From the IMG/VR virus record IMGVR_UViG_3300043673_000084, positions 1-64,000 of that record: a stretch of 64,000 nt of DNA; one strand, given 5' to 3'. This document shows positions 1 through 64,000 of the stretch, piece by piece. Below the pieces are notes generated by a model that made no database searches, had not been told where the DNA came from, and saw only the letters and a program-made list of their open reading frames with translations. The DNA comes from a virus. The translations under genes and the position numbers were made by a program. The number at the start of each line of letters is the position of its first letter. Positions within the stretch are counted from its first letter, which is position 1.

Positions 1-774
1 TCAGAAACCTCCAAAGAATCGTTCTCGACAGATAGGGCCAATTCCATTCGCCACTGACTCGGGATCTGTCAGCGGTCGATTGCACGCGCAGCAATTGCCA
101 GTGCGGCGCCCATGCGCGACGGACTCGCCCAGGGGATCGGCGCCAATGCGCTTCACTTCATCGCGGATTGATTCAGGGCAGACGTAGGCGGGCGTGAAGA
201 CGCCACCGGGGGAGACCTTGCCGTAATACTCGGATCCAAAATGCTTGCCAGCGGCGATGTATAGGTAGCCAGGATTCTTGCTGCGCTCGCCAGCCAGCTT
301 GAATGTGACGTTCTCGAACGTGAGGGCGGGATGCTTCAGCCCTGACGCCTTAGCCTTGTTGAACGCGGCCACCAGCGCGGTAAAGCCAGCGCCGGCGACG
401 TTGACCACGGAGGCCTTGCGCTGGGTCTCCTTGTCAGCGTCGCGCGCTATGCAGCGGAGGACGGCGGCCAACTGGCCTTCGGTCAGATAGCCATACTTAT
501 CGAGCGCGGCGGACAGCGACTCGGCGAACTGAAAAGACTGGTTCGCGTCAATCCAGGCAATGACGTCCGGATGTTCCTCGGCGAAGATCTGCCGGCTGCT
601 GACCGGAGGCAGCGGTTCGCCCTGGCGATCCATCTGCGATGCGCCAGTTCCACCAAAGCGGCGCCGCGGCTGCTGGCGTCCGGCGTACTCGGCGGCATGG
701 TTCAAGTAGCCAGGCGCGTTGTCGTCGATGGGCGCGCTGTCCAGGTCGTCGGCGAGCTCGGGAATGGCGCTCAT
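1..774 (-). CDS. DUF6011-like zinc-binding phage protein
   Basis: 257 aa. The N-terminal two thirds match nothing I recognise. The last ~35 residues form a compact metal-binding end, CCACNRPLTD followed by GIGPIC, which is the pattern of the small DUF6011 domain (CxxC, then GxGPxC) found at the C-terminus of many phage proteins. The ATG overlaps the stop of the upstream zinc-ribbon gene (ATGA at 771-774), so it belongs to the leftward early operon that starts near 1413. The stop codon is the first three bases of the window, so the gene is complete. Function is unknown; a nucleic-acid-binding role is only suggested by the Cys cluster. Confidence 0.7.
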   Translation of the reverse strand: MSAIPELADDLDSAPIDDNAPGYLNHAAEYAGRQQPRRRFGGTGASQMDRQGEPLPPVSSRQIFAEEHPDVIAWIDANQSFQFAESLSAALDKYGYLTEGQLAAVLRCIARDADKETQRKASVVNVAGAGFTALVAAFNKAKASGLKHPALTFENVTFKLAGERSKNPGYLYIAAGKHFGSEYYGKVSPGGVFTPAYVCPESIRDEVKRIGADPLGESVAHGRRTGNCCACNRPLTDPESVANGIGPICRERFFGGF

Positions 775-938
775 GCGGCCACCAGAGGCGCGACGCGCGC
801 GCTTCGGACGGTCTCAACAGCCTTGCACACCGGGCATCGGAACTTGTTCGCCGGCAGCGGGCGGCCCCACTGGTTGACAATGAAAGCCTGGTAGCCGGCG
901 CTGTGCCCGCACTTGCAGCGGATGGTGACGGCGCTCAT
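771..938 (-). CDS. small zinc-ribbon protein (55 aa)
   Basis: 55 aa, starting MSAVTIRCKCGHSAGYQ. Two Cys pairs, CKC near residue 9 and CPVC near residue 35, make a zinc ribbon. Both ends are coupled to neighbours by 4-base overlaps (ATGA at 935-938 and 771-774), which supports it being a real gene despite its size. Such mini zinc-ribbon proteins are common in phage early operons; no function can be assigned. Confidence 0.75.
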   Translation of the reverse strand: MSAVTIRCKCGHSAGYQAFIVNQWGRPLPANKFRCPVCKAVETVRSARVAPLVAA

Positions 939-1150
939 GCCGCCACCCGGAGGTCACGGCGCATCCGGCGGCAGCGGATGACGTAGAGGTGTCCCTCGCA
1001 GCCATCGACGGACCAGGAGACTATGAAAGAGCGGAAGCCACGATCACGCGCGTAAGGGGTAATCGTCCCGCCGTGCTGACGGCACTTCGCCAAAACATCG
1101 CGCGGATTCCGCTCGCGCCAGTTGGCGTGCATGTCGTAGGCGCTGCTCAT
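935..1150 (-). CDS. hypothetical early-operon protein (71 aa)
   Basis: 71 aa, basic, with one Cys in the middle and two near the C-terminus but no clear zinc motif. It is coupled upstream (ATGA at 1147-1150) and downstream (ATGA at 935-938). I recognise no family. The gene is supported mainly by the unbroken overlap chain. Confidence 0.6.
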   Translation of the reverse strand: MSSAYDMHANWRERNPRDVLAKCRQHGGTITPYARDRGFRSFIVSWSVDGCEGHLYVIRCRRMRRDLRVAA

Positions 1151-1413
1151 CCCAGCACCACGTTGCTATAGCGAGCCAGGCCTTCGGCGTCGTAGCCCTC
1201 AAACTTCGCGCAATTCACCAGGAGCGCTTCGATCGCGCCCCCTCGGGGAATGTGGCGATTGATCACGGTCACGTCATATGACGTCTCAGGATCAAGCTTG
1301 CTGGTGTCCGTATGCGCGGCGACAACCGCAGCCACGCCAGGATAGTTTGCTGCGTAATGGTCGATCTGCTTCGCCTGAATCGCCAGCGCCTCGGCTACGG
1401 TCATCGTGATCAT
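1147..1413 (-). CDS. hypothetical protein, first gene of leftward early operon
   Basis: 88 aa, starting MITMTVAEALAIQAKQ. The ATG at 1413 is preceded by a clear Shine-Dalgarno (TAGGAG on the minus strand), and a second in-frame ATG lies three codons in. It is the first gene leftward of the immunity region and would be transcribed from the operator-bearing region at 1461-1511. Mostly helical, no family recognised. Confidence 0.65.
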   Translation of the reverse strand: MITMTVAEALAIQAKQIDHYAANYPGVAAVVAAHTDTSKLDPETSYDVTVINRHIPRGGAIEALLVNCAKFEGYDAEGLARYSNVVLG

Positions 1414-1761
1414 TTGCCTGGTCTCCTACCTCGGGCGGGATTGCCCTGGTGTAGAAGTAGGTTCGCATACTAGTAACTAGCGGTCAAGAAAAAAGTGAGC
1501 CTTTTGCGAACTATTTAATGCTGCAGCGCGATACTGTCAGATTCTTGATGTTTTCCCTGGTTTACCCTTCTTTACAGTCGGAACCATTGACTTTCAGGTT
1601 GAGTTTTGGGCCCCTTTAATATGTGAAAAGTTTACATATCGAGATGCGTTTCGCATTGTTAAGCGTGATATGTCAAATAGACTTTGCGCGCCAAAGCGCA
1701 GCGCGCCAACGCCCGCGGCCCATGGATGGACCGCGGCGGGGCGAATTTCTCCTACGTAAAT
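1414..1761. promoter_or_regulatory. gene-free immunity-region spacer with operator-like sites
   Basis: 348 bp without a credible gene, between the leftward operon and the 3' end of the repressor gene. It holds GTTCGCA at 1461-1467, its complement TGCGAAC at 1505-1511, the perfect palindrome CTAGTAACTAG at 1470-1480, an ATATGT/ACATAT inverted repeat at 1619-1639, and a CCGCGG-armed hairpin at 1713-1736 just past the repressor stop. The first sites lie where the leftward promoter must be. No convincing -35/-10 pair was found by eye. Confidence 0.55.
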
Positions 1762-2433
1762 TTACTGCCGCGAGCGCGGCTGAATTGCGGTCTGCACTGA
1801 GACCACGACGCCGACGATTTCTGCATCGGGCGGCATCGGCGCTATGGGATAGCGCGCATTCAAGGGTTTCAAGAAATACTGCTGGCCGTCGAACTCGAGC
1901 GTCTTGAAGATCGCCTCGAGCGCCGCCGGCACTCTCACAACTACATGATCACCGGGCGCCGCCTTCACGGTCGGATCCACGACAATCATGCAACCATCCG
2001 GGAAACTAAGGCCCCCGGAGCTATCCACCATACTATCGCCACGAACCTTAAGAGCAAATGCACCTTCACCGATCGATGCGTCTGCATAAACAACTGACGC
2101 ATCCTCTCCATCCAAAGCCTGAGACACCATTCCTTCGAGCCTCCCCACTTGCGCCCAACTGATTAGCCGAACCTTGCGGATCGGCACCCCCTGGGATTCC
2201 CCGTTACTGATCGCCTGGTCATGAAGAATATCCATCCAACCATGCGGCTTCCTCATCGCGGCTTCGAGTCTACGCGCAGTCGAATCTCCCATGGCGCGCT
2301 TGCCTGGTTTCGGGGGGTGGATCTGATTTAGGTAATTAGCCCTCTTTTTCATTCGACGCGATAGCTCAGCCTTACTTCCTGCCTCCGTAATGAGCAGTTC
2401 GAGGTTCAGCATGCGTATTTCTTTGCTATCCAT
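1762..2433 (-). CDS. S24-family (CI/LexA-like) phage repressor
   Basis: 223 aa. The N-terminal ~70 residues contain a Cro/CI-like helix-turn-helix region (KAELSRRMKKRANYLNQI). The C-terminal half is an S24 peptidase/dimerisation domain: the catalytic serine lies in VRGDSMVD (Ser134) and the catalytic lysine in EAIFKTLEF (Lys177), the arrangement of LexA and CI self-cleaving repressors. No Ala-Gly cleavage dipeptide is evident in the linker, so cleavage at another bond, or none, is possible. It is divergent from the cro-like gene at 2531 with ~97 bp between them, carrying a perfect palindrome. Expected role: maintenance of lysogeny, possibly SOS-sensitive. An internal ATG at 2412 is an alternative start. 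Confidence 0.9.
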   Translation of the reverse strand: MDSKEIRMLNLELLITEAGSKAELSRRMKKRANYLNQIHPPKPGKRAMGDSTARRLEAAMRKPHGWMDILHDQAISNGESQGVPIRKVRLISWAQVGRLEGMVSQALDGEDASVVYADASIGEGAFALKVRGDSMVDSSGGLSFPDGCMIVVDPTVKAAPGDHVVVRVPAALEAIFKTLEFDGQQYFLKPLNARYPIAPMPPDAEIVGVVVSVQTAIQPRSRQ

Positions 2434-2452
2434 TACCTAATTGTCAACTATG

Positions 2453-2467
2453 TTCGCAAATTGCGAA
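2453..2467. promoter_or_regulatory. 15-bp operator palindrome between repressor and cro
   Basis: TTCGCAAATTGCGAA is a perfect 7+1+7 palindrome between the divergent repressor and Cro-like genes. A related half site, TGCGAAC, follows at 2513-2519. A consensus -35 TTGACA reads leftward from 2447-2442 toward the repressor. This is the natural place for an OR-type operator. Confidence 0.65.
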
Positions 2468-2530
2468 ACTTGGCAAAATGGTCACTATTTACTTGCGCAA
2501 TGGTTACTGATATGCGAACTTATGCGCGCC

Positions 2531-2791
2531 ATGAACCTAAACGACTACCTAGACACCCTGACTGCGGCTGAGAAAAGGGAATTTGCGGCGGCCTGCGGGA
2601 TTGAAGAAGGGTACCTCAAGCAATTGAAGTGCCGGACTCCCAAGAACAAGCACCGCATGCCATCCCTCGGGCTGTGCAAACGGTTCATTGAGGAATCGGA
2701 GCGGCGATTCAATCTGGGGCTCAACCCAAACAAGTTGACCTTGGAGGAATTGCGGCCGGACGTGTTCAGCGAAGCAGAGAGCGCGGCTTGA
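2531..2791 (+). CDS. Cro-like small DNA-binding protein
   Basis: 86 aa from the ATG at 2531 (MNLNDYLDTLTAAEKREF). The frame stays open upstream to 2441, but that stretch is the operator region, so a later start is preferred (2522 or 2531). Residues ~10-35 look like a Cro/YdaS-type helix-turn-helix (AAACGIEEGYLKQLK). It is divergent from the repressor and first in the rightward operon, which is the position of Cro. Confidence 0.65.
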   Translation: MNLNDYLDTLTAAEKREFAAACGIEEGYLKQLKCRTPKNKHRMPSLGLCKRFIEESERRFNLGLNPNKLTLEELRPDVFSEAESAA

Positions 2792-2823
2792 TGCGCGCTC
2801 GAATTTAGAACTGCCCAGCTCGC

Positions 2824-3048
2824 ATGAGTCTCAGACGAATGGATGTTGCTGTGAAGGTTGACCCCAACATTCACGAAGCCTTTTCTGCAATCGCGAAAAT
2901 CCAGGGAACCGGGATCGGCGAATTGGCGGAACGCCTCATCAAAGAATTTGTGGCCGCTGATTGTCACCAGTTCAATTTACGGCTACGCAGCAACGCCTAC
3001 CGAAGAATCTCGGAGAATATCGAAGAATCGCCGGGGAGCGCGCCGTAA
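2824..3048 (+). CDS. ribbon-helix-helix-like small protein
   Basis: 74 aa. A beta strand (VAVKVD) is followed by two helices (NIHEAFSAIAKI and IGELAERLIKEFVA), the layout of MetJ/Arc ribbon-helix-helix proteins. It lies between the Cro-like gene and the operator/promoter at 3064-3098, so a second regulator is plausible. An in-frame ATG at 2839 is another possible start. Confidence 0.5.
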   Translation: MSLRRMDVAVKVDPNIHEAFSAIAKIQGTGIGELAERLIKEFVAADCHQFNLRLRSNAYRRISENIEESPGSAP

Positions 3049-3098
3049 TGCGAACTACCCGGATTGACATTTTACTTTTTATGTTCGGTAGCGAACAT
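3049..3098 (+). promoter_or_regulatory. -35 element and 18-bp palindrome upstream of the UDG-like gene
   Basis: A half site TGCGAAC at 3049-3055, a consensus -35 TTGACA at 3064-3069, and the perfect palindrome ATGTTCG-GTAG-CGAACAT at 3081-3098, which sits where the -10 should be and 17 bp before the ATG at 3116. A protein bound to the palindrome would block this promoter. Confidence 0.55.
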
Positions 3099-3115
3099 AA
3101 CGCGGCATTTCGGTC

Positions 3116-3748
3116 ATGAAAGATTCATTTTGGGATCGGCTGCAGTCCTTCGAAAGTAGTGAAACTTTCAATCCGTGGAGAGACGCTGACCCACTCGACG
3201 CTGATATGTACGGCGCGCTCTACCGGCGCCAGCGCCTCGAAATTCATCTTGAGCGCGACGCCAAATATTTGCTGGTGGGTGAAGCTCCAGGATATCGAGG
3301 CTGTCATTTCAGCGGCATTCCGTTCACTTGCGAGAAGCAGCTGTGCGCCAATCAAGTGCCTGGAATACGCATGTTTCAGCGCATCACTACGCGCGATCTG
3401 CCATGGAGTGAAGGGTCGGCGACAATCATCTGGGGCACTCTGAAGGAACTTGGCATCGCAGATTCGACGGTGCTGTGGAATGCGTTTGCGTTTCATCCCT
3501 TCGCGGCCATCAGCAGATATTCGAATCGCACGCCGACGCCCAACGAAGTCACCGGCAACGCTGACATACTCGCGGCAGTGATCGCGCGCCATCGGCACGC
3601 AAAGATTTTTGCGGTCGGCAAGATCGCGCAGCGCACGCTTGCGAGCCTGGGAATCAGCGCAATCCTATTGCGCCATCCCAGCATGGGCGGCGCGAATCAA
3701 TTCAGAGAGCAGCTTCGCTCCAACATTCTGGAGCAGGCATGCATTTAA
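3116..3748 (+). CDS. uracil-DNA glycosylase superfamily protein
   Basis: 210 aa. Motif 1 of the superfamily is VGEAPGY (residues ~54-60), a core strand is LWNAFAFHP, and motif 2 is RHPSMGG near the C-terminus, the HPS loop that enters the DNA minor groove. The catalytic Asp of classic UDG is replaced by Glu in GEAPG, as in family 4/5-type enzymes; the 4Fe-4S cysteines of family 4 are not obvious. It may remove uracil or other damaged bases, or be a DNA-modification relative. It appears to have its own operator-controlled promoter. Its 3' end overlaps a possible ATG at 3739 of the next frame. Confidence 0.75.
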   Translation: MKDSFWDRLQSFESSETFNPWRDADPLDADMYGALYRRQRLEIHLERDAKYLLVGEAPGYRGCHFSGIPFTCEKQLCANQVPGIRMFQRITTRDLPWSEGSATIIWGTLKELGIADSTVLWNAFAFHPFAAISRYSNRTPTPNEVTGNADILAAVIARHRHAKIFAVGKIAQRTLASLGISAILLRHPSMGGANQFREQLRSNILEQACI

Positions 3749-3813
3749 CTCACATCGAGACGCGCGACGCACAGTTACGCCAACGTATTTTGCCGTGCGA
3801 ACGAGCGAAGGCC

Positions 3814-3999
3814 ATGTCAGAAAACACCCCAGATTTTCGTCAGATATCGGAGCAACTATATCGCGCTCTGAAATCAGTTGGATGCCGATGTACCGAACCG
3901 GTGTGGTGGGACAAGGAAAAGCGACCAGCTCACAAATGCTCGCTGTGCATCGCGCGAGAAGCCTACGAGGCGGCCGCGGGGATAAAGCCAAATGGGTGA
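3814..3999 (+). CDS. small Cys-containing protein (61 aa)
   Basis: 61 aa from ATG 3814 (MSENTPDFRQ), which has GAAGG just upstream; the frame is open from an earlier ATG at 3739 (86 aa). Cys pairs CRC and CSLC ~25 residues apart suggest a zinc knuckle. It ends inside the start of the DUF5131 gene (3992). No family recognised. Confidence 0.55.
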   Translation: MSENTPDFRQISEQLYRALKSVGCRCTEPVWWDKEKRPAHKCSLCIAREAYEAAAGIKPNG

Positions 4000-4798
4000 G
4001 CGCTCAAAAATACAATGGACCGACCACACGTTTAATCCGTGGCTAGGATGCGCGAAGATTTCCCCTGGCTGCGATCACTGTTATGCAGAGGTCTGGGCGA
4101 AGCGCAGCGGCCTGGTGGAGTGGGGCGGCCCACGCCGGCGCACCAGCCCGGCGACATGGCGCGAACCTATCAAATTACACGCTGCGGTCCCAGAAGGTCA
4201 GCGAGAGCGTGTGTTTTGCGCATCCCTCGCTGATGTCTTCGACAACGAGGTACCCCAGCAATGGCGCCAGGATCTGTTCGATCTGATCAGTGTGACGCCG
4301 CGCTTCGACTGGCTGCTGCTGACCAAGCGCATCGGCAACGTGAAGTCGATGGTTCCGTGGTACAGCTACCGCGGATCGATCGAACCTCAATATCACTTCC
4401 CGGACAACGTCTGGCTTGGAATCAGCGTTGTCAACCAGGAAGAGGCTGACCGCGACATTCCCAAGTTGCTGGCGTTGCCAGCTCGAGTCCGGTTCCTATC
4501 GTGTGAGCCATTGCTCGGGCCGATAGATCTGGAGCGCGGCGGATTCACATTCCTTCGTCGCCAGAAAAGCCCCACCGGCATTCAACATGAGGCGGTCGAC
4601 TGGGTGATCGTGGGCGGCGAGAGCGGCGCCCATGCGCGGCCCATGGAGCAGTCCTGGGCCATCGACCTTGTGCGAGATTGCCGAGCCAATGGCGTCCCTG
4701 TCTTCTTCAAGCAGGGCTCGAAAGCCAATTGGCCACGCTTCAAGAACTTCGACGGCTTTCCAAAGTCGCTCCAGGTTCGGGAGTGGCCAACGCTATGA
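3992..4798 (+). CDS. DUF5131 (phage Gp37/Gp68 family) protein
   Basis: 268 aa. It opens with the family hallmark SKIQWTDHTFNPWLGC, followed by a Cys cluster CAKISPGCDHC (CX6CX2C), and includes RFLSCEPLLGPI and VDWVIVGGESGAHARPM, all characteristic of DUF5131. The spacing of the Cys residues and the fold type resemble radical-SAM proteins, so an iron-sulfur enzyme acting on nucleic acid is often proposed, but no reaction is established. Length is normal for the family. The stop overlaps the next ATG (ATGA at 4795-4798). Confidence 0.88.
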   Translation: MGERSKIQWTDHTFNPWLGCAKISPGCDHCYAEVWAKRSGLVEWGGPRRRTSPATWREPIKLHAAVPEGQRERVFCASLADVFDNEVPQQWRQDLFDLISVTPRFDWLLLTKRIGNVKSMVPWYSYRGSIEPQYHFPDNVWLGISVVNQEEADRDIPKLLALPARVRFLSCEPLLGPIDLERGGFTFLRRQKSPTGIQHEAVDWVIVGGESGAHARPMEQSWAIDLVRDCRANGVPVFFKQGSKANWPRFKNFDGFPKSLQVREWPTL

Positions 4799-5172
4799 TC
4801 CACAAGATTGTGCGCGGCCCGTGCCCGCGGTGCGGTGGCCCATCCCACTATCAGCACGGGACCAGCCGAATCTATGTATGCGCCTCGTGTACTCGCGCGC
4901 GAGATCTGCAACGCACGAACGCGGCCAGAAGGGCGATTGCCGCAGTTCATCGCGCCAAGCTGCGCGGCGAACTATCTAGTCTTCCTGACGGCACTCCATG
5001 CGTCGATTGCGGCGCTGAAGCCATGGTCTATGACCATAGGGAGTATGCCAAGCCTCTCGTTGTAGAGCCGGTATGCATCAGTTGCAATAAGCGGCGCGGT
5101 CCTGCAATTGATTCCGCAGCGCTTCTGCCAATGCCAATCGCGCAGCGCACGGAAGTCGGGATGGAACTGTGA
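4795..5172 (+). CDS. HNH-like zinc protein
   Basis: 125 aa from the ATG at 4795, coupled to the DUF5131 gene. Two zinc modules: CPRCGG ... CASC in the first 40 residues, and CVDCGAEAMVYDHREY ... CISCNKRRG in the second half. The latter (CxxC, DH, then CxxCN) is the treble-clef layout of small HNH nucleases. A DNA-nicking or DNA-binding role is inferred only. GTG overlap with the replication gene at 5169. Confidence 0.6.
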   Translation: MIHKIVRGPCPRCGGPSHYQHGTSRIYVCASCTRARDLQRTNAARRAIAAVHRAKLRGELSSLPDGTPCVDCGAEAMVYDHREYAKPLVVEPVCISCNKRRGPAIDSAALLPMPIAQRTEVGMEL

Positions 5173-5987
5173 GCGGCTGGATCAAACTCGAAAAGGATCT
5201 ACTTACCGATCCGAGGGTGATCCGAATGGGAACTAAAGTATGTAATGGTCTGCCATTACGTGGTGTAACTGTAGTGTTAGGCGGCCTCGCTCACCTTTGG
5301 ATGATCGCTGACACTCACATCGGAAATGATGATGTCATTCCGCTCGGGCCTGACGAGATAAATGAGGTCATCGGCATCCAAGGATTCTGCCAACTCCTGC
5401 CTCGGGATTGGCTTGAGATCATCGATGCGGACCACGTAAAACTGCCTGGTTTTCATCGTCATAATGGCACCATTGCAAAAGAGAATGCTCAGAACGCGAA
5501 GCGTGTTCAACGCCACCGGGAGCGTATCAACGCCGAACAATTACGTCTACGTAATGGAGGACCATTACCAGACCAAGACCAAGACCCACACCTAGACCAA
5601 GACCTTGTAGGGAGACGTTCGGCGCGAAAGAGCGCGCCATCTGTTCCACGGGAAACCGATCAGCAATGGTTTTTGGATTTGAAACTCGTTTACCCGGATC
5701 GCGGAGATGGGAGTCAGAACTGGAGCGGCGCCCGGCGCGCTGCCAATGCGCGGCTCACCGAAGGTCACACGCCAGAGGAAATGCTGGAGGGCGCGCGGCG
5801 CTATGCGGCATACAACCTGGCCATCGGCAACACGGGGACGCAGTACGTCAAGCAAGCCGCAGTATTCCTCGGGCCAGACAAGCATTTCACAAAGCCATGG
5901 GCGATTCCTCCAGGTAAGGCGGAACGCAGACTCAACGCAAATCTCGACGTCGCCGCGCAATTTCTCGCATCTGGGGGTTCCAAGTGA
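5169..5987 (+). CDS. phage replication initiation-type protein
   Basis: 272 aa, GTG start overlapping the previous stop. The N-terminus (SGWIKLEKDLLTDPRVIRM) is that of phage replication proteins with a winged-helix front half. A hydrophilic linker with a DQDQDPHLDQD tract follows at residues ~135-146, then a C-terminal domain with WFLDLKLVYPDRGDGSQNW. Lambda O and its analogues carry the origin inside the gene, and here the DNA shows two exact GTAATGG-N4-CCATTAC palindromes (5242-5259 and 5551-5568) and a short repeat tract at 5570-5604. It is followed by a probable helicase-loader gene. The initiator role is inferred from context and layout. Confidence 0.65.
   Translation: MSGWIKLEKDLLTDPRVIRMGTKVCNGLPLRGVTVVLGGLAHLWMIADTHIGNDDVIPLGPDEINEVIGIQGFCQLLPRDWLEIIDADHVKLPGFHRHNGTIAKENAQNAKRVQRHRERINAEQLRLRNGGPLPDQDQDPHLDQDLVGRRSARKSAPSVPRETDQQWFLDLKLVYPDRGDGSQNWSGARRAANARLTEGHTPEEMLEGARRYAAYNLAIGNTGTQYVKQAAVFLGPDKHFTKPWAIPPGKAERRLNANLDVAAQFLASGGSK
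5242..5259. repeat. 18-bp palindrome, copy 1 (candidate origin site)
   Basis: GTAATGG-TCTG-CCATTAC, a perfect 7-bp inverted repeat with a 4-nt spacer inside the replication gene. The same arms occur again at 5551-5568 in the same frame. Candidate initiator-binding site. Confidence 0.6.
5551..5568. repeat. 18-bp palindrome, copy 2 (candidate origin site)
   Basis: GTAATGG-AGGA-CCATTAC, arms identical to copy 1. It lies two bases before the GACCAA repeat tract. Confidence 0.6.
5570..5604 (+). repeat. GACCAA-type short repeat tract (iteron-like)
   Basis: AGACCAAGACCAAGACC, then CACACCT, then AGACCAAGACC: tandem GACCAA units encoding DQDQDPHLDQD. Inside the replication gene and next to palindrome copy 2, this resembles the iterons of lambda-type origins. 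Confidence 0.5.
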
Positions 5988-6487
5988 TCGACGCGGATAA
6001 GGCTGAATTCGTCAAGGTCGTCATGGGGTTTGCCGAACTCAAGGGCAAACAACTCAGCCTGCCGGCGGTAGAGCTCTACTGGCGGGCGATGCGCAACTGG
6101 GAACTGCAGGACTTCATGGCGGCAGCGGAGCGCCTGGTGAGCACCAGCCAGTACATGCCGGAACCGTATCACTTCCACGAACTGCGCAAGGCCGGTCTCG
6201 AGACCGCGCCGGAAGCCTGGGCGCGCGCGGTGCGCCACGCAGCATCCAGCGCATACCGGCGCGGGCCAATCGGGGATCCGCTGATCGACAAATGCGTGGA
6301 GATTGTCGGCGGCTACGCGGCCATAGCGCTGTCGGATGTCTCCAAGCTGCAGTTCATCGAGCGTAGATTCTGCGAGCACTACGCGACCATTGGGGACGCC
6401 CAGGAGACGCGCGACGCGGTACCCCAGATTGCATACCAGCACCCACCGCTGCTGTTGGCCGGTGTCGTGAAAAGGATTGGCCATTGA
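5984..6487 (+). CDS. replication-module protein, DUF6475-like
   Basis: 167 aa, GTG start overlapping the previous stop. The pattern KAEFVKVVMGFAELKGKQLS, ELYWRAMRNWEL, and a YMPEPYHFHEL segment followed by a GDPLIDKCVEIVGGY segment resembles a phage family I know as DUF6475. Its place straight after the initiator-type gene suggests a DnaB-helicase loader analogous to lambda P; that is inference. Confidence 0.55.
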   Translation: MIDADKAEFVKVVMGFAELKGKQLSLPAVELYWRAMRNWELQDFMAAAERLVSTSQYMPEPYHFHELRKAGLETAPEAWARAVRHAASSAYRRGPIGDPLIDKCVEIVGGYAAIALSDVSKLQFIERRFCEHYATIGDAQETRDAVPQIAYQHPPLLLAGVVKRIGH

Positions 6488-6951
6488 ACGCACGCGAGCA
6501 AGTGTTGCTGCTGATCCAAACTCAAACGATGCGGAGCGCATCGTTTCAGCAGATCAAATTTGCGCTGAAGTTGAGGGACGAGCAAACGGACCACGTTCTG
6601 CGCGGGATGCTGAATGACGGAGTGATCGAGCGCATGGACGGTCGCTACCAGATCCCAGCGGCGGAGCAAATTGACGAACCGCTGTTCGAGGTCATTGCCT
6701 CGGCGCCCACGGTTCAGATGCGAACCTGCACCTGCTGCAAACTTTCGAAGCCCACCAAAGACTTTTACAAAAATCACGGCAAATGCAAAAAGTGCTACTA
6801 CCTGACGCAGCAGAGAGCCAGGGAAAAGCGCGCTGCGAGATCGGCCAATATTCGAATCATCGGCAAGCGCATCACCATGGTCGTCGGCGCAACTGAAGTC
6901 GACATCAGCGCTGACCACGTTCGAAGACTTCTGGACGAGGCGGAAGCATGA
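6484..6951 (+). CDS. winged-helix/zinc-finger protein
   Basis: 155 aa, TTG start overlapping the previous stop (TTGA). The first ~65 residues look like a winged helix (FQQIKFALKLRDEQTDHVLR). A zinc module follows (CTCCKLSKPTKDFY ... CKKC, residues ~82-103), then a basic helix. A DNA-binding role in replication or regulation is likely. The specific family is not recognised. Confidence 0.6.
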   Translation: MNAREQVLLLIQTQTMRSASFQQIKFALKLRDEQTDHVLRGMLNDGVIERMDGRYQIPAAEQIDEPLFEVIASAPTVQMRTCTCCKLSKPTKDFYKNHGKCKKCYYLTQQRAREKRAARSANIRIIGKRITMVVGATEVDISADHVRRLLDEAEA

Positions 6952-7226
6952 AAGCCAAGAAAACATCGACCACGGCCCAGAAGATCGAGTGCATCTACCG
7001 CCGGCAGATCCGCCTCGAGAAGCAATTCTGTCGACTTAACCTGGTACTGAACTCTGAAACGTTGGCTATGTGGGCCGCGGTGCACGGAAAATTGATCGAG
7101 TCGAACAAGGTTCTAGCGGACCACGTTGCCCGGGTTCTGCGCGAGAAAGAAACGCTGGTGAAAATGATCGGGACCCAGGAAATTCAGCGGCAACTGGAAG
7201 AAAGAAAATCCACAGGAGATCGGTAA
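6948..7226 (+). CDS. hypothetical helical protein (92 aa)
   Basis: 92 aa, overlapping the previous stop by 4 bases. Strongly helical with heptad-like hydrophobic spacing; the C-terminal half (LREKETLVKMIGTQEIQRQL) could form a coiled coil. No family recognised. Confidence 0.6.
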   Translation: MKAKKTSTTAQKIECIYRRQIRLEKQFCRLNLVLNSETLAMWAAVHGKLIESNKVLADHVARVLREKETLVKMIGTQEIQRQLEERKSTGDR

Positions 7227-7400
7227 ATGAGCGAATCAGTGCGAGTGACGGCGCCTGCCGAAGTTGAGGCGGTGCGCAACGGTGCAATCCTTGGCGATGA
7301 GTACAAGGACGGCGAGATATGGGCGGATGCAGTGTCGCTGCTGCGGTTTCGGCAGATCAAGACGCTGGACCAGGACAACGCAGTGAGCCAGCCGGCGTGA
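7227..7400 (+). CDS. small hypothetical protein (57 aa)
   Basis: 57 aa (MSESVRVTAPAEVEAVRNGA...). The ATG at 7227 follows an AGGAG Shine-Dalgarno, and the stop is overlapped by the next GTG (GTGA at 7397-7400). No family. Confidence 0.6.
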   Translation: MSESVRVTAPAEVEAVRNGAILGDEYKDGEIWADAVSLLRFRQIKTLDQDNAVSQPA

Positions 7401-7717
7401 AGTTCAAGCCGGGTGATCGGGTGGAGTGGCTTGGGGCCAGAAAAGTCCTTGGACCGCTCCCTAGGTGCTCTCAGGGGGTAATCCTGAAGCATATCGACTC
7501 TCCATACGTGCCGCGTGGCTACACGCTGCAAGTTGGGAATTGGTATCTGTGCAATTTCGACGGTGAGGAGTTTTCTTGTGTCGAATCGGCTTTGCGCCTG
7601 ATTCCAGGCGATGACAGCCGAAACGTCGGGGACTGGAGCAACTGCGTCTGGACGCCGAAGCACATCAGGCTTCAGAAGTTTCGCGAATTCATGGATCGCC
7701 AACTGGAGCGCGCATGA
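7397..7717 (+). CDS. hypothetical protein with KOW/SH3-like start
   Basis: 106 aa from GTG 7397 (MKFKPGDRVEWLG). FKPGDRVEW is the usual opening of a small SH3-like beta barrel; the same opening (KFKPGDRVEV) recurs in the unrelated small gene at 52647-52832. The rest is unassigned. The stop is overlapped by the ATG at 7714. Confidence 0.6.
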   Translation: MKFKPGDRVEWLGARKVLGPLPRCSQGVILKHIDSPYVPRGYTLQVGNWYLCNFDGEEFSCVESALRLIPGDDSRNVGDWSNCVWTPKHIRLQKFREFMDRQLERA

Positions 7718-7926
7718 AGTTCAAATCATCACGCGAGCCGCGGCGGACCGGAAACTTTACCAGTAAGGCCATCATGGATTCGGCTGGCAAGCCTGGAATG
7801 GTCAACGAGAAGCAATCTCGTTGGGCGTGCGGCTTCCAGAATCTACACGAAAGCAAATTCGAGTCGCCGCACCAGGGATCCAAGGAAATGCGCCGTCGTC
7901 AAAAACAACTTCAGGGAAAATCTTAA
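7714..7926 (+). CDS. hypothetical basic protein (70 aa)
   Basis: 70 aa, Lys/Arg-rich at both ends (C-terminus EMRRRQKQLQGKS), coupled to the previous gene by ATGA. Possible nucleic-acid binder; no family recognised. Confidence 0.5.
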   Translation: MKFKSSREPRRTGNFTSKAIMDSAGKPGMVNEKQSRWACGFQNLHESKFESPHQGSKEMRRRQKQLQGKS

Positions 7927-8229
7927 GTGGAAAAGACAAACTTCAACGGCAAAGAATTGCCGGAATTGGGCGCGGAGATGTTCGCGGTCAACGATTCCTC
8001 GGTCGGTAAGACGTTCACGATAAGAGACGCCACCGATGAGCAATTGGTTCGATATCGCAAGGAATTCCAGAAGAACCACGCGCTGGCACAGCAAAAATTC
8101 ATGGCGGCGCTTGGAGAACTGCAGGACGCCAACACTGGCGTGAATATCATCATTTACGAAATCGACAGGCGCGCACGCATGCTCGCCATCGCATCGAATC
8201 TTCCGCCGAGTGGCCACCTTGCACGTTAG
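7927..8229 (+). CDS. hypothetical protein (100 aa)
   Basis: 100 aa, GTG start immediately after the previous TAA. A mostly helical middle (YRKEFQKNHALAQQKFMAAL) and a basic C-terminus. It overlaps the next gene by 20 bases. No family recognised. Confidence 0.5.
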   Translation: MEKTNFNGKELPELGAEMFAVNDSSVGKTFTIRDATDEQLVRYRKEFQKNHALAQQKFMAALGELQDANTGVNIIIYEIDRRARMLAIASNLPPSGHLAR

Positions 8230-8635
8230 AGACTTACCCAAGGATCTGCAGCGAGAACTGCTGAAGGGCGTGAAGATCCCCACGCTCAAGGCGGAGCCGA
8301 ACGAGGGCGAGGATCTGTTTCGCTTCCATCTCAAGGCGCACAAGCTGCCGAAGTGGATGGAGCAACACAAATTCGCCACGTGCATGGGCAGGGAATTTAT
8401 GGCGGACTTCGCCTTCAAGGATTTTCCGGTCCTGGTGGAGATCAACGGCGGGATCTGGCGCGAGGGCGGCGGCGCGCACTCGAGGCCGGAAAAAATCATC
8501 AAAGACATGGAGCGCTATCGCTACGCGGCGCGGCTTGGCCTGTTCATCCTGCCTTTCACGCCGGATGAGGTCTTCAGCGGCCTTGCGATCGATTGGACGA
8601 TGGAAACCTTACGACAACACGGCTGGAGACCTTGA
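8210..8635 (+). CDS. VSR/DUF559-like PD-(D/E)XK nuclease
   Basis: 141 aa, GTG start. The core matches very-short-patch-repair-like nucleases: FMADFAF (Asp66), LVEINGGIW (Glu77), an H in GGAHSRPEKIIKDMERYRYA, and LFILPFTPDEV. The Asp, then Glu followed by a non-Lys residue, then the following helix with a basic residue form the usual metal-binding site of this fold. Likely a phage single-strand nicking or branch-cutting enzyme, but substrate is unknown. Confidence 0.7.
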   Translation: MATLHVRDLPKDLQRELLKGVKIPTLKAEPNEGEDLFRFHLKAHKLPKWMEQHKFATCMGREFMADFAFKDFPVLVEINGGIWREGGGAHSRPEKIIKDMERYRYAARLGLFILPFTPDEVFSGLAIDWTMETLRQHGWRP

Positions 8636-8926
8636 ATGTTTGAACCGATCAATGAAGCGGCGGTGAGTAATGCGGCCTGGGAAAATATTTCTGTCACCGA
8701 AATGAGCAGCGGAGTTATTTACCAGGACGGTAAGGCGGTGGCTGCGTTTGGCGTGCTGCTGCATGAATTACCCAAGACCGACGATATTCCGCGCGACTGC
8801 TACGGCAACGATCTGCGAGCGGACATCGCCGGGCGCGAGATCGCCAGGGCGGGGCGCAAGTTCGCGAACCGGCGGCGCTACCAGCGCCACTACCAGCGCA
8901 TCGCGGCGCGGCGGGCGCGTCAGTGA
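8636..8926 (+). CDS. hypothetical protein with basic C-terminus
   Basis: 96 aa, starting directly after the previous stop. An ordinary N-terminal half, then an extremely Arg-rich tail (ARAGRKFANRRRYQRHYQRI), suggesting nucleic-acid contact. No family recognised. Confidence 0.5.
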   Translation: MFEPINEAAVSNAAWENISVTEMSSGVIYQDGKAVAAFGVLLHELPKTDDIPRDCYGNDLRADIAGREIARAGRKFANRRRYQRHYQRIAARRARQ

Positions 8927-9549
8927 GAAGCGAAGATTTGATTGCCCTTGCGGCGGCCCACGGGGTCGACCTGATTGAAGCTGCGCGTTTGGCGCCCAGC
9001 GACAAGGTGAAGCGCGACGTCATGAAGCAGCGCTTCCAGGGCGGCCGTACTGCCATGGTTCTGCAGGAGCCTTCCCAGAAAATGGCGAAGGGCAAAGAAT
9101 CGGCCACATTCGTCAGACCCAAGTGGACTGTGGCAGAGATCGGCCAGGCCTCGGCGGGTGTACCCCCGATCCAGTTCTCGGCGGCGTGCTACGCCTTTGC
9201 GGGGGATCGATCACAGTATTGGCCGCTGTACGGCAATCTGTGCGGCGAGGTTCACAGGCTGCAAGGCAGATTCAATTGGCCGGCTGAGATTCGCGACTTC
9301 CACCAGATTGAGCGTCCCTACCTGCGCCACCTGGCCAAGATGGTGCTTGACGAGGAAGACAGCCAGAACCTGTTCAAGATCGCTGACAGCCGCCTGTATT
9401 CGATCTACCTGGGCTGCAGTGAGAAAACCTGGAAGAACGAAGTCTCAGAGCGCTACGAGACGCTGAAGCTGGTATGGCTAGGCTGGCTGCAGCGCGCGGC
9501 CAGGATCATTCAGCCTCGGCTGCGGACCCAGGAGGAACCGCCAGCGTGA
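8923..9549 (+). CDS. unknown middle-operon protein, position of a late regulator
   Basis: 208 aa, GTG start overlapping the previous stop. No motif recognised; it is rich in aromatic and basic residues (WPLYGNLCGEVHRLQGRFNW). It is near the end of the pre-terminase operon, where lambdoid phages keep Q-type antiterminators, but I see no Q similarity and make no functional claim. Confidence 0.55.
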   Translation: MRSEDLIALAAAHGVDLIEAARLAPSDKVKRDVMKQRFQGGRTAMVLQEPSQKMAKGKESATFVRPKWTVAEIGQASAGVPPIQFSAACYAFAGDRSQYWPLYGNLCGEVHRLQGRFNWPAEIRDFHQIERPYLRHLAKMVLDEEDSQNLFKIADSRLYSIYLGCSEKTWKNEVSERYETLKLVWLGWLQRAARIIQPRLRTQEEPPA

Positions 9550-9956
9550 TTCCCCAAATGATGGCTGTCCTGCACGATCCACCGTATAGCTACGGGGACT
9601 GCTATCGCGCGTGCATTGCGTCGATCATCGAGGTTCCGACCACGCATGTCCCGCATCCCGGCACAAACGGTGAGCGCGAATGGTACGACCAGATGAAGTT
9701 CATGGATCGTTGGCTAGCAGAGCGCGGCTACTGGACGTTTGGTCTCAAGGTCAATGCCGTGGATTTGCCGATGTACCAGGAGCACACAGTCGGCTATTAC
9801 ATCCTCGGCGGAAAGTCGCCACGCGCTCCCCATTTCGTCGTTGCGCTGCGCGACAAGATTGTCCATGACCCACATCCCGAAGGCGGCGGATTGGTCGCCG
9901 ACGCCGACGACACATGGAATTTGCAGTTTGTCTGCTACGGAGCGCTCAAACCATGA
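9546..9956 (+). CDS. papain-fold cysteine-peptidase-like phage protein
   Basis: 136 aa from GTG 9546. SYGDCYRACIASIIEVP (Cys19), RAPHFVVAL (His96) and IVHDPHPEG (Asp108) make the Cys-His-Asp series of papain-like/C39-type folds. A family of phage proteins with the GDCxRACIAS start is common; their substrate is unknown. The stop is coupled to the next ATG. Confidence 0.6.
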   Translation: MIPQMMAVLHDPPYSYGDCYRACIASIIEVPTTHVPHPGTNGEREWYDQMKFMDRWLAERGYWTFGLKVNAVDLPMYQEHTVGYYILGGKSPRAPHFVVALRDKIVHDPHPEGGGLVADADDTWNLQFVCYGALKP

Positions 9957-10138
9957 ACGCTGAACTCTGCAAGATCTACCAGTGCAGCAATCCCAAGTGC
10001 CTGGCGATTTGGAACGATAGACCCCGGGGCCATTGCCCCAAGTGCATTACCAGAGAGGGCGTCGGCTATTCGACAGTGCCGGTTCCGCTGTTGAGCCTGA
10101 CGCTGTTTCGCGCGGCGAAGGCAAGTCATGCAACGTAG
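9953..10138 (+). CDS. small zinc-ribbon protein (61 aa)
   Basis: 61 aa from ATG 9953, coupled to the previous gene. CSNPKC ... CPKC forms a zinc ribbon in the first 30 residues. No function assigned. Confidence 0.6.
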   Translation: MNAELCKIYQCSNPKCLAIWNDRPRGHCPKCITREGVGYSTVPVPLLSLTLFRAAKASHAT

Positions 10139-10436
10139 CCCACACGTCATGGCTCTCCTGGCAGCGGCCCTCATTGGAACTGTTGAGGGGATGGACACCT
10201 TGGTTCGCGCGGACGATTTGCATATTGGCCCTCGGCCGCCACGGCTGCGCTACCCCAATAGATCCACCCAAAATCGATCGATCACGGATGGTAACCGCGT
10301 CCATTCGGAGCGCGTGCAGGACGAACGGCGCACTGACACGGCGGAAATCCTCAATGAGCGCATGGCAGCGGCTGAAGCGAAACGCCAGCGCAAGATGGCG
10401 AAGCGCGCGCGGGAGGCTTCGAAAGGCAATGATTAA
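10128..10436 (+). CDS. hypothetical protein (102 aa)
   Basis: 102 aa, overlapping the previous gene by 11 bases. A short hydrophobic stretch near the N-terminus (VMALLAAALIGTVEG) could be one membrane segment or a signal anchor; the C-terminus is a charged helix (AKRQRKMAKRAREASK). No family recognised. A terminator-like hairpin lies ~110 bp after its stop. Confidence 0.5.
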   Translation: MQRSPHVMALLAAALIGTVEGMDTLVRADDLHIGPRPPRLRYPNRSTQNRSITDGNRVHSERVQDERRTDTAEILNERMAAAEAKRQRKMAKRAREASKGND

Positions 10437-10544
10437 ATATTTAAGTCGAATTGACTTCCTGGGCGCTCAGGAGAGAATGCCGCTCGGACAGTCGTCTCCA
10501 AAGTTTGTTGAGACGTATCGATTCCCCCGGTTGATAGAGACTCT

Positions 10545-10570
10545 AAAGCCTGCTTTTAGCGGGCTTTTTT
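10545..10570 (+). terminator. rho-independent terminator before the terminase operon
   Basis: AAAGCCTGC-TTTTA-GCGGGCTTT with one T-G pair (9 bp), then TTT. It closes the early/middle operon. The intervening 10437-10544 bp hold an AAGTC/GACTT inverted repeat (10441-10455) and a GTCTC/GAGAC pair but no gene. Late transcription must read through this or start after it. Confidence 0.8.
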
Positions 10571-10574
10571 CGTA

Positions 10575-10745
10575 ATGAGTCCAGGCATGCGCGACAAATT
10601 CCGCAAGCTAGTAGCTTTTACGCTGCGGGAATCGATGGATGATCCCCCGGCGCCGCGATCCCAGCAAGAATTCGATGCCTGGATGGATCGGGTAATAGAA
10701 AAATGGTCAGAGCGAGTTGGGTTCTTTGAGGTTCGAGACCAATGA
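10575..10745 (+). CDS. small hypothetical protein before terminase (56 aa)
   Basis: 56 aa (MSPGMRDKFRKLVAF...), starting four bases past the terminator T-run and overlapping the next ATG (ATGA 10742-10745). Helical; no family recognised. Confidence 0.5.
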   Translation: MSPGMRDKFRKLVAFTLRESMDDPPAPRSQQEFDAWMDRVIEKWSERVGFFEVRDQ

Positions 10746-10963
10746 CACTCAAATTCGAACCGCGTCGCCAAACGAATTCATACGGCAGGTTGATTCAGTC
10801 GCCTGCGCCCTTATACACAACGACGCGACGCCTGGCCCCTCCGGGGGCGCCGGCGGCATCTTCGGAAACAAACTCGGGCTATACGGAGCGGGATTCGAGA
10901 TCCTGTCTCACGCCAGGGTCACTGATGGCTGAAGCTCTGCCGCCGGTCGGCGCAAAGCTATGA
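10742..10963 (+). CDS. hypothetical Pro/Ser-rich protein (73 aa)
   Basis: 73 aa, low complexity (APPGAPAASSETNSG). It is supported only by 4-base overlaps with both neighbours; the sequence itself looks weakly protein-like. Confidence 0.35.
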   Translation: MTLKFEPRRQTNSYGRLIQSPAPLYTTTRRLAPPGAPAASSETNSGYTERDSRSCLTPGSLMAEALPPVGAKL

Positions 10964-11496
10964 TGGCCAGACCCTCGGAATTCACGGTTCAAATTGCTGA
11001 CGCAATCTGCGAACGCCTCGCCGATGGTGAATCTCTGCGCGCGATCTGCCGCGACGAGGAAATGCCCGCCAAGTCCACGGTTTTCAGATGGTTGGCTGAA
11101 AACCAAAAGTTCCAGGACCAGTACGCGCGCGCGAGGGAAGCGCAGGCGGATGCTCATGCCGATGACATCATCGATATTGCCGATACGCCACAAATTGGTA
11201 AGAAGACCAAGACGTTGCCTGACGGCAAGACGGAAGTAGTCGAGGGCGACATGATCGAGCATCGGCGCCTGCGCGTGGATGCCAGGAAATGGGTTGCCGC
11301 AAAGCTTAAGCCGAAGAAATACGGCGAAAAGGTCGATCTTACGCATCAAAACCCGGATGGCTCGAACATCATCCCGCCATCGTTTGGAGTGAGTTTCAGG
11401 AATGGCGGACCCGGCCAAGCAGTTGACGTTGGCGGAAGCGGTGTTGCTGGAGATCGAGAGCCAGCAGCAGAAGAAACCCCAGAGTCTCCTACCTGA
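10960..11496 (+). CDS. terS: terminase small subunit
   Basis: 178 aa. An N-terminal helix-turn-helix (LADGESLRAICRDEEMPAKS then TVFRWL) is typical of terminase small subunits of the Sf6/Terminase_5 type, which bind the packaging site. The middle continues as an oligomerisation helix with conserved HRRLRVDARKWVAAKLKPKKYG. The C-terminal ~30 residues are Gly/Pro/Glu-rich and overlap the large-subunit gene by 95 bp in another frame. Confidence 0.9.
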   Translation: MMARPSEFTVQIADAICERLADGESLRAICRDEEMPAKSTVFRWLAENQKFQDQYARAREAQADAHADDIIDIADTPQIGKKTKTLPDGKTEVVEGDMIEHRRLRVDARKWVAAKLKPKKYGEKVDLTHQNPDGSNIIPPSFGVSFRNGGPGQAVDVGGSGVAGDREPAAEETPESPT

Positions 11497-12787
11497 AAAG
11501 CTAAACTATCTTTTCTTCGAACCGGACGCGGCGAACGATCCGGTTTATGTGCCCAGTCGCTACAAGGTCGCCTATGGCGGCCGCGGCTCGGCGAAGTCGT
11601 GGGGCTTTGCGCGCCTGGCGCTGGTGCTGGCCACCAAGTTCAAGCTGCGCGTGCTGTGCGTGCGCGAGCTGCAGAATTCGATTCAGGAGTCGATACACAA
11701 ACTCCTGTCTGACCAGATTGATGCCCTTGGACTGTCTGCGTTCTACACGGTGCAGAACAACGGGATCTTCGGCACCAACGGCTCAGAATTCATTTTCGCC
11801 GGCATCAAGACCGATCCCGGCAAGATCAAGTCGACGGAAGGCATCGACATATGCCTGGTCGAAGAGGCCGAGAAGGTCAGCGAAACAAGCTGGCGAATTC
11901 TCATCCCCACCATCCGCAAGCGCGGATCTGAGATTTGGGTTTGCTTCAATCCTCGCGATGAAACGGATCCGACCTATAAGCGGTTCGTGCTGCGCACCCC
12001 GCCGGGATGTCGCCGCGTCAAGATGGATTGGATGGACAATCCGTGGTTCCCCAAGGAACTCGAGCTCGAGCGCCAGTACGCGCTCCTGTTGATCAACGAA
12101 GCCACAGACGACGACGACCGCGCTCAAGCGCAGGCGGATTACGATCATGTGTGGGAAGGCGCCACCCAGAAGAACAGCAACGCCAGCGTGTTCCGCCGGC
12201 GCGTCGTGGTCGAATCCTTCGAGCCGCTTCCAGACACACGTTTCTACTTTGGCGCGGACTGGGGCTTTGCGAACGACCCCACCGCATTGGTCCGCTTCTG
12301 GATCACGGAAACGTGGGTTTCGGTAACCGATAACGAAGGGCGCACCAGTGACGTTCAGGTTCAAGAGCTTTGGATCGATCATGAAGCGTTTGGGTATCGG
12401 GTCGAAATCGACGAAACGCCGAAGCTATTTGACGCTGTGCCTGGCTCGCGGACATGGCCTATCAAGGCTGATTGCTCGCGCCCAGAGACGATCAGCTATG
12501 TCGGCCGCCAAGGCTTCAACATCGTCGGCGCCGAGAAGTGGGATGGAAGCCTCGAAGACGGCGTAGCCCATCTCAAGGGCTACCACAAAATTCATATCCA
12601 TACCCGCTGCAAGCATATGCAGGAAGAGGCGCGGCTTTATGCTTACAAAACAGATCGTGTCACGAGCGAAGTGCTTCCCATCATCGTTGATCGCCACAAC
12701 CACGGATGGGATGCGGTTCGCTACGGTCACGATGGGATCATTCAGCGCCGCGGACTCGCCGGTAAGTGGGCGCGGCTCGCTGGGTAG
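11402..12787 (+). CDS. terL: terminase large subunit
   Basis: 461 aa, Terminase_3 type. The packaging ATPase has Walker A YGGRGSAKS (residues ~58-66) and Walker B ICLVEEAE (~150-157). The C-terminal nuclease begins at YFGADWGFANDPTA, with the conserved first Asp, and contains IKADCSRPETISY. It cuts and pumps DNA into proheads with the portal. The start ATG at 11402 lies inside terS. Confidence 0.95.
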   Translation: MADPAKQLTLAEAVLLEIESQQQKKPQSLLPEKLNYLFFEPDAANDPVYVPSRYKVAYGGRGSAKSWGFARLALVLATKFKLRVLCVRELQNSIQESIHKLLSDQIDALGLSAFYTVQNNGIFGTNGSEFIFAGIKTDPGKIKSTEGIDICLVEEAEKVSETSWRILIPTIRKRGSEIWVCFNPRDETDPTYKRFVLRTPPGCRRVKMDWMDNPWFPKELELERQYALLLINEATDDDDRAQAQADYDHVWEGATQKNSNASVFRRRVVVESFEPLPDTRFYFGADWGFANDPTALVRFWITETWVSVTDNEGRTSDVQVQELWIDHEAFGYRVEIDETPKLFDAVPGSRTWPIKADCSRPETISYVGRQGFNIVGAEKWDGSLEDGVAHLKGYHKIHIHTRCKHMQEEARLYAYKTDRVTSEVLPIIVDRHNHGWDAVRYGHDGIIQRRGLAGKWARLAG

Positions 12788-12789
12788 CC

Positions 12790-14247
12790 ATGGCCTATAA
12801 GAAGGCGCCGCCGAAGGTTTCGGGCAAGTCGTTCCGTACCGCCGACAGCTTCCAGAACTTCATCGCCCACGTCGGCCAGGGCACCGGCAACCAGAACGAT
12901 GGCGCGCGCTACGGATTCAACCCCGTAACGCGCAACCGTTTGCAGATGGAATGGGTGTATCGCGGATCATGGATCGCTGGACAGGCCGTCGATTGCGTCG
13001 CGGAGGACATGACTCGCGAAGGCATTGAGATCAACACCAGCGTCAAGCCAGACGAGATCCAGGAATTCGATAAGGACGTCGCCACGTTGCGCGTCTGGGA
13101 CCAGCTATCCGAGACCATCAAATGGTCCAGGCTCTACGGCGGGTCCGTGGCCTTCATGATGATCGATGGGCAGAACGAGTCGACGCCGCTGCGCCTGGAG
13201 ACGATTCGCAAAGACCAGTTCAAGGGGCTGCTGCCGCTGGACCGGTGGATGCTGAATCCCTCCCTCTCGGATCTGGTGTCCGACTACGGGCCGTACTTCG
13301 GCAAGCCCAAGTACTACACGACGACACCCGACGCCATGGGCATGCCGCGCATGAAGATTCACTACTCGCGCGTCATTCGCATGGAAGGCGTCCTGTTGCC
13401 GTACTGGCAGCGCACGACCGAAAATCTGTGGGGCCAATCGATCGTTGAGCGGTTATGGGACCGCCTCGTCGCATTCGATTCGACCACGACCGGCGCCGCG
13501 CAAATGGTCTACAAAGCGCACCTTCGCACCTACAAGGTCGAAGGCTTGCGCGACATCATCGCCGCCGGCGGCAAGGCATATGCAGGCCTGCTGAAGCAAA
13601 TCGAGATGATCCGAATCTTTCAGTCCAACGAGGGCATCACCCTCATGGATGCGAAAGACGAATTTGAGACGCATCAGTACGCATTCGCCGGATTGGACGC
13701 GTTGTTGATGCAGTTCGGCCAGCAGCTATCCGGTGCGCTCGGCATTCCCCTGGTGCGCCTCTTCGGCCAATCGCCAGGAGGCTTGAATTCAACCGGTGAG
13801 TCCGACCTTCGGACCTACTACGACAATATCAAGCGCCAGCAGGTGTCGTCGATCGGTCCCGGGCTCGAGAAGCTGTACCGCGTGATGTTCATCTCCAAGT
13901 TCGGCTCACCGCCGCCGGACAAGTTCGAGCTCAACTTCGTGCCGCTGTGGCAATTGAGCGCGAAAGAGAAGTCCGAGAACGCGGATCGCAATACCAAGGC
14001 GATCACGACCGCTTACGAGGCGCAAATCATCAAGCGCGCCACAGCGCTGCGCGAGTTGAAGGAACAGTCACGCGAGACCGGCCTGTTCACCAGCATCCAG
14101 GAAGACGAGATCAACGAAGCCGAAAATGACCAAACACCGTCGCCTGAAGCATTGGGACTCGAGATCCCAAAGCCAGCCGTCGCGCCAGGGGCGCAAGGGG
14201 CCGGTAAACCTAAAGCGGCCAAGCCGGGATTACGGGCGGTCTCTTAA
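12790..14247 (+). CDS. portal protein (DUF1073/HI1409 family)
   Basis: 485 aa from ATG 12790, directly after the terL stop; the frame is open upstream to 12766. Family features include RYGFNPVTRNRLQMEWVYRG, LYGGSVAFMMIDG, and RLFGQSPGGLNSTGESDLRTY. It forms the dodecameric DNA channel at the head vertex. The last ~120 bp overlap the MuF-like gene. Confidence 0.92.
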   Translation: MAYKKAPPKVSGKSFRTADSFQNFIAHVGQGTGNQNDGARYGFNPVTRNRLQMEWVYRGSWIAGQAVDCVAEDMTREGIEINTSVKPDEIQEFDKDVATLRVWDQLSETIKWSRLYGGSVAFMMIDGQNESTPLRLETIRKDQFKGLLPLDRWMLNPSLSDLVSDYGPYFGKPKYYTTTPDAMGMPRMKIHYSRVIRMEGVLLPYWQRTTENLWGQSIVERLWDRLVAFDSTTTGAAQMVYKAHLRTYKVEGLRDIIAAGGKAYAGLLKQIEMIRIFQSNEGITLMDAKDEFETHQYAFAGLDALLMQFGQQLSGALGIPLVRLFGQSPGGLNSTGESDLRTYYDNIKRQQVSSIGPGLEKLYRVMFISKFGSPPPDKFELNFVPLWQLSAKEKSENADRNTKAITTAYEAQIIKRATALRELKEQSRETGLFTSIQEDEINEAENDQTPSPEALGLEIPKPAVAPGAQGAGKPKAAKPGLRAVS

Positions 14248-14911
14248 GAAAATCGGGCAGCACGTCGGCGAGTTGATCACCGGCTTTCCGGCGGGCGTGC
14301 CGGATCTGCTGCCATCGCTCATCCAATTGCTGGACGCCTACGCAGACGCATTGAAGCCATGGGCCCGCGCGACAGCGACGCGAATGATCATGGATGTCGA
14401 CGGCCAGGACCGCGCCAGTTGGCGGGCTCTTGGCAATGCCATCTCGGCTCAATTGCGCAACGACATCCTGAATACACCGGTGGGCGAAATCATGCGCTCT
14501 CGTCTGGATGAGCAAGTCACGCTGATTACTTCGTTGCCGATTGAAGCCGGCAAGCGCGTCCATGAGTTGACGCTGAAAGGCCTTGATGACTCGCGGCGCT
14601 ACCAGGAAGTCGCTGAGGAAATCGGCAGATCGGGCGAGGTCACAGAGAGCCGCGCAATTCTGATAGCACGCACGGAAACATCGCGCACCGCATCGGGACT
14701 CGACGAGGCGCGCGCCACCTACAACGGCTTCCCGGACTACATCTGGCACACCGCGGAGGACGGCGACGTCCGCCCCGGCCACCAGGAAATGGACGGCAAG
14801 GTCTGCCAGTGGGCGAGCCCGCCGGCGGTCAACGAGAACGGCCGAATCATGCATTTCCACCCGGGCTGCATCTGGAATTGCCGCTGCTGGGCTGAACCCA
14901 TCATTCATTGA
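14126..14911 (+). CDS. MuF-like head morphogenesis protein
   Basis: 261 aa. The C-terminal half has the Mu gpF pattern: ILIARTETSRTASG, HTAEDGDVRPGHQEMDG, then HFHPGCIWNCRCW at the end. MuF proteins are minor head proteins made next to the portal. The start at 14126 gives a 122-base overlap with the portal gene in the +1 frame; the conserved part starts well after the overlap, so a later start cannot be excluded. Confidence 0.85.
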   Translation: MTKHRRLKHWDSRSQSQPSRQGRKGPVNLKRPSRDYGRSLKKIGQHVGELITGFPAGVPDLLPSLIQLLDAYADALKPWARATATRMIMDVDGQDRASWRALGNAISAQLRNDILNTPVGEIMRSRLDEQVTLITSLPIEAGKRVHELTLKGLDDSRRYQEVAEEIGRSGEVTESRAILIARTETSRTASGLDEARATYNGFPDYIWHTAEDGDVRPGHQEMDGKVCQWASPPAVNENGRIMHFHPGCIWNCRCWAEPIIH

Positions 14912-14917
14912 GGAACT

Positions 14918-15205
14918 ATGAACTCCAACATCCCATTGGTTGTGAACAATGTAGTTCAGCCTGCGACATTGTTCCCTGGTGGAAATGCTGTATTGAGCGC
15001 AGCAGCGTCGGTGTTTCCAACATCAGTAGCGGTTCAGGTGCTGCTTCCTGATGGCGTGACGTTCTTCACGACCACTCTGACCCTTTCGGCCAATGGCATC
15101 ACTGCGGGAGTCGCGCTTCCGCCCGGCAAAGTTCAAGCGCTGGTGACCGGTTCACCAACTGGTTTGTTCGCCAACCTGCAACTCGTTCCCACGAATCTCA
15201 ATTAA
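14918..15205 (+). CDS. small beta-rich structural protein
   Basis: 95 aa, preceded by GAGGAA. No charged clusters; alternating beta strands (VAVQVLLPDGVTFFTTTLTL). Probably a virion surface or fibre component. It is the first gene of the accessory block that separates MuF from the prohead protease. Confidence 0.55.
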   Translation: MNSNIPLVVNNVVQPATLFPGGNAVLSAAASVFPTSVAVQVLLPDGVTFFTTTLTLSANGITAGVALPPGKVQALVTGSPTGLFANLQLVPTNLN

Positions 15206-15214
15206 GGATTTCCC

Positions 15215-15649
15215 ATGGCAGCAACAGCTTCGACCCAGCTTGACGGACGCGCAGACTCTCAGACGCCCGATGGCCAGCAGCAGTCCACGTTCCCCAATGT
15301 GGTCGCGTCGCGCTACGCCTACGAGTCATCGACCGATGGCATCGTTGCGCACTCGGGCGGCGGCCAGGCGAATGCCGTACCTCTGACCACGCAGATGAAC
15401 CGCGTCATCACGGTTGCGGCGGCCAATGATTCAGTCGTTCTTCCTCCCTCGCAGAAGGGACTTCAGATCACGGTCACGAATGCTGCCGCAGCAAACTCAT
15501 TGAATATTTTTCCAAGCGCCGCCGGGACCACGACTGAGGCAATCAATGGCCTCGGTGCGAACGCTGCATTTGCGCTCACAGCCGCCAAGACAGTGACATT
15601 CGCCTGCTACACCGCCGGTCTCTGGCACACGATCCCGCTGGTCCCGTAG
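15215..15649 (+). CDS. small structural protein, head-fibre-like
   Basis: 144 aa with AAGGA upstream. Ala/Thr/Asn-rich beta protein; the stretch RVITVAAANDSVVLPPS and a C-terminus ending LWHTIPLVP are reminiscent of phage fibre or decoration proteins. Family not certain. Confidence 0.5.
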   Translation: MAATASTQLDGRADSQTPDGQQQSTFPNVVASRYAYESSTDGIVAHSGGGQANAVPLTTQMNRVITVAAANDSVVLPPSQKGLQITVTNAAAANSLNIFPSAAGTTTEAINGLGANAAFALTAAKTVTFACYTAGLWHTIPLVP

Positions 15650-15652
15650 CCG

Positions 15653-17800
15653 ATGCGCTCTTTTCGCCTATTCCTGCTGGGATTACTGGCGGCGGTCTCG
15701 CTGCCGCTGGGCGCCTCGCAGCAGATCATCAATGTCGCGACCCCCAACAGCGGGCTCGGGGATCCGGCATTCACCGCGTTCAACAAGACAAACTCGAACT
15801 TCACTGAGCTCTACAGCAGCCTGGTGACGCCCTCGCTGTCCGCCAATGAGGTTTTCGCATCGCCGGCCACGGCTGGCGGGATTCCCTCGTTCCGTCCGCT
15901 GACGGCCTCTGATTTCCCACCGAACATCAGCGCAAGCGTATTCGGTCAAGTTTATGTCCTTGCATCCGGGGACACTACAGGTACTCAGGATCTGCTGAAT
16001 ATTCAGGCGGCCGCTACGGCTCTCAGCGCCAGCAACCGCTTGCCGCCTTTGGCGTCTTCGTTCTTTGCGACGAAGAGAATAATCCTGGGACCAGGGACGT
16101 TCTTTTTCACGCAAAACCGAGTAGGACTGCTTCCCGCAACCACGCTAAAGATGATGGGTTTCTGGCTGCAGGGGTCAGGAAAGGCGGTCACATCGATCGA
16201 TTACAACCCATCGGTGAGCGGTCCGATGATGGTCAACCAGCAATGGCTGGATCTGAAGATGTCCGATCTGACCTTCATCGGTCACGACGCGAACAGCGAT
16301 TTCATGTGGGCCCAGGAGCAGGCCGGCATCAGCAACATCCAGGATTACACTTACCAGGATGTTGAATGGGGTGGAACTTGGGGATCGATCTTCAGGCTCA
16401 CCGGCGGAAACAATAACAGCGAGTGGAAGTTTGACCGCGACTCTGTTACTGGATCTGTTACCAATTGGATCTACGTTCCGCCGGCGGTAGCCACCGCGAT
16501 TACAGCCGGATCGAGCACGATTGCCATTACCAATACGGCTAGTCAGGTCCAGGTTGGAGACACCGGGTTCTTCAGCAACTCGGTGGTACCTCTGTTCGGC
16601 AATACTCAGTACTTCGTTGTCAGCGCCACGCCCTCGTCATTCCAGGTGTCAACGACCCGCGGCGGGTCTGCTGTTGTCTTTGCGACCAATGGAACACCGG
16701 CATTCCAAACTGGAAACGACCAGTTCCTGAACTTCTGGTTCAGCAAGTGCAAGTTTTGGACCGGCACGTCTCCAGGCCAGTGGATCAACATGAGCTACGG
16801 CGGCAGCATCAAGATCCGCGATTCGGATGCATCCAACCATGCTCCAGCCTCTGTATCTTACTTGTTCAATCTATTGGCAACTCAAAATGGACCGCACAGC
16901 GCCGGTGTGATGAATTTCGAGGTTGACGGTTTGCGCATAGAGCACGCCAGCACAAATTCACGGACGATTCACTCGCAATGGACGAATGGCAACGTCATTT
17001 TCAACAACCTGGACGAGAGCTCACAGGCCGGCCGGTGGCCGTCGACGAATGCATACGCTTTCTACGAGATCATCAACAACAACGGCCCGATCATCGAGTA
17101 CCGTAATTCGCAACTGGCTGGTGTGCATAACTACGCCAATGGCGTGAGCAACTTCACGAGGCAGAATGATGTTCTGTACGAGAACGTAACGCTGCTGGAG
17201 ACCCCGACTGCCGCCAATTTCATCACTCTTACGAGCAGCGGCAACTCTGGCGGATTGCCACGGATCCGGTTCACGAAGTCTCGCAACAACTTAAGTTCCA
17301 GCACGACCGGATACCACGAAGTAGTTGACACCGACCTGAACTGGAATCTTAGCTCTGGTGGCCAGACAGACTCGAAGATCACATCGTGCGTCAGTGCGAA
17401 TAGTGACTGGCCATTCAGCGGCGGCAATGTCCAGTTCCGCCTCCCTCTCAATGCGATGATCACGCGCATTCGATACTGGAATCCAACGGGGTCTGGGGCT
17501 GGCGGATCGTACAACTATTCGATACAGACCATGGAAAGCACGCCAACCGTGCTTGCGACGATCACTGGAGCCAACTCATCGACGCCGGTTCCGGCGAGTT
17601 CAATGGTTTCTGTGACGCCAAATTTCGTCATGACATCGGACTCGGCTCGAACGATTGAGATTCTGGATTCGGCGAATCGCGCAGGCGCCTTCATAGGCCT
17701 CTATTGCTTGATCGACTATATCGGCAGCACGTGGACGCCATTCGGCCCAGCGAACGACGATATCTTCGACATGGATGCTGACCGCGCTCGCGCGGCATAA
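15653..17800 (+). CDS. large secreted-type beta-helix tailspike/adhesin
   Basis: 715 aa. It starts with a Sec-type signal-like segment (MRSFRLFLLGLLAAVSLPLG, cleavage likely after GAS), unusual for a virion protein. Residues ~30-50 (FTAFNKTNSNFTELYSSL) match the N-terminal trimerisation stretch of phage fibres. Residues ~100-250 resemble the entry of pectate-lyase-type parallel beta helices (ATKRIILGPGTFFF). The rest is Asn/Ser/Gly-rich. Either a tailspike-like depolymerase/adhesin or an exported protein expressed from the prophage. Confidence 0.6.
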   Translation: MRSFRLFLLGLLAAVSLPLGASQQIINVATPNSGLGDPAFTAFNKTNSNFTELYSSLVTPSLSANEVFASPATAGGIPSFRPLTASDFPPNISASVFGQVYVLASGDTTGTQDLLNIQAAATALSASNRLPPLASSFFATKRIILGPGTFFFTQNRVGLLPATTLKMMGFWLQGSGKAVTSIDYNPSVSGPMMVNQQWLDLKMSDLTFIGHDANSDFMWAQEQAGISNIQDYTYQDVEWGGTWGSIFRLTGGNNNSEWKFDRDSVTGSVTNWIYVPPAVATAITAGSSTIAITNTASQVQVGDTGFFSNSVVPLFGNTQYFVVSATPSSFQVSTTRGGSAVVFATNGTPAFQTGNDQFLNFWFSKCKFWTGTSPGQWINMSYGGSIKIRDSDASNHAPASVSYLFNLLATQNGPHSAGVMNFEVDGLRIEHASTNSRTIHSQWTNGNVIFNNLDESSQAGRWPSTNAYAFYEIINNNGPIIEYRNSQLAGVHNYANGVSNFTRQNDVLYENVTLLETPTAANFITLTSSGNSGGLPRIRFTKSRNNLSSSTTGYHEVVDTDLNWNLSSGGQTDSKITSCVSANSDWPFSGGNVQFRLPLNAMITRIRYWNPTGSGAGGSYNYSIQTMESTPTVLATITGANSSTPVPASSMVSVTPNFVMTSDSARTIEILDSANRAGAFIGLYCLIDYIGSTWTPFGPANDDIFDMDADRARAA

Positions 17801-17825
17801 CCAAACCTCCAAGGCATCCCATCGA

Positions 17826-19250
17826 ATGAGTAATGCGGCGGCCGGGCTTATCGGACAAGCCCCTGGCGTCATCGTCATGGACGAGAAAACGAAGTACACG
17901 AAAATGTGGGACTTCCCCCAGTACCGGGCGGTTGCGCCGGGCCAGCATGTCGCACCCCTGTTTCTGCAGGAAGCGCGTCCAAAGCCAGGATCCACGGTTA
18001 CCGACTTCGGCGCCGGCACGGGCCGCGGCGCGATGATTCTGGCGGCGGTTGGCGGTCTTCGCGTGCGAATGCTGGACTTCGCGGAGAATTGCCTGGACCC
18101 CGGTGTCAAGGCAATGGTCGAGGCGAACCCTGAGCAGATCGACTTCACGGTTCACGACCTGACCCAGCCATCGCCGTACACGACCGAATATGGGTACTGC
18201 TGCGACGTCATGGAGCACATTCCGAAGTGCCAGGTCAACGGAGTCATCGCGAACATTCTGCTGGGTGCTCAGCATGTGTTCTTCCAGATCGCCTGCGAGG
18301 ATGACGTATGCGGGGCTCTTATCGGGCATCCGCTGCATCTCTCCGTTCATCCCTATGAGTGGTGGCTGAAGAAGCTGCAGGAATTCGACGCGGCAATCCA
18401 CTGGTCGAAAGACTATGGCACGCATTGCTGCTTCTACGTGACTGCATGGCAAAAGTCCGATGACGTTGTAGCGCTCGGAATTCTCAACGTCGAGGACGAA
18501 CAGGTCCGCAAGAACGTTGAAGAGAACCTCAATGGCGGCTGGTTGCAGATCAGCCCGCACGAGACCAACAGCCTGGACGCGATGATCCTTGGCGGCGGTC
18601 CTTCGATGAAGGCCGAACTCGAGACGATCAAGCAGCTACGCGCCGAGGGAGTGAAGCTGATCACCTTGAACGGTGCATACAATTGGGCTGTTGAGAATGG
18701 TTTGGAGCCTTCGGCTCAGATCATTGTCGATGCCAGGCCATTCAATGCGCGCTTTGTGAAGCCGATTGTCGATGGCTGCAAGTACCTTCTTTCGAGCCAG
18801 TGCGACCCTTCGGTATTCGAGGGGATGCCAAAAGATCGCACTTTCATGTGGCACACCAGTACTGACATGATCAAAGACTTGCTGCAGGCGAAGTTGGAGC
18901 GCTGGTGGATTGTTCCAGGCGGCTCAACGGTGCTGTTGCGCGCGATCCCGCTCATGCGGATGCTCGGCTACAAGCGCTTTCATTTATTCGGCTGCGATTC
19001 GTGCGTCCAGACTGACCACCATTCATACCCACAGCCTGAGAATGATAATCAGCCAACGTTCGACACGATTGTCGGCGGCCGCGTATTCCATGTAACGACT
19101 TGGATGCTTTCTCAGGCGCGAGAGTTTTGCGATCTCGTCAAGTTCCTTGGCGAAGAGATCGACCTTGAGATTCACGGAGACGGTTTGCTCAAGCACATCG
19201 TAGACACCGGCGCCGGTCTGGCTGACGAAGCCGAGTTCTCCCTTATTTAA
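17826..19250 (+). CDS. SAM methyltransferase fused to DUF115 (MptE-like) domain
   Basis: 474 aa from ATG 17826, which follows AAGG; the frame is open from 17775 but would overlap the previous gene. The N-terminal domain is a class I methyltransferase: motif I VTDFGAGTGRGAM (~58-70), and CCDVMEHIPKC as the post-catalytic loop. The C-terminal domain starts near residue 245 and has DAMILGGGPSMKAELETI and SAQIIVDARPFNARFV, the DUF115/MptE-like signature also found in flagellin-glycosylation Maf proteins. Together this suggests modification of a glycan or glycoprotein, either the host surface or the adjacent fibre proteins; substrate is unknown. Confidence 0.75.
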   Translation: MSNAAAGLIGQAPGVIVMDEKTKYTKMWDFPQYRAVAPGQHVAPLFLQEARPKPGSTVTDFGAGTGRGAMILAAVGGLRVRMLDFAENCLDPGVKAMVEANPEQIDFTVHDLTQPSPYTTEYGYCCDVMEHIPKCQVNGVIANILLGAQHVFFQIACEDDVCGALIGHPLHLSVHPYEWWLKKLQEFDAAIHWSKDYGTHCCFYVTAWQKSDDVVALGILNVEDEQVRKNVEENLNGGWLQISPHETNSLDAMILGGGPSMKAELETIKQLRAEGVKLITLNGAYNWAVENGLEPSAQIIVDARPFNARFVKPIVDGCKYLLSSQCDPSVFEGMPKDRTFMWHTSTDMIKDLLQAKLERWWIVPGGSTVLLRAIPLMRMLGYKRFHLFGCDSCVQTDHHSYPQPENDNQPTFDTIVGGRVFHVTTWMLSQAREFCDLVKFLGEEIDLEIHGDGLLKHIVDTGAGLADEAEFSLI

Positions 19251-19325
19251 AGTATTTTTCATCTATTTACCGCTGGCACGCGCTCGCCGGCTGTTTTCAT
19301 CAACTGACCAAACGAGGATAAATTT

Positions 19326-19790
19326 ATGGCAGCGGGCACATGGAAAGCGTTTTCTAAGGCGAAGAAGTCTATCGGCAATGGCGGCATCACCTTCGGCGCC
19401 GGCGTGTTCAAGATGTCCCTGCATCGCGCATCTGCATCAGCCGCGCTTGCAGCGCTGGCAATCTCGACGTTTGCATCGCTCACCGGTGAGATCTCGGCGC
19501 GCGGCGGCTACGTCACAGGCGGTCGCAACATCGTCCCGGCCACGGGCCAGTGGACTGTCGGTGCTTCGGCGAAGCAGTACAAGTTCACGTACTCGAGCAT
19601 TGGTCTGGTGTACACCGCGTCTGGTTCTGCGCTGAACAACATCAAGTACGCGGTCATTCGCAATTCGACTGGCGCAGGCGCCGGCAAGTTGCTGTGCTTC
19701 TGCACGTTGTCGTCTGCCGCGTTCACCATCGCGAGCCCGAACACGCTGACGATAACGCCCGCGGCCACGGGAATCTTCACCCTCACCTAA
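19326..19790 (+). CDS. structural protein, likely fibre or decoration
   Basis: 154 aa preceded by GAGGA. Ala/Ser/Thr-rich beta protein (NNIKYAVIRNSTGAGAGKLL) of the type found beside phage fibres. No firm family. It sits between the methyltransferase fusion and an Ig-like protein. Confidence 0.5.
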   Translation: MAAGTWKAFSKAKKSIGNGGITFGAGVFKMSLHRASASAALAALAISTFASLTGEISARGGYVTGGRNIVPATGQWTVGASAKQYKFTYSSIGLVYTASGSALNNIKYAVIRNSTGAGAGKLLCFCTLSSAAFTIASPNTLTITPAATGIFTLT

Positions 19791-19829
19791 TCGGTAGGGT
19801 CCGAGGACTTTCGACAAAGGAGAACTCTG

Positions 19830-20195
19830 GTGGCGTGGAGCATTAGTTACACGCCGCCAGTTCCAATAAATAGCGGCATACAGCCGCTCTCTGGCGCTCT
19901 GGCATTGGCTGGGATTTCGCCAACCGTCTCTGCTTCTGGTGGTACGCAAGGTACTTTGGTGATCACTCCGGCGGCCGCGGACGTTCCGCAGCCTGCAGTT
20001 GGTGTGCCATTTGAAGTCCCATTTACTTCAACCGGGACCGGGCCTTGGGTTTGGGTGAAGAATTCTGGAGCAGCTTGGTTTTCCATTGATCCGAGCACCG
20101 GCATCGGATCCGGCACGCCAACCACGCCTGAATCCGATCCGATATCGATAGGCGTCACGGATTCATTGGGCGCAACCGGTACGTTGAATTTTTGA
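19830..20195 (+). CDS. Ig-like domain protein
   Basis: 121 aa, GTG start with AAGGAGAA upstream. The C-terminal ~75 residues match the 'putative Ig' (He_PIG) layout: VGVPFEVPFTSTGTGPW, AWFSIDPSTGIGSGTPTT, IGVTDSLGATGTL. These domains mediate weak carbohydrate or surface adhesion on virions and cell surfaces. Confidence 0.65.
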   Translation: MAWSISYTPPVPINSGIQPLSGALALAGISPTVSASGGTQGTLVITPAAADVPQPAVGVPFEVPFTSTGTGPWVWVKNSGAAWFSIDPSTGIGSGTPTTPESDPISIGVTDSLGATGTLNF

Positions 20196-20203
20196 GGATT
20201 TCT

Positions 20204-22177
20204 ATGTTTCGAATGCTGGCCATATGCGTTCTCTTCGCCGCAATCCAGGCACACGCAATCGTTGTGAACCCTGCTTGTCAGGTTACAGTGGGGACGTTGA
20301 CGTTGAGAGTCACAAGTCCACGATCATCTTGCATATCGCCATGCCTTATATTTTTCGATGCGACGGCATCGACTGATAGCGCCACGTTGGCCGGCGCGAA
20401 CAATCCATTCCAGGACGTGACCTACACCTGGAAGTTTGGCGATACGCTTCTTTCTGGCACATCAACCTGGGCAAATGGTTCGAATCCGAACGGAAACAAA
20501 AGAAATGTGGCGACAGGAGCGATTGCCGCGCATCTGTACCTGACTCAGGGTAGAGACGCCAAGTACACGGCGACCGTCACCGCAACCGATGGCACGAATA
20601 CAGCGGTCTGTGGTGTAGGCGCGACGGCCTTCGATCCGAATGGCTCCAACGGATTTCCAGGAACGGCGACGACCTGCATCTCATCCTCCGGTACGCCTGT
20701 CGCCGGCAGCGGTGGTTGCCCCGCTGGCGCAGGGGCACTCAATACATCGAACTTCAACACGGCGCTCACTAGCTCGCTCTCAAACAAGCGCGTGCTGTTC
20801 AAATGCGGCGATACCTTCACTGGTGATAACGCCACCTTAAGCGGCACCAAGTGGAGTGTCGGTGCCTACGGCGGGTGTGAGAACACGCAAAGCGGCAGAC
20901 CGATCATTCGCGATTCCGGCTCGACGGGGCAATTCACTCCGACCGGTGGCGGGGATGGGCGAATCGCTGATCTTGATTTCGAGGGCAGCGGCAGCAGCTA
21001 CGCCATACAAACATTTGGCGGTGTCGTCACATACCAGATGACGCTGTACAACCTGCTATCTAATGGGAACAACGAATCATACAAATATTCGTTCGGTGCG
21101 CAATGGGGTCTGGTAGGCCTGGTGCAGGCTAATACGACCGCTATCGGCACCTTTATGAATTACGGCGAGAACAACCCTCCTTACTCCGGAAACGTCTTTA
21201 ACAACCTCGACTATGCCGCGTTAATGGGTAGTTTTATCAATGGCGTTGGCCCTACGCCCGGTAACAACAACGGAATTGAAACGGTGCGTATATCATCGTG
21301 CCGCTTGTGTGTGATAGCGAACAACACCATTCAGAATGCAAATGGCGTCGGCGCAGTCTTGAAGTTCCATGAAGGAAATACCAACGACAGTTGCAGTACG
21401 CAGGCACAGCCACCGACAACAGGATGCCGCCCACCGTGCGTCGTTGGTACTAATATCGATGGCAATGGCATACACAGAGGCGGCATCTTCGCGACAACGT
21501 CATGTTGGGTGGGAGTCTTCACCGAACTTATTGAAATATCTGACAATCTGTTTACGGGCAACTCAGGATCAAATCTCGTGGAGTTCCTGCCTCAAAATGC
21601 AGGTGCTGATGAACGGATGCGTCTCGCCGTAGTAGAGCGTAACTTTTTTACCTCGACGACTGGGCCTGCCGATGGGCGGGATCTGCTAGTTGCTGCGGTA
21701 AATTCAACGGTTAGAGATAATATATTTTTCGTCCCGTCTAGTCATCCGAATGCACCGTTTGCGGGTATTCAAATTGCTCAGCGCGGCGTTGAGCCTGTTC
21801 CTCAATTCGTTGAGCTATACAACAACACCTGTTATTTCCTCACTAACCAAAGCGGTCAGTACTGCGGCGGCTTCGATGGCAATAACTTCTCAGCCCCGGG
21901 CATCAATAGTTTTTCAAAGAACAATCTGTTCTTCGCCGTAGGCGGCGGTCACAACACAATCACCGACAACGGCACAGGAAACGCAGTCAGCAACAACACG
22001 GCGAACGGCAGCAATACGAATAATCCCTCCATGACTAACGGTAGCGGAACATTCAGCCTCATTTCTGACTTCAAGCCAACTGCCAATTTTACAGGAGGCA
22101 CAAGCGTGCCCGTAGTCAATGATGCGCTCGGTATTCAGTGGTCGCCAACCTGGGACTTCGGCGCGGTGCACCACTAA
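20204..22177 (+). CDS. secreted PKD/beta-helix protein
   Basis: 657 aa from ATG 20204 (GAGG upstream; a TTG at 20192 is possible). A strong signal peptide MFRMLAICVLFAAIQAHA is followed by a PKD-type domain (YTWKFGDTLLSG ... YTATVTATDG), then a long right-handed beta-helix-type part with many Asn/Gly turns and FNNLDYAALMG-type rungs. The codon and base use here look more A+T-rich than the flanking virion genes, hinting at separate origin. Likely exported from the lysogen or displayed; polysaccharide binding or cleavage is inferred from fold only. Confidence 0.6.
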   Translation: MFRMLAICVLFAAIQAHAIVVNPACQVTVGTLTLRVTSPRSSCISPCLIFFDATASTDSATLAGANNPFQDVTYTWKFGDTLLSGTSTWANGSNPNGNKRNVATGAIAAHLYLTQGRDAKYTATVTATDGTNTAVCGVGATAFDPNGSNGFPGTATTCISSSGTPVAGSGGCPAGAGALNTSNFNTALTSSLSNKRVLFKCGDTFTGDNATLSGTKWSVGAYGGCENTQSGRPIIRDSGSTGQFTPTGGGDGRIADLDFEGSGSSYAIQTFGGVVTYQMTLYNLLSNGNNESYKYSFGAQWGLVGLVQANTTAIGTFMNYGENNPPYSGNVFNNLDYAALMGSFINGVGPTPGNNNGIETVRISSCRLCVIANNTIQNANGVGAVLKFHEGNTNDSCSTQAQPPTTGCRPPCVVGTNIDGNGIHRGGIFATTSCWVGVFTELIEISDNLFTGNSGSNLVEFLPQNAGADERMRLAVVERNFFTSTTGPADGRDLLVAAVNSTVRDNIFFVPSSHPNAPFAGIQIAQRGVEPVPQFVELYNNTCYFLTNQSGQYCGGFDGNNFSAPGINSFSKNNLFFAVGGGHNTITDNGTGNAVSNNTANGSNTNNPSMTNGSGTFSLISDFKPTANFTGGTSVPVVNDALGIQWSPTWDFGAVHH

Positions 22178-23004
22178 TGCCCGCAGTCGCAGTTAACGGT
22201 GTTCCTGCCTCTGTCATTACGACTGCTACGATAGGATCAAACCTGACGGCCGGAACGCCAGTCACGTTCAATGTCACGCTTCCTGCTGGAACTGATTGCC
22301 TGGCATTCGAGGAAGTTAGTTTCCCAACTGGTGGTGCTGTCGCGACGGCGCCTACTGCCGTCACCTACAACGGTGTCGCGCTAACGATGGTCCCAGGGAG
22401 TTTTGTGGCGAATCCCGGTGGCAACACCATGGGATCTTCTATCTGGTATTTGCTTTCTCCACCGACTGGTTCCTCCTTGGTTCTTTCCGTTACGTATGGA
22501 AGTACGCTCGAAGGCGCGCTTGGTCTAGCGGCGATTCCATTGATTGGAGTCAATCAATCAAGCCCCGTTGGTATCGCGGCGACTGCCACTGGCAACTCCA
22601 TAACTCCCGCCGTGACTGCGACAGGTGCTGGAGAAAACGATCTATACATGGGAATTAGCGGCGATCTGAGCGCCACCACGATTGCTTCCGGTGGCAGCCA
22701 GACTTCGTTGTGGACGCAAATCTCTCGAGGATCGGTCATCTCCGCTGGCGACTCTTTGCCGGGATCTGGTAGCGGTGCATTTTCATGGACCGTCGCTATC
22801 AGTCAATGGGCGGCGAGCGCAGTGGCGTTCCAAGCCTCAACCGGCGCTCCTAACGCTGGCGCGTTGATTCTGGCTGGCCAAGCGCCACAAAGAATCCAGG
22901 GAACACGTCTGACTCCAGGCACCGCGAAGATTCGCGATAAGTGCCGAGAAGCAGTGCGCTCGATCTTCTTGCCGGGATGGAAGCGCGATTTAGCCCATGG
23001 CTAA
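22177..23004 (+). CDS. beta-rich virion protein with one C-terminal GALxLAGQ repeat
   Basis: 275 aa from ATG 22177, sharing one base with the previous TAA. A Val/Thr/Ala-rich beta sandwich. The C-terminal portion has PNAGALILAGQAPQRIQG, one copy of the repeat unit that fills the next gene, followed by a basic tail. That shared unit suggests the two genes belong to one structural system or arose by splitting. Confidence 0.55.
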   Translation: MPAVAVNGVPASVITTATIGSNLTAGTPVTFNVTLPAGTDCLAFEEVSFPTGGAVATAPTAVTYNGVALTMVPGSFVANPGGNTMGSSIWYLLSPPTGSSLVLSVTYGSTLEGALGLAAIPLIGVNQSSPVGIAATATGNSITPAVTATGAGENDLYMGISGDLSATTIASGGSQTSLWTQISRGSVISAGDSLPGSGSGAFSWTVAISQWAASAVAFQASTGAPNAGALILAGQAPQRIQGTRLTPGTAKIRDKCREAVRSIFLPGWKRDLAHG

Positions 23005-24598
23005 CACGACGATCACGCCGAACACGGGGAAGTTAAGTCTTTCCTTGGCGGCAATCGCGGTTGCTGCAACTGGGGCTCTTGCGCTGGTTGGATCGGCGCC
23101 GCTCATAAATTTCGTGGCGACGAAGATCACTCCGAGCACTGGTTCGCTGGTTCTCACTACGGCAGTTCAGCCATCGAACATTGTTCCAAGTACCGGGAAC
23201 CTGACACTGGCTGGACAGATAGTAGGGATCTCCGGTACGAATTCGGCGATCACGCCGCATACCGGCGCGCTGATCCTGACGACAGTCACTTCCAAATCCA
23301 TCCAGATTGGAACTGGCTCGCTATCGATCGCCGGGCAGACGCCGGGACAGATTCTCGGTCTACAGGCGCCCTCGAGCGGCGCATTGGCGCTGGTAGGATC
23401 TGCGCCATCGCTTCGCCTTGGGACGGTTGCAGCGCCTCTCGCTGGCTCGCTGACGCTCAATGGACAAGTCCCTGGTATTGGTGTCCTCGGCAAGATAACG
23501 CCGTTCCCTGGGTCTCTATCACTAGCTGGGCAAGCGCCGGTTCTATCGCTATCCACTACGCTGCCGGCCAGTTCAGGCAGCCTGGTATTGGCCGGGGATT
23601 CGCCGGCGCTGTCGTTCGGGACAGTCATCGTGCCCGCGGCCGGCGCGCTGGCACTTGCCGGACAGCAGGTGTCTCTTGGTGGTCTTCACACGATCACGCC
23701 GAACAGCGGTTCTCTGGCGCTATCCGGCAATCAAGCTGCTGCTCTTGTCGCTACGGGCCTCAAGCCACAGACACTGCCATTGAGTCTTGTCGGCCAGGCG
23801 CCGACGCTGCTGACGCCGCAGACCATAAAGCCATCGACTGGGACGCTGTCTGTAGCTGGGCAGTCGCCCGGCATCATCATTCCGAGCAATCAGACTGTCA
23901 CGCCAAATTCTGGCGCGCTGGTGATGCTGGGAATTTCTCCTCAAGCGATCATTCCTGTTCGTCTATCGCCGAACACTGGAGCGATAGGCATTGCAGGACA
24001 GGCGCTAAGCTCATCGATCAACACATTCAGCACGCCTAATACCGGCGCGCTGAGTATCGCTGGCCAGGGCATCAAGGTCATATCGCCATTGTCGATTGGA
24101 TCAGGCGCTCTCTCCCTGGTTGGCCAGCGGCCATCATTGTTTGTGCCAATCACGCTCGCGACCAACTCTGGCGCGCTCGGACTCGCATCTGGCGATCCGC
24201 CGGCGGTGGTCTCGAATCGATCTGTCGTTGGTCTATACGATCAGGATCCTATGTTCATCGACTCGGAAACCCGCATCTTCGAGACGTTCAAGTTTCCTGA
24301 GTTGGGCCCCACCGAAGCCCGCGTGTTGACGTTCGACTTCACCAAGGATCTTCAGAACGGCGAGCAATTGACCGGGATAATTCATGTCTCGGTCTCTGTG
24401 ACAGCGGGTAGCGATCCGAATCCGGCCAATATTCTCAATGGCGTCCCATCGTTCGACACTGGATTGACGATGGCAATGCAGCCTGTGGACTGCAGCAAAG
24501 CCATAATCGACAACGACTACTACTTTGTCGTGACTTGTCCGACGACCAATCCAGACAAGATTCTCGCGCGCTACGCGCTGCTTCAAGTACGAGGGTAA
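22997..24598 (+). CDS. ~21-residue-repeat virion protein
   Basis: 533 aa. Residues ~1-410 are about 18-19 imperfect repeats with consensus ITPnTGaLsLaGQaP plus 4-8 variable residues, about 21 residues each. Residues ~410-533 form a different domain (FETFKFPELGPTEARVL, YFVVTCPTTN) like a phage fibre/head attachment domain. Regular beta-strand repeats of this kind make long fibres or solenoids. It directly precedes the protease gene. Repeats are also present at the end of the preceding gene. Confidence 0.65.
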   Translation: MANTTITPNTGKLSLSLAAIAVAATGALALVGSAPLINFVATKITPSTGSLVLTTAVQPSNIVPSTGNLTLAGQIVGISGTNSAITPHTGALILTTVTSKSIQIGTGSLSIAGQTPGQILGLQAPSSGALALVGSAPSLRLGTVAAPLAGSLTLNGQVPGIGVLGKITPFPGSLSLAGQAPVLSLSTTLPASSGSLVLAGDSPALSFGTVIVPAAGALALAGQQVSLGGLHTITPNSGSLALSGNQAAALVATGLKPQTLPLSLVGQAPTLLTPQTIKPSTGTLSVAGQSPGIIIPSNQTVTPNSGALVMLGISPQAIIPVRLSPNTGAIGIAGQALSSSINTFSTPNTGALSIAGQGIKVISPLSIGSGALSLVGQRPSLFVPITLATNSGALGLASGDPPAVVSNRSVVGLYDQDPMFIDSETRIFETFKFPELGPTEARVLTFDFTKDLQNGEQLTGIIHVSVSVTAGSDPNPANILNGVPSFDTGLTMAMQPVDCSKAIIDNDYYFVVTCPTTNPDKILARYALLQVRG

Positions 24599-24603
24599 TT
24601 CCA

Positions 24604-25932
24604 ATGGCGCAAGACAGAGGGTCGCGCATGCAAACGCGCGACCGGATGAACGTGCGCGACAGGGAAAGCTTCTTTGCGCCTGGAGAGATCGGTAGGACCA
24701 GAAGTGTCACTCCAGAAGGGTATTTGCTGTGTGCTGGGGTTGCCATTGCCCGCACCGGAAAGCAGAGCTACCACGTCTCTGAAATCAAGGCCAGCGGCTC
24801 GGATAAAGCGCTCGATGGCGACAAAGACGGCAGGGTCATCGTTGAACGATTGCCTGAGGAAGTCTTCCGGCCAGAGACCATGGCCAGCTTCAACGGGAAG
24901 TCGGTCACGGTCAATCACCCTGAAGAATTTGTCAGCCCAGAAACCTACAGCGAAATTGAAATCGGCACGGTGCATAACGTGCGCCGCGGTGAGGGGATCG
25001 AAGACGATTTGTTGCTCGCGGATCTTCTCATCAAAGATCCGATGGGAATCGCATACGTCAACAACCATCTTCCGCAAGTTTCGTGCGGCTACGACTCGCA
25101 CTACGTTCAGACAGAACCCGGCCACGCTACCCAAGTGGATATCGTCGGCAATCATGTTGCTTTAGTTGATCGTGGCCGCGCTGGTCCGCGATGCGCCATC
25201 AAAGACGATGATCGTCTCAATATCACCCAAGAGGAAAAGTTTCTTATGGCTACCAAGAAAGTGAAATTCGTGGACCAGATTGCGCGGATGTTCACCGCAT
25301 TCCAGACCAAGGATGAGGCTGCGCTGAAGGTCATTGCGGCGGAAGTTGGCGATGAAGACCCGGAGGAAACGATGGACGCTGAGACCAAGAAGCAAATGAA
25401 GGACGTCTACGACTGGATGCAATCGTGCAAGGCCAAGGATGCTGCCAAGGAAAAAGAGGAAGAGGATCGCAAGAAGAAGGAGGCCGAAGACAAGGCCGCC
25501 AAGGATGCGATCCTGTCGGCAGAAACCACGGCCGCTCCGGACCTTGGCCGCCTGTACACGGGCGATGCGCTGACGACTGTGTTCTCACGCGCTGAGATTC
25601 TGGCTCCCGGGATTTCCATCCCGACCGGCGATGCAGTCAAGACCAAGGGCACCATCGAAAGCCTGATGGCGCGTGCGCTCGATACGGCCTACGCCACAGA
25701 AGTCGGCAAGGAATGCGTCACGCCATTCCTGAATGGCAAGGACTTGAAGGCATTGACCACAGACACTGTTTCGCTTGCGGCGGCGTTTGCCGGCGCTGCG
25801 GAACTGATGCGCAAGGCCAACAACAGCAACAAGACGCCGACGCACAAAGGCCGCACCGGCGATTTCAGTAAGCCAATTTCGGTGGCGGACGTCCAGAAGG
25901 CCAACGACGACTTTTGGGCTGGGCGCATCTAA
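24604..25932 (+). CDS. DUF2213 prohead protease with C-terminal scaffold
   Basis: 442 aa from ATG 24604. The N-terminal ~210 residues are DUF2213 (EGYLLCAGVAIARTGKQSY, NGKSVTVNHPEEFVSPE, IGTVHNVRRGE, NHVALVDRGRAG), a phage maturation-protease family. The C-terminal half is a charged, coiled-coil-like scaffold (residues ~265-320 rich in K/E/D). An in-frame ATG at 25246 with GAGGAA upstream could start a free scaffold. Confidence 0.85.
   Translation: MAQDRGSRMQTRDRMNVRDRESFFAPGEIGRTRSVTPEGYLLCAGVAIARTGKQSYHVSEIKASGSDKALDGDKDGRVIVERLPEEVFRPETMASFNGKSVTVNHPEEFVSPETYSEIEIGTVHNVRRGEGIEDDLLLADLLIKDPMGIAYVNNHLPQVSCGYDSHYVQTEPGHATQVDIVGNHVALVDRGRAGPRCAIKDDDRLNITQEEKFLMATKKVKFVDQIARMFTAFQTKDEAALKVIAAEVGDEDPEETMDAETKKQMKDVYDWMQSCKAKDAAKEKEEEDRKKKEAEDKAAKDAILSAETTAAPDLGRLYTGDALTTVFSRAEILAPGISIPTGDAVKTKGTIESLMARALDTAYATEVGKECVTPFLNGKDLKALTTDTVSLAAAFAGAAELMRKANNSNKTPTHKGRTGDFSKPISVADVQKANDDFWAGRI
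25246..25932 (+). CDS. possible nested in-frame scaffold protein
   Basis: Internal start inside the DUF2213 gene (residue 215, MATKKVKFVDQIARMF) with GAGGAA 8 bases before the ATG, giving 228 aa that are almost exactly the scaffold half. Lambda C/Nu3 uses the same nested design. Not proven from sequence. Confidence 0.4.
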   Translation: MATKKVKFVDQIARMFTAFQTKDEAALKVIAAEVGDEDPEETMDAETKKQMKDVYDWMQSCKAKDAAKEKEEEDRKKKEAEDKAAKDAILSAETTAAPDLGRLYTGDALTTVFSRAEILAPGISIPTGDAVKTKGTIESLMARALDTAYATEVGKECVTPFLNGKDLKALTTDTVSLAAAFAGAAELMRKANNSNKTPTHKGRTGDFSKPISVADVQKANDDFWAGRI

Positions 25933-25975
25933 GGCAATCGCTCGGAAAATCACTCACTTTTAAGGAAGGAAAATC

Positions 25976-26497
25976 ATGGGTCAGTCAATCACTTTCCGCG
26001 CGCCGTTTGCCATCGCTGGCGATCTGACGCGCAACGCCGGCAACGATAGGGTCGAATCGCAGGCGCTCGGCGCTTCGCCACTGGGCGCCTATGGCATCGC
26101 AGTCAAAATGGTCAACGGCCTCATCGTCCCGCTGTCCGCGGCCGGAGATCAAATCTACGGATTCCTGGTCCGTCCCTTCCCGACGACCGGCGCCAACGCG
26201 TCTGATCCGCTGGGTACCGGAGTGCCCGCGCTGGCCGCGCAGAACGCTCAGTTGAGCATCTTGGTGAGCGGATACATCGGCGTGTTCGTCCAGGAAGGCG
26301 CTGGCTCAGTCGCATCGAATAGCGCGGTGTTCGCGCGCTATGCGGCGTCCGGCAACCTGGTGATCGGCGGCCTTGGTGGCGCTTCAATCGCCAGCAACAA
26401 CGTCGCGATCACTTCCGCGAACTCCTACGGTTCTGGCGCGTTTTTCACGGGCAACACCGACGCCAATGGACTCGCAGAGGTCAGATTTAATATTTAG
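25976..26497 (+). CDS. capsid cement/decoration-type protein
   Basis: 173 aa, preceded by AAGGAAGGA. Position between protease/scaffold and major capsid, small size, and sequence such as GAYGIAVKMVNGLIVPLS and QIYGFLVRPF fit the structural cement proteins of DUF2184-type phages. It would stabilise the shell. Confidence 0.65.
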   Translation: MGQSITFRAPFAIAGDLTRNAGNDRVESQALGASPLGAYGIAVKMVNGLIVPLSAAGDQIYGFLVRPFPTTGANASDPLGTGVPALAAQNAQLSILVSGYIGVFVQEGAGSVASNSAVFARYAASGNLVIGGLGGASIASNNVAITSANSYGSGAFFTGNTDANGLAEVRFNI

Positions 26498-26525
26498 GCC
26501 TTACTTCAATCACAGGGAAATCCAT

Positions 26526-26549
26526 GGCGCCTTCGGGCGCCTTTTTTTT
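26526..26549 (+). terminator. rho-independent terminator before major capsid gene
   Basis: Perfect GGCGCC-TTCG-GGCGCC stem with a stable UUCG-type tetraloop followed by eight T. It lies between the cement and major capsid genes and would cap upstream transcripts and set gene dosage; the capsid mRNA may start or be processed here. Confidence 0.9.
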
Positions 26550-26563
26550 GGAGATTATATTTT

Positions 26564-27631
26564 ATGAAAGTGTCGAAAAACCTTATGCGCGCTGCGCGCG
26601 GCTTTAACAAAGTCGAGGGCATTGATACCCGGCTGACGCATCGCGAGCGGCTTTCGACGCGCGATGCCATGATGACTTTCGACCAGGCCACCATCGATTC
26701 CGCGGGTGTCTTCCTGGTTGGAGAGCTCGAGCGATTGGACCAGCGCTTGCACAAGCCGCTGGTGTCGGTCACCTGGACCCGCGATATCGATATGCGCCAG
26801 GACGTCTCAATGGCGGACGAAGAGTCCAGCTTCACCAACTCAACCTTTGCGGCCGCGCAGGGTATGGGTGGGTCGAACAAGTCCTGGGCATCCAAGGACG
26901 GAACGGCGATTGCGGGTATCGGCCTCGATATCGGCAAGACCATTCAGCCCTTGCCGATCTGGGCGATGGAAGTCTCCTGGACGCTGCCGGAACTGCAGAG
27001 TGCCGAGAAGCTGGGCCGGCCCGTCGACTCGCAGAAATTCGAGTTCATGCAGTTGAAGTATCAGATGGACGTCGACGAAGAGACCTACATGGGCGACGCG
27101 GCGCTGGGCATGAACGGCATGTTCAACCACACGGCGCTGTCCAACACCGGCAACGCGGTGAACGGCAACTGGGCGAACCAGACCCCTGCGAACATTCTGC
27201 AGGACGTCAATTCGATGCTCACCAGCCAGTGGACCACGGCGGGTTACGCAGTGATGGCAGACCGCATCCTGATCTCTCCCCCGGAGTACACGCTGCTGCG
27301 CTCCACCTTGATCAGCACGGCGGGCAACATCAGCGTCCTCAAGTTCATTGAGGAAAACAACGCGGCCGTTGGTTTGACCACGACCCCGCTGCGCATCCTG
27401 CCTTGCAAGTGGCTGTTGGGAACGAACAACGGCGGCAAGGGCCCATCGGCGACCGACAGCATGTTCGCGTATGTGAAGGACCCGATGCGGATTCGTCTGC
27501 CCCTGGTTCCCCTCCAGCGCACGCCTGTCGAATATCGCGGTATTCGACAGATCACAACTTATTTCGGTCGCCTCGGCGGCATCGAGTTGGTGTACTCGGA
27601 TACCGCAGCCCGCCGCAGCAATTTGGGGTAA
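26564..27631 (+). CDS. major capsid protein (DUF2184 family)
   Basis: 355 aa, HK97-fold family DUF2184. Family features: VTWTRDIDMRQDVSMADEES, LPIWAMEVSWTLPELQSAE, ILISPPEYTLLRST, and the C-terminal PVEYRGIRQITTYFGRLGG. GGAG upstream. It is bracketed by a terminator and a strong hairpin, consistent with separately tuned high expression. Confidence 0.92.
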   Translation: MKVSKNLMRAARGFNKVEGIDTRLTHRERLSTRDAMMTFDQATIDSAGVFLVGELERLDQRLHKPLVSVTWTRDIDMRQDVSMADEESSFTNSTFAAAQGMGGSNKSWASKDGTAIAGIGLDIGKTIQPLPIWAMEVSWTLPELQSAEKLGRPVDSQKFEFMQLKYQMDVDEETYMGDAALGMNGMFNHTALSNTGNAVNGNWANQTPANILQDVNSMLTSQWTTAGYAVMADRILISPPEYTLLRSTLISTAGNISVLKFIEENNAAVGLTTTPLRILPCKWLLGTNNGGKGPSATDSMFAYVKDPMRIRLPLVPLQRTPVEYRGIRQITTYFGRLGGIELVYSDTAARRSNLG

Positions 27632-27649
27632 TCTCACCCCTCTGGACAC

Positions 27650-27699
27650 CCGGAAGTCCTGTGTCGATCTTGTTCAACCCTTTCAAACAGGACTTCCGG
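27650..27699 (+). promoter_or_regulatory. 13-bp hairpin covering the next gene's ribosome site
   Basis: CCGGAAGTCCTGT (27650-27662) pairs perfectly with ACAGGACTTCCGG (27687-27699) around a 24-nt loop. No T-run follows, so it is not a simple terminator. The right arm contains AGGA, the only Shine-Dalgarno for the ATG at 27702, so the fold should hide that site. Confidence 0.7.
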
Positions 27700-27701
27700 T
27701 T

Positions 27702-28292
27702 ATGCCATCAATCAATGTATTGAAACCCTTCGTTTTCTCCCTCCCTGGCACAAATGGGAAAATGGCCAGAGAACACAAGTTCTCGGTCGGCGAGCACGAA
27801 GTCAGCGATGAAGTTGCGAACCATCCGTGGATTGCTGAGAGCTTCGCGGATGGCCATATCGAAACGCCGAAGGCGCGTGCGGAGCGCACGGCGCGCGCCG
27901 CGGCGGCGGCGGATGCCGCGGCAAAAGCTGCTGCCAAAGCCAAGGCAGCGGCAGAGGCATCCGTCAAGCGGCTCGAGGCGGCGAACACCAACGGACAAAA
28001 GACTGCTGCTGCGACGGATGAATTGAATCTACCGATCGGTCAAGTTGCCACCAACAATGGCGCCGGCACGGGCGCGAAGTTGGGCAAGGACATCGACCCC
28101 AACGATCCCGCTCTGCATACGCCGTTGAGCGAACTGCAGACTGACCAGGAAGCGCTGGATAAGGCCGCCCAGGAAAAGGCCGCTGCTGACGCGGAAGTGG
28201 CTCGGGCTGCTGAGTTGGAAAAGAGGGTAGGTCCGCAGACTGGCGATGCGGCGGCCAACGTGCGGGCGACGCTGGGTCTCAGAACAAAGTAG
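27702..28292 (+). CDS. Ala-rich head/neck-region protein
   Basis: 196 aa. The N-terminal ~50 residues are globular (FVFSLPGTNGKMAREHKFSV), then a long Ala/Lys/Glu helix (residues ~60-100), an Asn-rich linker and a second helix. Found after the capsid gene in related myoviruses; role unknown. Its translation start is covered by a hairpin. Confidence 0.55.
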   Translation: MPSINVLKPFVFSLPGTNGKMAREHKFSVGEHEVSDEVANHPWIAESFADGHIETPKARAERTARAAAAADAAAKAAAKAKAAAEASVKRLEAANTNGQKTAAATDELNLPIGQVATNNGAGTGAKLGKDIDPNDPALHTPLSELQTDQEALDKAAQEKAAADAEVARAAELEKRVGPQTGDAAANVRATLGLRTK

Positions 28293-28298
28293 GCCGCC

Positions 28299-28742
28299 AT
28301 GGCAGTCACCCCGGAATCGTTTCGTGAGGATCACAACGAGTTCAAGGATCCGAACATCTACAGTGATCACGACATCAATTTCAACATTGGAATTGCGGGG
28401 AAGTTGCTGAACGTCTCCCGCTGGGATGATCTGCTGGATGCGGGAACTGCGCTATTCGTAGCGCATTTTTTGGTGTTGTCGGCGCGCGCGAAGAAGACAG
28501 CGGCCGCCGGCGGCATACCCGGCGCTCCTGTCGGCATGCTGACTTCGAAGTCGGTCGACAAGGTTTCTGCTGGGTATGATGTCGATTCAGTCGCAATGAC
28601 GGACGGCGCTTTCTGGAACATGACGGTCTATGGGATCAGGTTCCTGCAACTCTCCCGCATGATCGGCGCTGGCGGCGTCCAAGTCGGTGCTGGCGGGTTC
28701 ATCGGTCCAAATGCTGATTTCGGGTTCTCCACTCAGCAATAG
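28299..28742 (+). CDS. DUF4054-like head-tail adaptor
   Basis: 147 aa. FREDHNEFKD at the start, SRWDDLLDAGTALFVAHFL and FLQLSRMIGAGGVQVGAGG follow the DUF4054 pattern, an adaptor of HK97 gp6 type on the portal ring. It is the first of four small neck genes. Confidence 0.7.
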   Translation: MAVTPESFREDHNEFKDPNIYSDHDINFNIGIAGKLLNVSRWDDLLDAGTALFVAHFLVLSARAKKTAAAGGIPGAPVGMLTSKSVDKVSAGYDVDSVAMTDGAFWNMTVYGIRFLQLSRMIGAGGVQVGAGGFIGPNADFGFSTQQ

Positions 28743-28745
28743 CCG

Positions 28746-29312
28746 ATGCCACCCCGAGTCACGATCACCAAGGACAATGTGTCCAAGGTGTTCGCTGGCA
28801 TTACGGAGCTTGTCGGCCAGCAAGTCCTGATCGGGATCCCTGAAGACAAGAACAAGCGCGAAGGCGATGACACCGCCAACAACGCCATGATCGGCGCGGT
28901 TCACGAATTCGGGAGCCCGCTGCAGAACATCCCGGCGCGTCCCTGGTTGATCCCAGGCGTTAAAAAGGCTGAAAAACCAGCACTTACGCAACTTCGAAAG
29001 GCGGCGGATGCGGCGCTCAACGGGAACACCGAAGAGGCTGCGCGGCGACTGGCGGCGGCCGGCATCATCGGCGCGAACGAAGCGCGCGGCGAGATCAACT
29101 CGAACATTCCGCCGCCTTTGTCCCCGTCGACTATTGCGCATCGTCCAGGCCAGCGAAAAACGAAATCCATGCGCAAGAGCGAGATTAAATATTTCGAACT
29201 GCTGGACTCTGGAATGTCTCCCGGAGACGCGCAAAGCGCGGCCGGGATAGTGGCATTAATCAATTCTGGGCAACTCCGTAATTCGATCACCAGCGTTGTG
29301 AGAAAGAAGTAA
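28746..29312 (+). CDS. HK97 gp10-like neck protein
   Basis: 188 aa. VGQQVLIGIPED, then IGAVHEFGSPLQNIPARPWL is the signature of gp10-type minor neck proteins (NEFG...PARPFL). A long insert with charged residues (~90-160) is not typical. It helps join head and tail. Confidence 0.7.
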   Translation: MPPRVTITKDNVSKVFAGITELVGQQVLIGIPEDKNKREGDDTANNAMIGAVHEFGSPLQNIPARPWLIPGVKKAEKPALTQLRKAADAALNGNTEEAARRLAAAGIIGANEARGEINSNIPPPLSPSTIAHRPGQRKTKSMRKSEIKYFELLDSGMSPGDAQSAAGIVALINSGQLRNSITSVVRKK

Positions 29313-29693
29313 ATGCCCGAGCTCGATGTCAGCGACATTTTGGACGATATCGACTTTGTACAGCTTGGGCTGATCTGCAACCGAACTACTCAGGTGGTTG
29401 GGCAGAATGGGCGCGCTGTGAATACGGCGGTCGCCACGCGCTTTGCCGGGGTTGTGACGCAACTCAGCGGCAGTCAACTGAAGCGAAAGGCCGAAGGCGA
29501 GTACATCTCGGGAAGCATCCTGATCATCACGCGATTCAGGCTCCAGGACGGAAAGACTGGGCGCACCGCGGATACCGTCGAACGAGACGGACGAACCTAC
29601 ACGGTGTCGGACGTCGACAACTATTCAACCTATGGCGCCGGCTTCGTTGAAGCCGTCTGCGAACTGCTGCCGCTGAGACCACTGAAGGATTGA
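29313..29693 (+). CDS. head-tail connector protein
   Basis: 126 aa, beta-rich (GEYISGSILIITRFRL). Recognised mainly from position between gp10-like and neck-terminator genes. Corresponds to the small stopper/connector of related phages. Confidence 0.6.
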   Translation: MPELDVSDILDDIDFVQLGLICNRTTQVVGQNGRAVNTAVATRFAGVVTQLSGSQLKRKAEGEYISGSILIITRFRLQDGKTGRTADTVERDGRTYTVSDVDNYSTYGAGFVEAVCELLPLRPLKD

Positions 29694-29697
29694 TCCA

Positions 29698-30291
29698 ATG
29701 GGAAATACGTCGGCGACTGGCGGGGTTCTCTCGTCGGTTCCTCCGTTCCCATTGGATGATGATGCGCTGGACGATGTATTCGCGCTGTTGATCACCACGA
29801 TCACAGGTCTGGATGGGAGCCTTGTGCGGCCGCGATGGCAACCACAAGTTCCAACGCGTCCAGAGCCTTCGGTGAATTGGTGCGCCATCGGAGTCATTCA
29901 TTCGACTCCAGATGATGGTCCATACATCACCTACGACCCGGCCACGGATTCAGGGCCTTACTCAAGAAGTGAAACCCTTGACGTGCTCGCCTCGTTCTAC
30001 GGGCCGCTATCCAAGACCTATGCCGCAATGCTGCGCGATGGAGTAGCCGTTCCGCAGAACACGGAATCTCTTCTGCAGTACTCGATCCGGTATGTGGCAT
30101 GCGGAGCGATCCGCAACCTGCCGGAATTCGTGAACCAGCAATGGAATCGGCGGCAGGACATCGGCATCACGTTCCGCCGAAAGATCGATCGTACCTACGC
30201 AATCAAAAACATCGTGTCAGCAGACGTTCATCTGTTCGACGACACGGTAGTGGACCGCACATTCATCGTGCCCCCTGGGGCGGAGCAGTAA
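29698..30291 (+). CDS. neck/tail terminator protein (gp12-like)
   Basis: 197 aa. VRPRWQPQVPTRPEPSVNWC, SRSETLDVLASFYGPLSKTY and AGDIGIT-type FRRKIDRTYAI strands fit the LIC_12616/neck terminator family that caps the tail and meets the head. Confidence 0.75.
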   Translation: MGNTSATGGVLSSVPPFPLDDDALDDVFALLITTITGLDGSLVRPRWQPQVPTRPEPSVNWCAIGVIHSTPDDGPYITYDPATDSGPYSRSETLDVLASFYGPLSKTYAAMLRDGVAVPQNTESLLQYSIRYVACGAIRNLPEFVNQQWNRRQDIGITFRRKIDRTYAIKNIVSADVHLFDDTVVDRTFIVPPGAEQ

Positions 30292-30295
30292 ATTT

Positions 30296-31783
30296 ATGAG
30301 CAATCTTGGCCTTTCAGTTGCCGATGTCGTCACGGTGCAGGTGTCTCTCACGCCGAACGCCGCGGCGCTCAGAAGCTTCGGCAGCCTCCTGATTCTCGGC
30401 GACTCAGACGTCATCGATGTCAATCAGAGATTTCGATCCTACGTCTCCCTTGATGATGTGGGCGGGGATTTCGGTGGCTCGTCTCCGGAGTTTCAGGCGG
30501 CTCAAGATTTCTTTGGCCAGACCCCGCAGCCGCAGCAACTATTCATTGGGCGCTGGGCTCGCACGGCGACGCACGGCACGCTGGCCGGCGCCATCTTGGG
30601 TGCGTCCCAGCAAGCCATTGCGAACTTCACCACGGTTGTTTCCGGAGGCATGACTGTCACGGTCGACGGAACGCCTCACGCCCTGACTGGCATCAACCTG
30701 TCGGCAGTCACGAACCTGAATGGCGTTGCAGCAGCGGTGCAGGCGGCATTCGCTGGCGTTGCGACGGTTCAATGGGATGCGAACAACGACCTGTTCTTCG
30801 TCAAGAGCGCATCTACAGGCCCCAGTTCCACGGTCAGCTTTGCGACGGCGCCTGGCAGCGGCACGGACATTTCTGGCTTGCTTGGCCTTACAGCAACTGC
30901 AGGCGGCTATACGGTCGCTGGAATCAATGCAGAGACCGCGCTTGCCGCGGCAACTGATCTCGCGAGCATCACCAATGCGTGGTACGGACTGATGTATGGC
31001 TCTTCTGTGGCGCCATCGGATTCCGATTACCTGGCCGTTGGCGGGTTCATCCAGGCCCTCACTCCGTCGCACATCTTCGGCGTGACGACTCAGGAGGCTG
31101 GTGTATTGAGCGCTTCGAGCACCACGGATATAGCCTTCTTGTTGAAGGCGGCCAAGCTCAACCGAACCTTCGTTCAGTACTCGAGCAGCGATCCTTATGC
31201 GTGCGCGGCAATGTTCGGCATTGCATTCACGGTGGATTTCGAGGGAAGCAATACCACCATTACCCTGAAGTTCAAGCAGGAAGGCGAAGTCACCGCAGAA
31301 ACCATCACGGAGACTCAAGCGGCGGCGCTCAAGGCGAAGAACTGCAACGTCTTCGTCAATTACAACAATGCCACCGCGATCCTCCAGGAAGGCGTGATGT
31401 CGGATGGCACGTTCTTTGACGTGATCCACGGCGCCGATTTTCTCCAGAACGACGTTCAAACGGCGCTTTTCAATCTTTTCCTGACTACCGGAAAGGTTCC
31501 GCAGACGGACGGCGGTGTGAACAAGGAAGTAACTGTCGTCAGCGGGGCCCTCGACCAGTCTGTGACCAATGGATTTGTGGCCCCCGGCGTATGGAACGGT
31601 GGAACAGTTGGTGCGCTTCAGTCCGGACAGACATTGGCGAAGGGCTATTACGTCTTCGCTCCAGCAATTGCAACTCAGAGTCAGGCGGATCGCGCCGCGC
31701 GCAAGTCTCCCACTTTACAGGCTGCAATCAAGCTCGCCGGCGCATTCCATTCCGCCGACGTCCTCATGAATTTCAACAGTTAA
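30296..31783 (+). CDS. contractile tail sheath (DUF3383)
   Basis: 495 aa, DUF3383 family. LGLSVADVVTVQVSLTPNA at the start, LLILGDSDVIDVNQRFRSY, and the C-terminal KGYYVFAPAIATQSQADRAA are family marks. A sheath protein makes this a myovirus. Confidence 0.88.
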   Translation: MSNLGLSVADVVTVQVSLTPNAAALRSFGSLLILGDSDVIDVNQRFRSYVSLDDVGGDFGGSSPEFQAAQDFFGQTPQPQQLFIGRWARTATHGTLAGAILGASQQAIANFTTVVSGGMTVTVDGTPHALTGINLSAVTNLNGVAAAVQAAFAGVATVQWDANNDLFFVKSASTGPSSTVSFATAPGSGTDISGLLGLTATAGGYTVAGINAETALAAATDLASITNAWYGLMYGSSVAPSDSDYLAVGGFIQALTPSHIFGVTTQEAGVLSASSTTDIAFLLKAAKLNRTFVQYSSSDPYACAAMFGIAFTVDFEGSNTTITLKFKQEGEVTAETITETQAAALKAKNCNVFVNYNNATAILQEGVMSDGTFFDVIHGADFLQNDVQTALFNLFLTTGKVPQTDGGVNKEVTVVSGALDQSVTNGFVAPGVWNGGTVGALQSGQTLAKGYYVFAPAIATQSQADRAARKSPTLQAAIKLAGAFHSADVLMNFNS

Positions 31784-31802
31784 TCCGCCAGGAGAATCTG
31801 AC

Positions 31803-32246
31803 TTGAGCAACACATATTCCTTTGTGGATGTGGCGGCCTCCCTTGCGGGTCCTACCGGCAACGTAGATCTTGGCTACGGGGCAGCGGTCGCAAAAGAAGG
31901 CATCACAATTGCGCGCAATTCCGACCGCAATAAGCTGACCATCGGCGCAGATGGCTCCGGCATGAACAGCCTAAACGCTGACAGGTCGGGACTCATCACG
32001 GTAAGACTTCTGAAGATCGCTCCCGCAAATGCAGTTCTTATGCAAATGCTGGATGCCCAGCAACTCAGCAGTTCTTTGTGGGGACAGAACACGATTGTCA
32101 TTCGCCAATTGGTGAGTGGCGACATCTCCACGAGCAGCCAATGCTCATTCAAGAAAGTCCCGGAAATCGTGTATGCCGAAGAAGGCGGACTCCTGGTATG
32201 GGAGTTTGATTCCATCAACATCGGCAGCGTCCTGGGGACCTTTTAA
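31803..32246 (+). CDS. tail tube protein (DUF3277)
   Basis: 147 aa, TTG start with AGGAG 8 bases upstream. NTYSFVDVAASLAGPTGNVD and ITIARNSDRNKLTIGADGSG are DUF3277 features, the tube partner of DUF3383 sheaths. Confidence 0.85.
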   Translation: MSNTYSFVDVAASLAGPTGNVDLGYGAAVAKEGITIARNSDRNKLTIGADGSGMNSLNADRSGLITVRLLKIAPANAVLMQMLDAQQLSSSLWGQNTIVIRQLVSGDISTSSQCSFKKVPEIVYAEEGGLLVWEFDSINIGSVLGTF

Positions 32247-32249
32247 TTC

Positions 32250-32723
32250 ATGACTGAATTTGAAATCGACGGAAAATCATTTCGCATAAGCAAGCTTTCG
32301 GCGATTCAGCAATTCCATCTTCAGCGCAAGATTGCGCCATTGATACCGCCACTGATTCCAGTGTTTCTGAGAGTCAGCCGATCGCTGGCCGCGGCTGCGG
32401 ATAAGGAAAAACGCAAGAACGTCGTCATTGAAGACATGGGGTCCATAGCTGAATTGGCGCAGCCATTCGCTGACGGACTTGCTGGGATGAAAGATGCGGA
32501 TGCCGAGTACGTATTCAGCACAGCCCTTTCCGCTGTTCAATTCAAGAGCACGGAAAAGGATTGGGCTCCTGTCTGGAGCGTTAGCGCCAAGGCTCCGATG
32601 TTCCAAGACTTCATGGACATGGCGATGATGATCAGGCTGATCGTGCGCGTCATCATGGACAGCCTGGGCCCTTTTATTCGCGGCTTCCTTACCGACCAGT
32701 TGAACGAGCCGGAGACGGCATAG
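32250..32723 (+). CDS. tail assembly chaperone, short form
   Basis: 157 aa. It sits between tube and tape measure, the position of lambda G. It opens TEFEIDGKSFRISKLSAIQQ, a chaperone-type start. Near its end the mRNA has GGGCCCTTTT (32666-32675) in the register of slippery heptamers, and the -1 frame stays open into the next ORF, so a second, longer product is expected. Confidence 0.75.
   Translation: MTEFEIDGKSFRISKLSAIQQFHLQRKIAPLIPPLIPVFLRVSRSLAAAADKEKRKNVVIEDMGSIAELAQPFADGLAGMKDADAEYVFSTALSAVQFKSTEKDWAPVWSVSAKAPMFQDFMDMAMMIRLIVRVIMDSLGPFIRGFLTDQLNEPETA
32666..32675 (+). other. candidate -1 frameshift site
   Basis: In the chaperone frame this reads G-GGC-CCT-TTT. Both GGGCCCT and CCCTTTT fit X-XXY-YYZ. 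The -1 frame is open from here through 32917 with no stop. Lambda G/GT and many other tailed phages shift at this place. Confidence 0.6.
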
Positions 32724-32734
32724 CTTGGTACGAG

Positions 32735-32917
32735 TTGCCGGGTGGCGAGAACTGGCTGCTGGCGCCAGTTCGAGCAAAGATGTGCCTATACGAATCCTTG
32801 AAGGACGGAACACTCGACCTGGCTGACATCGCCTTGATGAACGACGACCTGGCTTGTCATGCGGACAATGTGGCCAAGGCCGCAAAAATAGAGGCGGATC
32901 GCACCAGTGGAAAGTAG
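32735..32917 (+). CDS. C-terminal extension of tail assembly chaperone (GT-like)
   Basis: 60 residues from the first possible start codon (TTG 32735) but the same frame is open back past the slippery site, and no Shine-Dalgarno is present. The translation before the TTG (GDGIAWYELPGG) runs smoothly into it. Best read as the T part of a frameshifted G-T fusion that contacts the tape measure. It overlaps the tape measure start by 11 bases. Confidence 0.65.
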   Translation: MPGGENWLLAPVRAKMCLYESLKDGTLDLADIALMNDDLACHADNVAKAAKIEADRTSGK

Positions 32918-34667
32918 TGTCATAAAGGAATTCTTGGTAGCTCTCGGATTCAAGTCAGACGAAGCTGCGCTCAAGAAATTCGAAAATGGCATCACCCAGG
33001 CAACCAAAGTTGTCTTTGGATTGGCGGCCGCGATTGAGAGTACCGCGGTCGGCGTTGCTATCGGTGTGTCTCGCTTCGCATCGAATCTCGAAACACTGTA
33101 CTTCGCGACGCTGAAGACCGGATCTTCCGCTACGAACTTGCGTGTATTCGATCGGGCCGCTCGAGACTTCGGCGTAAGCGCCGGCGAGGCGCAGGAATCG
33201 GTTCAAGGGCTGGCCAGGTTCTTGAGAATGAATCCGGGCGGTGAAGGCGCGCTTGCATCATGGTTCGGAGTCAAGGTCATAGACGCGAGCGGCAAAAAGC
33301 GCGATATGGTCGACGTCCTCCTGGACATCGGCCGGGCTATGCAGGCCATGCCGCAATGGCAGGCTCAGCAGCGCGGCAACCTCATTGGATTGTCGGAAGA
33401 CACGATCAGAGCGCTACAAAACGGTGACTTTGAGAAGAACTTCCGTTCTATTTATGACGAGCTCAAGAAAGCGGGATTCGGCAAGGCCGCAGACGATGCC
33501 CATGCGTTTATGGTCAACCTGCGCAAGCTGGGGGACCAGGTAGTAGTCTTTGGCACCCAGATCTACGAGGCGCTGCAAAGCAAGTTCAAGGTCAGCCTCG
33601 AAACGCTGACCGAGTACATGAAGACGAACGGGCCGGGGCTTGCCAAGCAAGTGGCGGATATCCTTGGCGAATTCATCGACTGGTTCAACAAGCTGTTGAA
33701 GTGGCTCGAGCAGCACGGCCCGCAGATCGCGAAGTTCATTTCTGAAGTATTGACCGAGATCCGCATCAGGTCCGAGCAACTGAAGCCAGTCTTGGAATGG
33801 GTATTCCAGAAGTTCAAAGACCTGGACGACGCGACTGGCGGCTGGAGCACGAAGCTACTGGGCCTCGCGTTTGCCCTGAAGGTTCTGGGGGCTGGACAGA
33901 TCGTAGGGGGCGTCCTGAGCCTTGCGGCGGCCTTCGTGAAGCTTGCGGCAGGCCTTACGGGCCTCAGTACGGCCAGCGTGGCGGGCGGTGCCTCTGGGAT
34001 AGTGGCAAAGCTGCTGGCGCGCTTGGTGCTTCCTGTGGCGGCTGGCGTTGGCCTTGGGTGGGGTTTTGACAAGCTATTCCCAAATAACTGGCTGGCGCAG
34101 TTCGGCGAGAACATGGGGGGCAAGATCTACGATGCCACTCATCACAGGGAGAATGCGCTGCTGGCTTTGACCAACATGGGTTGGAAGCGAGAGCAGGCCG
34201 AGGGAATCATCAATTCGTTGAATGCGGAAAGCGCATTGAATCCACACGCCGAGGGCGACGGTGGACATGCCTTTGGAATCGCGCAGTGGCACGAAGACCG
34301 GCAGGCGCAATTCGAAAAGATGTTCGGACATTCCATGCGCGCAGGGACCGGCGATACCGAGATGGACTTGCTAGAGCAGTTGCGATTCCTGAGCAGCGGC
34401 GACAATGGAACTGAGCGCGGAGCGATCAATCTCGCCCGGGCGGCCGACTCCGAGGCGCAGACGCGCGAGGTTATGGTTCGCCAGTACTTGCGACCGGCGG
34501 ATCCAGACGGCGAGATCATCCGGGCAAGTCCGACGATCAGCCAGGAAACCAACATCCATATTGACGGCCGCGGTGAGGATGCGGCGGCAATCGCGCGCGC
34601 AGTGGCCTTCGAACAGTCCCGCGTAAACGCGGCAATTGTTCGAGAGTTCTCGAACCCGGTGCAGTAA
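32907..34667 (+). CDS. tape measure protein with tail lysozyme domain
   Basis: 586 aa, GTG start. The first ~400 residues are helical with two hydrophobic stretches (~315-345 and ~365-385), as in tape measure proteins that set tail length. Residues ~420-530 match the phage tail lysozyme domain: REQAEGIINSLNAESALNPH with probable catalytic Glu, then GGHAFGIAQWHEDR. It should cut peptidoglycan during DNA entry. Short for a tape measure, implying a short tail. Confidence 0.85.
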   Translation: MESSVIKEFLVALGFKSDEAALKKFENGITQATKVVFGLAAAIESTAVGVAIGVSRFASNLETLYFATLKTGSSATNLRVFDRAARDFGVSAGEAQESVQGLARFLRMNPGGEGALASWFGVKVIDASGKKRDMVDVLLDIGRAMQAMPQWQAQQRGNLIGLSEDTIRALQNGDFEKNFRSIYDELKKAGFGKAADDAHAFMVNLRKLGDQVVVFGTQIYEALQSKFKVSLETLTEYMKTNGPGLAKQVADILGEFIDWFNKLLKWLEQHGPQIAKFISEVLTEIRIRSEQLKPVLEWVFQKFKDLDDATGGWSTKLLGLAFALKVLGAGQIVGGVLSLAAAFVKLAAGLTGLSTASVAGGASGIVAKLLARLVLPVAAGVGLGWGFDKLFPNNWLAQFGENMGGKIYDATHHRENALLALTNMGWKREQAEGIINSLNAESALNPHAEGDGGHAFGIAQWHEDRQAQFEKMFGHSMRAGTGDTEMDLLEQLRFLSSGDNGTERGAINLARAADSEAQTREVMVRQYLRPADPDGEIIRASPTISQETNIHIDGRGEDAAAIARAVAFEQSRVNAAIVREFSNPVQ

Positions 34668-35345
34668 ATGGCGTCACTAATATCGGTTGCCGCAAGCGCT
34701 CTCGGAAGCGTTGCGGACCAGATCGTCAATGCGTTTCTCGGTGGCATACCGCAGGGAAGTATTGGTGGCGTCACGGTACCTGTTACGGTTGAGGAAATCG
34801 CGGAAGATGACCTCGAGATAACGGACCACCCCGTAGAGGCCGGCGCTCCGATCACGGATCACAGCTTCAAGCGTGCTTCATCAATCGTCATGCATTGCGG
34901 GTGGACGAACTCAAGTATTGCCGCGGTAATCGGCGCGATAACAGCGTCCCTGACAGGCACCACGAATTTGGTCGACGGCAGCTTTGCGGCGGTCAATGAC
35001 TACGTTAGCAGCATCTACTTCCAGCTTTTGGCGCTGCAGGAATCTCGTACTCCACTATTGGTTACGACGACTATTCGGCAATACCCGAATATGCTTATCA
35101 AGGGTCTTAAACTGACTCGAGATGCGAAGACGTCACAAGCGCTGATGGTCTCAGTCACGCTGCGGACCATCATCATCGTCAGCACGCAGTCCTCGACACT
35201 TCCGCCAATGGCGAATCAGGGGATCCCAGCGAGTACGGCTGATATCGCCAATGTAGGCCCGCAGGCTTTGGTTGAAACCTCGAACGTGACCATCTCGAGA
35301 CTTCCGCCAAGTCCGAGCGATGCAACCGGGTTCAACACATTTTAA
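34668..35345 (+). CDS. Dit-like tail/baseplate protein
   Basis: 225 aa. VEEIAEDDLEITDHPVEAGA and ITDHSFKRASSIVMHCGWT are the signature of the Dit-like N-terminal family in myovirus baseplates. Starts immediately after the tape measure stop. Confidence 0.8.
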   Translation: MASLISVAASALGSVADQIVNAFLGGIPQGSIGGVTVPVTVEEIAEDDLEITDHPVEAGAPITDHSFKRASSIVMHCGWTNSSIAAVIGAITASLTGTTNLVDGSFAAVNDYVSSIYFQLLALQESRTPLLVTTTIRQYPNMLIKGLKLTRDAKTSQALMVSVTLRTIIIVSTQSSTLPPMANQGIPASTADIANVGPQALVETSNVTISRLPPSPSDATGFNTF

Positions 35346-35663
35346 ATGAGCACCATCTTTGGGATACCTCTGCAGGTCGGAACGCCGCAGACATTCCCGA
35401 TCACGCTGGGCGGTGTTCAGTATGAACTGACTCTGATCTATCGGAACGTGAGCCAAGGCGGCTGGGTTCTCGATATTGCCGATCAGAACAGCAACCCGAT
35501 CCTGCAGGGCATACCGCTTGTGACCGGCGTCAATTTGCTTGAGCAATACGACTACTTGGAATTCGGCGGGCAGCTGTGGGTTCAGACAAGTTCCGACCCT
35601 GACGCCGTGCCGACGTTTCAGAATCTTGGCGAAGACGGTCAGATCTACTGGGTAACGCCTTGA
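35346..35663 (+). CDS. baseplate plug protein (Pam3 gp18-like)
   Basis: 105 aa. FPITLGGVQYELTLIYRNVS, GGWVLDIADQNSNPIL and YLEFGGQLWVQTSSDPDAVP match the small baseplate plug family. It closes the tube inside the baseplate. TTGA overlap to the hub gene. Confidence 0.8.
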   Translation: MSTIFGIPLQVGTPQTFPITLGGVQYELTLIYRNVSQGGWVLDIADQNSNPILQGIPLVTGVNLLEQYDYLEFGGQLWVQTSSDPDAVPTFQNLGEDGQIYWVTP

Positions 35664-36631
35664 GTGGCCAGCAATACCTACGCCAGCTCAGTGTCGTAAT
35701 CGCAGGCGCCAGCGGCAACGGGTTAGATTTTTCTCAGTTTCGCGTCACCTTCGCGATCAGGCGCGGCGACTACCAGACCCCAAATTCTGTGGATCTGCGC
35801 ATTTTCAATCTGTCGGACCAGACGGCCAATAGAATTCAAAATGAGTTCTCCCAGGTCTCACTGGTTGGCGGATATTCTGGGAACGCTGGCCAGCTTTTCA
35901 AAGGAACAATTAAGCAGGTTCGTAAAGGTAGGGTCGATCAGCGCGACTCCTACGTCGATGTGACCGCGGCGGATGGCGACGAGGCGTACAACTTCGCTCC
36001 GATCAGCAAGACCCTTGCAGCAGGAACGACGCCAGGCGGAATCTACCAGGCGCTTGTAGATGCGATGCAGGCCAAAGGCCTGACGCAAGGGTATACGCCA
36101 AATCTTCCTCAAAACGGTTTGGTTCGCGGCAAAGTGATGTTCGGAAAAGCGCGCGACGAGTTGAGAACCTTTGCGAATACCAGCGATTGCGCGTGGAGTT
36201 GCCAAAACGGCGCGCTCACCCTTATCCCGTTGACCTCGTACATTCCTGGGAATGTGATCACGATTACCCCGAGCACAGGAATGATCGGGGTTCCTGAACA
36301 GACGCAGCAAGGGATACATGTTCGGACTCTGTTGAATCCGAATATCAAGATCGGCCAGACCATCAAACTCGATCAGACCGATATCAACAAACTTCGTTTC
36401 AGCCTGGACTCCACGTCTGTCACAAACAACTTGCTGCTGCAGCAGGCCATCAAGACAAACGGAGATGGTCTCTATTACGTGATGGTTGCAAACCACACTG
36501 GAGATACACGCGGGCGTGATTGGTACACAGACATGACATGTCTTGCAGTTGACGCAACCGTTAAATCGGCCGAAGCACTGAACGCACTGACGGTCATCGA
36601 CGCGCAAAGCATTCCAAGGTACAGCAACTAA
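35660..36631 (+). CDS. baseplate hub protein
   Basis: 323 aa, TTG start. VDLRIFNLSDQTANRI, QLFKGTIKQVRKGR, DVTAADGDEAYNFAPIS and ISKTLAAGTTPGGIY are typical of gp27/gp44-type hubs. It forms the trimeric platform for the spike. Confidence 0.8.
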   Translation: MSGQQYLRQLSVVIAGASGNGLDFSQFRVTFAIRRGDYQTPNSVDLRIFNLSDQTANRIQNEFSQVSLVGGYSGNAGQLFKGTIKQVRKGRVDQRDSYVDVTAADGDEAYNFAPISKTLAAGTTPGGIYQALVDAMQAKGLTQGYTPNLPQNGLVRGKVMFGKARDELRTFANTSDCAWSCQNGALTLIPLTSYIPGNVITITPSTGMIGVPEQTQQGIHVRTLLNPNIKIGQTIKLDQTDINKLRFSLDSTSVTNNLLLQQAIKTNGDGLYYVMVANHTGDTRGRDWYTDMTCLAVDATVKSAEALNALTVIDAQSIPRYSN

Positions 36632-36632
36632 A

Positions 36633-37436
36633 ATGGATCGTCGCGAACGATATTTTAACCCTGCGGAAGTGTTTCTCTTGGCGCAGGACGATCTGCAGTC
36701 GCGAATCTGGACAGGGTTGCCTTGCGTTGTGACAGCTTTCCCGGCGGCTTCTGGCATCAGTAAGATGATGCTCGATTGCCAGCCGCAGATTGCCGCAAGA
36801 GTTTTGAACTCTGCCACTGGCAAATTCGAAACTATTCAGCTTCCTCCACTCGTTGATGTTCCGATCCAATGGCCCGGCGGCGGTGGGGTGACGCTCACTT
36901 TCCCAATAAAACCGGGCGATGAGTGCTGGGTTGTATTCGGATCAAGGTGCATCGATTCCTGGTGGCAGCAAGGGCCAGGAACAGCAGAGGCGACTGGCGA
37001 CATAGTTCCTCCGCCGGATCAGCGCATGCATAGCCTATCGGACGGCGTCGCTTACGTTGGGATCAGGTCAAAGCCGCGAGAATTCGACGTCGACGCTACC
37101 ACTGCGCAGCTTCGTTCGGATGACAACGCGGCGATCATCTCGCTTGATCCAGACGCCCACGACATTGAAGTATCGACGACGGATGGGGATGTTGACGTCC
37201 TGGCCGGCGATGGAAATGTCAACATCACCACGTCGCAGGGAGAGGTCAATGCCAACGGCGTGACCATCGACAAAGACGGAAACATGAATGTTCCGGGAAA
37301 CATCGTGTGCTCCAAGACGGTCACTGGCCAAACTCAAGTTGTGGCGGGCGTCGGCGGAACTGCCGTGCATTTGACGACGCACAACCATCCAACCGCTGCG
37401 ACTGGATCACCGTCTCCACCCACTCCGGGAACCTGA
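36633..37436 (+). CDS. membrane-puncturing spike (Gp138 N-terminal family)
   Basis: 267 aa. SRIWTGLPCVVTAFPAASG, DVPIQWPGGGGVTLTFPIKP and DECWVVFGSRCIDSWW are the Gp138 OB-fold. Then a beta-helix of Asp/Val rungs (~165-225) and a VHLTTHNHP metal-binding tip. It pierces the outer membrane. Confidence 0.9.
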   Translation: MDRRERYFNPAEVFLLAQDDLQSRIWTGLPCVVTAFPAASGISKMMLDCQPQIAARVLNSATGKFETIQLPPLVDVPIQWPGGGGVTLTFPIKPGDECWVVFGSRCIDSWWQQGPGTAEATGDIVPPPDQRMHSLSDGVAYVGIRSKPREFDVDATTAQLRSDDNAAIISLDPDAHDIEVSTTDGDVDVLAGDGNVNITTSQGEVNANGVTIDKDGNMNVPGNIVCSKTVTGQTQVVAGVGGTAVHLTTHNHPTAATGSPSPPTPGT

Positions 37437-37813
37437 TGCGATACCGCCAACTCGACGCCAATGGCGATTACACGGTTGGAAAGCCGTTCCTGGTGAATTC
37501 TCCGGAGACGGTGCAGCAAGCGGTTCTCACTCGGCTGAAACTTTGGCAATCGGAGTGGTTTGTTGATACCTCAGACGGAACGCCATGGATCGGAACATCG
37601 ACTAGCCCAGGAATACTCGGGAAACAGTTCGGACGAGATCCAAACGTACATATAAAGCAACGAATTCTCGCAACCCCAGGGGTCACTGGGATAACCGCGT
37701 ACAGCAGCTCCTACAACGGAGTGACGCGCAAGCTAACGATCACCGTCACCATTGCGACCCAATTCATTGGTTCGAATGGCTCAAACCAAGTGACGTTCAC
37801 CACGAATCTCTAG
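37436..37813 (+). CDS. gp25-like baseplate wedge protein
   Basis: 125 aa from ATG 37436 (TGATG overlap). RYRQLDANGDYTVG, SPETVQQAVLTRLKLW and LGKQFGRDPNVHIKQRI match the small wedge protein of sheath-tailed phages, a lysozyme-like gp25 analogue. Confidence 0.75.
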   Translation: MRYRQLDANGDYTVGKPFLVNSPETVQQAVLTRLKLWQSEWFVDTSDGTPWIGTSTSPGILGKQFGRDPNVHIKQRILATPGVTGITAYSSSYNGVTRKLTITVTIATQFIGSNGSNQVTFTTNL

Positions 37814-37821
37814 GGTAGAAA

Positions 37822-39006
37822 ATGCCATCGAATTCTTCAGGACTGGCGCCGGCGATCACGGCGACAGGGATCACGGCTGGGAATTTTGCGCAGTGGCAGG
37901 CTTACTTCATCGCACAGTATGAGGCCATATTCGGCGCGGATTCATTTCTCGGCAATGACTCACAAGATGGCCAATTCATTGGTGTTATTTCCCAGGCCTT
38001 GGCAGATGTTTGCGCGAGCGCGATTGCGGTCTATAACTCATTCAGCCCGGCAACCGCTCAAGGCGCTGGGCTTGCCTCAAATGTCAAGATCAATGGACTG
38101 AAGAAACTCATAGCGACCTTCTCTACTGTCCCATTGACGATTGTCGGACAGGCCAACTCGACCATAACGAATGGTCAAGCGATCGATCAAAACAAGGTGA
38201 TTTGGAACCTGCCGCCTTCAGTGACGATTCCAGGTTCTGGAACAATCAATGTCATCGCAACCTGTGCGACCCAGGGCGCAGTCACGGCCGCGCCCGGAAC
38301 CATCAACAAAATCCAGACGCCAACCTCGGGTTGGCAGTCAGTTACCAATGCGTCAGCAGCCACAGTTGGAGTCCCAATAGAGACGGATGCTGCGCTTCGG
38401 GTTCGCCAGGCCGCTTCTGTCTCTCTGCCGTCAGTGACGATATTCGAAGGAATCGTGGCCAGCCTCGAGCAAGTGGCTGGGGTCACGCGCGTCAAGGGTT
38501 ACGAGAACAACACCGGTTCCGCGGACGGCAATGGCATCCCGCGAAACACGCTCTACTTCATTGTTGAAGGGGGCGCGCAAGCGGACATCTTCAATGCGAT
38601 CTTCGAGAAGATCACCCCAGGCATTTCGACCATGGGAAGCATCTCGACGACGATCACTGACTCCAACGGTTCCACGCGGCTCCTGAAATATGACTTGCCG
38701 GTTGATGCAACCATGAGTGTTGCGATCACGGTTAAGGCGCTTGCAGGTTGGCAAGTCAGTACAGAGCAGCTGATTGCGGCCGCGCTGGTCAATTATTTCC
38801 AATCGCTTCCCGGCGGATCGAATATCAGTTTCTTAGGTCTCCCAGCGATTGCGTTACTCCCCGGAACGCCATTTTTCGGAACCTTCGCCATTACGGCGAT
38901 GACGATCAAGAAGAATTCCGGTTCCGCGGTGAGCTCTGACATTCAACTCGCGTTCAATGAGATGGCGGTTTCCTCGGTCGGCAATGTGGCCTTCACGGTG
39001 ACGTAA
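37822..39006 (+). CDS. baseplate J-like protein
   Basis: 394 aa. WQAYFIAQYEAIFGADSF at the start, ETDAALRVRQAASVSLPS in the centre and LEQVAGVTRVKGYENNT are baseplate J hallmarks. Wedge component linking baseplate to sheath. Confidence 0.9.
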   Translation: MPSNSSGLAPAITATGITAGNFAQWQAYFIAQYEAIFGADSFLGNDSQDGQFIGVISQALADVCASAIAVYNSFSPATAQGAGLASNVKINGLKKLIATFSTVPLTIVGQANSTITNGQAIDQNKVIWNLPPSVTIPGSGTINVIATCATQGAVTAAPGTINKIQTPTSGWQSVTNASAATVGVPIETDAALRVRQAASVSLPSVTIFEGIVASLEQVAGVTRVKGYENNTGSADGNGIPRNTLYFIVEGGAQADIFNAIFEKITPGISTMGSISTTITDSNGSTRLLKYDLPVDATMSVAITVKALAGWQVSTEQLIAAALVNYFQSLPGGSNISFLGLPAIALLPGTPFFGTFAITAMTIKKNSGSAVSSDIQLAFNEMAVSSVGNVAFTVT

Positions 39007-39677
39007 TGGGTTGGACAGGCGATTCAACCGTAGTCACTGCGGATTCGACTCTATTCACGGCGGACGGCGGCGGAGGGCTTACTTCAAGCGCTACCCCGTA
39101 TCTGAACCTGATTACGAGCGAGCACAACCAAAAGCCGAACTTCATGGCCATGGTCGGTGTAGTCACCGGCGCCATCGCGGACGTGAACAATGGAATTCAG
39201 GCGATTCAGCCGGCGTTCGATCTGGACCAGGCAATTGGCGCGCAGCTAGACATTCTGGGTCTTTGGATCGGGCAGTCCCGCGTCATATCGGACATCCTGA
39301 TTCTTGGATTCTTCGGCTTTGCGGATGACGTCGCAGCGCTTCCATTCGGTGAATTTTCGAATCCATCGATAGGCGGAGTTTTCTATGAGTTCGGCTCATC
39401 GTTTGCCGGTAGCACGGTTCTTTCCGATGCGGACTACCTGACGATCTTAAGGGCCCGCATTGTTCGTAACCAGTCGGATGGCACTCTTGAGGCCATTGAG
39501 AACGCGCTGCAGTTCATCTTCGGAGTCAATTGTTCAGTTGCGGACAACGGAACAATGAATCTCGCAATAACTGTCTCGAGCCCGATCACGCCTACAGATC
39601 AAGCGCTCTTGAGCAACCTGGACATTCTGCCGCGGCCCGCTGGCGTCGAAATCGGCAGCATCACATACACGCCTTGA
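39006..39677 (+). CDS. DUF2612 baseplate protein
   Basis: 223 aa. YLNLITSEHNQKPNFMAMV, FDLDQAIGAQLDILGLWIGQ, and SDADYLTILRARIVRNQSDG are DUF2612 marks; role as wedge/fibre connector analogous to Mu gp48 or T4 gp7 group. Confidence 0.88.
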   Translation: MGWTGDSTVVTADSTLFTADGGGGLTSSATPYLNLITSEHNQKPNFMAMVGVVTGAIADVNNGIQAIQPAFDLDQAIGAQLDILGLWIGQSRVISDILILGFFGFADDVAALPFGEFSNPSIGGVFYEFGSSFAGSTVLSDADYLTILRARIVRNQSDGTLEAIENALQFIFGVNCSVADNGTMNLAITVSSPITPTDQALLSNLDILPRPAGVEIGSITYTP

Positions 39678-39688
39678 TCGGAGACTAG

Positions 39689-40591
39689 ATGGGTACGATT
39701 ACCAAGCCGACAGTGCGAGACGCCTGGGCGGACAATGCTATCCCGACGACGGACATCATTGATCCAGGTAATCCGTTTGTATCTGCAGGGTGGCCGTTGA
39801 GTTCGACGCCACCGGCTCGTCAGATCTTCAATTGGGTTCTGAACTACTGCATGAATGGCATACGCTATTTATGCCAGCGCGGCATCCCTGACTGGGATTC
39901 GACAGAGACTTACGCGATCGGCGGCATCGCGATCGGCAGCGACGGCCAGGTGTATCAGTCGCTGGTCAACGGCAACACCAATCTCGCGCCGCCGACTTCC
40001 CCCGCTGCGTGGGGCCCTCTTAAGAACTACCTCACCGCTGGAGCGGCATCTGCGACATTCGAGACGATTAGCGATGCCGCGGCCAAACTGGCGCAAGCAG
40101 AGACCTTCGCTCAAAACGCCGCAAATGCTGCGCAGGGCGCCGCGCAGAACTTTGCGACGAACGCCGATGCTACGGTTTTGAGCGCTGCAGAGAGCTTCGC
40201 CTCGAATGCCGGAAACCTGACTTCGGGGACTTTGCCTGCGGCCAGGCTTCCATCTTCATTCTCAGTCAGCGGCACAATCGCTGCCAGCGCATTCGGCACC
40301 CCCTCTGACGAAAACCTGAAGGAAGGCATCGAGTCGATAGACGGCCCGCTGGATCGATTAGAGAAGATGCGCGGCGTGACTTTTACGTGGCGCAAAAACG
40401 GAGTGCGTGCGGCAGGCACCATTGCGCAGGGCGTACAGAGCGCCATACCAGAAGGCGTCCATACCGACGATGATGGACATCTGATCGTTGATCCGATGGC
40501 CGTCGTGGGCGTTCTGATTGAGGCGTTGAAAGAGGAGCGCCGCGATAGGGTCTCGCTCGAGGCTCGCTTGGCGGCGGTCGAGGCGCGCTGA
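39689..40591 (+). CDS. tail fibre with S74 intramolecular chaperone
   Basis: 300 aa. Residues ~1-110 form a DUF2612-linked fibre base (ETYAIGGIAIGSDGQVYQSL resembles carbohydrate-binding 5/12-type turns), then an Ala-rich coiled region. The C-terminal ~95 residues are a Peptidase_S74 chaperone: SDENLKEGIESIDGPLDRLE, TIAQGVQSAIPEGV, self-cleaving at the Ser in SDENLKE. No DGR variable repeat is present in it. Confidence 0.85.
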   Translation: MGTITKPTVRDAWADNAIPTTDIIDPGNPFVSAGWPLSSTPPARQIFNWVLNYCMNGIRYLCQRGIPDWDSTETYAIGGIAIGSDGQVYQSLVNGNTNLAPPTSPAAWGPLKNYLTAGAASATFETISDAAAKLAQAETFAQNAANAAQGAAQNFATNADATVLSAAESFASNAGNLTSGTLPAARLPSSFSVSGTIAASAFGTPSDENLKEGIESIDGPLDRLEKMRGVTFTWRKNGVRAAGTIAQGVQSAIPEGVHTDDDGHLIVDPMAVVGVLIEALKEERRDRVSLEARLAAVEAR

Positions 40592-41421
40592 TGCCTTCGG
40601 GTTATGTGGTCGGAGTAACCGATCTAGACAGTATCTTTGCGCCACTTCATCCGGGCTGGCCGCAAGCATCTGCAGTCGGGTATGCGGTTGCTGGCTCCGA
40701 CTTAAATTCGCGCTACGCGCCGCTATCGACTGGCGGAGCTGCTGCAGCGACCGGGTACAAAGATGGACCCACCGACCTTAACGCGATCTTCGCCGCTCTC
40801 GGATCGACCAACGTTCAGGTTGGGGTTCAGCCCAGCAATGTGTCGGGAATAGCAGCGGCGGGGCGCCCATCGGGTACCGTCACGAGCGCCGCAGCCTCAT
40901 GCGCTGGCGCGAAAGGCAGCGGAACCTATACGTATGCTTGGCACACCACGGGCTGCACAGCGAACAGCCCCATCAGCCAGAGCACGACATTTTCCGCAAC
41001 GGTAGGAGCTGCGAGCACCGACAACGCATCGGCGTTTTGCACGATTTCTGACGGCGTGACGTTGATCAATACGATTACGATATCGGTGACGCTGCAGAAC
41101 ACGTCTCCTGCTGCACTCTCGGTTACAGCATCTCCGGCCAATGTCTCAGCTCACACTTTAAATCCGGCTCAACTCACTACGCCCGTCACCACTGCCACGG
41201 TTACGTCCAGCGGTGTAGCGCCATTTACATTTAGGTGGAGCTTCGCGAGCGGCGGCGCGGGAATCACGATCACCAATCCGAATGGTGCAAGCACGGCATT
41301 TACCGCGTTTGTCAGTTCTGGCGATGACTTTGAAGGGGACGCCGTTTGCACCGTGACTGATTCCGTTGGAACGGTGGGCGTTTCTAATGGGGTCTTTGTC
41401 ATTCTCAACAGCACGGCTTAG
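40591..41421 (+). CDS. Ig-like tail fibre/adhesin
   Basis: 276 aa, overlapping the previous stop. Three N-terminal repeats of a Gly-X-X-Val-X-X-X-Asp-Leu type (VTDLDSIFAPL, GSDLNSRYAPL, PTDLNAIFAAL), then two Ig-like domains with paired Cys (CTISDG, VCTVTDSVG). Probably a second fibre or fibre tip. Confidence 0.65.
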   Translation: MPSGYVVGVTDLDSIFAPLHPGWPQASAVGYAVAGSDLNSRYAPLSTGGAAAATGYKDGPTDLNAIFAALGSTNVQVGVQPSNVSGIAAAGRPSGTVTSAAASCAGAKGSGTYTYAWHTTGCTANSPISQSTTFSATVGAASTDNASAFCTISDGVTLINTITISVTLQNTSPAALSVTASPANVSAHTLNPAQLTTPVTTATVTSSGVAPFTFRWSFASGGAGITITNPNGASTAFTAFVSSGDDFEGDAVCTVTDSVGTVGVSNGVFVILNSTA

Positions 41422-41473
41422 ACAGTTGTCGTGGTTCGATCATGAGCGAGCACAAATATGACCGAATTCTTTT

Positions 41474-41920
41474 ATGGATCGAATGATGGCAGTTGATCCA
41501 CAGCAGTTTCAACAGTCGTGGCTTCCATGGTGGATTCCCTGGGCGTTTAGCACTATTTCATTGGTGATCACCGGACTTCTTGGAATGGTTGTCTCCTTTG
41601 CACGCGACGCTCACAGCATCTATCGCCTCAAGGTGGACGCATTGGAAAAGAGCCACACCGAACTGAAAACGCAATCGATCACCAGAGATGAATTGGCGAA
41701 GCGACTCGAAGAAATGGATAAGCGCAGCGCGGATCGTCTCAATACCGCATTCAGCGATATGGATGTGCGACGTCTTCAAATGCACAACCACAACGCAGAT
41801 TTGCTCACAGGAATAGGTAATCGAATCGGTGAAGTGCGCGCGGATCTCGCGGCTATCAAAACGGAATTCAAGGACGACATAAACAGGGTTCACGAAAGGA
41901 TCGATGAGATAAAAAAATGA
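41474..41920 (+). CDS. membrane-anchored coiled-coil protein of lysis module
   Basis: 148 aa; start could also be 41483 or 41486. One membrane helix (~20-42, WIPWAFSTISLVITGLLGMV), then a long charged coiled coil to the end. It overlaps the lysozyme gene. Could be a holin-like or spanin-like lysis protein; not assigned. Confidence 0.55.
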   Translation: MDRMMAVDPQQFQQSWLPWWIPWAFSTISLVITGLLGMVVSFARDAHSIYRLKVDALEKSHTELKTQSITRDELAKRLEEMDKRSADRLNTAFSDMDVRRLQMHNHNADLLTGIGNRIGEVRADLAAIKTEFKDDINRVHERIDEIKK

Positions 41921-42363
41921 CCAGAATCGATATCGCATCAGCGCGCCTCTCTGGAAAAGAGGAAGGCAAGCGCGCGTACCCATACAACGACGCCACAGGC
42001 AAGCGCGTGACGTGCAAGCCAAATGGAAACATCACAATTGGCGTCGGCACCAATCTTGAAGTGGGTCTGGACGATGATGAGATTGCGTGGCTGCTGAATC
42101 ATCGTCTGACGAAGGCCGACACGGCGCTTCGCTATTACCCATGGTACGCGCCGCTCGATGAAATTCGAGGAAGCGTGTTCCTTGACGTCGCATTCAACAG
42201 CGGCGTTGATGGCCTTCTGCACTTTGTCCACACCATTCACTTTGCGACAGTCGGCGCATGGCCCCAGTGCGCCGCGGCGCTTATGGATTCTGCGGCCGCG
42301 CGACAGGATCCGCACCGATACGAGATCTTGAAGAACATCCTGACCACGGGGCTTGCAGCATGA
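41917..42363 (+). CDS. endolysin, T4-type lysozyme (GH24-like)
   Basis: 148 aa. Catalytic pattern KEEGKRAYPYNDATG and NITIGVGTN gives Glu15 or 16, Asp25 and Thr40, the E-D-T triad of phage lysozymes. No signal or SAR segment, so holin release is needed. Coupled to both neighbours. Confidence 0.88.
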   Translation: MTRIDIASARLSGKEEGKRAYPYNDATGKRVTCKPNGNITIGVGTNLEVGLDDDEIAWLLNHRLTKADTALRYYPWYAPLDEIRGSVFLDVAFNSGVDGLLHFVHTIHFATVGAWPQCAAALMDSAAARQDPHRYEILKNILTTGLAA

Positions 42364-42701
42364 GCGATCCGAATCCGATTCCAGGCCTCATGACGGTTGC
42401 CTGGTACAAGTCGGCAATTATTCAACGCCTGGCGCTATCTATCGTTCTGCAGGCTTTGTCCGTTCTTCATCTATCCAAGTACGCAGTAGCGGCGGAGATC
42501 GCGCCACTGGTCAATGACTTGCTCGAGGTCGCAGGCCTTGGGTTTGCCGCCTGGGCTGCTCATGCCCGCATTACGAAGGCTGTCCCGCCTGTAGCGCTGA
42601 CAAGCGCTCGCGCGGCGGCGGCCAATGTTCCCCCTGTTTCAGAACTTGCCACGGATGCGCAAACGGACCCTTTAGAACAAACCCCGGAGAAATTATCGTG
42701 A
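42360..42701 (+). CDS. putative holin
   Basis: 113 aa from ATG 42360 (ATGA). Two hydrophobic segments (~18-38 and ~50-70) and a hydrophilic Ala/Glu-rich C-terminus, beside the lysozyme. Holin assignment is from size, membrane segments and position. Confidence 0.55.
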   Translation: MSDPNPIPGLMTVAWYKSAIIQRLALSIVLQALSVLHLSKYAVAAEIAPLVNDLLEVAGLGFAAWAAHARITKAVPPVALTSARAAAANVPPVSELATDAQTDPLEQTPEKLS

Positions 42702-43081
42702 GTGCAAACATCCTGAATCTGGCAAGTATCCCAGCCGCCCTTGGCCAATTGGTTTTGAAATTCGCCGTCGCGAAGTACATCGAAGCGGCGGGATCGTCCG
42801 CCGATATGGTCGCGCGGGCCCAGTCCATCAAGGCAGTAGCGTCGGCCATCGACGGCGTAGCCTTGGGTAGCACGTCGGTATCCACCCTGGTCTCGCAGAC
42901 GGCCGCGGAACTCGCAAAGAGCAATGTTTCCGTGTCCTCGCAGCTTTTGATCAATGGCCTGGTCCAGCTGGTCACATCTGCGCTTCCTGTCTCTGGGGGC
43001 GTGGTGAGCGCGGTCGGCGGCGCAGTGGCGAACGTCTTCTTGCAGGACGTGATCGCGGTAACGTCGACCTTCGGAGCGTAG
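42698..43081 (+). CDS. hydrophobic small protein of lysis module
   Basis: 127 aa, GTG start coupled to the putative holin. Ala/Val/Ser-rich; C-terminal hydrophobic stretch (VSGGVVSAVGGAVANVFL). Membrane association possible. No family recognised. Confidence 0.5.
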   Translation: MSANILNLASIPAALGQLVLKFAVAKYIEAAGSSADMVARAQSIKAVASAIDGVALGSTSVSTLVSQTAAELAKSNVSVSSQLLINGLVQLVTSALPVSGGVVSAVGGAVANVFLQDVIAVTSTFGA

Positions 43082-43085
43082 CGCC

Positions 43086-43301
43086 ATGACGGTGCTGCAA
43101 CTCATTCAGTTGATCGCGGCACTGGCCGGCGCGGCGAAGGACATCAGCGGTGTCATGGAAGACATCCACGCCCGGGACCTAAAACCGGGCGATCAGATTC
43201 CAGCCGAGCATCTTGCAAAGGTCACTGCCGCAATGGGGACGGTGGCCAATGCAAGGACCGACGCCGAGTGGGACGCTGACCACCAGAACACCGGCGGGTG
43301 A
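43086..43301 (+). CDS. hypothetical protein (71 aa)
   Basis: 71 aa. Helical N-terminus (LQLIQLIAALAGAAKDI), overlapping the next GTG. Unknown function; the lysis-module position is the only clue. Confidence 0.5.
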   Translation: MTVLQLIQLIAALAGAAKDISGVMEDIHARDLKPGDQIPAEHLAKVTAAMGTVANARTDAEWDADHQNTGG

Positions 43302-43666
43302 GCGGCCGGGGCGTCCTCAGAATCATTGAGGGCGGCCTGGTAGGGTTTTGGTGTCAGGGATGCAAAGGAATGCACGCGATCCCTGTATCCGGCGAAGACG
43401 CCTGGGGATTCAACGGCAACTATGACAAGCCGACGTTCACGCCGTCCATCCTGGTGCGCAACGGCCACTACATGCCCGAGTGGGCAGAGCAGATGCGGAA
43501 GGATCCGAATCGCGATTGTTACTGCACGTTCAATAAGAAGCATCCGGAGTTGGCCTCATTCGAATGCTCGGTCTGCCATTCCTTCGTGACTGACGGCCAG
43601 ATCCAATTCCTCTCAGATTGCACGCACGCGCTGGCCGGTCAAACGGTAGCGCTGGAGCCACCATGA
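43298..43666 (+). CDS. DUF6527 family protein
   Basis: 122 aa, GTG start. FWCQGCKGMHAIPV, WGFNGNYDKPTFTPSI, CHSFVTDGQIQFLSDCTHAL and GQTVAL form the family signature (often wrongly labelled ammonia monooxygenase in phages). The Cys/His residues suggest a zinc site. Role unknown. Confidence 0.8.
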   Translation: MSGRGVLRIIEGGLVGFWCQGCKGMHAIPVSGEDAWGFNGNYDKPTFTPSILVRNGHYMPEWAEQMRKDPNRDCYCTFNKKHPELASFECSVCHSFVTDGQIQFLSDCTHALAGQTVALEPP

Positions 43667-44163
43667 TCAATCTTCAATTCGTCCGCGGCAAAGGCTTTTC
43701 ATCGAAGCTCATCGCATGGTGGGGAAACGGATACGACGGATTCAGCCACGTCGATGGGATCTTGAGCACCGGCGAGTGCCTTGGAGCGCGCTCGGACGTC
43801 ATAAAACCAATCGGCGGCGGTCCAGAGATCCCAGCCGGCGTTCAGATCCGTCCTCCATTTTATGAGAAATGGGACAAGCGAGTCGTCGTCTCCATCCCAT
43901 CGACTCCGGCCCAGGCCAATGCATGGGATTGGTATCTGCGCAAGCAGATAAACGACGGCTATGACACAAGCGACATCATCGGTCTGATCATCGGAAAGCC
44001 AATCATGCAGTCAGGCCACTGGATATGCAGCGCGTTGCAGACGGACGCGCTTCAATATGGGCCAGTTGGATTGCTAGGGAAACTCGGGCAACCACCCCAG
44101 CAGATCACCCCCAATACGCTTTTTGAAGTGTCCCTCGCCATCGGCGGCAAGGTTGCGGCGTGA
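43663..44163 (+). CDS. YiiX-like permuted papain-fold amidase
   Basis: 166 aa from ATG 43663. Order His then Cys: GFSHVDGI (His29) and GHWICSALQTDAL (Cys122), the permuted NlpC/P60 layout of YiiX/YebB-type hydrolases. In late phage regions such proteins may cut cell-wall peptide or lipid bonds. Confidence 0.65.
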   Translation: MINLQFVRGKGFSSKLIAWWGNGYDGFSHVDGILSTGECLGARSDVIKPIGGGPEIPAGVQIRPPFYEKWDKRVVVSIPSTPAQANAWDWYLRKQINDGYDTSDIIGLIIGKPIMQSGHWICSALQTDALQYGPVGLLGKLGQPPQQITPNTLFEVSLAIGGKVAA

Positions 44164-44519
44164 CGCTCGAAGAATTCTCTCTGGTCCTGGAAGACCGGAT
44201 TTTGTCGGTACTCAAATCGGTTCAGGCCACGGAAGAAAGAATCGTCTTGTCACTCAACTCACTTCACCAAAAGGTAGATCATATGTCCAAAACAGTAGCA
44301 GACGTTCAGGCCGGTCTCGACGACTTGGCCTCCGCAACCAGCACCGCGCTGGCAGACATCAAGACAGAAGTCACGGCATTGCAGGCGCAAGTCACGGCGC
44401 TCCAGGGCGTGGCGTCGCCCGATTTCACCCAGGTCCTCGCATCGATTGCGTCGATCAAGGCGAAGGTTGTTGCAGCGGATCCCGGTGCGCCGCCGGCGCC
44501 CGCACAGCCCGCCGCCTAA
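44160..44519 (+). CDS. coiled-coil protein, last gene of the late operon
   Basis: 119 aa, GTG start overlapping the previous stop. Long heptad stretch (LASATSTALADIKTEVTALQ) and an Ala/Pro tail. An internal ATG at 44283 may be a second start. No family recognised. Confidence 0.5.
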   Translation: MTLEEFSLVLEDRILSVLKSVQATEERIVLSLNSLHQKVDHMSKTVADVQAGLDDLASATSTALADIKTEVTALQAQVTALQGVASPDFTQVLASIASIKAKVVAADPGAPPAPAQPAA

Positions 44520-44532
44520 AGAGTCCGGCTAT

Positions 44533-44701
44533 GGACCTGACACGGAAGTCGGGTCCACCACTTTCCGAAGGTTAGAACGGGCCCGCCGGCAAGGATGCTG
44601 GCGAGCCTATGCTAGAATTTCCAATGCCGGGCGCGGGGGATGGGTGATAGCTCCCTGCGGTAAGCGTGAGTCATAGGGTAGTGCGGCCCCTCATCCCCGG
44701 C
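44533..44701 (+). ncRNA. three consecutive hairpins after the late operon (candidate RNA)
   Basis: The gene-free 44520-44705 contains: hairpin 1 at 44533-44556 (9 bp, loop ACGGAA), hairpin 2 at 44581-44606 (GCCCGCCGGC/GCTGGCGAGC, 9 of 10 paired), and long-range stem 3 pairing GGGGATG (44636-44642) with CATCCCC (44692-44698). None ends in a T-run. An extended -10 (TGCTAGAAT, 44610-44618) lies just before stem 3 and could start a short RNA. The region lies between convergent operons. Confidence 0.4.
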
Positions 44702-44705
44702 GATC

Positions 44706-44918
44706 CTATGCGATCCACTTCCCATCCTCTTTGACCTGCACCAGGCGCTCCAGCGCCAGAAGAACATAACGCGGCACACGATGCCCGGCGCAGTATCCCC
44801 TCATATCCCTCTCGCTGATTTCCAAATCTCGAGCCGCTTCCCTCTGACCAAGACAGGCGCGTTTCAATAAATCCCGCACGATATCCGCATCCGTTTTTTT
44901 GTTTTCCACGTCAGTCAT
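44706..44918 (-). CDS. small helix-turn-helix protein
   Basis: 70 aa from ATG 44918. LLKRACLGQREAARDLEISE then RDMRGYCAGH is an XRE-type helix-turn-helix, and the tail is helical. Last gene of the leftward accessory block. A regulator; target unknown. Confidence 0.6.
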   Translation of the reverse strand: MTDVENKKTDADIVRDLLKRACLGQREAARDLEISERDMRGYCAGHRVPRYVLLALERLVQVKEDGKWIA

Positions 44919-45069
44919 TATCCGCCATCGGCCCGCACTTACAGCCCTTAGCCGTTCGATAGCCGCACCCACTGCAAAACGTGGTCGTATCGTAATCAGG
45001 ATGCTCTGGACAGTTATGTTCGTGAACCTCTCCAAACGATTCGCATATTTCACATTCTCGATTGTTCAT
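44911..45069 (-). CDS. small Cys-rich zinc protein (52 aa)
   Basis: 52 aa: MNNRECEICESFGEVHEH, then CSGCGYRTAKGCKCG. Eight Cys/His ligands in two clusters. It overlaps the HTH gene by 8 bases and lies 34 bases after the acyltransferase stop. Confidence 0.55.
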   Translation of the reverse strand: MNNRECEICESFGEVHEHNCPEHPDYDTTTFCSGCGYRTAKGCKCGPMADND

Positions 45070-45103
45070 CTATGGACTCATGATTCTCCGCGGTGCCATG
45101 CGG

Positions 45104-46135
45104 TCATTTCGCCCCCTCCAATACCTCGATGCGAATCACCAGGCGGCGCTTTCCGATCCATTTTGTCAGCGGCCGCTCGATCAGTCGGTGCACGGCCACT
45201 CCGACAGCCGCACTGACCACCACTGCGGCCACCATGAACGCTACGGCTGAGAGCGCACCAATGTGCGGGAACAACTTGCTCCAAATCGTTCTCAGCAATC
45301 CCAAGGAGAACAGGTGTACCAGGTATATAGAGTAGGAGGCATCGCCCAACAGGAGGAACAATGAACTCTTGTAGTCACGGAACGCAGGGTTAAGCACACC
45401 GATAATTATCAGGCAGCACGCGGGTATCGACATCGCCAGGTCGAACCTGACACTCAAAATTCCCGCCCCAACAGCGACCATCAGCGCGGATGCCAATACG
45501 CTTTTGGGTATCCTGTCAGTCATGAACAAGTACCCTATGATGACTCCTGCGGCGAACTCGATGAGCATTGGATCAGTGTAGGTGATCAATACCGCATCAG
45601 TGAATGGCCCTGTAATGACACCGACGACCACTAACCAAACCATAGTGACAATCAACGCCGCCAACCGATAGATCTTGGGGAGAAACAGGACCATGGCGAA
45701 TATGCCGTAGAAGAACATTTCATAGTTCAGCGTCCACCCCGGGATGATCAGCGGCCAGATATGGTCCGGGGATGTGATCGAGTATTGAGGGATGAACAAC
45801 AGGCTCTTTACCAGCGCACCTTCAGAGAATTTAAAGGTTCTAAACACGGTGGGAGCTACGACGCTGATGGCGGAAACAGCCAGGGTGACACCCCAGTACA
45901 GCGGGACTATCCTTATCGCCCTCTTTATCATGAACTGCTTCGGGGACACATCTCCCTTAAGCGCAGTAACCGCCATGATGAATCCGCTGATCAAGAAGAA
46001 CAGTTCCACTCCCATGCCGCCAAGCGGGTAACTGCCGAGTACCTTACCGTACTGGTCGGGCAACTCCCAAAGGCCGTGGAACACCACGACCATCAGGGCC
46101 GCGATCGCGCGCAGATATTGAATTGGCTTAATCAT
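45104..46135 (-). CDS. acyltransferase-3 membrane protein (surface glycan modification)
   Basis: 343 aa from ATG 46135 (AAGGACG upstream; the frame is open to 46306). IQYLRAIAALMVVVFHGLWE contains the family's catalytic His; ELFFLISGFIMAV, then MIKRAIRIVPLYW, are also diagnostic. About ten membrane segments. Acyltransferase-3 proteins O-acetylate O-antigen, capsule or other glycans. In a prophage this commonly changes host surface and blocks superinfection (lysogenic conversion). A+T content is higher than in neighbouring genes, suggesting transfer. Confidence 0.88.
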   Translation of the reverse strand: MIKPIQYLRAIAALMVVVFHGLWELPDQYGKVLGSYPLGGMGVELFFLISGFIMAVTALKGDVSPKQFMIKRAIRIVPLYWGVTLAVSAISVVAPTVFRTFKFSEGALVKSLLFIPQYSITSPDHIWPLIIPGWTLNYEMFFYGIFAMVLFLPKIYRLAALIVTMVWLVVVGVITGPFTDAVLITYTDPMLIEFAAGVIIGYLFMTDRIPKSVLASALMVAVGAGILSVRFDLAMSIPACCLIIIGVLNPAFRDYKSSLFLLLGDASYSIYLVHLFSLGLLRTIWSKLFPHIGALSAVAFMVAAVVVSAAVGVAVHRLIERPLTKWIGKRRLVIRIEVLEGAK

Positions 46136-46202
46136 GATTTTCGTCCTTGAAGTGAATCCGTACCATCCTTCAGCGCAAGTGAGTCTAGCAAATATCTGCA
46201 GG

Positions 46203-47024
46203 TCACTTACGATTCTCCGGTAGCGTACCCGGGTAGTGGTTGGCAATGATCGCGTTGAGTTTGTCAACCAGGTCAGAGCGCAGAAACGTAATATGTCCAT
46301 TACCATTCTTGAACCACTTCACGGACATATAGGCGTCCACGTGCTCGCCAGTGGGCTTCTGTCCATGCGCGGCGCGCATTCGTGATTCGATGCTGGTGCG
46401 GTGATCCTCTTCCGGCTTTCCATCGACGATGCAGAACACACGCTGCAAGTCCTGCAGGTCGTTCATGGCGCTGTAGTTGAAGCCACCCCATTTCTCAGCG
46501 AGATATCCCTTGATGATGCGCTTGCCAAACTTCACCGGGTTGTTGGTCTTGTAATCCCAACTCAGTTTTTTGAAGCAGTTGATTACGCCACGGTCGAACA
46601 TGTCATTGCGACCGGCGTAGAGCGCGCCAAAACTGGCCTCGATGTTCTCGTGGGTCAGCGGCGGCGTTTTGCAGTCATTCACCTGGCCAGAGAATTCTGC
46701 TTTGGCCTTTGAATCCATGAAGGACAACAGGCCAGAATCGTGCATGAGCTTTCCCCACAGCGCGGCGTCCAGGCGTTTGACTACCTCTTTTAGCCCATCC
46801 TCGGAAAGCAGCGGGTTCGTGTAGTGCTGGTGATTTCCTTGGATCACCCAGTCAAACTGCCGGTAGCTCTCGGTCAGTAGTCCGCCCTCGACGGTGATGC
46901 GGCGCGCTTCGGCCAGCGTGTGGACTACTTCGTGAAGCAGCTTGACCAGGCCATCGCGCTTGCGCAGCAGGCCTTCAATGCTGATGGACGATACGACGTC
47001 GCCGGCGTGCAGCTCGGCGCTCAT
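46203..47024 (-). CDS. DUF4942 protein
   Basis: 273 aa from ATG 47024. ISIEGLLRKRDGLVKLLHE, VKRLDAALWGKLMHDSGLLS, PPLTHENIEASFGALYAGR, MFDRGVINCFKKLSWDYKTN, then FGKRIIKGYL and KWFKNGNGHITFLRSDLVDK: complete DUF4942 signature. Family is common in phages and plasmids; role not established. Coupled upstream by ATGA. Confidence 0.88.
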   Translation of the reverse strand: MSAELHAGDVVSSISIEGLLRKRDGLVKLLHEVVHTLAEARRITVEGGLLTESYRQFDWVIQGNHQHYTNPLLSEDGLKEVVKRLDAALWGKLMHDSGLLSFMDSKAKAEFSGQVNDCKTPPLTHENIEASFGALYAGRNDMFDRGVINCFKKLSWDYKTNNPVKFGKRIIKGYLAEKWGGFNYSAMNDLQDLQRVFCIVDGKPEEDHRTSIESRMRAAHGQKPTGEHVDAYMSVKWFKNGNGHITFLRSDLVDKLNAIIANHYPGTLPENRK

Positions 47025-47446
47025 CGGGCAGCAGCCTTGACGAGATTCCACACCTTGCGCACCACGCGCATAGTCCCGCTGGGCGGCTTGCGGTCGATGA
47101 TCACGTAGAACTTGCGGATGTACTTCGGCACCATCCAAAGCGCTTCAGATCCACCGGGAAAGTGCACCGAGTCCCCTGGTCTAATCGTCTGCCATTGCGG
47201 TGTCTTGTTGCCTAGCGGCGCGCAAAGCAATGCTTCCCCCTCCAGGATATGGACTACTTCATCGCACGGATACAGCCACTTAAATGAGCCGGCAGTGCAA
47301 GACCAGAATCCCGTATGCGTTTGACGGTTGTCAGTCATCGAATCGCACGCCATCTCTGGGGAACCATGCAAGATTTGCGGTGCGGGCAATTCCATGCGCT
47401 CAGGTTCTCGAACGGCGTTTCGAATAATTTCGAATATCTTCATCAT
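47021..47446 (-). CDS. cupin-domain protein
   Basis: 141 aa from ATG 47446. FWSCTAGSFKWLYPCDEVVH, then ILEGEALL and IRPGDSVHFPGG follow the cupin_3 (DUF861) pattern, a small beta barrel often binding metal and a sugar or amide. Rare in phages. The substrate is unknown, but it shares a block with a surface-glycan acyltransferase. Confidence 0.7.
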   Translation of the reverse strand: MMKIFEIIRNAVREPERMELPAPQILHGSPEMACDSMTDNRQTHTGFWSCTAGSFKWLYPCDEVVHILEGEALLCAPLGNKTPQWQTIRPGDSVHFPGGSEALWMVPKYIRKFYVIIDRKPPSGTMRVVRKVWNLVKAAAR

Positions 47447-47796
47447 CCTTGTCCTCCCTCTTCCTCGACACCCTCCGGGTTGCCACTGTCGGTTTCCTCG
47501 CAGTCCTCGCAGTACCACCAGGATATGTCGGCCTCGGAATCTGTCTCGACAAATTCTAGTTCAGTCATGCCGCTAGGCAGTCTCGCCTCGCGGTACCAGG
47601 TCGGCAGGCTCACCTGGACATTGAGAGACTTGCAGCACGGGCAGCGCCAGCGGCTCACGAGCGGCGGAGGATTGAGCGCGGCGCGCAGGTTCGTCAACTG
47701 CTCGCAGTTGATTTCTGCGAAGGTCTGCTTGCCAATGAAGGTCTCAAACCAGGCTAGGAATGCGGCGGCGCTAGTCTTTAGTTCTTGAGTGCTCAT
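47443..47796 (-). CDS. zinc-ribbon hypothetical protein (117 aa)
   Basis: 117 aa from ATG 47796. CPCCKSLN and YCEDCEE make a C-x2-C ... C-x2-C pair; the C-terminus is very acidic. ATGA overlaps at both ends. No family recognised. Confidence 0.6.
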   Translation of the reverse strand: MSTQELKTSAAAFLAWFETFIGKQTFAEINCEQLTNLRAALNPPPLVSRWRCPCCKSLNVQVSLPTWYREARLPSGMTELEFVETDSEADISWWYCEDCEETDSGNPEGVEEEGGQG

Positions 47797-48029
47797 GGCT
47801 TCACTCCGCCGTACATCCATGAGTCGCCGCGCACACCAGCTTTGCGCAATTGCTCCTCGAGGCGCGCGGCCGCGTGCACGATGTTGTAGGCGCGCTCGGT
47901 GCAAATCTCCTTGCCAAGGTGTGGCGGCGTGCTCGCGAGTGCATCGGAGAACGCCAGGTGACGCGCAAGCCATTCCAAGGCATGCGCGTCCTCCATCGAT
48001 AACGTCACGCCAACGGTACGGCCTTTCAT
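47793..48029 (-). CDS. hypothetical protein (78 aa)
   Basis: 78 aa from ATG 48029. Helical (MEDAHALEWLARHLAFSDAL). In a chain of ATGA-coupled genes. No family recognised. Confidence 0.55.
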   Translation of the reverse strand: MKGRTVGVTLSMEDAHALEWLARHLAFSDALASTPPHLGKEICTERAYNIVHAAARLEEQLRKAGVRGDSWMYGGVKP

Positions 48030-48232
48030 GACGGCAGATCTCCGGCGCGCTTCATCTGCCCAACGGTCAAGCCCTTGAACAGCGACTTGTCGTACCATTG
48101 AACGGCTTGATTGGGCATTGCGAGTTCGGCATCGATCACGCCAACCGAAAAACCTTGGACGGCTTTTACTCGGTACAGAGTTGCATTCGGATCGTGCGAG
48201 ACAACGACCAATTGATTCACGGATATTTTCAT
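48026..48232 (-). CDS. hypothetical protein (68 aa)
   Basis: 68 aa, beta-rich start (ISVNQLVVVSHDPNATLYRV). Coupled to both neighbours by ATGA. No family recognised. Confidence 0.55.
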   Translation of the reverse strand: MKISVNQLVVVSHDPNATLYRVKAVQGFSVGVIDAELAMPNQAVQWYDKSLFKGLTVGQMKRAGDLPS

Positions 48233-48585
48233 GCCGGCACCTTGGCGGGCGGCAGCATCTGGTAGCGGCTGTCCTCGATCATGGCGGTGAATGAATCCAT
48301 GTGCTTATCGAAGCCGTCCGGATCGCCCTCGCTGTAGCTCCAATCGCTGATGACGTCCTCGCCATTGCCAAGGATCAGCAGGACGCCGTGCGTCTCTCCG
48401 TCATTGGCCTTGAACATGATGCGGCTCTCGTCGACGGCAAACGCTGCGTCGATGGCCTCTTCGGCGGTCTTAACCTTGACCAGTTCTTCACCGTCGAAGA
48501 CGCAGACCAATTTGAAGCCGGCGCCCTGCATGAAGGGGATCAGAGCGGTGATGATCGCGCGCTCAATTTTGTTGTTCAGGTTCAT
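48229..48585 (-). CDS. hypothetical protein (118 aa)
   Basis: 118 aa from ATG 48585, which follows a full AGGAGG. Features GAGFKLVCVFDGEELVKVKT and LLILGNGEDVISDWSYSEGD, a conserved small phage protein type without known function. Confidence 0.6.
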   Translation of the reverse strand: MNLNNKIERAIITALIPFMQGAGFKLVCVFDGEELVKVKTAEEAIDAAFAVDESRIMFKANDGETHGVLLILGNGEDVISDWSYSEGDPDGFDKHMDSFTAMIEDSRYQMLPPAKVPA

Positions 48586-48611
48586 ATCGATAACCTCCTG
48601 TCGTTGGAACA

Positions 48612-48651
48612 CCCAACACGTAGCGGCCCTCCTGAGCCGCTAAAGGTTGGG
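48612..48651. other. two-part hairpin between accessory genes
   Basis: CCCAAC and GTTGGG enclose AGCGGC-CCTCCTGA-GCCGCT: two 6-bp helices with a symmetric 4/4 internal loop, straight after the stop of the gene at 48658. No T-run. Possibly an mRNA processing or expression-tuning element. Confidence 0.5.
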
Positions 48652-48657
48652 AAGTTC

Positions 48658-48933
48658 TCAAGCGGCTTCGGCGGTTTCCTCCTGTTCGGTCTCGGACGTT
48701 TTGGAGCCAGTCAGCGCAGATAGCGCGACGCGCGCGTCATGAGCGCATTCGAATGCGACGGAGCAGTAGCCAAACGAACCTGGCGCCATGCAATGCGTTA
48801 CGGCATGCCAGTCTCGATCGGTCATCGGTTTGCCATCCTCGCGGCGCCATGCGAGCGCCGCAGGGACGCGACCTACAAAGCCCCAGCTCCCTGTCGGGTA
48901 CTGGATCAAGGTCGGTGCTGAGAAGGTGTACAT
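48658..48933 (-). CDS. hypothetical protein, first gene of accessory block
   Basis: 91 aa, GAGG upstream of the ATG. WGFVGRVPAALAWRREDGKP and a Glu/Thr-rich end. No family recognised. First gene after the promoter at 49009-49036. Confidence 0.55.
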   Translation of the reverse strand: MYTFSAPTLIQYPTGSWGFVGRVPAALAWRREDGKPMTDRDWHAVTHCMAPGSFGYCSVAFECAHDARVALSALTGSKTSETEQEETAEAA

Positions 48934-48982
48934 TCGCTTTACCTCGGCTTTCCTGGTGGGCCTCGTCCCTGGGGACTGGCTG

Positions 48983-49036
48983 GCCAGTACGTTACTGGCT
49001 TGCGAACTATATTATCAAAATGGTAACTAAATGCAA
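48983..49036 (-). promoter_or_regulatory. leftward promoter with operator sites
   Basis: On the minus strand TTGCAT (49036-49031), 16 bp, TAATAT (49014-49009) form a good sigma-70 promoter. TGCGAAC at 49001-49007 would cover the transcription start and shares the core of the immunity-region sites. A 17-bp palindrome GCCAGTA-CGT-TACTGGC at 48983-48999 follows. Likely controlled by a phage repressor. Confidence 0.6.
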
Positions 49037-49058
49037 GCTTTTTCGCACCCCTCCTAAG

Positions 49059-49277
49059 TGTCTAATAACACAGGGTAAAACTTGGCATTCTTGGGGGATA
49101 GAGGGGTTTTCGGACCCCTTCTTATTAGACACGCGCGCACAAAAAAGTCACCAAAAACGGTGACTTAATCGCGAATGACTGGGTGCCTCCTAAGCGCTAG
49201 GTCGCCGGTTCGATTCCGGCCCGGGGCACTTCTTTTTCTTCGCGGACTGTCTAATAAAACCCCCGGTTGTCTAATAA
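49059..49277. other. attP: attP attachment site
   Basis: A central tRNA 3' fragment (49182-49228) is flanked by four exact copies of TGTCTAATAA: 49059-49068 (+), 49122-49131 (inverted), 49248-49257 (+) and 49268-49277 (+), two on each side. This is the P and P' arm layout of tyrosine-integrase attP sites. A perfect AAGTCACC/GGTGACTT hairpin sits at 49145-49166. Both arms present means this is the unintegrated form. Confidence 0.85.
49182..49228 (+). tRNA. tRNA-Arg(CCU) 3' fragment (att core)
   Basis: The anticodon arm (stem GGTGC/GCGCT, loop CTCCTAA with anticodon CCT), variable AGGTC, T arm (GCCGG/CCGGC with TTCGATT) and acceptor strand CCGGGGC plus A are intact. No matching 5' half (GCCCCGG) lies upstream. 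It is therefore not a working tRNA here but the segment that restores the host tRNA-Arg gene after integration. Confidence 0.88.
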
Positions 49278-49279
49278 AA

Positions 49280-49447
49280 ATGGATGTCACCGAACGACTG
49301 CGCCGGCACATTGAAGCCTGTCGCAAGCGCGACGCATGGGCGCGGCGGGCGATTGATCTGCTGGCCAAGGGTAATGACAAAGCCGGCCTGGAGGCGGCAG
49401 AGAAGGCGGAGCGATGGGATCTCAAGGCGAAAGCGCTGGTGCCGTGA
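49280..49447 (+). CDS. small hypothetical protein next to attP (55 aa)
   Basis: 55 aa from ATG 49280, directly after the last arm site; strongly charged helix (ERLRRHIEACRKRDAWARRA). The only plus-strand candidate between attP and the integrase operon. No Shine-Dalgarno is visible. Role unknown. Confidence 0.4.
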   Translation: MDVTERLRRHIEACRKRDAWARRAIDLLAKGNDKAGLEAAEKAERWDLKAKALVP

Positions 49448-49471
49448 GTTCAGCCACGGCCTGCGCTGGCA

Positions 49472-49630
49472 TCATGCAGTGGAGCCTATGGACTGGCAGT
49501 CGCACTCGGACATAGGCTTGCGGCACCCGCTGCACTCATTCCAGCCGCTTTCGCCGTAGCACGTTTCGCAATGCTCGCCGTTGCTGCAATCCGGGCACGA
49601 CACCCAATGCGCGGGCCGGTCGCATCTCAT
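49472..49630 (-). CDS. small Cys-rich zinc protein (52 aa)
   Basis: 52 aa from ATG 49630 (MRCDRPAHWVSCPDCSNG). CPDC, CETC, CSGC and CDC give several metal ligands. Last gene of the long leftward operon. No family recognised. Confidence 0.5.
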   Translation of the reverse strand: MRCDRPAHWVSCPDCSNGEHCETCYGESGWNECSGCRKPMSECDCQSIGSTA

Positions 49631-49637
49631 GCAAGAT

Positions 49638-49880
49638 TCAGCCACTCTCAGTTCCTGCGCTTTCAGCGCGAGCTTTTGAGGCTCTGAACACCCGCTCCCT
49701 CCATTCACGCGGCACGAGAACAAAGCCTGCATCGGTTATTGTCTTGAAGACCGCTGGGCCAAGAGCTGCAACTAAATCGTCGTGCGTCATGGTGATGTCG
49801 ATCGCTGCCAAAACTTCCTGCATTCCACCATTAGCCCATGCCGCCCTGTCGGCTTCAAATCGCGCGAATGGGTCATCCAT
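49638..49880 (-). CDS. hypothetical protein (80 aa)
   Basis: 80 aa; starts MDDPFARFEADRAAWANG. Overlaps the upstream gene by 8 bases. No family recognised. Confidence 0.5.
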   Translation of the reverse strand: MDDPFARFEADRAAWANGGMQEVLAAIDITMTHDDLVAALGPAVFKTITDAGFVLVPREWRERVFRASKARAESAGTESG

Positions 49881-50160
49881 GGTCAGTGCCTCCGCTGGCC
49901 TGCGTCAGCCGTTCAATCTCGCGCCGCTGCTCCTTATAGGTTTCCTCGTAAGCCCTGATCCGCTGGTTGAGTCGAAATAGGATGCCATCTCGGTCTGCGG
50001 TCATTTCTGCCAGCTTGACTTTGGTCGCTTCCAGTTCGGCCAGCAGCGTATTGCGATCCTCCGCTGCCTCATTCAACAGCGTGCGTTCCTTCTTGTCATA
50101 GTGCATGTAATCGAGCGCCGCGGCCCGGTTCCGAATTGCCGTCAATTGCTCGGGCGTCAT
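49873..50160 (-). CDS. coiled-coil hypothetical protein (95 aa)
   Basis: 95 aa from ATG 50160, which has a strong GGAAGGAG six bases upstream; a further in-frame ATG at 50178 would overlap the previous gene by ATGA. Continuous coiled coil (NTLLAELEATKVKLAEMTAD). No family recognised. Confidence 0.55.
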   Translation of the reverse strand: MTPEQLTAIRNRAAALDYMHYDKKERTLLNEAAEDRNTLLAELEATKVKLAEMTADRDGILFRLNQRIRAYEETYKEQRREIERLTQASGGTDHG

Positions 50161-50174
50161 GTCGCTCCTTCCGT

Positions 50175-50549
50175 TCATGCTCTCTCAACCCACGGATAGA
50201 AATCTTCCATCGTCGGGTAAAATACATTGCGCAGCTTTGGAGGCTGAGTCAAAGCAGCCCGCATGCGAGCAATCAATTCCCTATCGGATTCCTCAGGAAC
50301 AACCAATTCGACATGTCCATAGGGACGCTCGTAAACCCCTGGCTTGCGCAGCGTGCAAGCCGAAGCTGTGACCAATATGCCCGCTGGCCGTATCTGATTG
50401 ACGTAGTCCAGCCACAAAGATGCGATCGACGGCTGCGCCCACCCTCCCGCCGGCGGCAGGAAAAACGTGCGCTTGGGGATCAATAACTCAGGGGCAATAA
50501 GCGCTGCGGCTGACGCACCAACCAGGGAGAGGAAATTGCGGCGGTTCAT
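50175..50549 (-). CDS. Tat-signal phage protein
   Basis: 124 aa from ATG 50549. The N-terminus MNRRNFLSLVGASAAALIAP is a twin-arginine export signal (RRNFL then hydrophobic). The mature part has FFLPPAGGWAQP and IRPAGILVTAS. Homologous small Tat-signal proteins occur in other phages; function unknown. Unusual in an integrase operon. Confidence 0.65.
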   Translation of the reverse strand: MNRRNFLSLVGASAAALIAPELLIPKRTFFLPPAGGWAQPSIASLWLDYVNQIRPAGILVTASACTLRKPGVYERPYGHVELVVPEESDRELIARMRAALTQPPKLRNVFYPTMEDFYPWVERA

Positions 50550-50773
50550 TGAAGCTCTTCCGGTCGCTCGCCAAGTGGCCATTGCACCCTTGGCTCAATC
50601 CTAACTCCGAGCACGTCCACCGGAATTGGGCCTCTGTAGATCAATGCCTGGTGCGCGTCATCCCAGAACAAAGTTTTGTTGTCGGCCATCTTCATAAGTT
50701 CGATGGCTGGATACACAACTCCTGTCAGAGAAGGCTTATCGGCAACCGCAATATAAAATTCGATCCCGTTCAT
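50546..50773 (-). CDS. hypothetical protein (75 aa)
   Basis: 75 aa from ATG 50773 (MNGIEFYIAVADKPSLTG). Beta-rich. ATGA-coupled on both sides. No family recognised. Confidence 0.5.
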   Translation of the reverse strand: MNGIEFYIAVADKPSLTGVVYPAIELMKMADNKTLFWDDAHQALIYRGPIPVDVLGVRIEPRVQWPLGERPEELQ

Positions 50774-51225
50774 GGTCCGTCCAGATCCTTGTCGGTCACC
50801 AGCCTCGATACGGTCACAGTCCCATCGTCGTGCATCTGCCCCATGCGGAACATTGCGGTCAGAATCCCGGGTCCGGCGTGCGTACTGTGGCCACTGTTGT
50901 AGAGAACGGTGTATCCACCGCCGAGTGTTTGAAACCAGCATGCATCGCCCTGGCTGACCAACCAGCGGCTGAAGTACTTGTGCATGCCGCGCGTGTCGGC
51001 CAGGGGAAGAGTGCAAGGCAAATCGGTGTACAGGACTTCCTGCAGTGCGGTCTGCTGGATCTTTTCAAAGTCGGCCGGATTGTGGCCAACCAGGTCAATG
51101 CGGACGAACACCAGGGCATAGTGATCGGCGGCGGCGCGCGCGTGCTCAAACAGAAGCAGGAACGCAACGGCAACAAGAAAGCTGAGATAGATTTTTAGGA
51201 AAGTTCGGAGAGCGCGATCTTTCAT
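50770..51225 (-). CDS. secreted hypothetical protein (151 aa)
   Basis: 151 aa with a clear Sec signal (FLKIYLSFLVAVAFLLLFEH then ARA). The mature part has one Cys pair (DLPCTLPL, GDACWFQTL). It is coupled to the integrase stop. Possibly periplasmic in the lysogen; no family recognised. Confidence 0.55.
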   Translation of the reverse strand: MKDRALRTFLKIYLSFLVAVAFLLLFEHARAAADHYALVFVRIDLVGHNPADFEKIQQTALQEVLYTDLPCTLPLADTRGMHKYFSRWLVSQGDACWFQTLGGGYTVLYNSGHSTHAGPGILTAMFRMGQMHDDGTVTVSRLVTDKDLDGP

Positions 51226-52217
51226 TTCTTCGCAACCAGGTGGCTGATATCCATGATGGTTGCCTCTTCAGGCTTGCGGCGGTAAACCCTCTGGGTGATC
51301 TCTGAATCGGAGTGCCCAGCCCGAATGCGTGCCGTCTCCAGATCTTCCGCATCGGACGTTGATTTTGCGCGGATGTCGTGAAACGTGAATGGAGTCTGAA
51401 TCAGCCCCAGCTTCATGGCCTTGTTCATGGCTCGCTTCCATTGCGTCTGGAATCCGTCGCGCGTGTAGCGCTTGCCTTGTCGATTCGCGATTACGTATTG
51501 GCGGACCTGGGGGCCCATGGCGAGAGCCGCCTGTACGGTTTCCTCGAGTGAACCTACGAACGGGTAATTGATCTTTTTCTTGGTCTTGCTTTGAATTATC
51601 TTCAGCTTGCCCGCTGCTACCTGCTTTCGGTCCAGGCTTAAGATGTCCTTCTGTCGTGCGGCAGTGATCAGTTCAATATCCATGGCGAACTTGACCATCG
51701 GCGATGCCACGCCGCGCACAGCAACGTATTCCTCGTCCTCTACGTATCGATCGCGCGGCTTGTTGAGAGGGAATCCGATCTTTAGAATCGGATTCTGTTT
51801 GATCACACCCTTTTTGCGCGCCCACGTCATCACAGCGGATAGGCCGCTGATGTTCTTGCGCGCGGTCCTTGTGCCCCCAAGCTTCTCAAAATAGTTCCAG
51901 GCGTGATGCGCCTCCAGATCCTTCGGCAGCATGTGGCCAAAGACCGGGCGCAATTGCTTGAATTCTTTCTTGCGCGCAATGATTGTGTCTGGTGCCTGCT
52001 TATGCAGGACCTCGACTTCGTAGCTGGTCATCAGCGCGCCGATGGTCTCTTTGCCGATGGTTTCATGGAATCCTGCGTAGCGCTTCAGAGCGTCGCTGTA
52101 GTCGGATCCCAGGGGGTGCCACTTGTTATTGCGGTCAACAAAATAGAACGCGCCATGCTTCTGGTACATGCGCCGCGGCAGGTGCTTATCTGTTTTTCTG
52201 GTTCGCCCCACCGCCAT
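51222..52217 (-). CDS. int: tyrosine-family integrase
   Basis: 331 aa. The catalytic set is visible: Arg188 (ITAARQKDIL), Lys211 or 213 (SKTKKKINYP), His280 and Arg283 (FTFHDIRAKS), His302 (RAGHSDSEI) and Tyr312 (QRVYRRKPEE). The N-terminal ~60 residues are a basic arm-binding domain, followed by a core-binding domain to ~150. It should recombine attP at 49.2 kb with the host tRNA-Arg(CCU) gene. The DUF4224 gene lies upstream, as in many phages. Confidence 0.95.
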   Translation of the reverse strand: MAVGRTRKTDKHLPRRMYQKHGAFYFVDRNNKWHPLGSDYSDALKRYAGFHETIGKETIGALMTSYEVEVLHKQAPDTIIARKKEFKQLRPVFGHMLPKDLEAHHAWNYFEKLGGTRTARKNISGLSAVMTWARKKGVIKQNPILKIGFPLNKPRDRYVEDEEYVAVRGVASPMVKFAMDIELITAARQKDILSLDRKQVAAGKLKIIQSKTKKKINYPFVGSLEETVQAALAMGPQVRQYVIANRQGKRYTRDGFQTQWKRAMNKAMKLGLIQTPFTFHDIRAKSTSDAEDLETARIRAGHSDSEITQRVYRRKPEEATIMDISHLVAKK

Positions 52218-52220
52218 AGC

Positions 52221-52436
52221 CTAGCCCACCTTGTCCAAAGCATCAAAGTTCGGTCCGGTCCTGGGTCTTTCGAACCCATTTATCTGGTCCCGGGTCACGC
52301 GCGGCCGCCCGGCGGCGTTCACGACATGGCGGATACCCCACTTCTGAAGGAATCTGATCTGGGCGGCCGGCTGGGTGTACCCGGTGTAATAGACCAGTTG
52401 CTCTTCGGTCAGGAGGAAGTCGTCGATGTCGCTCAT
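52221..52436 (-). CDS. DUF4224 excisionase-like protein
   Basis: 71 aa from ATG 52436. FLLTEEQLVYYTGYTQPAAQ, then FLQKWGIRHVVNAAGRPRV: DUF4224, a small winged-helix family routinely found just before phage integrases and suspected to be a recombination directionality factor. Four bases before int. Confidence 0.75.
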   Translation of the reverse strand: MSDIDDFLLTEEQLVYYTGYTQPAAQIRFLQKWGIRHVVNAAGRPRVTRDQINGFERPRTGPNFDALDKVG

Positions 52437-52645
52437 CGTAAAGCTACTTTCCACAGCGCCGGCCCAGTCTCGCCGTCGCGATGTTCCCAGCGAATCAACC
52501 CAGCCTCCTCCAATTGGCCCAGGTGCGTATAGACCGCAATCATCCAGATCCCGGTGATCTTGGATATGCTCCTGGTCAGCAGGCCTTCAGGGCTGCGATG
52601 TAGACACCAAAGAATGGCGCGCTGCTTTTCGCGGAACGATCTCAT
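52433..52645 (-). CDS. winged-helix DNA-binding protein (70 aa)
   Basis: 70 aa. LWCLHRSPEGLLTRSISKIT and TGIWMIAVYTHLGQLEEAGL form a winged helix of MarR/ArsR-like size. Coupled to the DUF4224 gene. Possible regulator of the integration genes. Confidence 0.6.
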   Translation of the reverse strand: MRSFREKQRAILWCLHRSPEGLLTRSISKITGIWMIAVYTHLGQLEEAGLIRWEHRDGETGPALWKVALR

Positions 52646-52646
52646 A

Positions 52647-52832
52647 TCAATTCACCTTCTGCGCGTGCTGCAAATTGCACTCGCACACTTCGACCACGGC
52701 CGGCTGAATCAGGTATTGGTCCTGGCCGCTATTGCATAGACCAGGGATGCTGCCCACGACAATGGCTTGTCGGCATGTGCCATTCGACATCAAGACCTCG
52801 ACGCGATCACCCGGCTTAAACTTTTGCTTCAC
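52647..52832 (-). CDS. small SH3-like hypothetical protein
   Basis: 61 aa, opening KFKPGDRVEVLMSNGTCRQA, a KOW/SH3-like start. No family recognised. Confidence 0.5.
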   Translation of the reverse strand: MKQKFKPGDRVEVLMSNGTCRQAIVVGSIPGLCNSGQDQYLIQPAVVEVCECNLQHAQKVN

Positions 52833-53040
52833 TATCAGCAGCCCTCAACTTTTCAATCGCCATGGATATCTCCACGGGCGTCATGTCCTTGATCCCAGCC
52901 TCGACAGCCGCATCGATCACGCGCTTGAGCAGATCCAGTTCATAGTCAAACGCGACGGACTGAGTCTTTTTCTTCTTTGCCCGGGTGACTCGCTCCCGGA
53001 CTGCGCGGCGCCTAACTCCCATGGCGGCACAACAACCCAT
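52816..53040 (-). CDS. hypothetical basic/helical protein (74 aa)
   Basis: 74 aa from ATG 53040 (GGGAG nine bases upstream; ATG 53022 also possible). Very basic N-terminus (RRRAVRERVTRAKKKKTQ), then a helix. No family recognised. Confidence 0.45.
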   Translation of the reverse strand: MGCCAAMGVRRRAVRERVTRAKKKKTQSVAFDYELDLLKRVIDAAVEAGIKDMTPVEISMAIEKLRAADSEAKV

Positions 53041-53257
53041 CTCTGGAATCTCCCATCATCACAGCCAGGTTTTCGCAGATATCGCCGTTCCGCATAATGA
53101 ATGTCTTCACTTGAGTCAGCGGTGGCCCTTCGCCAGATAAATGCGGAATGAACCATGAGCCATCTGGATAGCGTATGGTCTTCGGCTCAGTCGCGGCAGC
53201 GTGATCGCACGCCTCAATGAGGCAAACCAGGATCAGAAAGAATGACCAGGCTTTCAT
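53012..53257 (-). CDS. small secreted protein (81 aa)
   Basis: 81 aa with signal peptide (WSFFLILVCLIEACDHAAA). IEAC resembles a weak lipobox, so either a lipoprotein or a cleaved periplasmic protein. Two Cys in the mature part. No family recognised. Confidence 0.5.
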   Translation of the reverse strand: MKAWSFFLILVCLIEACDHAAATEPKTIRYPDGSWFIPHLSGEGPPLTQVKTFIMRNGDICENLAVMMGDSRDGLLCRHGS

Positions 53258-53265
53258 GATCTATT

Positions 53266-53517
53266 TTATTTTCCTTTGGAATCAGACTTTGAGTGTGTTC
53301 GTATCCAGCCTCGAATGTGCCAGCGGCACAGCCCCTTGCTCTCAAGCCGCTTCAGGATTCGAGACGCTGCTGCGCCTGCCCCTTGCGCTTTCATTGAGTG
53401 ATCCGGCCATATCACGTCGGCGACCTGGGACGCATAGACAGGCCGCGCCGAAAGGAAATCCAAGGCGCGAGATTCGGCTGAAGCCGCTGTTACGCGCTGC
53501 GCAGGCTTGAGCTTCAT
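53266..53517 (-). CDS. winged-helix hypothetical protein (83 aa)
   Basis: 83 aa from ATG 53517. AESRALDFLSARPVYASQVA, then AASRILKRLESKGL: winged-helix pattern with DNA-recognition helix. Coupled to the truncated helicase gene by ATGA. Confidence 0.55.
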   Translation of the reverse strand: MKLKPAQRVTAASAESRALDFLSARPVYASQVADVIWPDHSMKAQGAGAAASRILKRLESKGLCRWHIRGWIRTHSKSDSKGK

Positions 53518-53900
53518 TCGCGCACCGTCTCGTAATTGGTAAGATAAACGCCGGTTTCGCCGGCTTCCTCGATCGATCGTATGAACTTCGGCGGTTCCGG
53601 CCAACGGAGAATCTCGACCGCGTCTCGACGGAACTCTTGACGGACACCAAGCGGCAGAACGATCAGGCCACGGCCCGCAGCGCGCTCCGCGGCGATCCTC
53701 ACCGTCTCAAGCTGGATAACGCTCTTGCCGAGACCAAAGGATGCGAACAGGGCCCGGCAACCGCCGGTCAACATCCATGGAACAATCGCCCCCTGGTGCG
53801 GCAGCAGATACGGATTGATGTCCGCGGCGGTAACCTCAAACCCTGTGCTGCCGGCGAACGGCACCTTGCGCCCGAGGAATTGGCGGTATGCGTCGTTCAT
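53514..53900 (-). CDS. truncated SNF2/DEAD-type helicase, N-terminal part only
   Basis: 128 aa. DINPYLLPHQGAIVPWMLTG, then ALFASFGLGKSVIQLE (motif I, residues ~54-60), then LIVLPLGVRQEFRRDAVEIL and VYLTNYETVRE is the first recA-like domain of a phage helicase whose full-length relatives run to roughly 450 aa. The frame stops straight after YETVRE; motif II and the second domain are missing. The stop makes a clean ATGA overlap with the next gene, so it may be stably truncated. Confidence 0.65.
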   Translation of the reverse strand: MNDAYRQFLGRKVPFAGSTGFEVTAADINPYLLPHQGAIVPWMLTGGCRALFASFGLGKSVIQLETVRIAAERAAGRGLIVLPLGVRQEFRRDAVEILRWPEPPKFIRSIEEAGETGVYLTNYETVRE

Positions 53901-54379
53901 GCGACCTCAAGCCCAAGCTGGGGGGGGTAGGGCTGAGGCATGTCGTCCGGAAGCATCTGAAACGCCCACAGGCCGCCCTTGGTGAAGCCGACATGGGTGA
54001 AGCCAGCGCGGCGGTAGCATCGGCCAGGGTCGCGTTTGCGCCGCGTCTTTTCCGCATCAACGAAAGTCACCAGACCGAGCGCCGGCACGGCGGGCCATAC
54101 GTTGCGCGTCGCTGAGACTGCGTCGCGGATCAATTCAGATGAGAGCCCTGCGCCCTCGTTGCGAAACAGGCTGTTTACCCACGCGCCTGGCCATGCGTGC
54201 TTGACGAATTGACCGAAGGGCCACGACGTTACCCAAAGCGCGCGCCGGCAATCGGTTTTGAACACGACGCAGCGTCCAGGCGGCACGAACTGCGGGCTGC
54301 CCACCTTGCGCCGGTTGTAATGCCGATCGGCCAGCGGCAGGGCTTCCTCGTCAAAGCGATGCGAAATCGTCCACTTCAT
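53897..54379 (-). CDS. conserved phage protein, GNAT-like features
   Basis: 160 aa from ATG 54379. ALPLADRHYNRRKVGSPQF, VVFKTDCRRALWVTSWPFGQ and GRCYRRAGFTHVGFTKGGLW; the last resembles the C-terminal part of GNAT acetyltransferases. Family is frequent in phages without a known role. Confidence 0.55.
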   Translation of the reverse strand: MKWTISHRFDEEALPLADRHYNRRKVGSPQFVPPGRCVVFKTDCRRALWVTSWPFGQFVKHAWPGAWVNSLFRNEGAGLSSELIRDAVSATRNVWPAVPALGLVTFVDAEKTRRKRDPGRCYRRAGFTHVGFTKGGLWAFQMLPDDMPQPYPPQLGLEVA

Positions 54380-54519
54380 GCGCCTTCCGCGTCCTCGACC
54401 GCCTCGAGGCATTCATCCCATTCTTCGTCCGTCGTCTGCGGCACGGAGTGCGACTCGCAATATTCCGGATCGCAGCGGCGCATGATGTCGGCGACGCGCT
54501 TAAGCAGCTCAGCGCTCAT
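54376..54519 (-). CDS. small hypothetical protein (47 aa)
   Basis: 47 aa from ATG 54519; acidic C-terminus (EEWDECLEAVEDAEGA). Retained because both ends are ATGA-coupled. No family recognised. Confidence 0.45.
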   Translation of the reverse strand: MSAELLKRVADIMRRCDPEYCESHSVPQTTDEEWDECLEAVEDAEGA

Positions 54520-54740
54520 GCCGGCACCGGCGATCGCAGCCAATTCGAAAGCGCTGCATCTACCGCTGGCGCTCCAACGCGATCCCGCGTCGGATGCGCA
54601 TGCAATTGACGATCGAGCGGGATGCCGTAGCGGATTCGCGATGTCAGGCAGGCATGCGACAGACCCAGTTCGGCCGACCATTGCTTTAGGGTCTGGTTGC
54701 GACCGTTGCACTCATAGAGTTTTGGCTTTGGTCCGTTCAT
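54516..54740 (-). CDS. small helix-turn-helix protein (74 aa)
   Basis: 74 aa. LKQWSAELGLSHACLTSRIR is a helix-turn-helix of the kind linked to HNH nucleases and AP2-type proteins. Regulator or remnant. Coupled both sides. Confidence 0.55.
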   Translation of the reverse strand: MNGPKPKLYECNGRNQTLKQWSAELGLSHACLTSRIRYGIPLDRQLHAHPTRDRVGAPAVDAALSNWLRSPVPA

Positions 54741-54958
54741 ACCTCTGGCTCCGTATAGACCATGTTCGCCACCACGCGCGCGATCGTCGGCTGCGTGACG
54801 CCGTAATCGAGCGCCAACTCCAACTGCGTCGCCTCGCGGCGGAAATACCGGCGGCGAATCTCACGCGCCTTTTTCAAGTTGAGCCGGCGCGGCTTGCGAA
54901 ATACCAGCCCGTCGCGACTGCGCGATCGGTAGCTAAAATCAGGGACCGGGCGAGGCAT
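54737..54958 (-). CDS. small helix-turn-helix protein (73 aa)
   Basis: 73 aa. ATQLELALDYGVTQPTIARV is a resolvase/HNH-associated helix-turn-helix; the N-terminus is basic. Shares one base with the methyltransferase stop (TAATG). Confidence 0.55.
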   Translation of the reverse strand: MPRPVPDFSYRSRSRDGLVFRKPRRLNLKKAREIRRRYFRREATQLELALDYGVTQPTIARVVANMVYTEPEV

Positions 54959-56451
54959 TAGGCGACCTCTGCGACGGCGGCCTGCTCAACCACATTTGCG
55001 CGAACCAGGGCCTTGGCCTCGACAGGCGAAACCGAATTGCCGCACATATTGACCTGGGCGGTCTTGGTGAGCGGCTTGCCGTTGTACTCCGGGTCGATGA
55101 TGTAGTCGTCATCGAATGACTGAGCCCTGAAAAGTTCGCGGGGTTGCAGCATTCGCATGCCAATGTCGACGATGCGATACGACTCCCCATGGACGGTAAC
55201 GAGGCCAAAGCGATCTTTTGTCGTTACGGTCCCGAGAGGCGAACCGAGTCGCGGGTCCTGTTCAGTGCCATAGTATTTCAGCAAGAAGGCACGGACCTCG
55301 CCGTAGTGCGTCCCGCTGGCTTGAATCGTGTGAATCGGCGCATCAACGGGCTGGCCATCCCGGCATGTTCCCTTGAGCTTGATCAGGTGCGATGTCACCA
55401 GCGCGTGATGATCCTGCGTCGTGATCGTATGCATCGGCTGCATCATCGGTGCGCCGTCGTTTTCGTGACCACCGTAGTGGCGGGCAAGGAAGGCGGCTAC
55501 AAGCGCCCCTTGGCTCCCCGCGGCGGTGACCGTCGGATAGGGGGCCGAGATATTTCGCACGCGCGGCGCCTGCCCTGAGCGCTCGCCGTTGCGGGTGTTG
55601 ATCAGCGTCGGCGCAATCAGTGCGAGCTCGCCGCGGTGCGCGCCCGTGATGGTCGGCAAAGGACTGTCGATTGATTGACCGCGGAATCCGCCCTGGTGAG
55701 TCAGGGGTACGATAAATGGCTTCGGATTGTTGACCACGTAGCGCATGATACCGCGCGCGATTCGGCGCAACGTCGCGTCCACCAGCGGTTTGGAACGCTC
55801 GAATATCGACGGACAGGGGATTGACCAGTCAATGCACTCGGCAGCAGTGCGATACGGAAGCAGCCCTGGGCCATGCGTTTCCTGTGGCCATATGATCGGT
55901 CTTCCATCGCAGCGAGCGATGATGAATAGGCGTCGGCGCGTCGTCGGGGCGCCGTAGTCGCACGCGCTCATCTCGCGCATGTCGACGCGGTATCCTAAGT
56001 TCTCGAGCATCCTGTGCCAGCGGCGGAATGTGAATCCCTTGCGCATCGGGCACGGACTGCCGTCCTCGAGTAGCGGGCCCCAGGTCGCGAACTCGCTGAC
56101 GTTCTCCAGCATGATCACGCGCGGCCGCACCGCCTTGGCCCACCGAATGACGATCCAGGCCAGCCCACGGACGCGCTTTGAGACAGGCTTACCGCCTTTG
56201 GCGCGCGAGAAGTGCTTACAGTCTGGGCTGAACCACGCGAGCCCTACGGGCTTTCCTCCAGTGACCTCCAGTGGGTCTACCTGCCAGACATCCTCGCAGT
56301 AATGCTTCGTGCGCGGATGGTTTGCGGCATGCATCGCAATGGCTTCACGGTCGTGGTTGATCGCGAAGTCGATTGGGCGGCCCAGCGCGGCTTCAATCCC
56401 AAAACTTGCTCCGCCGCCACCGGCAAAATTATCGACAGTCAGTTCAATCAC
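54958..56451 (-). CDS. C5 cytosine DNA methyltransferase
   Basis: 497 aa. Motif I NFAGGGGASFGIEAA, motif IV AWFSPDCKHFSRA with catalytic Cys, motif VI IMLENVSEFA, motif VIII TRRRLFIIARC, then a long target-recognition region and motif X GNSVSP. The two PTITGAH / PTVTAAG-type repeats in the middle mark the phage subgroup of Dcm-like enzymes. No cognate restriction enzyme is nearby, so self-protection against host restriction is the likely use. Confidence 0.92.
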   Translation of the reverse strand: MIELTVDNFAGGGGASFGIEAALGRPIDFAINHDREAIAMHAANHPRTKHYCEDVWQVDPLEVTGGKPVGLAWFSPDCKHFSRAKGGKPVSKRVRGLAWIVIRWAKAVRPRVIMLENVSEFATWGPLLEDGSPCPMRKGFTFRRWHRMLENLGYRVDMREMSACDYGAPTTRRRLFIIARCDGRPIIWPQETHGPGLLPYRTAAECIDWSIPCPSIFERSKPLVDATLRRIARGIMRYVVNNPKPFIVPLTHQGGFRGQSIDSPLPTITGAHRGELALIAPTLINTRNGERSGQAPRVRNISAPYPTVTAAGSQGALVAAFLARHYGGHENDGAPMMQPMHTITTQDHHALVTSHLIKLKGTCRDGQPVDAPIHTIQASGTHYGEVRAFLLKYYGTEQDPRLGSPLGTVTTKDRFGLVTVHGESYRIVDIGMRMLQPRELFRAQSFDDDYIIDPEYNGKPLTKTAQVNMCGNSVSPVEAKALVRANVVEQAAVAEVA

Positions 56452-56783
56452 GTTTTTCTGTATTCCCTTAAAGCGTGTGCATGCGTCTTCGGGCTAGAAG
56501 CCAGACGCATATCGCCGGTCAATTCAATCAATCCCTGTTTCAGCCAGCGCTTGATCAGGCTAGCGGCCTGGCCTGACCAGGCGTTGTGATGGTGCGGCTC
56601 GCCCAGTCCGCAATGCTTGGCCACCATTCGCAAGGTCTCCCCAGTGAATGTGTGACCGGACGGCCGCCGGCCAAACCAGGACTGGACGTGAAGCTGGTAC
56701 GCTTCTTTCCAGTCGGACGGCTCGAATTCCAGCACCTGCTGGATTCCTGCGTCTCTCAAGGCTTGGCCGGCGGTAACTCCCAT
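56448..56783 (-). CDS. conserved phage hypothetical protein (111 aa)
   Basis: 111 aa, ATGA-coupled to the methyltransferase. EFEPSDWKEAYQLHVQSWFG, FTGETLRMVAKHCGLGEPHH and NAWSGQAASLIKRWLKQGLI form a conserved small phage family, likely helix-turn-helix-like. Function unknown. Confidence 0.6.
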   Translation of the reverse strand: MGVTAGQALRDAGIQQVLEFEPSDWKEAYQLHVQSWFGRRPSGHTFTGETLRMVAKHCGLGEPHHHNAWSGQAASLIKRWLKQGLIELTGDMRLASSPKTHAHALREYRKT

Positions 56784-56786
56784 GGA

Positions 56787-57605
56787 CTAGAACCGGCGTC
56801 CGGCGTACAGCTTGACGTCGGGTGCACCCTTGCGGATCTCGTCGGTGACGACCTTTACCGCAGCATTCCAGACTTCCAACGGGCGGATCAACTGATAGCC
56901 CATCTTCAGTTTCCCTTCCTCCATGCGGTAGCGGAAACGCGCCTCCAGCGCTTGCGGTGAGCCATCTACAAAGACAGGCATCTTCAGCGTGAAGCTTTGC
57001 GGAATGAGCAAGTCGCCGGCCTTCGTCTGGCCCTTGACCACTTCCTCGTATCTGAAATTGACCTGACCGTTGTCCAGGCGCACTTCGCTTTGGAATTCAG
57101 CGGACTTGTGGATCTGCAATTGCAGGGCAACTTCCATGAACACCGCGCCGGGCGGGGAAACGATTTCCTTCAGATTCGTCTCGAGGAACGCGGCAAAAGC
57201 GACTTGCTCAAACCATTGTCCGTCTTTTTCGGTCCACGCTTTCCACTGCTCAGACTTCGGGCAGTTGTAAACGGCAAGGTGGTCCTGGGTTCCACGGCCG
57301 CCGGCATTCTCAGACCCGTGATAGTCCAGGACGGTTTCGTACTGGGCAGTCGGTTCATTGGCAAAAATCGTGGATTCATCGCTCTTGAATCGATTCACGT
57401 ATTCGACGTAGGAGGGAACATTGAGCAGTTCCACGCGCTGCTTTATGCGGTCAGGCGGCGGGAGAAACTTCGAAAGGTCCTCAACCTTCATGCCTTCAGG
57501 GATGATCCCGAACTTCTTTTCAGGAACTTGACCCTCCATGCCGACGTCCACGATGTGCGGCGTCCGGGTTGTATCGACAATTTTCTGAATCGTATCGGCG
57601 TCCAT
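56787..57605 (-). CDS. DUF2303 family protein
   Basis: 272 aa. PEGMKVEDLSKFLPPPDRIK, TVLDYHGSENAGG, WTEKDGQWFEQVAFAAFLE and RPLEVWNAAVKVVTDEIRKG match DUF2303 (YfdQ-like), always in phage recombination/early regions. Role unknown. Confidence 0.88.
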   Translation of the reverse strand: MDADTIQKIVDTTRTPHIVDVGMEGQVPEKKFGIIPEGMKVEDLSKFLPPPDRIKQRVELLNVPSYVEYVNRFKSDESTIFANEPTAQYETVLDYHGSENAGGRGTQDHLAVYNCPKSEQWKAWTEKDGQWFEQVAFAAFLETNLKEIVSPPGAVFMEVALQLQIHKSAEFQSEVRLDNGQVNFRYEEVVKGQTKAGDLLIPQSFTLKMPVFVDGSPQALEARFRYRMEEGKLKMGYQLIRPLEVWNAAVKVVTDEIRKGAPDVKLYAGRRF

Positions 57606-57953
57606 TTACGCTGCGCTCCCTTCAACCATGATTTCGCCAGTGGATTTATCGACTGCGCCGAAGGGCAGTTGACTCTGCGCAGGGTCTTGGCGTGACAACC
57701 CATTGTCAGCAGTCGGGTAGAAGACGGTATCGCCACGATCCAGTTTCGGGATCTTCGTGTCGATGTCGTCTTCAATGGTGACGTATGTCACCACGCCACT
57801 TTTGGGCGGCTTGATTTTCAGCTTCAGCGTGAGAGTCGCCGGCTTGCCGGTTGACTTCACCGCCACCAGGGCCTTGGCGAGCTCATCGCCCAGGTCTTCC
57901 AGAGTGCGCCCCATGCGCAGATCCCGGAGGGTTTCAAAAAAGGGTCGTGCCAT
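57606..57953 (-). CDS. DUF2303-partner protein (115 aa)
   Basis: 115 aa. KPATLTLKLKIKPPKSGVV and GDTVFYPTADNGLSRQDP; this small beta-rich protein regularly precedes DUF2303 genes. Ends next to the DUF2303 start. Confidence 0.6.
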   Translation of the reverse strand: MARPFFETLRDLRMGRTLEDLGDELAKALVAVKSTGKPATLTLKLKIKPPKSGVVTYVTIEDDIDTKIPKLDRGDTVFYPTADNGLSRQDPAQSQLPFGAVDKSTGEIMVEGSAA

Positions 57954-58223
57954 TCAAATCTCCTGTTTATCGTCTGTGGGCGCGGCGGCTTCGACCACCG
58001 CAGTTTCGTTTGGACAGTTATTGCACCATTCGCCGGATGGCTCGCCATGCGGGCAAAGATTCGCGGCATCTTCAATGTGCAGCTTCGGCATGCATTGATA
58101 TGTGCTGGCGGCATTTACCACCGCGGCGACTCGTCCGAGACACAACACTTCTTCATCGCTCAATTCCATGACGAGTTGTGTTTTGTCGTCGCATCCTTGC
58201 AGTCGAATCAGGTGTTTTTTCAT
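57954..58223 (-). CDS. hypothetical protein (89 aa)
   Basis: 89 aa. C-terminal Cys pairs (CPHGEPSGEWCNNCP) suggest a zinc site. ATGA-coupled to the DUF1364 gene. No family recognised. Confidence 0.55.
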   Translation of the reverse strand: MKKHLIRLQGCDDKTQLVMELSDEEVLCLGRVAAVVNAASTYQCMPKLHIEDAANLCPHGEPSGEWCNNCPNETAVVEAAAPTDDKQEI

Positions 58224-58540
58224 GCAGCTTCAACTCCACGCTTCAGCGCTCCAATCTTTCCCATGCCAATCAGGACGGTCCATGTTTCAAGGCATCCTTC
58301 GGCGTGGGCAAAGCGAATTTGTTCTTTGGTGTAGCCCTCAAGATTCGCGCGGCCGTCGACAACCTCGTGGCAACAGAAGCACGCAAAGGCAACAATCAGG
58401 TCGTGCGGCTTGAGCGCCATTCCGGCGCCGAGTCTCAAGCTGCGGTAGTGCGCGGGCACCGTGGTTCTCGGGTCGAAATTGCAGCACGGCAGGCGGATAG
58501 TGCAGCGCTGGCCTCGAGCGAGATTGGTAAGCCAACTCAT
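58220..58540 (-). CDS. DUF1364 phage nuclease-like protein
   Basis: 106 aa from ATG 58540. MSWLTNLARGQRCTIRLPCC, then AGMALKPHDLIVAFACFCCH: DUF1364 of lambdoid and related phages, a Cys/His protein proposed to be an HNH-type nuclease in recombination. The ATG overlaps the RT stop (ATGA 58537-58540), so the DGR is built into the phage operon. Confidence 0.8.
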   Translation of the reverse strand: MSWLTNLARGQRCTIRLPCCNFDPRTTVPAHYRSLRLGAGMALKPHDLIVAFACFCCHEVVDGRANLEGYTKEQIRFAHAEGCLETWTVLIGMGKIGALKRGVEAA

Positions 58541-59802
58541 GCGGCATCCTTGAGCGCGGCGCGCAGCCAAGGAAATCGCTTTCCGATGCCAGATCTAAGG
58601 CGGAAACTGTCAGCGTGACTGAAATGTCCTGCGTAACTAGAGCAAACTGATTTCAGTTCATCCAGCGCGTCGATGTCACTAGTTACCTTCCCATCGATGA
58701 CGTTCCGATTGCGCCATTCGGTGATCTTTGCGATGCAATGTCCTGATACTCGGCGGCGCACCACGGTATGGGTCGGATATACCACGTACCCAAGGAAGTC
58801 GATTCCAGCCGAGACCGGCTTTAGTTTTATGTCAGCCTTGAGCTCAAGCGACAGTTGATCGGCCAGAAATCTCTCGATCTCGATTCGCCACTGATTCAAC
58901 TGATCTCGGTCTGAATGCAGCAGAACGAAATCATCCACGTATCTTAGGTAGCGCTTTACCGCCAATCGACGCTTGACGAACTGGTCCAATCGATCCAGGT
59001 ATACGTTTGCAAAAAATTGGCTCGATAGATTGCCGATCGGGATACCGAATCCGGCCGGCGCGCGCTCCAGGCGCTTATGCTCTGGGATGGAAGCTAACTC
59101 TGCGGGAGTGCAGGCGTATCTCACGCCATAAGCAACAGGCGATCGCTTCAGCAGCGCGTGGACGGCATGCTGACACTCTGGCGATACGCCAAAGCGCTCC
59201 ATTTTTTCCTTGAGCATTCGATAAAGAATCGGCCGGCTGATCCGGTTGAAGAAATTCTTGATGTCAAGTTGCAGGAAATGCCCTGCACCGGTCTGCCGGA
59301 CAAACTGTTGAAGTCTCCGGACGGCAGCGTGCGTTCCCTTGCCAATTCGGTTCGAATAGCTGTCGAAAATGAATGATTGCTCGTAAATTCGCTCCAGCTG
59401 CGGGACAAGCCAGTGGTGAACGACCCTATCGGAGAAGTCTGGCGCGTGAATTTCACGTGCCTTCGGCGCTTTTGCGACAAAGCAGGTTGTCGGACTCGGT
59501 TCCCAAGTGCCGGCCAGAAGAGACTTCTCAAGTTCAATCAGCCGGTCGATCCATTGATCATCGAAGGACAATTGATTCGGGCTTGGCTTCTTGCGTCGGT
59601 GAGCCCTACGCATAGCAGTGTGGAGGGCACGGAAACTCGGCGTTTGACTCTCACTGGCGCGGACCGCGCGGACACGATAGTCGTTGTTCTGGTTGTTCCA
59701 GTTCGTATTGCCATTGTTGAAATTGACTATCCACGCGTAATCGGCTGTTATCCCACGCACTTGAGACGCGGCCGCGCGGTCGGGCAGGCGCGGCGTTGTC
59801 AT
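58537..59802 (-). CDS. DGR reverse transcriptase with template repeat in its N-terminal coding region
   Basis: 421 aa. RT marks: FLQLDIKNFFNRIS (motif A, Asp180), GIPIGNLSSQFFANVYLDRL (DGR-type GxxxSQ motif 4, 253-262) and LRYVDDFVLLH (YVDD, 288-291). The conserved RT core starts near residue 55; residues ~19-50 are the translated TR (WIVNFNNGNTNWNNQNN). The ATG at 59802 overlaps the Avd stop (ATGA) and has GAGG seven bases upstream. The next in-frame ATG (59613, residue 64) has no Shine-Dalgarno, so the TR is probably translated. It should copy TR RNA with adenine errors and place the cDNA into the VRs. Confidence 0.92.
   Translation of the reverse strand: MTTPRLPDRAAASQVRGITADYAWIVNFNNGNTNWNNQNNDYRVRAVRASESQTPSFRALHTAMRRAHRRKKPSPNQLSFDDQWIDRLIELEKSLLAGTWEPSPTTCFVAKAPKAREIHAPDFSDRVVHHWLVPQLERIYEQSFIFDSYSNRIGKGTHAAVRRLQQFVRQTGAGHFLQLDIKNFFNRISRPILYRMLKEKMERFGVSPECQHAVHALLKRSPVAYGVRYACTPAELASIPEHKRLERAPAGFGIPIGNLSSQFFANVYLDRLDQFVKRRLAVKRYLRYVDDFVLLHSDRDQLNQWRIEIERFLADQLSLELKADIKLKPVSAGIDFLGYVVYPTHTVVRRRVSGHCIAKITEWRNRNVIDGKVTSDIDALDELKSVCSSYAGHFSHADSFRLRSGIGKRFPWLRAALKDAA
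59653..59747 (-). repeat. TR: DGR template repeat (TR), 95 bp
   Basis: Shares 95 bp with both VRs. It carries 28 coding-strand adenines, mostly in nine AAY (Asn) codons. VR1 differs at 15 and VR2 at 13 of these adenines; the 67 non-adenine positions are identical in all three copies. It lies in frame inside the RT gene, residues ~19-50. Confidence 0.95.
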
Positions 59803-60230
59803 GGTCTTGCCTCTGAGGCGGCATGGGAACTCAGAATCTCGGCACTCTGGAACGGCAATTGTTTTGCCGCTCCATTCTGGCCATTTGAACGCTGCTGCTT
59901 ACGCCACCCTCCACACTGCTTGCCCAGGTCCGAGGCTAACTTCGCGAGCATTTCGAACTGCGCGAAACTCACGAAGGCCTCGATGTTCTTGCCGAGTTGT
60001 AGACTCAGCTTAAAATCGTCAACCGCCCATATCAGTTTGTCGGTCCATTGCGCCTGGTGCTTTCGATCCCTCCAGGCGCGATGAGCCAATTGCGCCACGC
60101 GCATTGCTTGTTCCCGGAGTCTGGCTCCATGCGAATATTTGTGATACCTCGTAAAGCGGCGAACCGCCTGCTCTATTTCAAGAAGCAAGCGCTCCGCATT
60201 TTTCACGATGGGCGGTAAGTCAAGACTCAT
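59799..60230 (-). CDS. avd: Avd-like DGR accessory protein
   Basis: 143 aa. Basic four-helix-bundle-type protein (AERLLLEIEQAVRRFTRYHK, LREQAMRVAQLAHRAW, LKLSLQLGKNIEAFVSFAQF), matching the Avd/S23-like family that binds the RT and TR RNA in DGRs. Coupled by ATGA to target 2 upstream (60227-60230) and RT downstream (59799-59802). The C-terminal ~35 residues are low-complexity. Confidence 0.88.
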   Translation of the reverse strand: MSLDLPPIVKNAERLLLEIEQAVRRFTRYHKYSHGARLREQAMRVAQLAHRAWRDRKHQAQWTDKLIWAVDDFKLSLQLGKNIEAFVSFAQFEMLAKLASDLGKQCGGWRKQQRSNGQNGAAKQLPFQSAEILSSHAASEARP

Positions 60231-60772
60231 CTAACGTTCCAAAAATCCGAATTTCCCTGACTGGCGCGGACCGCGCGGACACGATAGCCGTTGTCCTGGT
60301 CGTCCCAGAGCGCACCGCCATTGCCGAAATAGACTATCCACGCGGAATCGGCTGGGTTTGAATGGGCCGGAGTCGACGTCCAGTAGTACGTTGACTTGCA
60401 CTCAAAGAAATCCGTGTCGATACACGGATCGTGGCGCTCATAGTCAACCAGCGTCAGCAATTCACGGATCGTCGGGAGTCGCCAATCTGAATGGCCGCCA
60501 ACTCGAAGGTTGGCGCAGGCGTCCTTGGCCTTAGCCCAGTTCATCTCGCCAAGTGACTTCTGAGCCCATACGAGGCCGGTGGCGGAATCGCCAACCATTT
60601 CATCGCCAAGTTTCGAAAACCGCGCATTGATCGCAATGCGCGGATTTACATCTATCCCGGGACTGTCACTCTCATTGCACAAAGTGCTTGTGATAGCGAA
60701 TATTTCCCTTGGGGAAGCCTTTGCGATTCTCTGCGCGATCAATTCGCGCAGTTCATTGCCAAGTGTTTTCAC
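60227..60772 (-). CDS. DGR target protein 2 (DUF1566/C-type-lectin-like)
   Basis: 181 aa, GGGAG upstream of the ATG. Residues ~60-180 are a DUF1566/Lcl-type domain: ATGLVWAQKSL, then GGHSDWRLPTIRELLTLVD, then TYYWTSTPAHSNPADSAW. VR2 encodes residues ~140-171 near the C-terminus, followed by ten fixed residues (QGNSDFWNVR without the first). An extra ~50-residue N-terminal part is absent from target 1. No signal or membrane segment. The variable loop should contact a ligand, probably on a cell or virion surface. Confidence 0.88.
   Translation of the reverse strand: MKTLGNELRELIAQRIAKASPREIFAITSTLCNESDSPGIDVNPRIAINARFSKLGDEMVGDSATGLVWAQKSLGEMNWAKAKDACANLRVGGHSDWRLPTIRELLTLVDYERHDPCIDTDFFECKSTYYWTSTPAHSNPADSAWIVYFGNGGALWDDQDNGYRVRAVRASQGNSDFWNVR
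60260..60354 (-). repeat. VR2: DGR variable repeat 2 (VR2)
   Basis: 95 bp at the 3' end of target 2. Thirteen substitutions relative to the TR, all at template adenines, including changes to C, G and T. Immediately past the repeat (60259) the base is G on the plus strand, where the TR has C. Confidence 0.95.
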
Positions 60773-60797
60773 TTCGATCTCTCCCTAAAAACCTAAA

Positions 60798-61211
60798 TTA
60801 CTGACTGGCGCGGACCGCGCGGACACGATAGCCGTCGTTCTGGGCGCCCCAGTCCGCACCGCCATCGTCGAAATCGACTAACCACGCGCAATCGGCTGGA
60901 TACTTGGCGACCACTGTTCCAGTCCAATACCAATCGTTGTGGCAGTTCGGAAAGAATCCCTTGTCGATGGCAGGCTCGAACTTGGTTCGGTCTGCCAGCA
61001 TGAAGAGCTCTTCAACGGTCGGCAGACGCCAATCTTTGAAGCCAGCCACTTCAGATCCGTTTGCGTGAGACTGAGCGGCAGCGAAATTCAGTTCTTCGGT
61101 CTCGCCGGCGTCCCAAATAAGCCCCGTCGTGTTGTCGAGAACGGCTACCCATTCATTGGCGCCGTCATCCAATTTCGCGCCATCCTTTCCAATCTTCGTG
61201 AACCTATTCAT
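60798..61211 (-). CDS. DGR target protein 1 (DUF1566/C-type-lectin-like)
   Basis: 137 aa, AGAGGA upstream of the ATG. The whole protein is a minimal DUF1566 domain: NTTGLIWDAGETEELNF, then FKDWRLPTVEELFMLADR, then DWYWTGTVVAKYPADCAW. VR1 encodes residues ~106-136, and the protein ends one residue later. No signal peptide. It is 25 bp upstream of target 2; the two share the same fold and VR but little else, so they are old duplicates. Confidence 0.88.
   Translation of the reverse strand: MNRFTKIGKDGAKLDDGANEWVAVLDNTTGLIWDAGETEELNFAAAQSHANGSEVAGFKDWRLPTVEELFMLADRTKFEPAIDKGFFPNCHNDWYWTGTVVAKYPADCAWLVDFDDGGADWGAQNDGYRVRAVRASQ
60804..60898 (-). repeat. VR1: DGR variable repeat 1 (VR1)
   Basis: 95 bp at the 3' end of target 1. 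Fifteen substitutions relative to the TR, all at template adenines. The plus-strand base past the repeat is G (60803) against C in the TR, as in VR2. Confidence 0.95.
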
Positions 61212-61229
61212 TTGTATCCTCTTGTTGAT

Positions 61230-61685
61230 TTAAGCGGCAGCGCCGTATTTTTCGTCGGCGTATCTCGAAACTTCGGCGGCCAGGTCGGACTGCGCCATGT
61301 CCAGGAGGCGGGCGCAGATCGTCATCATTCCCCCCATGATTCGGCCAAACTCCACGTCATCCGGGATCGCGTCATAACTGAGGCTCCCAGGCATATTTTT
61401 GATCTCGCCATCCACGGTCGTGTATTCCCTGGTGTAGCCAGATTCCTCGGCGATGGCGTAGCGGAAATTGGTGAAGGTCATGAACTTCTTTTCCCAATGT
61501 TCCGGCAGGTTCGCCCAGGTCAGATTCAGCAGGGCCATGCAAAGTTTGTGGTGCTGGTAGTTGCGTGGCTTCACTACATCTGCGCGATAGACCTCACCGA
61601 TCTTGTACTTGCGATGAACGTCCTGGGACGCCTCGTCGGCGCATACAAAGCCGGTGAGAGTCTTGCGCAGATATAGTTGAGCCAT
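61230..61685 (-). CDS. DUF1367 phage protein
   Basis: 151 aa. AQLYLRKTLTGFVCADEAS, KIGEVYRADVVKPRNYQHHK and CMALLNLTWANLPEHWEKKF match DUF1367 of lambdoid phages (NinB-region analogue). Separated from the SbcC-like gene by three bases and from target 1 by 18. Function unknown. Confidence 0.85.
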   Translation of the reverse strand: MAQLYLRKTLTGFVCADEASQDVHRKYKIGEVYRADVVKPRNYQHHKLCMALLNLTWANLPEHWEKKFMTFTNFRYAIAEESGYTREYTTVDGEIKNMPGSLSYDAIPDDVEFGRIMGGMMTICARLLDMAQSDLAAEVSRYADEKYGAAA

Positions 61686-61688
61686 GGA

Positions 61689-63002
61689 CTAGGCCGCTTC
61701 TTCGGTCGCGGCCTTCACGCGCCCATCGGATATCACCAGCGCTGAATCGCTGTGCGCGAATACCGATTCCACCCACACCTGGCATTCGTTCTCGGCGGCC
61801 ATCGCGGTCAGAAGCGCGAAGCTCTCCTGGTCCAGTAGTCCGCCATCGCGGATCCTGATGACCCGAAGCTTGCTGTTCGAGCGCATCGCTATGGCAATGC
61901 TGGCCTTCAGTTGCTCGGCGCTTGATGCCTGATCGAACGGCAGGCCATTCAGCGTTATGAACCCATCCCCAAACCCCAAGCCATCCACGGGCATTTCGGC
62001 GGCCGCAATGGCGTCGTTCTTCGCTTTGGTGCGGGCCTTGATGCTGGCGGACAATTCGTCGGACTTGAGGGCTGCATCGGTCGCAACCTTTTCCAGCGAT
62101 GACTTTTTGCGGCGAGCCTCGGATGCGGTTCGGATGCGAGCGTTAAGCGCCTGGGTCTGCGTCAGTCCGGCGCGCAGCTCCTTGACGTCCTTCAGTGCCT
62201 CCAGGGGCGGGAGTGCCTGTACGGCCTCGCGTTGCTCATTCACCTGGCGATCCAGGGACAACGCAACGGTCTCCATTTGCTCGGCCTTGGCCCGAAGGTC
62301 AGCGGCTTCCTTGCGGCGTTCGTCGGCGGTCCTGACAAGGCGCGCGACGTCAGAGATGACGTTGTTTCGGCGGTTCAACTCCTTTTCGATGTCTGAATTG
62401 AACTGCGCGGCGCCGGCGATATCGTCCAGCAGCTTGGATTCGTCGGTCTCGTCTTCCGGTAGATCTCCCGGAATTTCGATCAGACCGGCGGCGGCCTTCG
62501 CTTCCTCCATGCGCTTATTCGCTTCGGCGCGGCGCTCAAAGTCGCCACGGTTCTGGTTATCGACCTTTTCAAAATCGATTCCAGGCACGAATCCGCGCAG
62601 CATGTCGAACTGTTCTTTCGGCTTCTTGCGGGAGAATTCCAGGGGGTCGAATGTCAGACTAGACAGCAGCGCATCCAGCATTGTCTGCGGGCTCTTGTAG
62701 CTCGAGCCGTCTGCCCCCTCGACCTTGACCGATGTCGTGAACTTGTCATCGCCCTGGCGCTTGAATGTGCGCGTGACGATCAACTCACCAAGGTCTAGCT
62801 TTATACTGGCCCTTTCTGCGCCGCGGCGGATCGGCTCGCTTTGGATGGTGCCGACACCGGCAAGGGCCCACCAGATGGCATCCAGGGTGCTGGTCTTGCC
62901 ATTGGCGTTAGCACCACTGATTTCAATGACATCGCCCTCTGGTGTAATGTCCACGGCATAGAGCCGCTTCAGGTTTTCTGCTTCCAATCGTAGGATCTTC
63001 AC
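61689..63002 (-). CDS. SbcC/RecN-like ATPase
   Basis: 437 aa. KILRLEAENLKRLYAVDITP and Walker A SGANANGKTS (30-38) at the start; a long coiled coil (~160-340), then the C-terminal ATPase half (GFGDGFITLNGLPFDQASSA with signature-like Ser/Gly, and LRVIRIRDGGLLDQ). This is an SMC-type end-recognition ATPase, shorter than SbcC, placed beside RecT: likely a phage recombination factor. Confidence 0.8.
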   Translation of the reverse strand: MKILRLEAENLKRLYAVDITPEGDVIEISGANANGKTSTLDAIWWALAGVGTIQSEPIRRGAERASIKLDLGELIVTRTFKRQGDDKFTTSVKVEGADGSSYKSPQTMLDALLSSLTFDPLEFSRKKPKEQFDMLRGFVPGIDFEKVDNQNRGDFERRAEANKRMEEAKAAAGLIEIPGDLPEDETDESKLLDDIAGAAQFNSDIEKELNRRNNVISDVARLVRTADERRKEAADLRAKAEQMETVALSLDRQVNEQREAVQALPPLEALKDVKELRAGLTQTQALNARIRTASEARRKKSSLEKVATDAALKSDELSASIKARTKAKNDAIAAAEMPVDGLGFGDGFITLNGLPFDQASSAEQLKASIAIAMRSNSKLRVIRIRDGGLLDQESFALLTAMAAENECQVWVESVFAHSDSALVISDGRVKAATEEAA

Positions 63003-63196
63003 TTTTTGTTTTCCTTTGCTTTGATTGCGTCTGTGATGTAGCGCTGACCGGCGGCGGTGGCCGCCTGTGGGCTGATGAAGAAATTGCTCAGTTCTTCATC
63101 GTCAACGTAGGCGAGGAAGTCAGGGCCCATGAACCGCACCGCAATCAATCGATCGCGGTACAGTTCGGGCAGTCCCACAAGCGGCCGCTGGATCAT
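62999..63196 (-). CDS. hypothetical protein (65 aa)
   Basis: 65 aa, between RecT and the ATPase, overlapping both by 4 bases. FMGPDFLAYVDDEELSNFFI; no family recognised. Confidence 0.55.
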   Translation of the reverse strand: MIQRPLVGLPELYRDRLIAVRFMGPDFLAYVDDEELSNFFISPQAATAAGQRYITDAIKAKENKK

Positions 63197-64000
63197 TTCT
63201 TTTCCTTCGCGGCCTTTGCGTCGCGCTGTTCGATGAATTCCTTGCGGTCGTGGAAGGTCGCTTCCAAGGAAATTGGAATCTCAACTGCCTTGAAGGCAAC
63301 TGAGACCAGCTTCCACAGCAGCTTGAGCGCATCGATGGTCTCGGCTGACTTCAGCAACTCAATTGTTTGCGCCGGCGTCTGAACACGTATGCGCTCGATT
63401 TGCTTTAGATCATCGGTATCGAAGTCCGGCTCCGCAGCCCTCGTCGCTGATTCGGCCTTATCCGCCGGCGGCTTGTCGTTGGCCTTCGGCGTGTCGGTCG
63501 GTTGCGCCTGGTCGGTGGATTCGGACTGCGCCGGCGGCGGGATGAATGCGGCGTCAATGGCATCCTTCAGGTCGATGCTCTGACGATTCCCCATCTCGGA
63601 CGTCTGATCAAGCATCAGCGCTGTCGCCAATTCAATGGACATTGGCATGTACTTGAGCACCTGGAGCAGCGGCACCTTGCGCCCGTACATTTCGAAATTG
63701 TTGTACGAGTAGTGCTTCTTCCCCACCTTGTTGTATTTGTTGCGGTGTCGGACGATCTTGCCAACTGGCCAGACTTCCATCACCGGGTACTCAGCACCCT
63801 TGACTCGACCAATCGCGTAGCAGTGCGTCAGCTTTTCTGGATCTTCATCCCCACCAGACGGCACGTGCTTGAGATACGGGCTGCTACCGAATTCGAATTC
63901 GAAGAAGTCTCCCTGGTATACGGCGCCGGTCCAGACCGATGCGCGGCCGCTGCGGTTCACCAGGTCGCACAGGCCACGCCAGCCAGGAACAAACTGGCAT
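63193..64000 (-). CDS. recT: RecT single-strand annealing protein (5' end outside window)
   Basis: At least 269 residues; the frame is open through the window edge, so the true N-terminus (~100 residues) is missing. CQFVPGWRGLCDLVNRSGRA, then WTGAVYQGDFFEFEFGSSPY is the central RecT signature, and KHYSYNNFEMYGRKVPLLQV follows. The C-terminal ~110 residues are an unusual Pro/Thr/Ala-rich linker and charged tail. RecT anneals exonuclease-resected strands in phage recombination; the nuclease partner is probably just outside the window. Confidence 0.9.
   Translation of the reverse strand, partial: CQFVPGWRGLCDLVNRSGRASVWTGAVYQGDFFEFEFGSSPYLKHVPSGGDEDPEKLTHCYAIGRVKGAEYPVMEVWPVGKIVRHRNKYNKVGKKHYSYNNFEMYGRKVPLLQVLKYMPMSIELATALMLDQTSEMGNRQSIDLKDAIDAAFIPPPAQSESTDQAQPTDTPKANDKPPADKAESATRAAEPDFDTDDLKQIERIRVQTPAQTIELLKSAETIDALKLLWKLVSVAFKAVEIPISLEATFHDRKEFIEQRDAKAAKEKK

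Follow-up and report, generated by a model that had tools for sequence, protein, structure and literature searches.

A two-target diversity-generating retroelement in a temperate myovirus, with a reverse transcriptase frame that runs through the template repeat and a covarying RNA at its start

The viral DNA analysed here (the window, 64,000 nucleotides, positions 1 to 64,000 of IMG/VR record IMGVR_UViG_3300043673_000084) carries a diversity-generating retroelement (DGR) with two Lcl_C targets, in which the template repeat (TR) lies inside the open reading frame of the reverse transcriptase (RT). Translation of this RT very likely passes through the TR, and the same stretch, when it is not translated, very likely serves as a template RNA bounded on its 5′ side by a junction of three helices, P1–P3. 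Our understanding of DGRs comes mostly from one phage, BPP-1, where the RT is recruited and primed by a non-coding spacer 3′ of the TR.

The complete virus record is 66,218 bases long. Genes for a terminase, portal, tail sheath, tape measure, baseplate and integrase are present, which is the basis for assigning the virus to the temperate myoviruses; the same assignment in a first-pass annotation of this DNA is thus borne out by the tail sheath, baseplate, tape measure and integrase. The genes of the element are as follows.

60798–61211, minus strand: target 1, 137 aa, Lcl_C/DUF1566 (PF07603, 1.2e-27)
60227–60772, minus strand: target 2, 181 aa, GTG start, Lcl_C/DUF1566 (PF07603, 4.4e-33)
59799–60230, minus strand: Avd, 143 aa (PHROG 'Avd protein of DGR', 3.8e-20)
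58537–59802, minus strand: DGR reverse transcriptase ORF, 421 aa, with IGNLSSQ and YVDD (PF00078, 1.4e-18)

All four are intact ORFs. The two tandem targets proposed earlier are both Lcl_C (PF07603) proteins with one variable repeat (VR) each; they are 44% identical to each other, and the VRs form the ends of the two Lcl_C domains, which are C-type-lectin-like by sequence. The RT has the YVDD and DGR-type GxxxSQ (as IGNLSSQ) motifs ascribed to it. A check of its kinship ranks it with DGR RTs, with retrons and group II introns further down; its closest solved fold is 8ub7, the Bordetella DGR RT (E 4e-23), and tblastn matches BPP-1 brt and other phage RTs. The 143-aa gene, previously called Avd-like, is Avd according to its PHROG match, while its Pfam bAvd score of 26 bits is below the 40-bit cut-off. 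By every feature that could be tested, the element is a genuine DGR.

The repeats and the blocks at their 3′ ends, the latter resembling the IMH and IMH* of known DGRs, are located as follows.

60804–60898, minus strand: variable repeat VR1, 95 bp
60803–60827, minus strand: IMH-like block of VR1, with a diagnostic C at 60803
60260–60354, minus strand: variable repeat VR2, 95 bp
60259–60283, minus strand: IMH-like block of VR2, with a diagnostic C at 60259
59653–59747, minus strand: template repeat TR, 95 bp, within the RT ORF and in the same frame as the VRs
59652–59676, minus strand: IMH*-like block at the TR 3′ end, CGTGTCCGCGCGGTCCGCGCCAGT, then a diagnostic G

The three 95-bp copies are exactly where the first-pass annotation had put them, and a recount of the differences from the TR agrees with its figures: 15 in VR1 and 13 in VR2, with all 28 at template adenines and 18 distinct sites used. 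The sense strand of the TR has 28 A, and its non-A positions are identical in both VRs (67 of 67). The hypergeometric probability of all changed sites falling on A is 3e-10 for VR1, 1e-8 for VR2 and 1e-12 for the union of sites. The claim that non-A positions are conserved is correct within the 95 bp but not for the next base 3′, a fixed TR/VR mismatch with G in the TR (59652) and C in VR2 (60259) and VR1 (60803). This G/C difference recurs in every relative whose repeat ends were compared and marks the point past the repeat end, as expected for an IMH*/IMH pair. GC hairpins (e.g. GGCCTTTTGGCC) are found 3′ of the VRs in many relatives; in the window they are weak, as judged by eye. A scan of the whole 64-kb window found no third VR.

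The element was compared with 160 relatives from viral and genome collections, in which TR/VR pairs were located by a scan with only adenines freely variable. The TR is within a continuous RT ORF in all 96 loci with an RT at least 52% identical to that of the window and in 18 of 54 loci at 35–50% identity, the latter fraction being the chance level of one in three. Removal of near-duplicates from the group at or above 52% leaves 88 loci, namely the window phage and 87 relatives. They form a monophyletic clade (FastTree support 0.67, moderate) in which the open state is never lost, and in the sister loci L101, L104 and L106 the RT frame is closed. The named members of the clade are mostly Xanthomonadales-type genomes: Stenotrophomonas, Xanthomonas, Lysobacter, Dyella and Rhodanobacter. 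Across the clade, VR changes affect 2490 of 4139 A sites versus 25 of 13,015 non-A sites (181 VR copies from the 88 non-redundant loci, window included), the non-A rate being biased low by a detection procedure that permitted at most one non-A mismatch per repeat. The TRs of relatives differ from that of the window at 10–20 non-A positions, while both window VRs match their own TR at all 67, so the VRs track their own TR. VR and TR thus evolve in concert, which is consistent with a DGR that is active or was so recently.

The earlier account of this locus as a DGR is correct, but it missed both the position of the TR within the RT ORF (58537–59802) and the RNA structure described below. Residues 1–17 of the RT are a leader, residues ~18–50 are encoded by the TR and the RT domain begins at residue ~53; a remnant of PF07603, corresponding to the end of an Lcl_C domain, is recognizable at residues 16–48. 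A ribosome would therefore have to traverse the template to make the enzyme that will later copy that template. In the window, the TGA stop of avd overlaps the ATG of the RT (ATGA), and ATGA or GTGA is found at the avd stop in all 88 clade loci. With the avd stop placed by homology and without reference to the RT frame, the distance from this stop to the RT has the same phase in 87 of the 88 loci, through 23 lengths and ~41 length changes (Fitch counts on raw distances), versus phases split 22/16/14 in the outgroup. The sole exception, L024, has avd, TR and RT fused in a single frame of 601 codons. This retention of phase rules out an RT frame that is open by chance, and the computation shows a read-through frame that selection keeps in register with the avd stop.

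The peptide itself appears to matter less than the frame. Reading of the TR follows the VR frame in 82 of 88 loci; in the six lineages where its frame is shifted (L064, L066, L080, L082, L083, L096) the ORF nonetheless continues into the RT without a stop, and the resulting TR-encoded peptide is Thr-rich and unrelated. In 50 of 88 loci, no ATG, GTG or TTG is present from the TR end to the first invariant RT residues. The retained phase, the six frame switches and the many loci that lack an internal start argue for an RT translated through the TR, with a peptide largely free to vary, and we infer that it is this long form of the RT that is produced in vivo. The AlphaFold model of the window RT has pLDDTs below 50 for residues 1–52 (block means of 31–34) and of about 83–99 for most of the RT domain, and the ~52 residues that stem from the leader and TR probably form a disordered tail that the RT tolerates.

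The junction of avd, RT and TR is predicted to fold into a structured RNA, the parts of which are listed below.

59741–59847, minus strand: structured RNA, a three-way junction P1/P2/P3 that extends over the avd 3′ end, RT start codon and TR 5′ edge (RNAalifold, covariation, covariance model)
59829–59834, minus strand: CTGAGT, invariant in the clade, inside avd
59821–59827, minus strand: P1 5′ arm CCCATGC, inside avd
59809–59819, minus strand: P2 hairpin GCCT-CAG-AGGC, before the RT start codon
59810–59813, minus strand: Shine-Dalgarno-like GAGG, mostly within the P2 3′ arm, 7 nt before the RT ATG
59800–59802, minus strand: RT start codon ATG, in the P2–P3 linker
59770–59795, minus strand: P3 hairpin, in RT codons 3–11
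59752–59758, minus strand: P1 3′ arm GCGTGGG, ending 4 nt before the TR

The P1–P3 junction was obtained by RNAalifold from 43 clade sequences. Its cells are paired in 90.7% of cases versus 77.7% after shuffling, double changes occur in 112 cells versus 30, and the covariation is 0.421 versus 0.168 in shuffled and at most 0.111 in slid controls. For P3 in a set of 40 sequences, outgroups included, there are 96 double changes versus 32 and the covariation is 0.706 versus 0.186, with a bias at the two pairs adjoining the internal loop, since the set was selected for having at least these two. Most relatives have a P3 of the form N-UA-CC-loop-GG-(A/C)U-N′, and the P3 of the window is a plain GC stem without their UA/AU loop. 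The single-sequence fold of this P3 has no unusual stability (z −1.2). CTGAGT is present in 88 of 88 clade loci, 7 of 55 outgroup loci and 15 of 880 random windows; the TACC/GGAT hairpin is present in 31 of 88, 28 of 55 and 30 of 2860, respectively. A strict GAGG/GGAG-type Shine-Dalgarno sequence precedes the RT in 38 of 88 loci, and the others have GGGG.

A covariance model built from the clade, with the window in its training set, also matches 5′ of the TR in outgroup loci, e.g. L101, L103, L104, L105, L106 and L111. With the exception of L111, the RT frame of these loci is interrupted inside the TR, so the RT does not include the leader there. Synonymous identity in the clade is 0.62–0.84 over the leader, the TR and ~9 nt beyond and ~0.55 for RT residues 100 onward, a profile that points to nucleotide-level selection on the leader and TR and not on a spacer inside the RT gene. 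A conserved spacer RNA embedded 3′ of the TR in the coding part of the RT gene was considered and rejected, as synonymous identity is at the RT average from residue 54 on. An Rfam search at the window locus gave no credible match (E of 0.13 or higher only) and no DGR family at E of 1 or below; RF03022, applied at its gathering score to 11 loci, matched only BPP-1. The alignments show a conserved, covarying RNA at the junction.

These observations suggest the following mechanism. A single TR would diversify two paralogous, C-type-lectin-like Lcl_C proteins by adenine-mutagenic retrohoming, and one segment of the transcript would have two jobs, as the coding sequence for the RT leader and TR and as the template RNA. 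Translation of the RT is probably coupled to that of avd, because the ATGA overlap adjoins a hairpin with a Shine-Dalgarno-like sequence. The ribosome would pass the structured leader and then the whole TR before it reaches the RT domain. Left untranslated, the same stretch would be a functional template RNA consisting of the P1–P3 junction at the 5′ side of the TR, the TR and its IMH* end. By analogy with BPP-1, P1–P3 may halt cDNA synthesis at the 5′ side or may be the place where RT and Avd dock.

A more elaborate version, which we regard as possible but doubtful, makes the read-through a control device, with the RNA being either message or template. Ribosomes translating avd would open the P1/P2 junction, begin RT synthesis at the AUG within it and sweep the TR clear; the nascent RT would then emerge on its own transcript and capture that TR in cis, and the 5′ three-way junction would fill the role that the 3′ spacer RNA has in BPP-1. 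Alternatively, the element could be an ordinary DGR with an internal RT start codon 3′ of the TR, the open frame upstream being a gene-calling illusion of GC-rich DNA and a stop-free VR frame. The VR frame of any TR is indeed stop-free, the RT of outgroup DGRs begins where the TR ends or close to that point, and the window RT has an ATG at residue 64. A start at this ATG would, however, remove the conserved L60 and A63. An illusion of this kind is also highly improbable in view of the phase kept in 87 of 88 loci through ~41 length changes (outgroup, 22/16/14), the 50 of 88 loci without any ATG, GTG or TTG in the stretch that leads from the TR to the first invariant residues of the RT, an ORF that is open even where the TR has switched frame, and ATGA or GTGA at the avd stop of all 88.

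The TR-encoded N-terminus might instead be a functional domain, for example one that binds Avd or RNA, maintained by selection on the protein. The prevalence of the VR frame (82 of 88) and a leader peptide, MTxPRYPxGCAAGSQVxG, that recurs among relatives would fit such a domain, although the history of the TR itself also accounts for its being read in that frame. We consider it unlikely, given the unrelated Thr-rich peptide in the six frame-shifted lineages, the pLDDT of 31–34 and the leader's third codon positions, which in places are more conserved than the first and second (e.g. codon 5: 1.00 vs 0.65) and so point to selection on RNA or DNA. A decaying DGR, now inactive and with VRs that have become fixed, would agree with a record in which each VR is represented by one copy; it is very unlikely, as the RT, Avd and both targets are intact and both VRs are identical to the TR at 67 of 67 non-A positions while relatives' TRs differ at 10–20. 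The reading we prefer is that of an RT translated through a TR that doubles as template RNA.

If so, there is a group of prophage DGRs that has no 3′ spacer, reads its RT through its own template and carries a structured RNA with good phylogenetic support on the opposite side of the TR. It then becomes testable if a single RNA is both DGR template and RT mRNA, if the RT works in cis, and what sets the limit of the cDNA at the TR 5′ end; the covariance model is also a new handle for locating TR starts. Multi-target DGRs with VRs in C-terminal DUF1566 (Lcl_C) domains are already known from Stenotrophomonas sp. SKA14 and Vibrio cholerae (PMC6642488), and with several VRs per TR they do not differ in kind from the element described here. 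What sets this element apart is therefore the evidence that its template is translated, together with the 5′ RNA. Among open-access papers we found none on TR translation or this 5′ RNA; within that literature, selective maintenance of the TR/RT-ORF overlap and the 5′ RNA appear to be new.

An overlap between the TR and RT ORF was catalogued in 2012 as an arrangement of annotations, and the spatial arrangement was then held to be irrelevant to the mechanism, with the TR and RT RNAs supposed to be separate (PMC3521204). The position of the TR relative to the RT ORF is the same here, but selection is shown to preserve the frame, which is linked to the avd stop and accompanied by a conserved RNA. 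For the 88-locus clade, the present evidence argues against the 2012 view.

The element is like the BPP-1 DGR (mtd-avd-TR-brt) in its target-avd-TR-RT order, A-specific mutagenesis, IMH-type 3′ end, Avd and RT fold (8ub7), and differs in its targets, which are Lcl_C proteins instead of Mtd. In BPP-1, the TR is separated from the brt start by 144 nt, and this spacer folds and recruits bRT–Avd, while a motif in the end of avd terminates reverse transcription (PMC12875486). In the window, the spacer is absent and the TR is inside the RT ORF, with 2 nt from the TR end to the RT homology (2–25 nt in nearly all clade loci). A structured spacer of the BPP-1 type was not found between TR and RT, where the gap is short, RF03022 is unmatched and there is no synonymous excess after residue 53. 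The Rfam family RF03022 (Phage_DGR RNA) is likewise a structured RNA flanking the TR of phage DGRs. Its match in BPP-1 (locus L164, 2331–2463) is just 3′ of the TR, whereas the covarying RNA of the window, which RF03022 does not match, is on the 5′ side.

The DGR of the window lies apart from the tail genes and is flanked by recombination genes and a DUF2303/C5-methylase stretch. A possible surface-modifying gene is found elsewhere in the same genome.

Window 54958-64000, minus strand: DGR neighbourhood, with the DUF2303/C5-methylase stretch on one side and recombination genes (RecT, AAA ATPase) on the other.
Window 45104-46306, minus strand: homologue of O-acetyltransferase/O-antigen acetylase (phrog_3333, phrog_6705), possibly a lysogenic conversion gene.

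Among the 81 clade loci with sufficient flank, the stretch examined contains two VRs in 53, three in 20 and one in eight. An additional VR is located ~2-6 kb 5' of the RT in L012, L016, L017, L020, L041, L044, L047, L055 and others.

At the start of the RT ORF of six related loci (L064, L066, L080, L082, L083 and L096), the TR is read in a shifted frame and encodes a Thr-rich peptide, and the ORF is open nonetheless. These are frameshifts compensated on both sides of the TR. In another locus, L024, the open frame also takes in Avd.

L024:5524-7329, plus strand: Avd, leader, TR and RT as a single uninterrupted open frame of 601 codons.

This frame is either a natural Avd-TR-RT fusion or the product of a sequencing frameshift.

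In seven outgroup loci (L110, L116, L133, L134, L137, L141 and L143), an extra hairpin and a AAGTGGACGGG-like motif, both identified by eye, are located between P3, a hairpin of the structured RNA, and the TR. The architecture of the 5' RNA thus differs from DGR to DGR. As in the clade loci, the RT (brt) frame of Bordetella phage BPP-1 (L164, 1806-2470) is open upstream across the TR, but the annotated brt start is downstream of the TR, and this open extension may be due to chance in GC-rich DNA.
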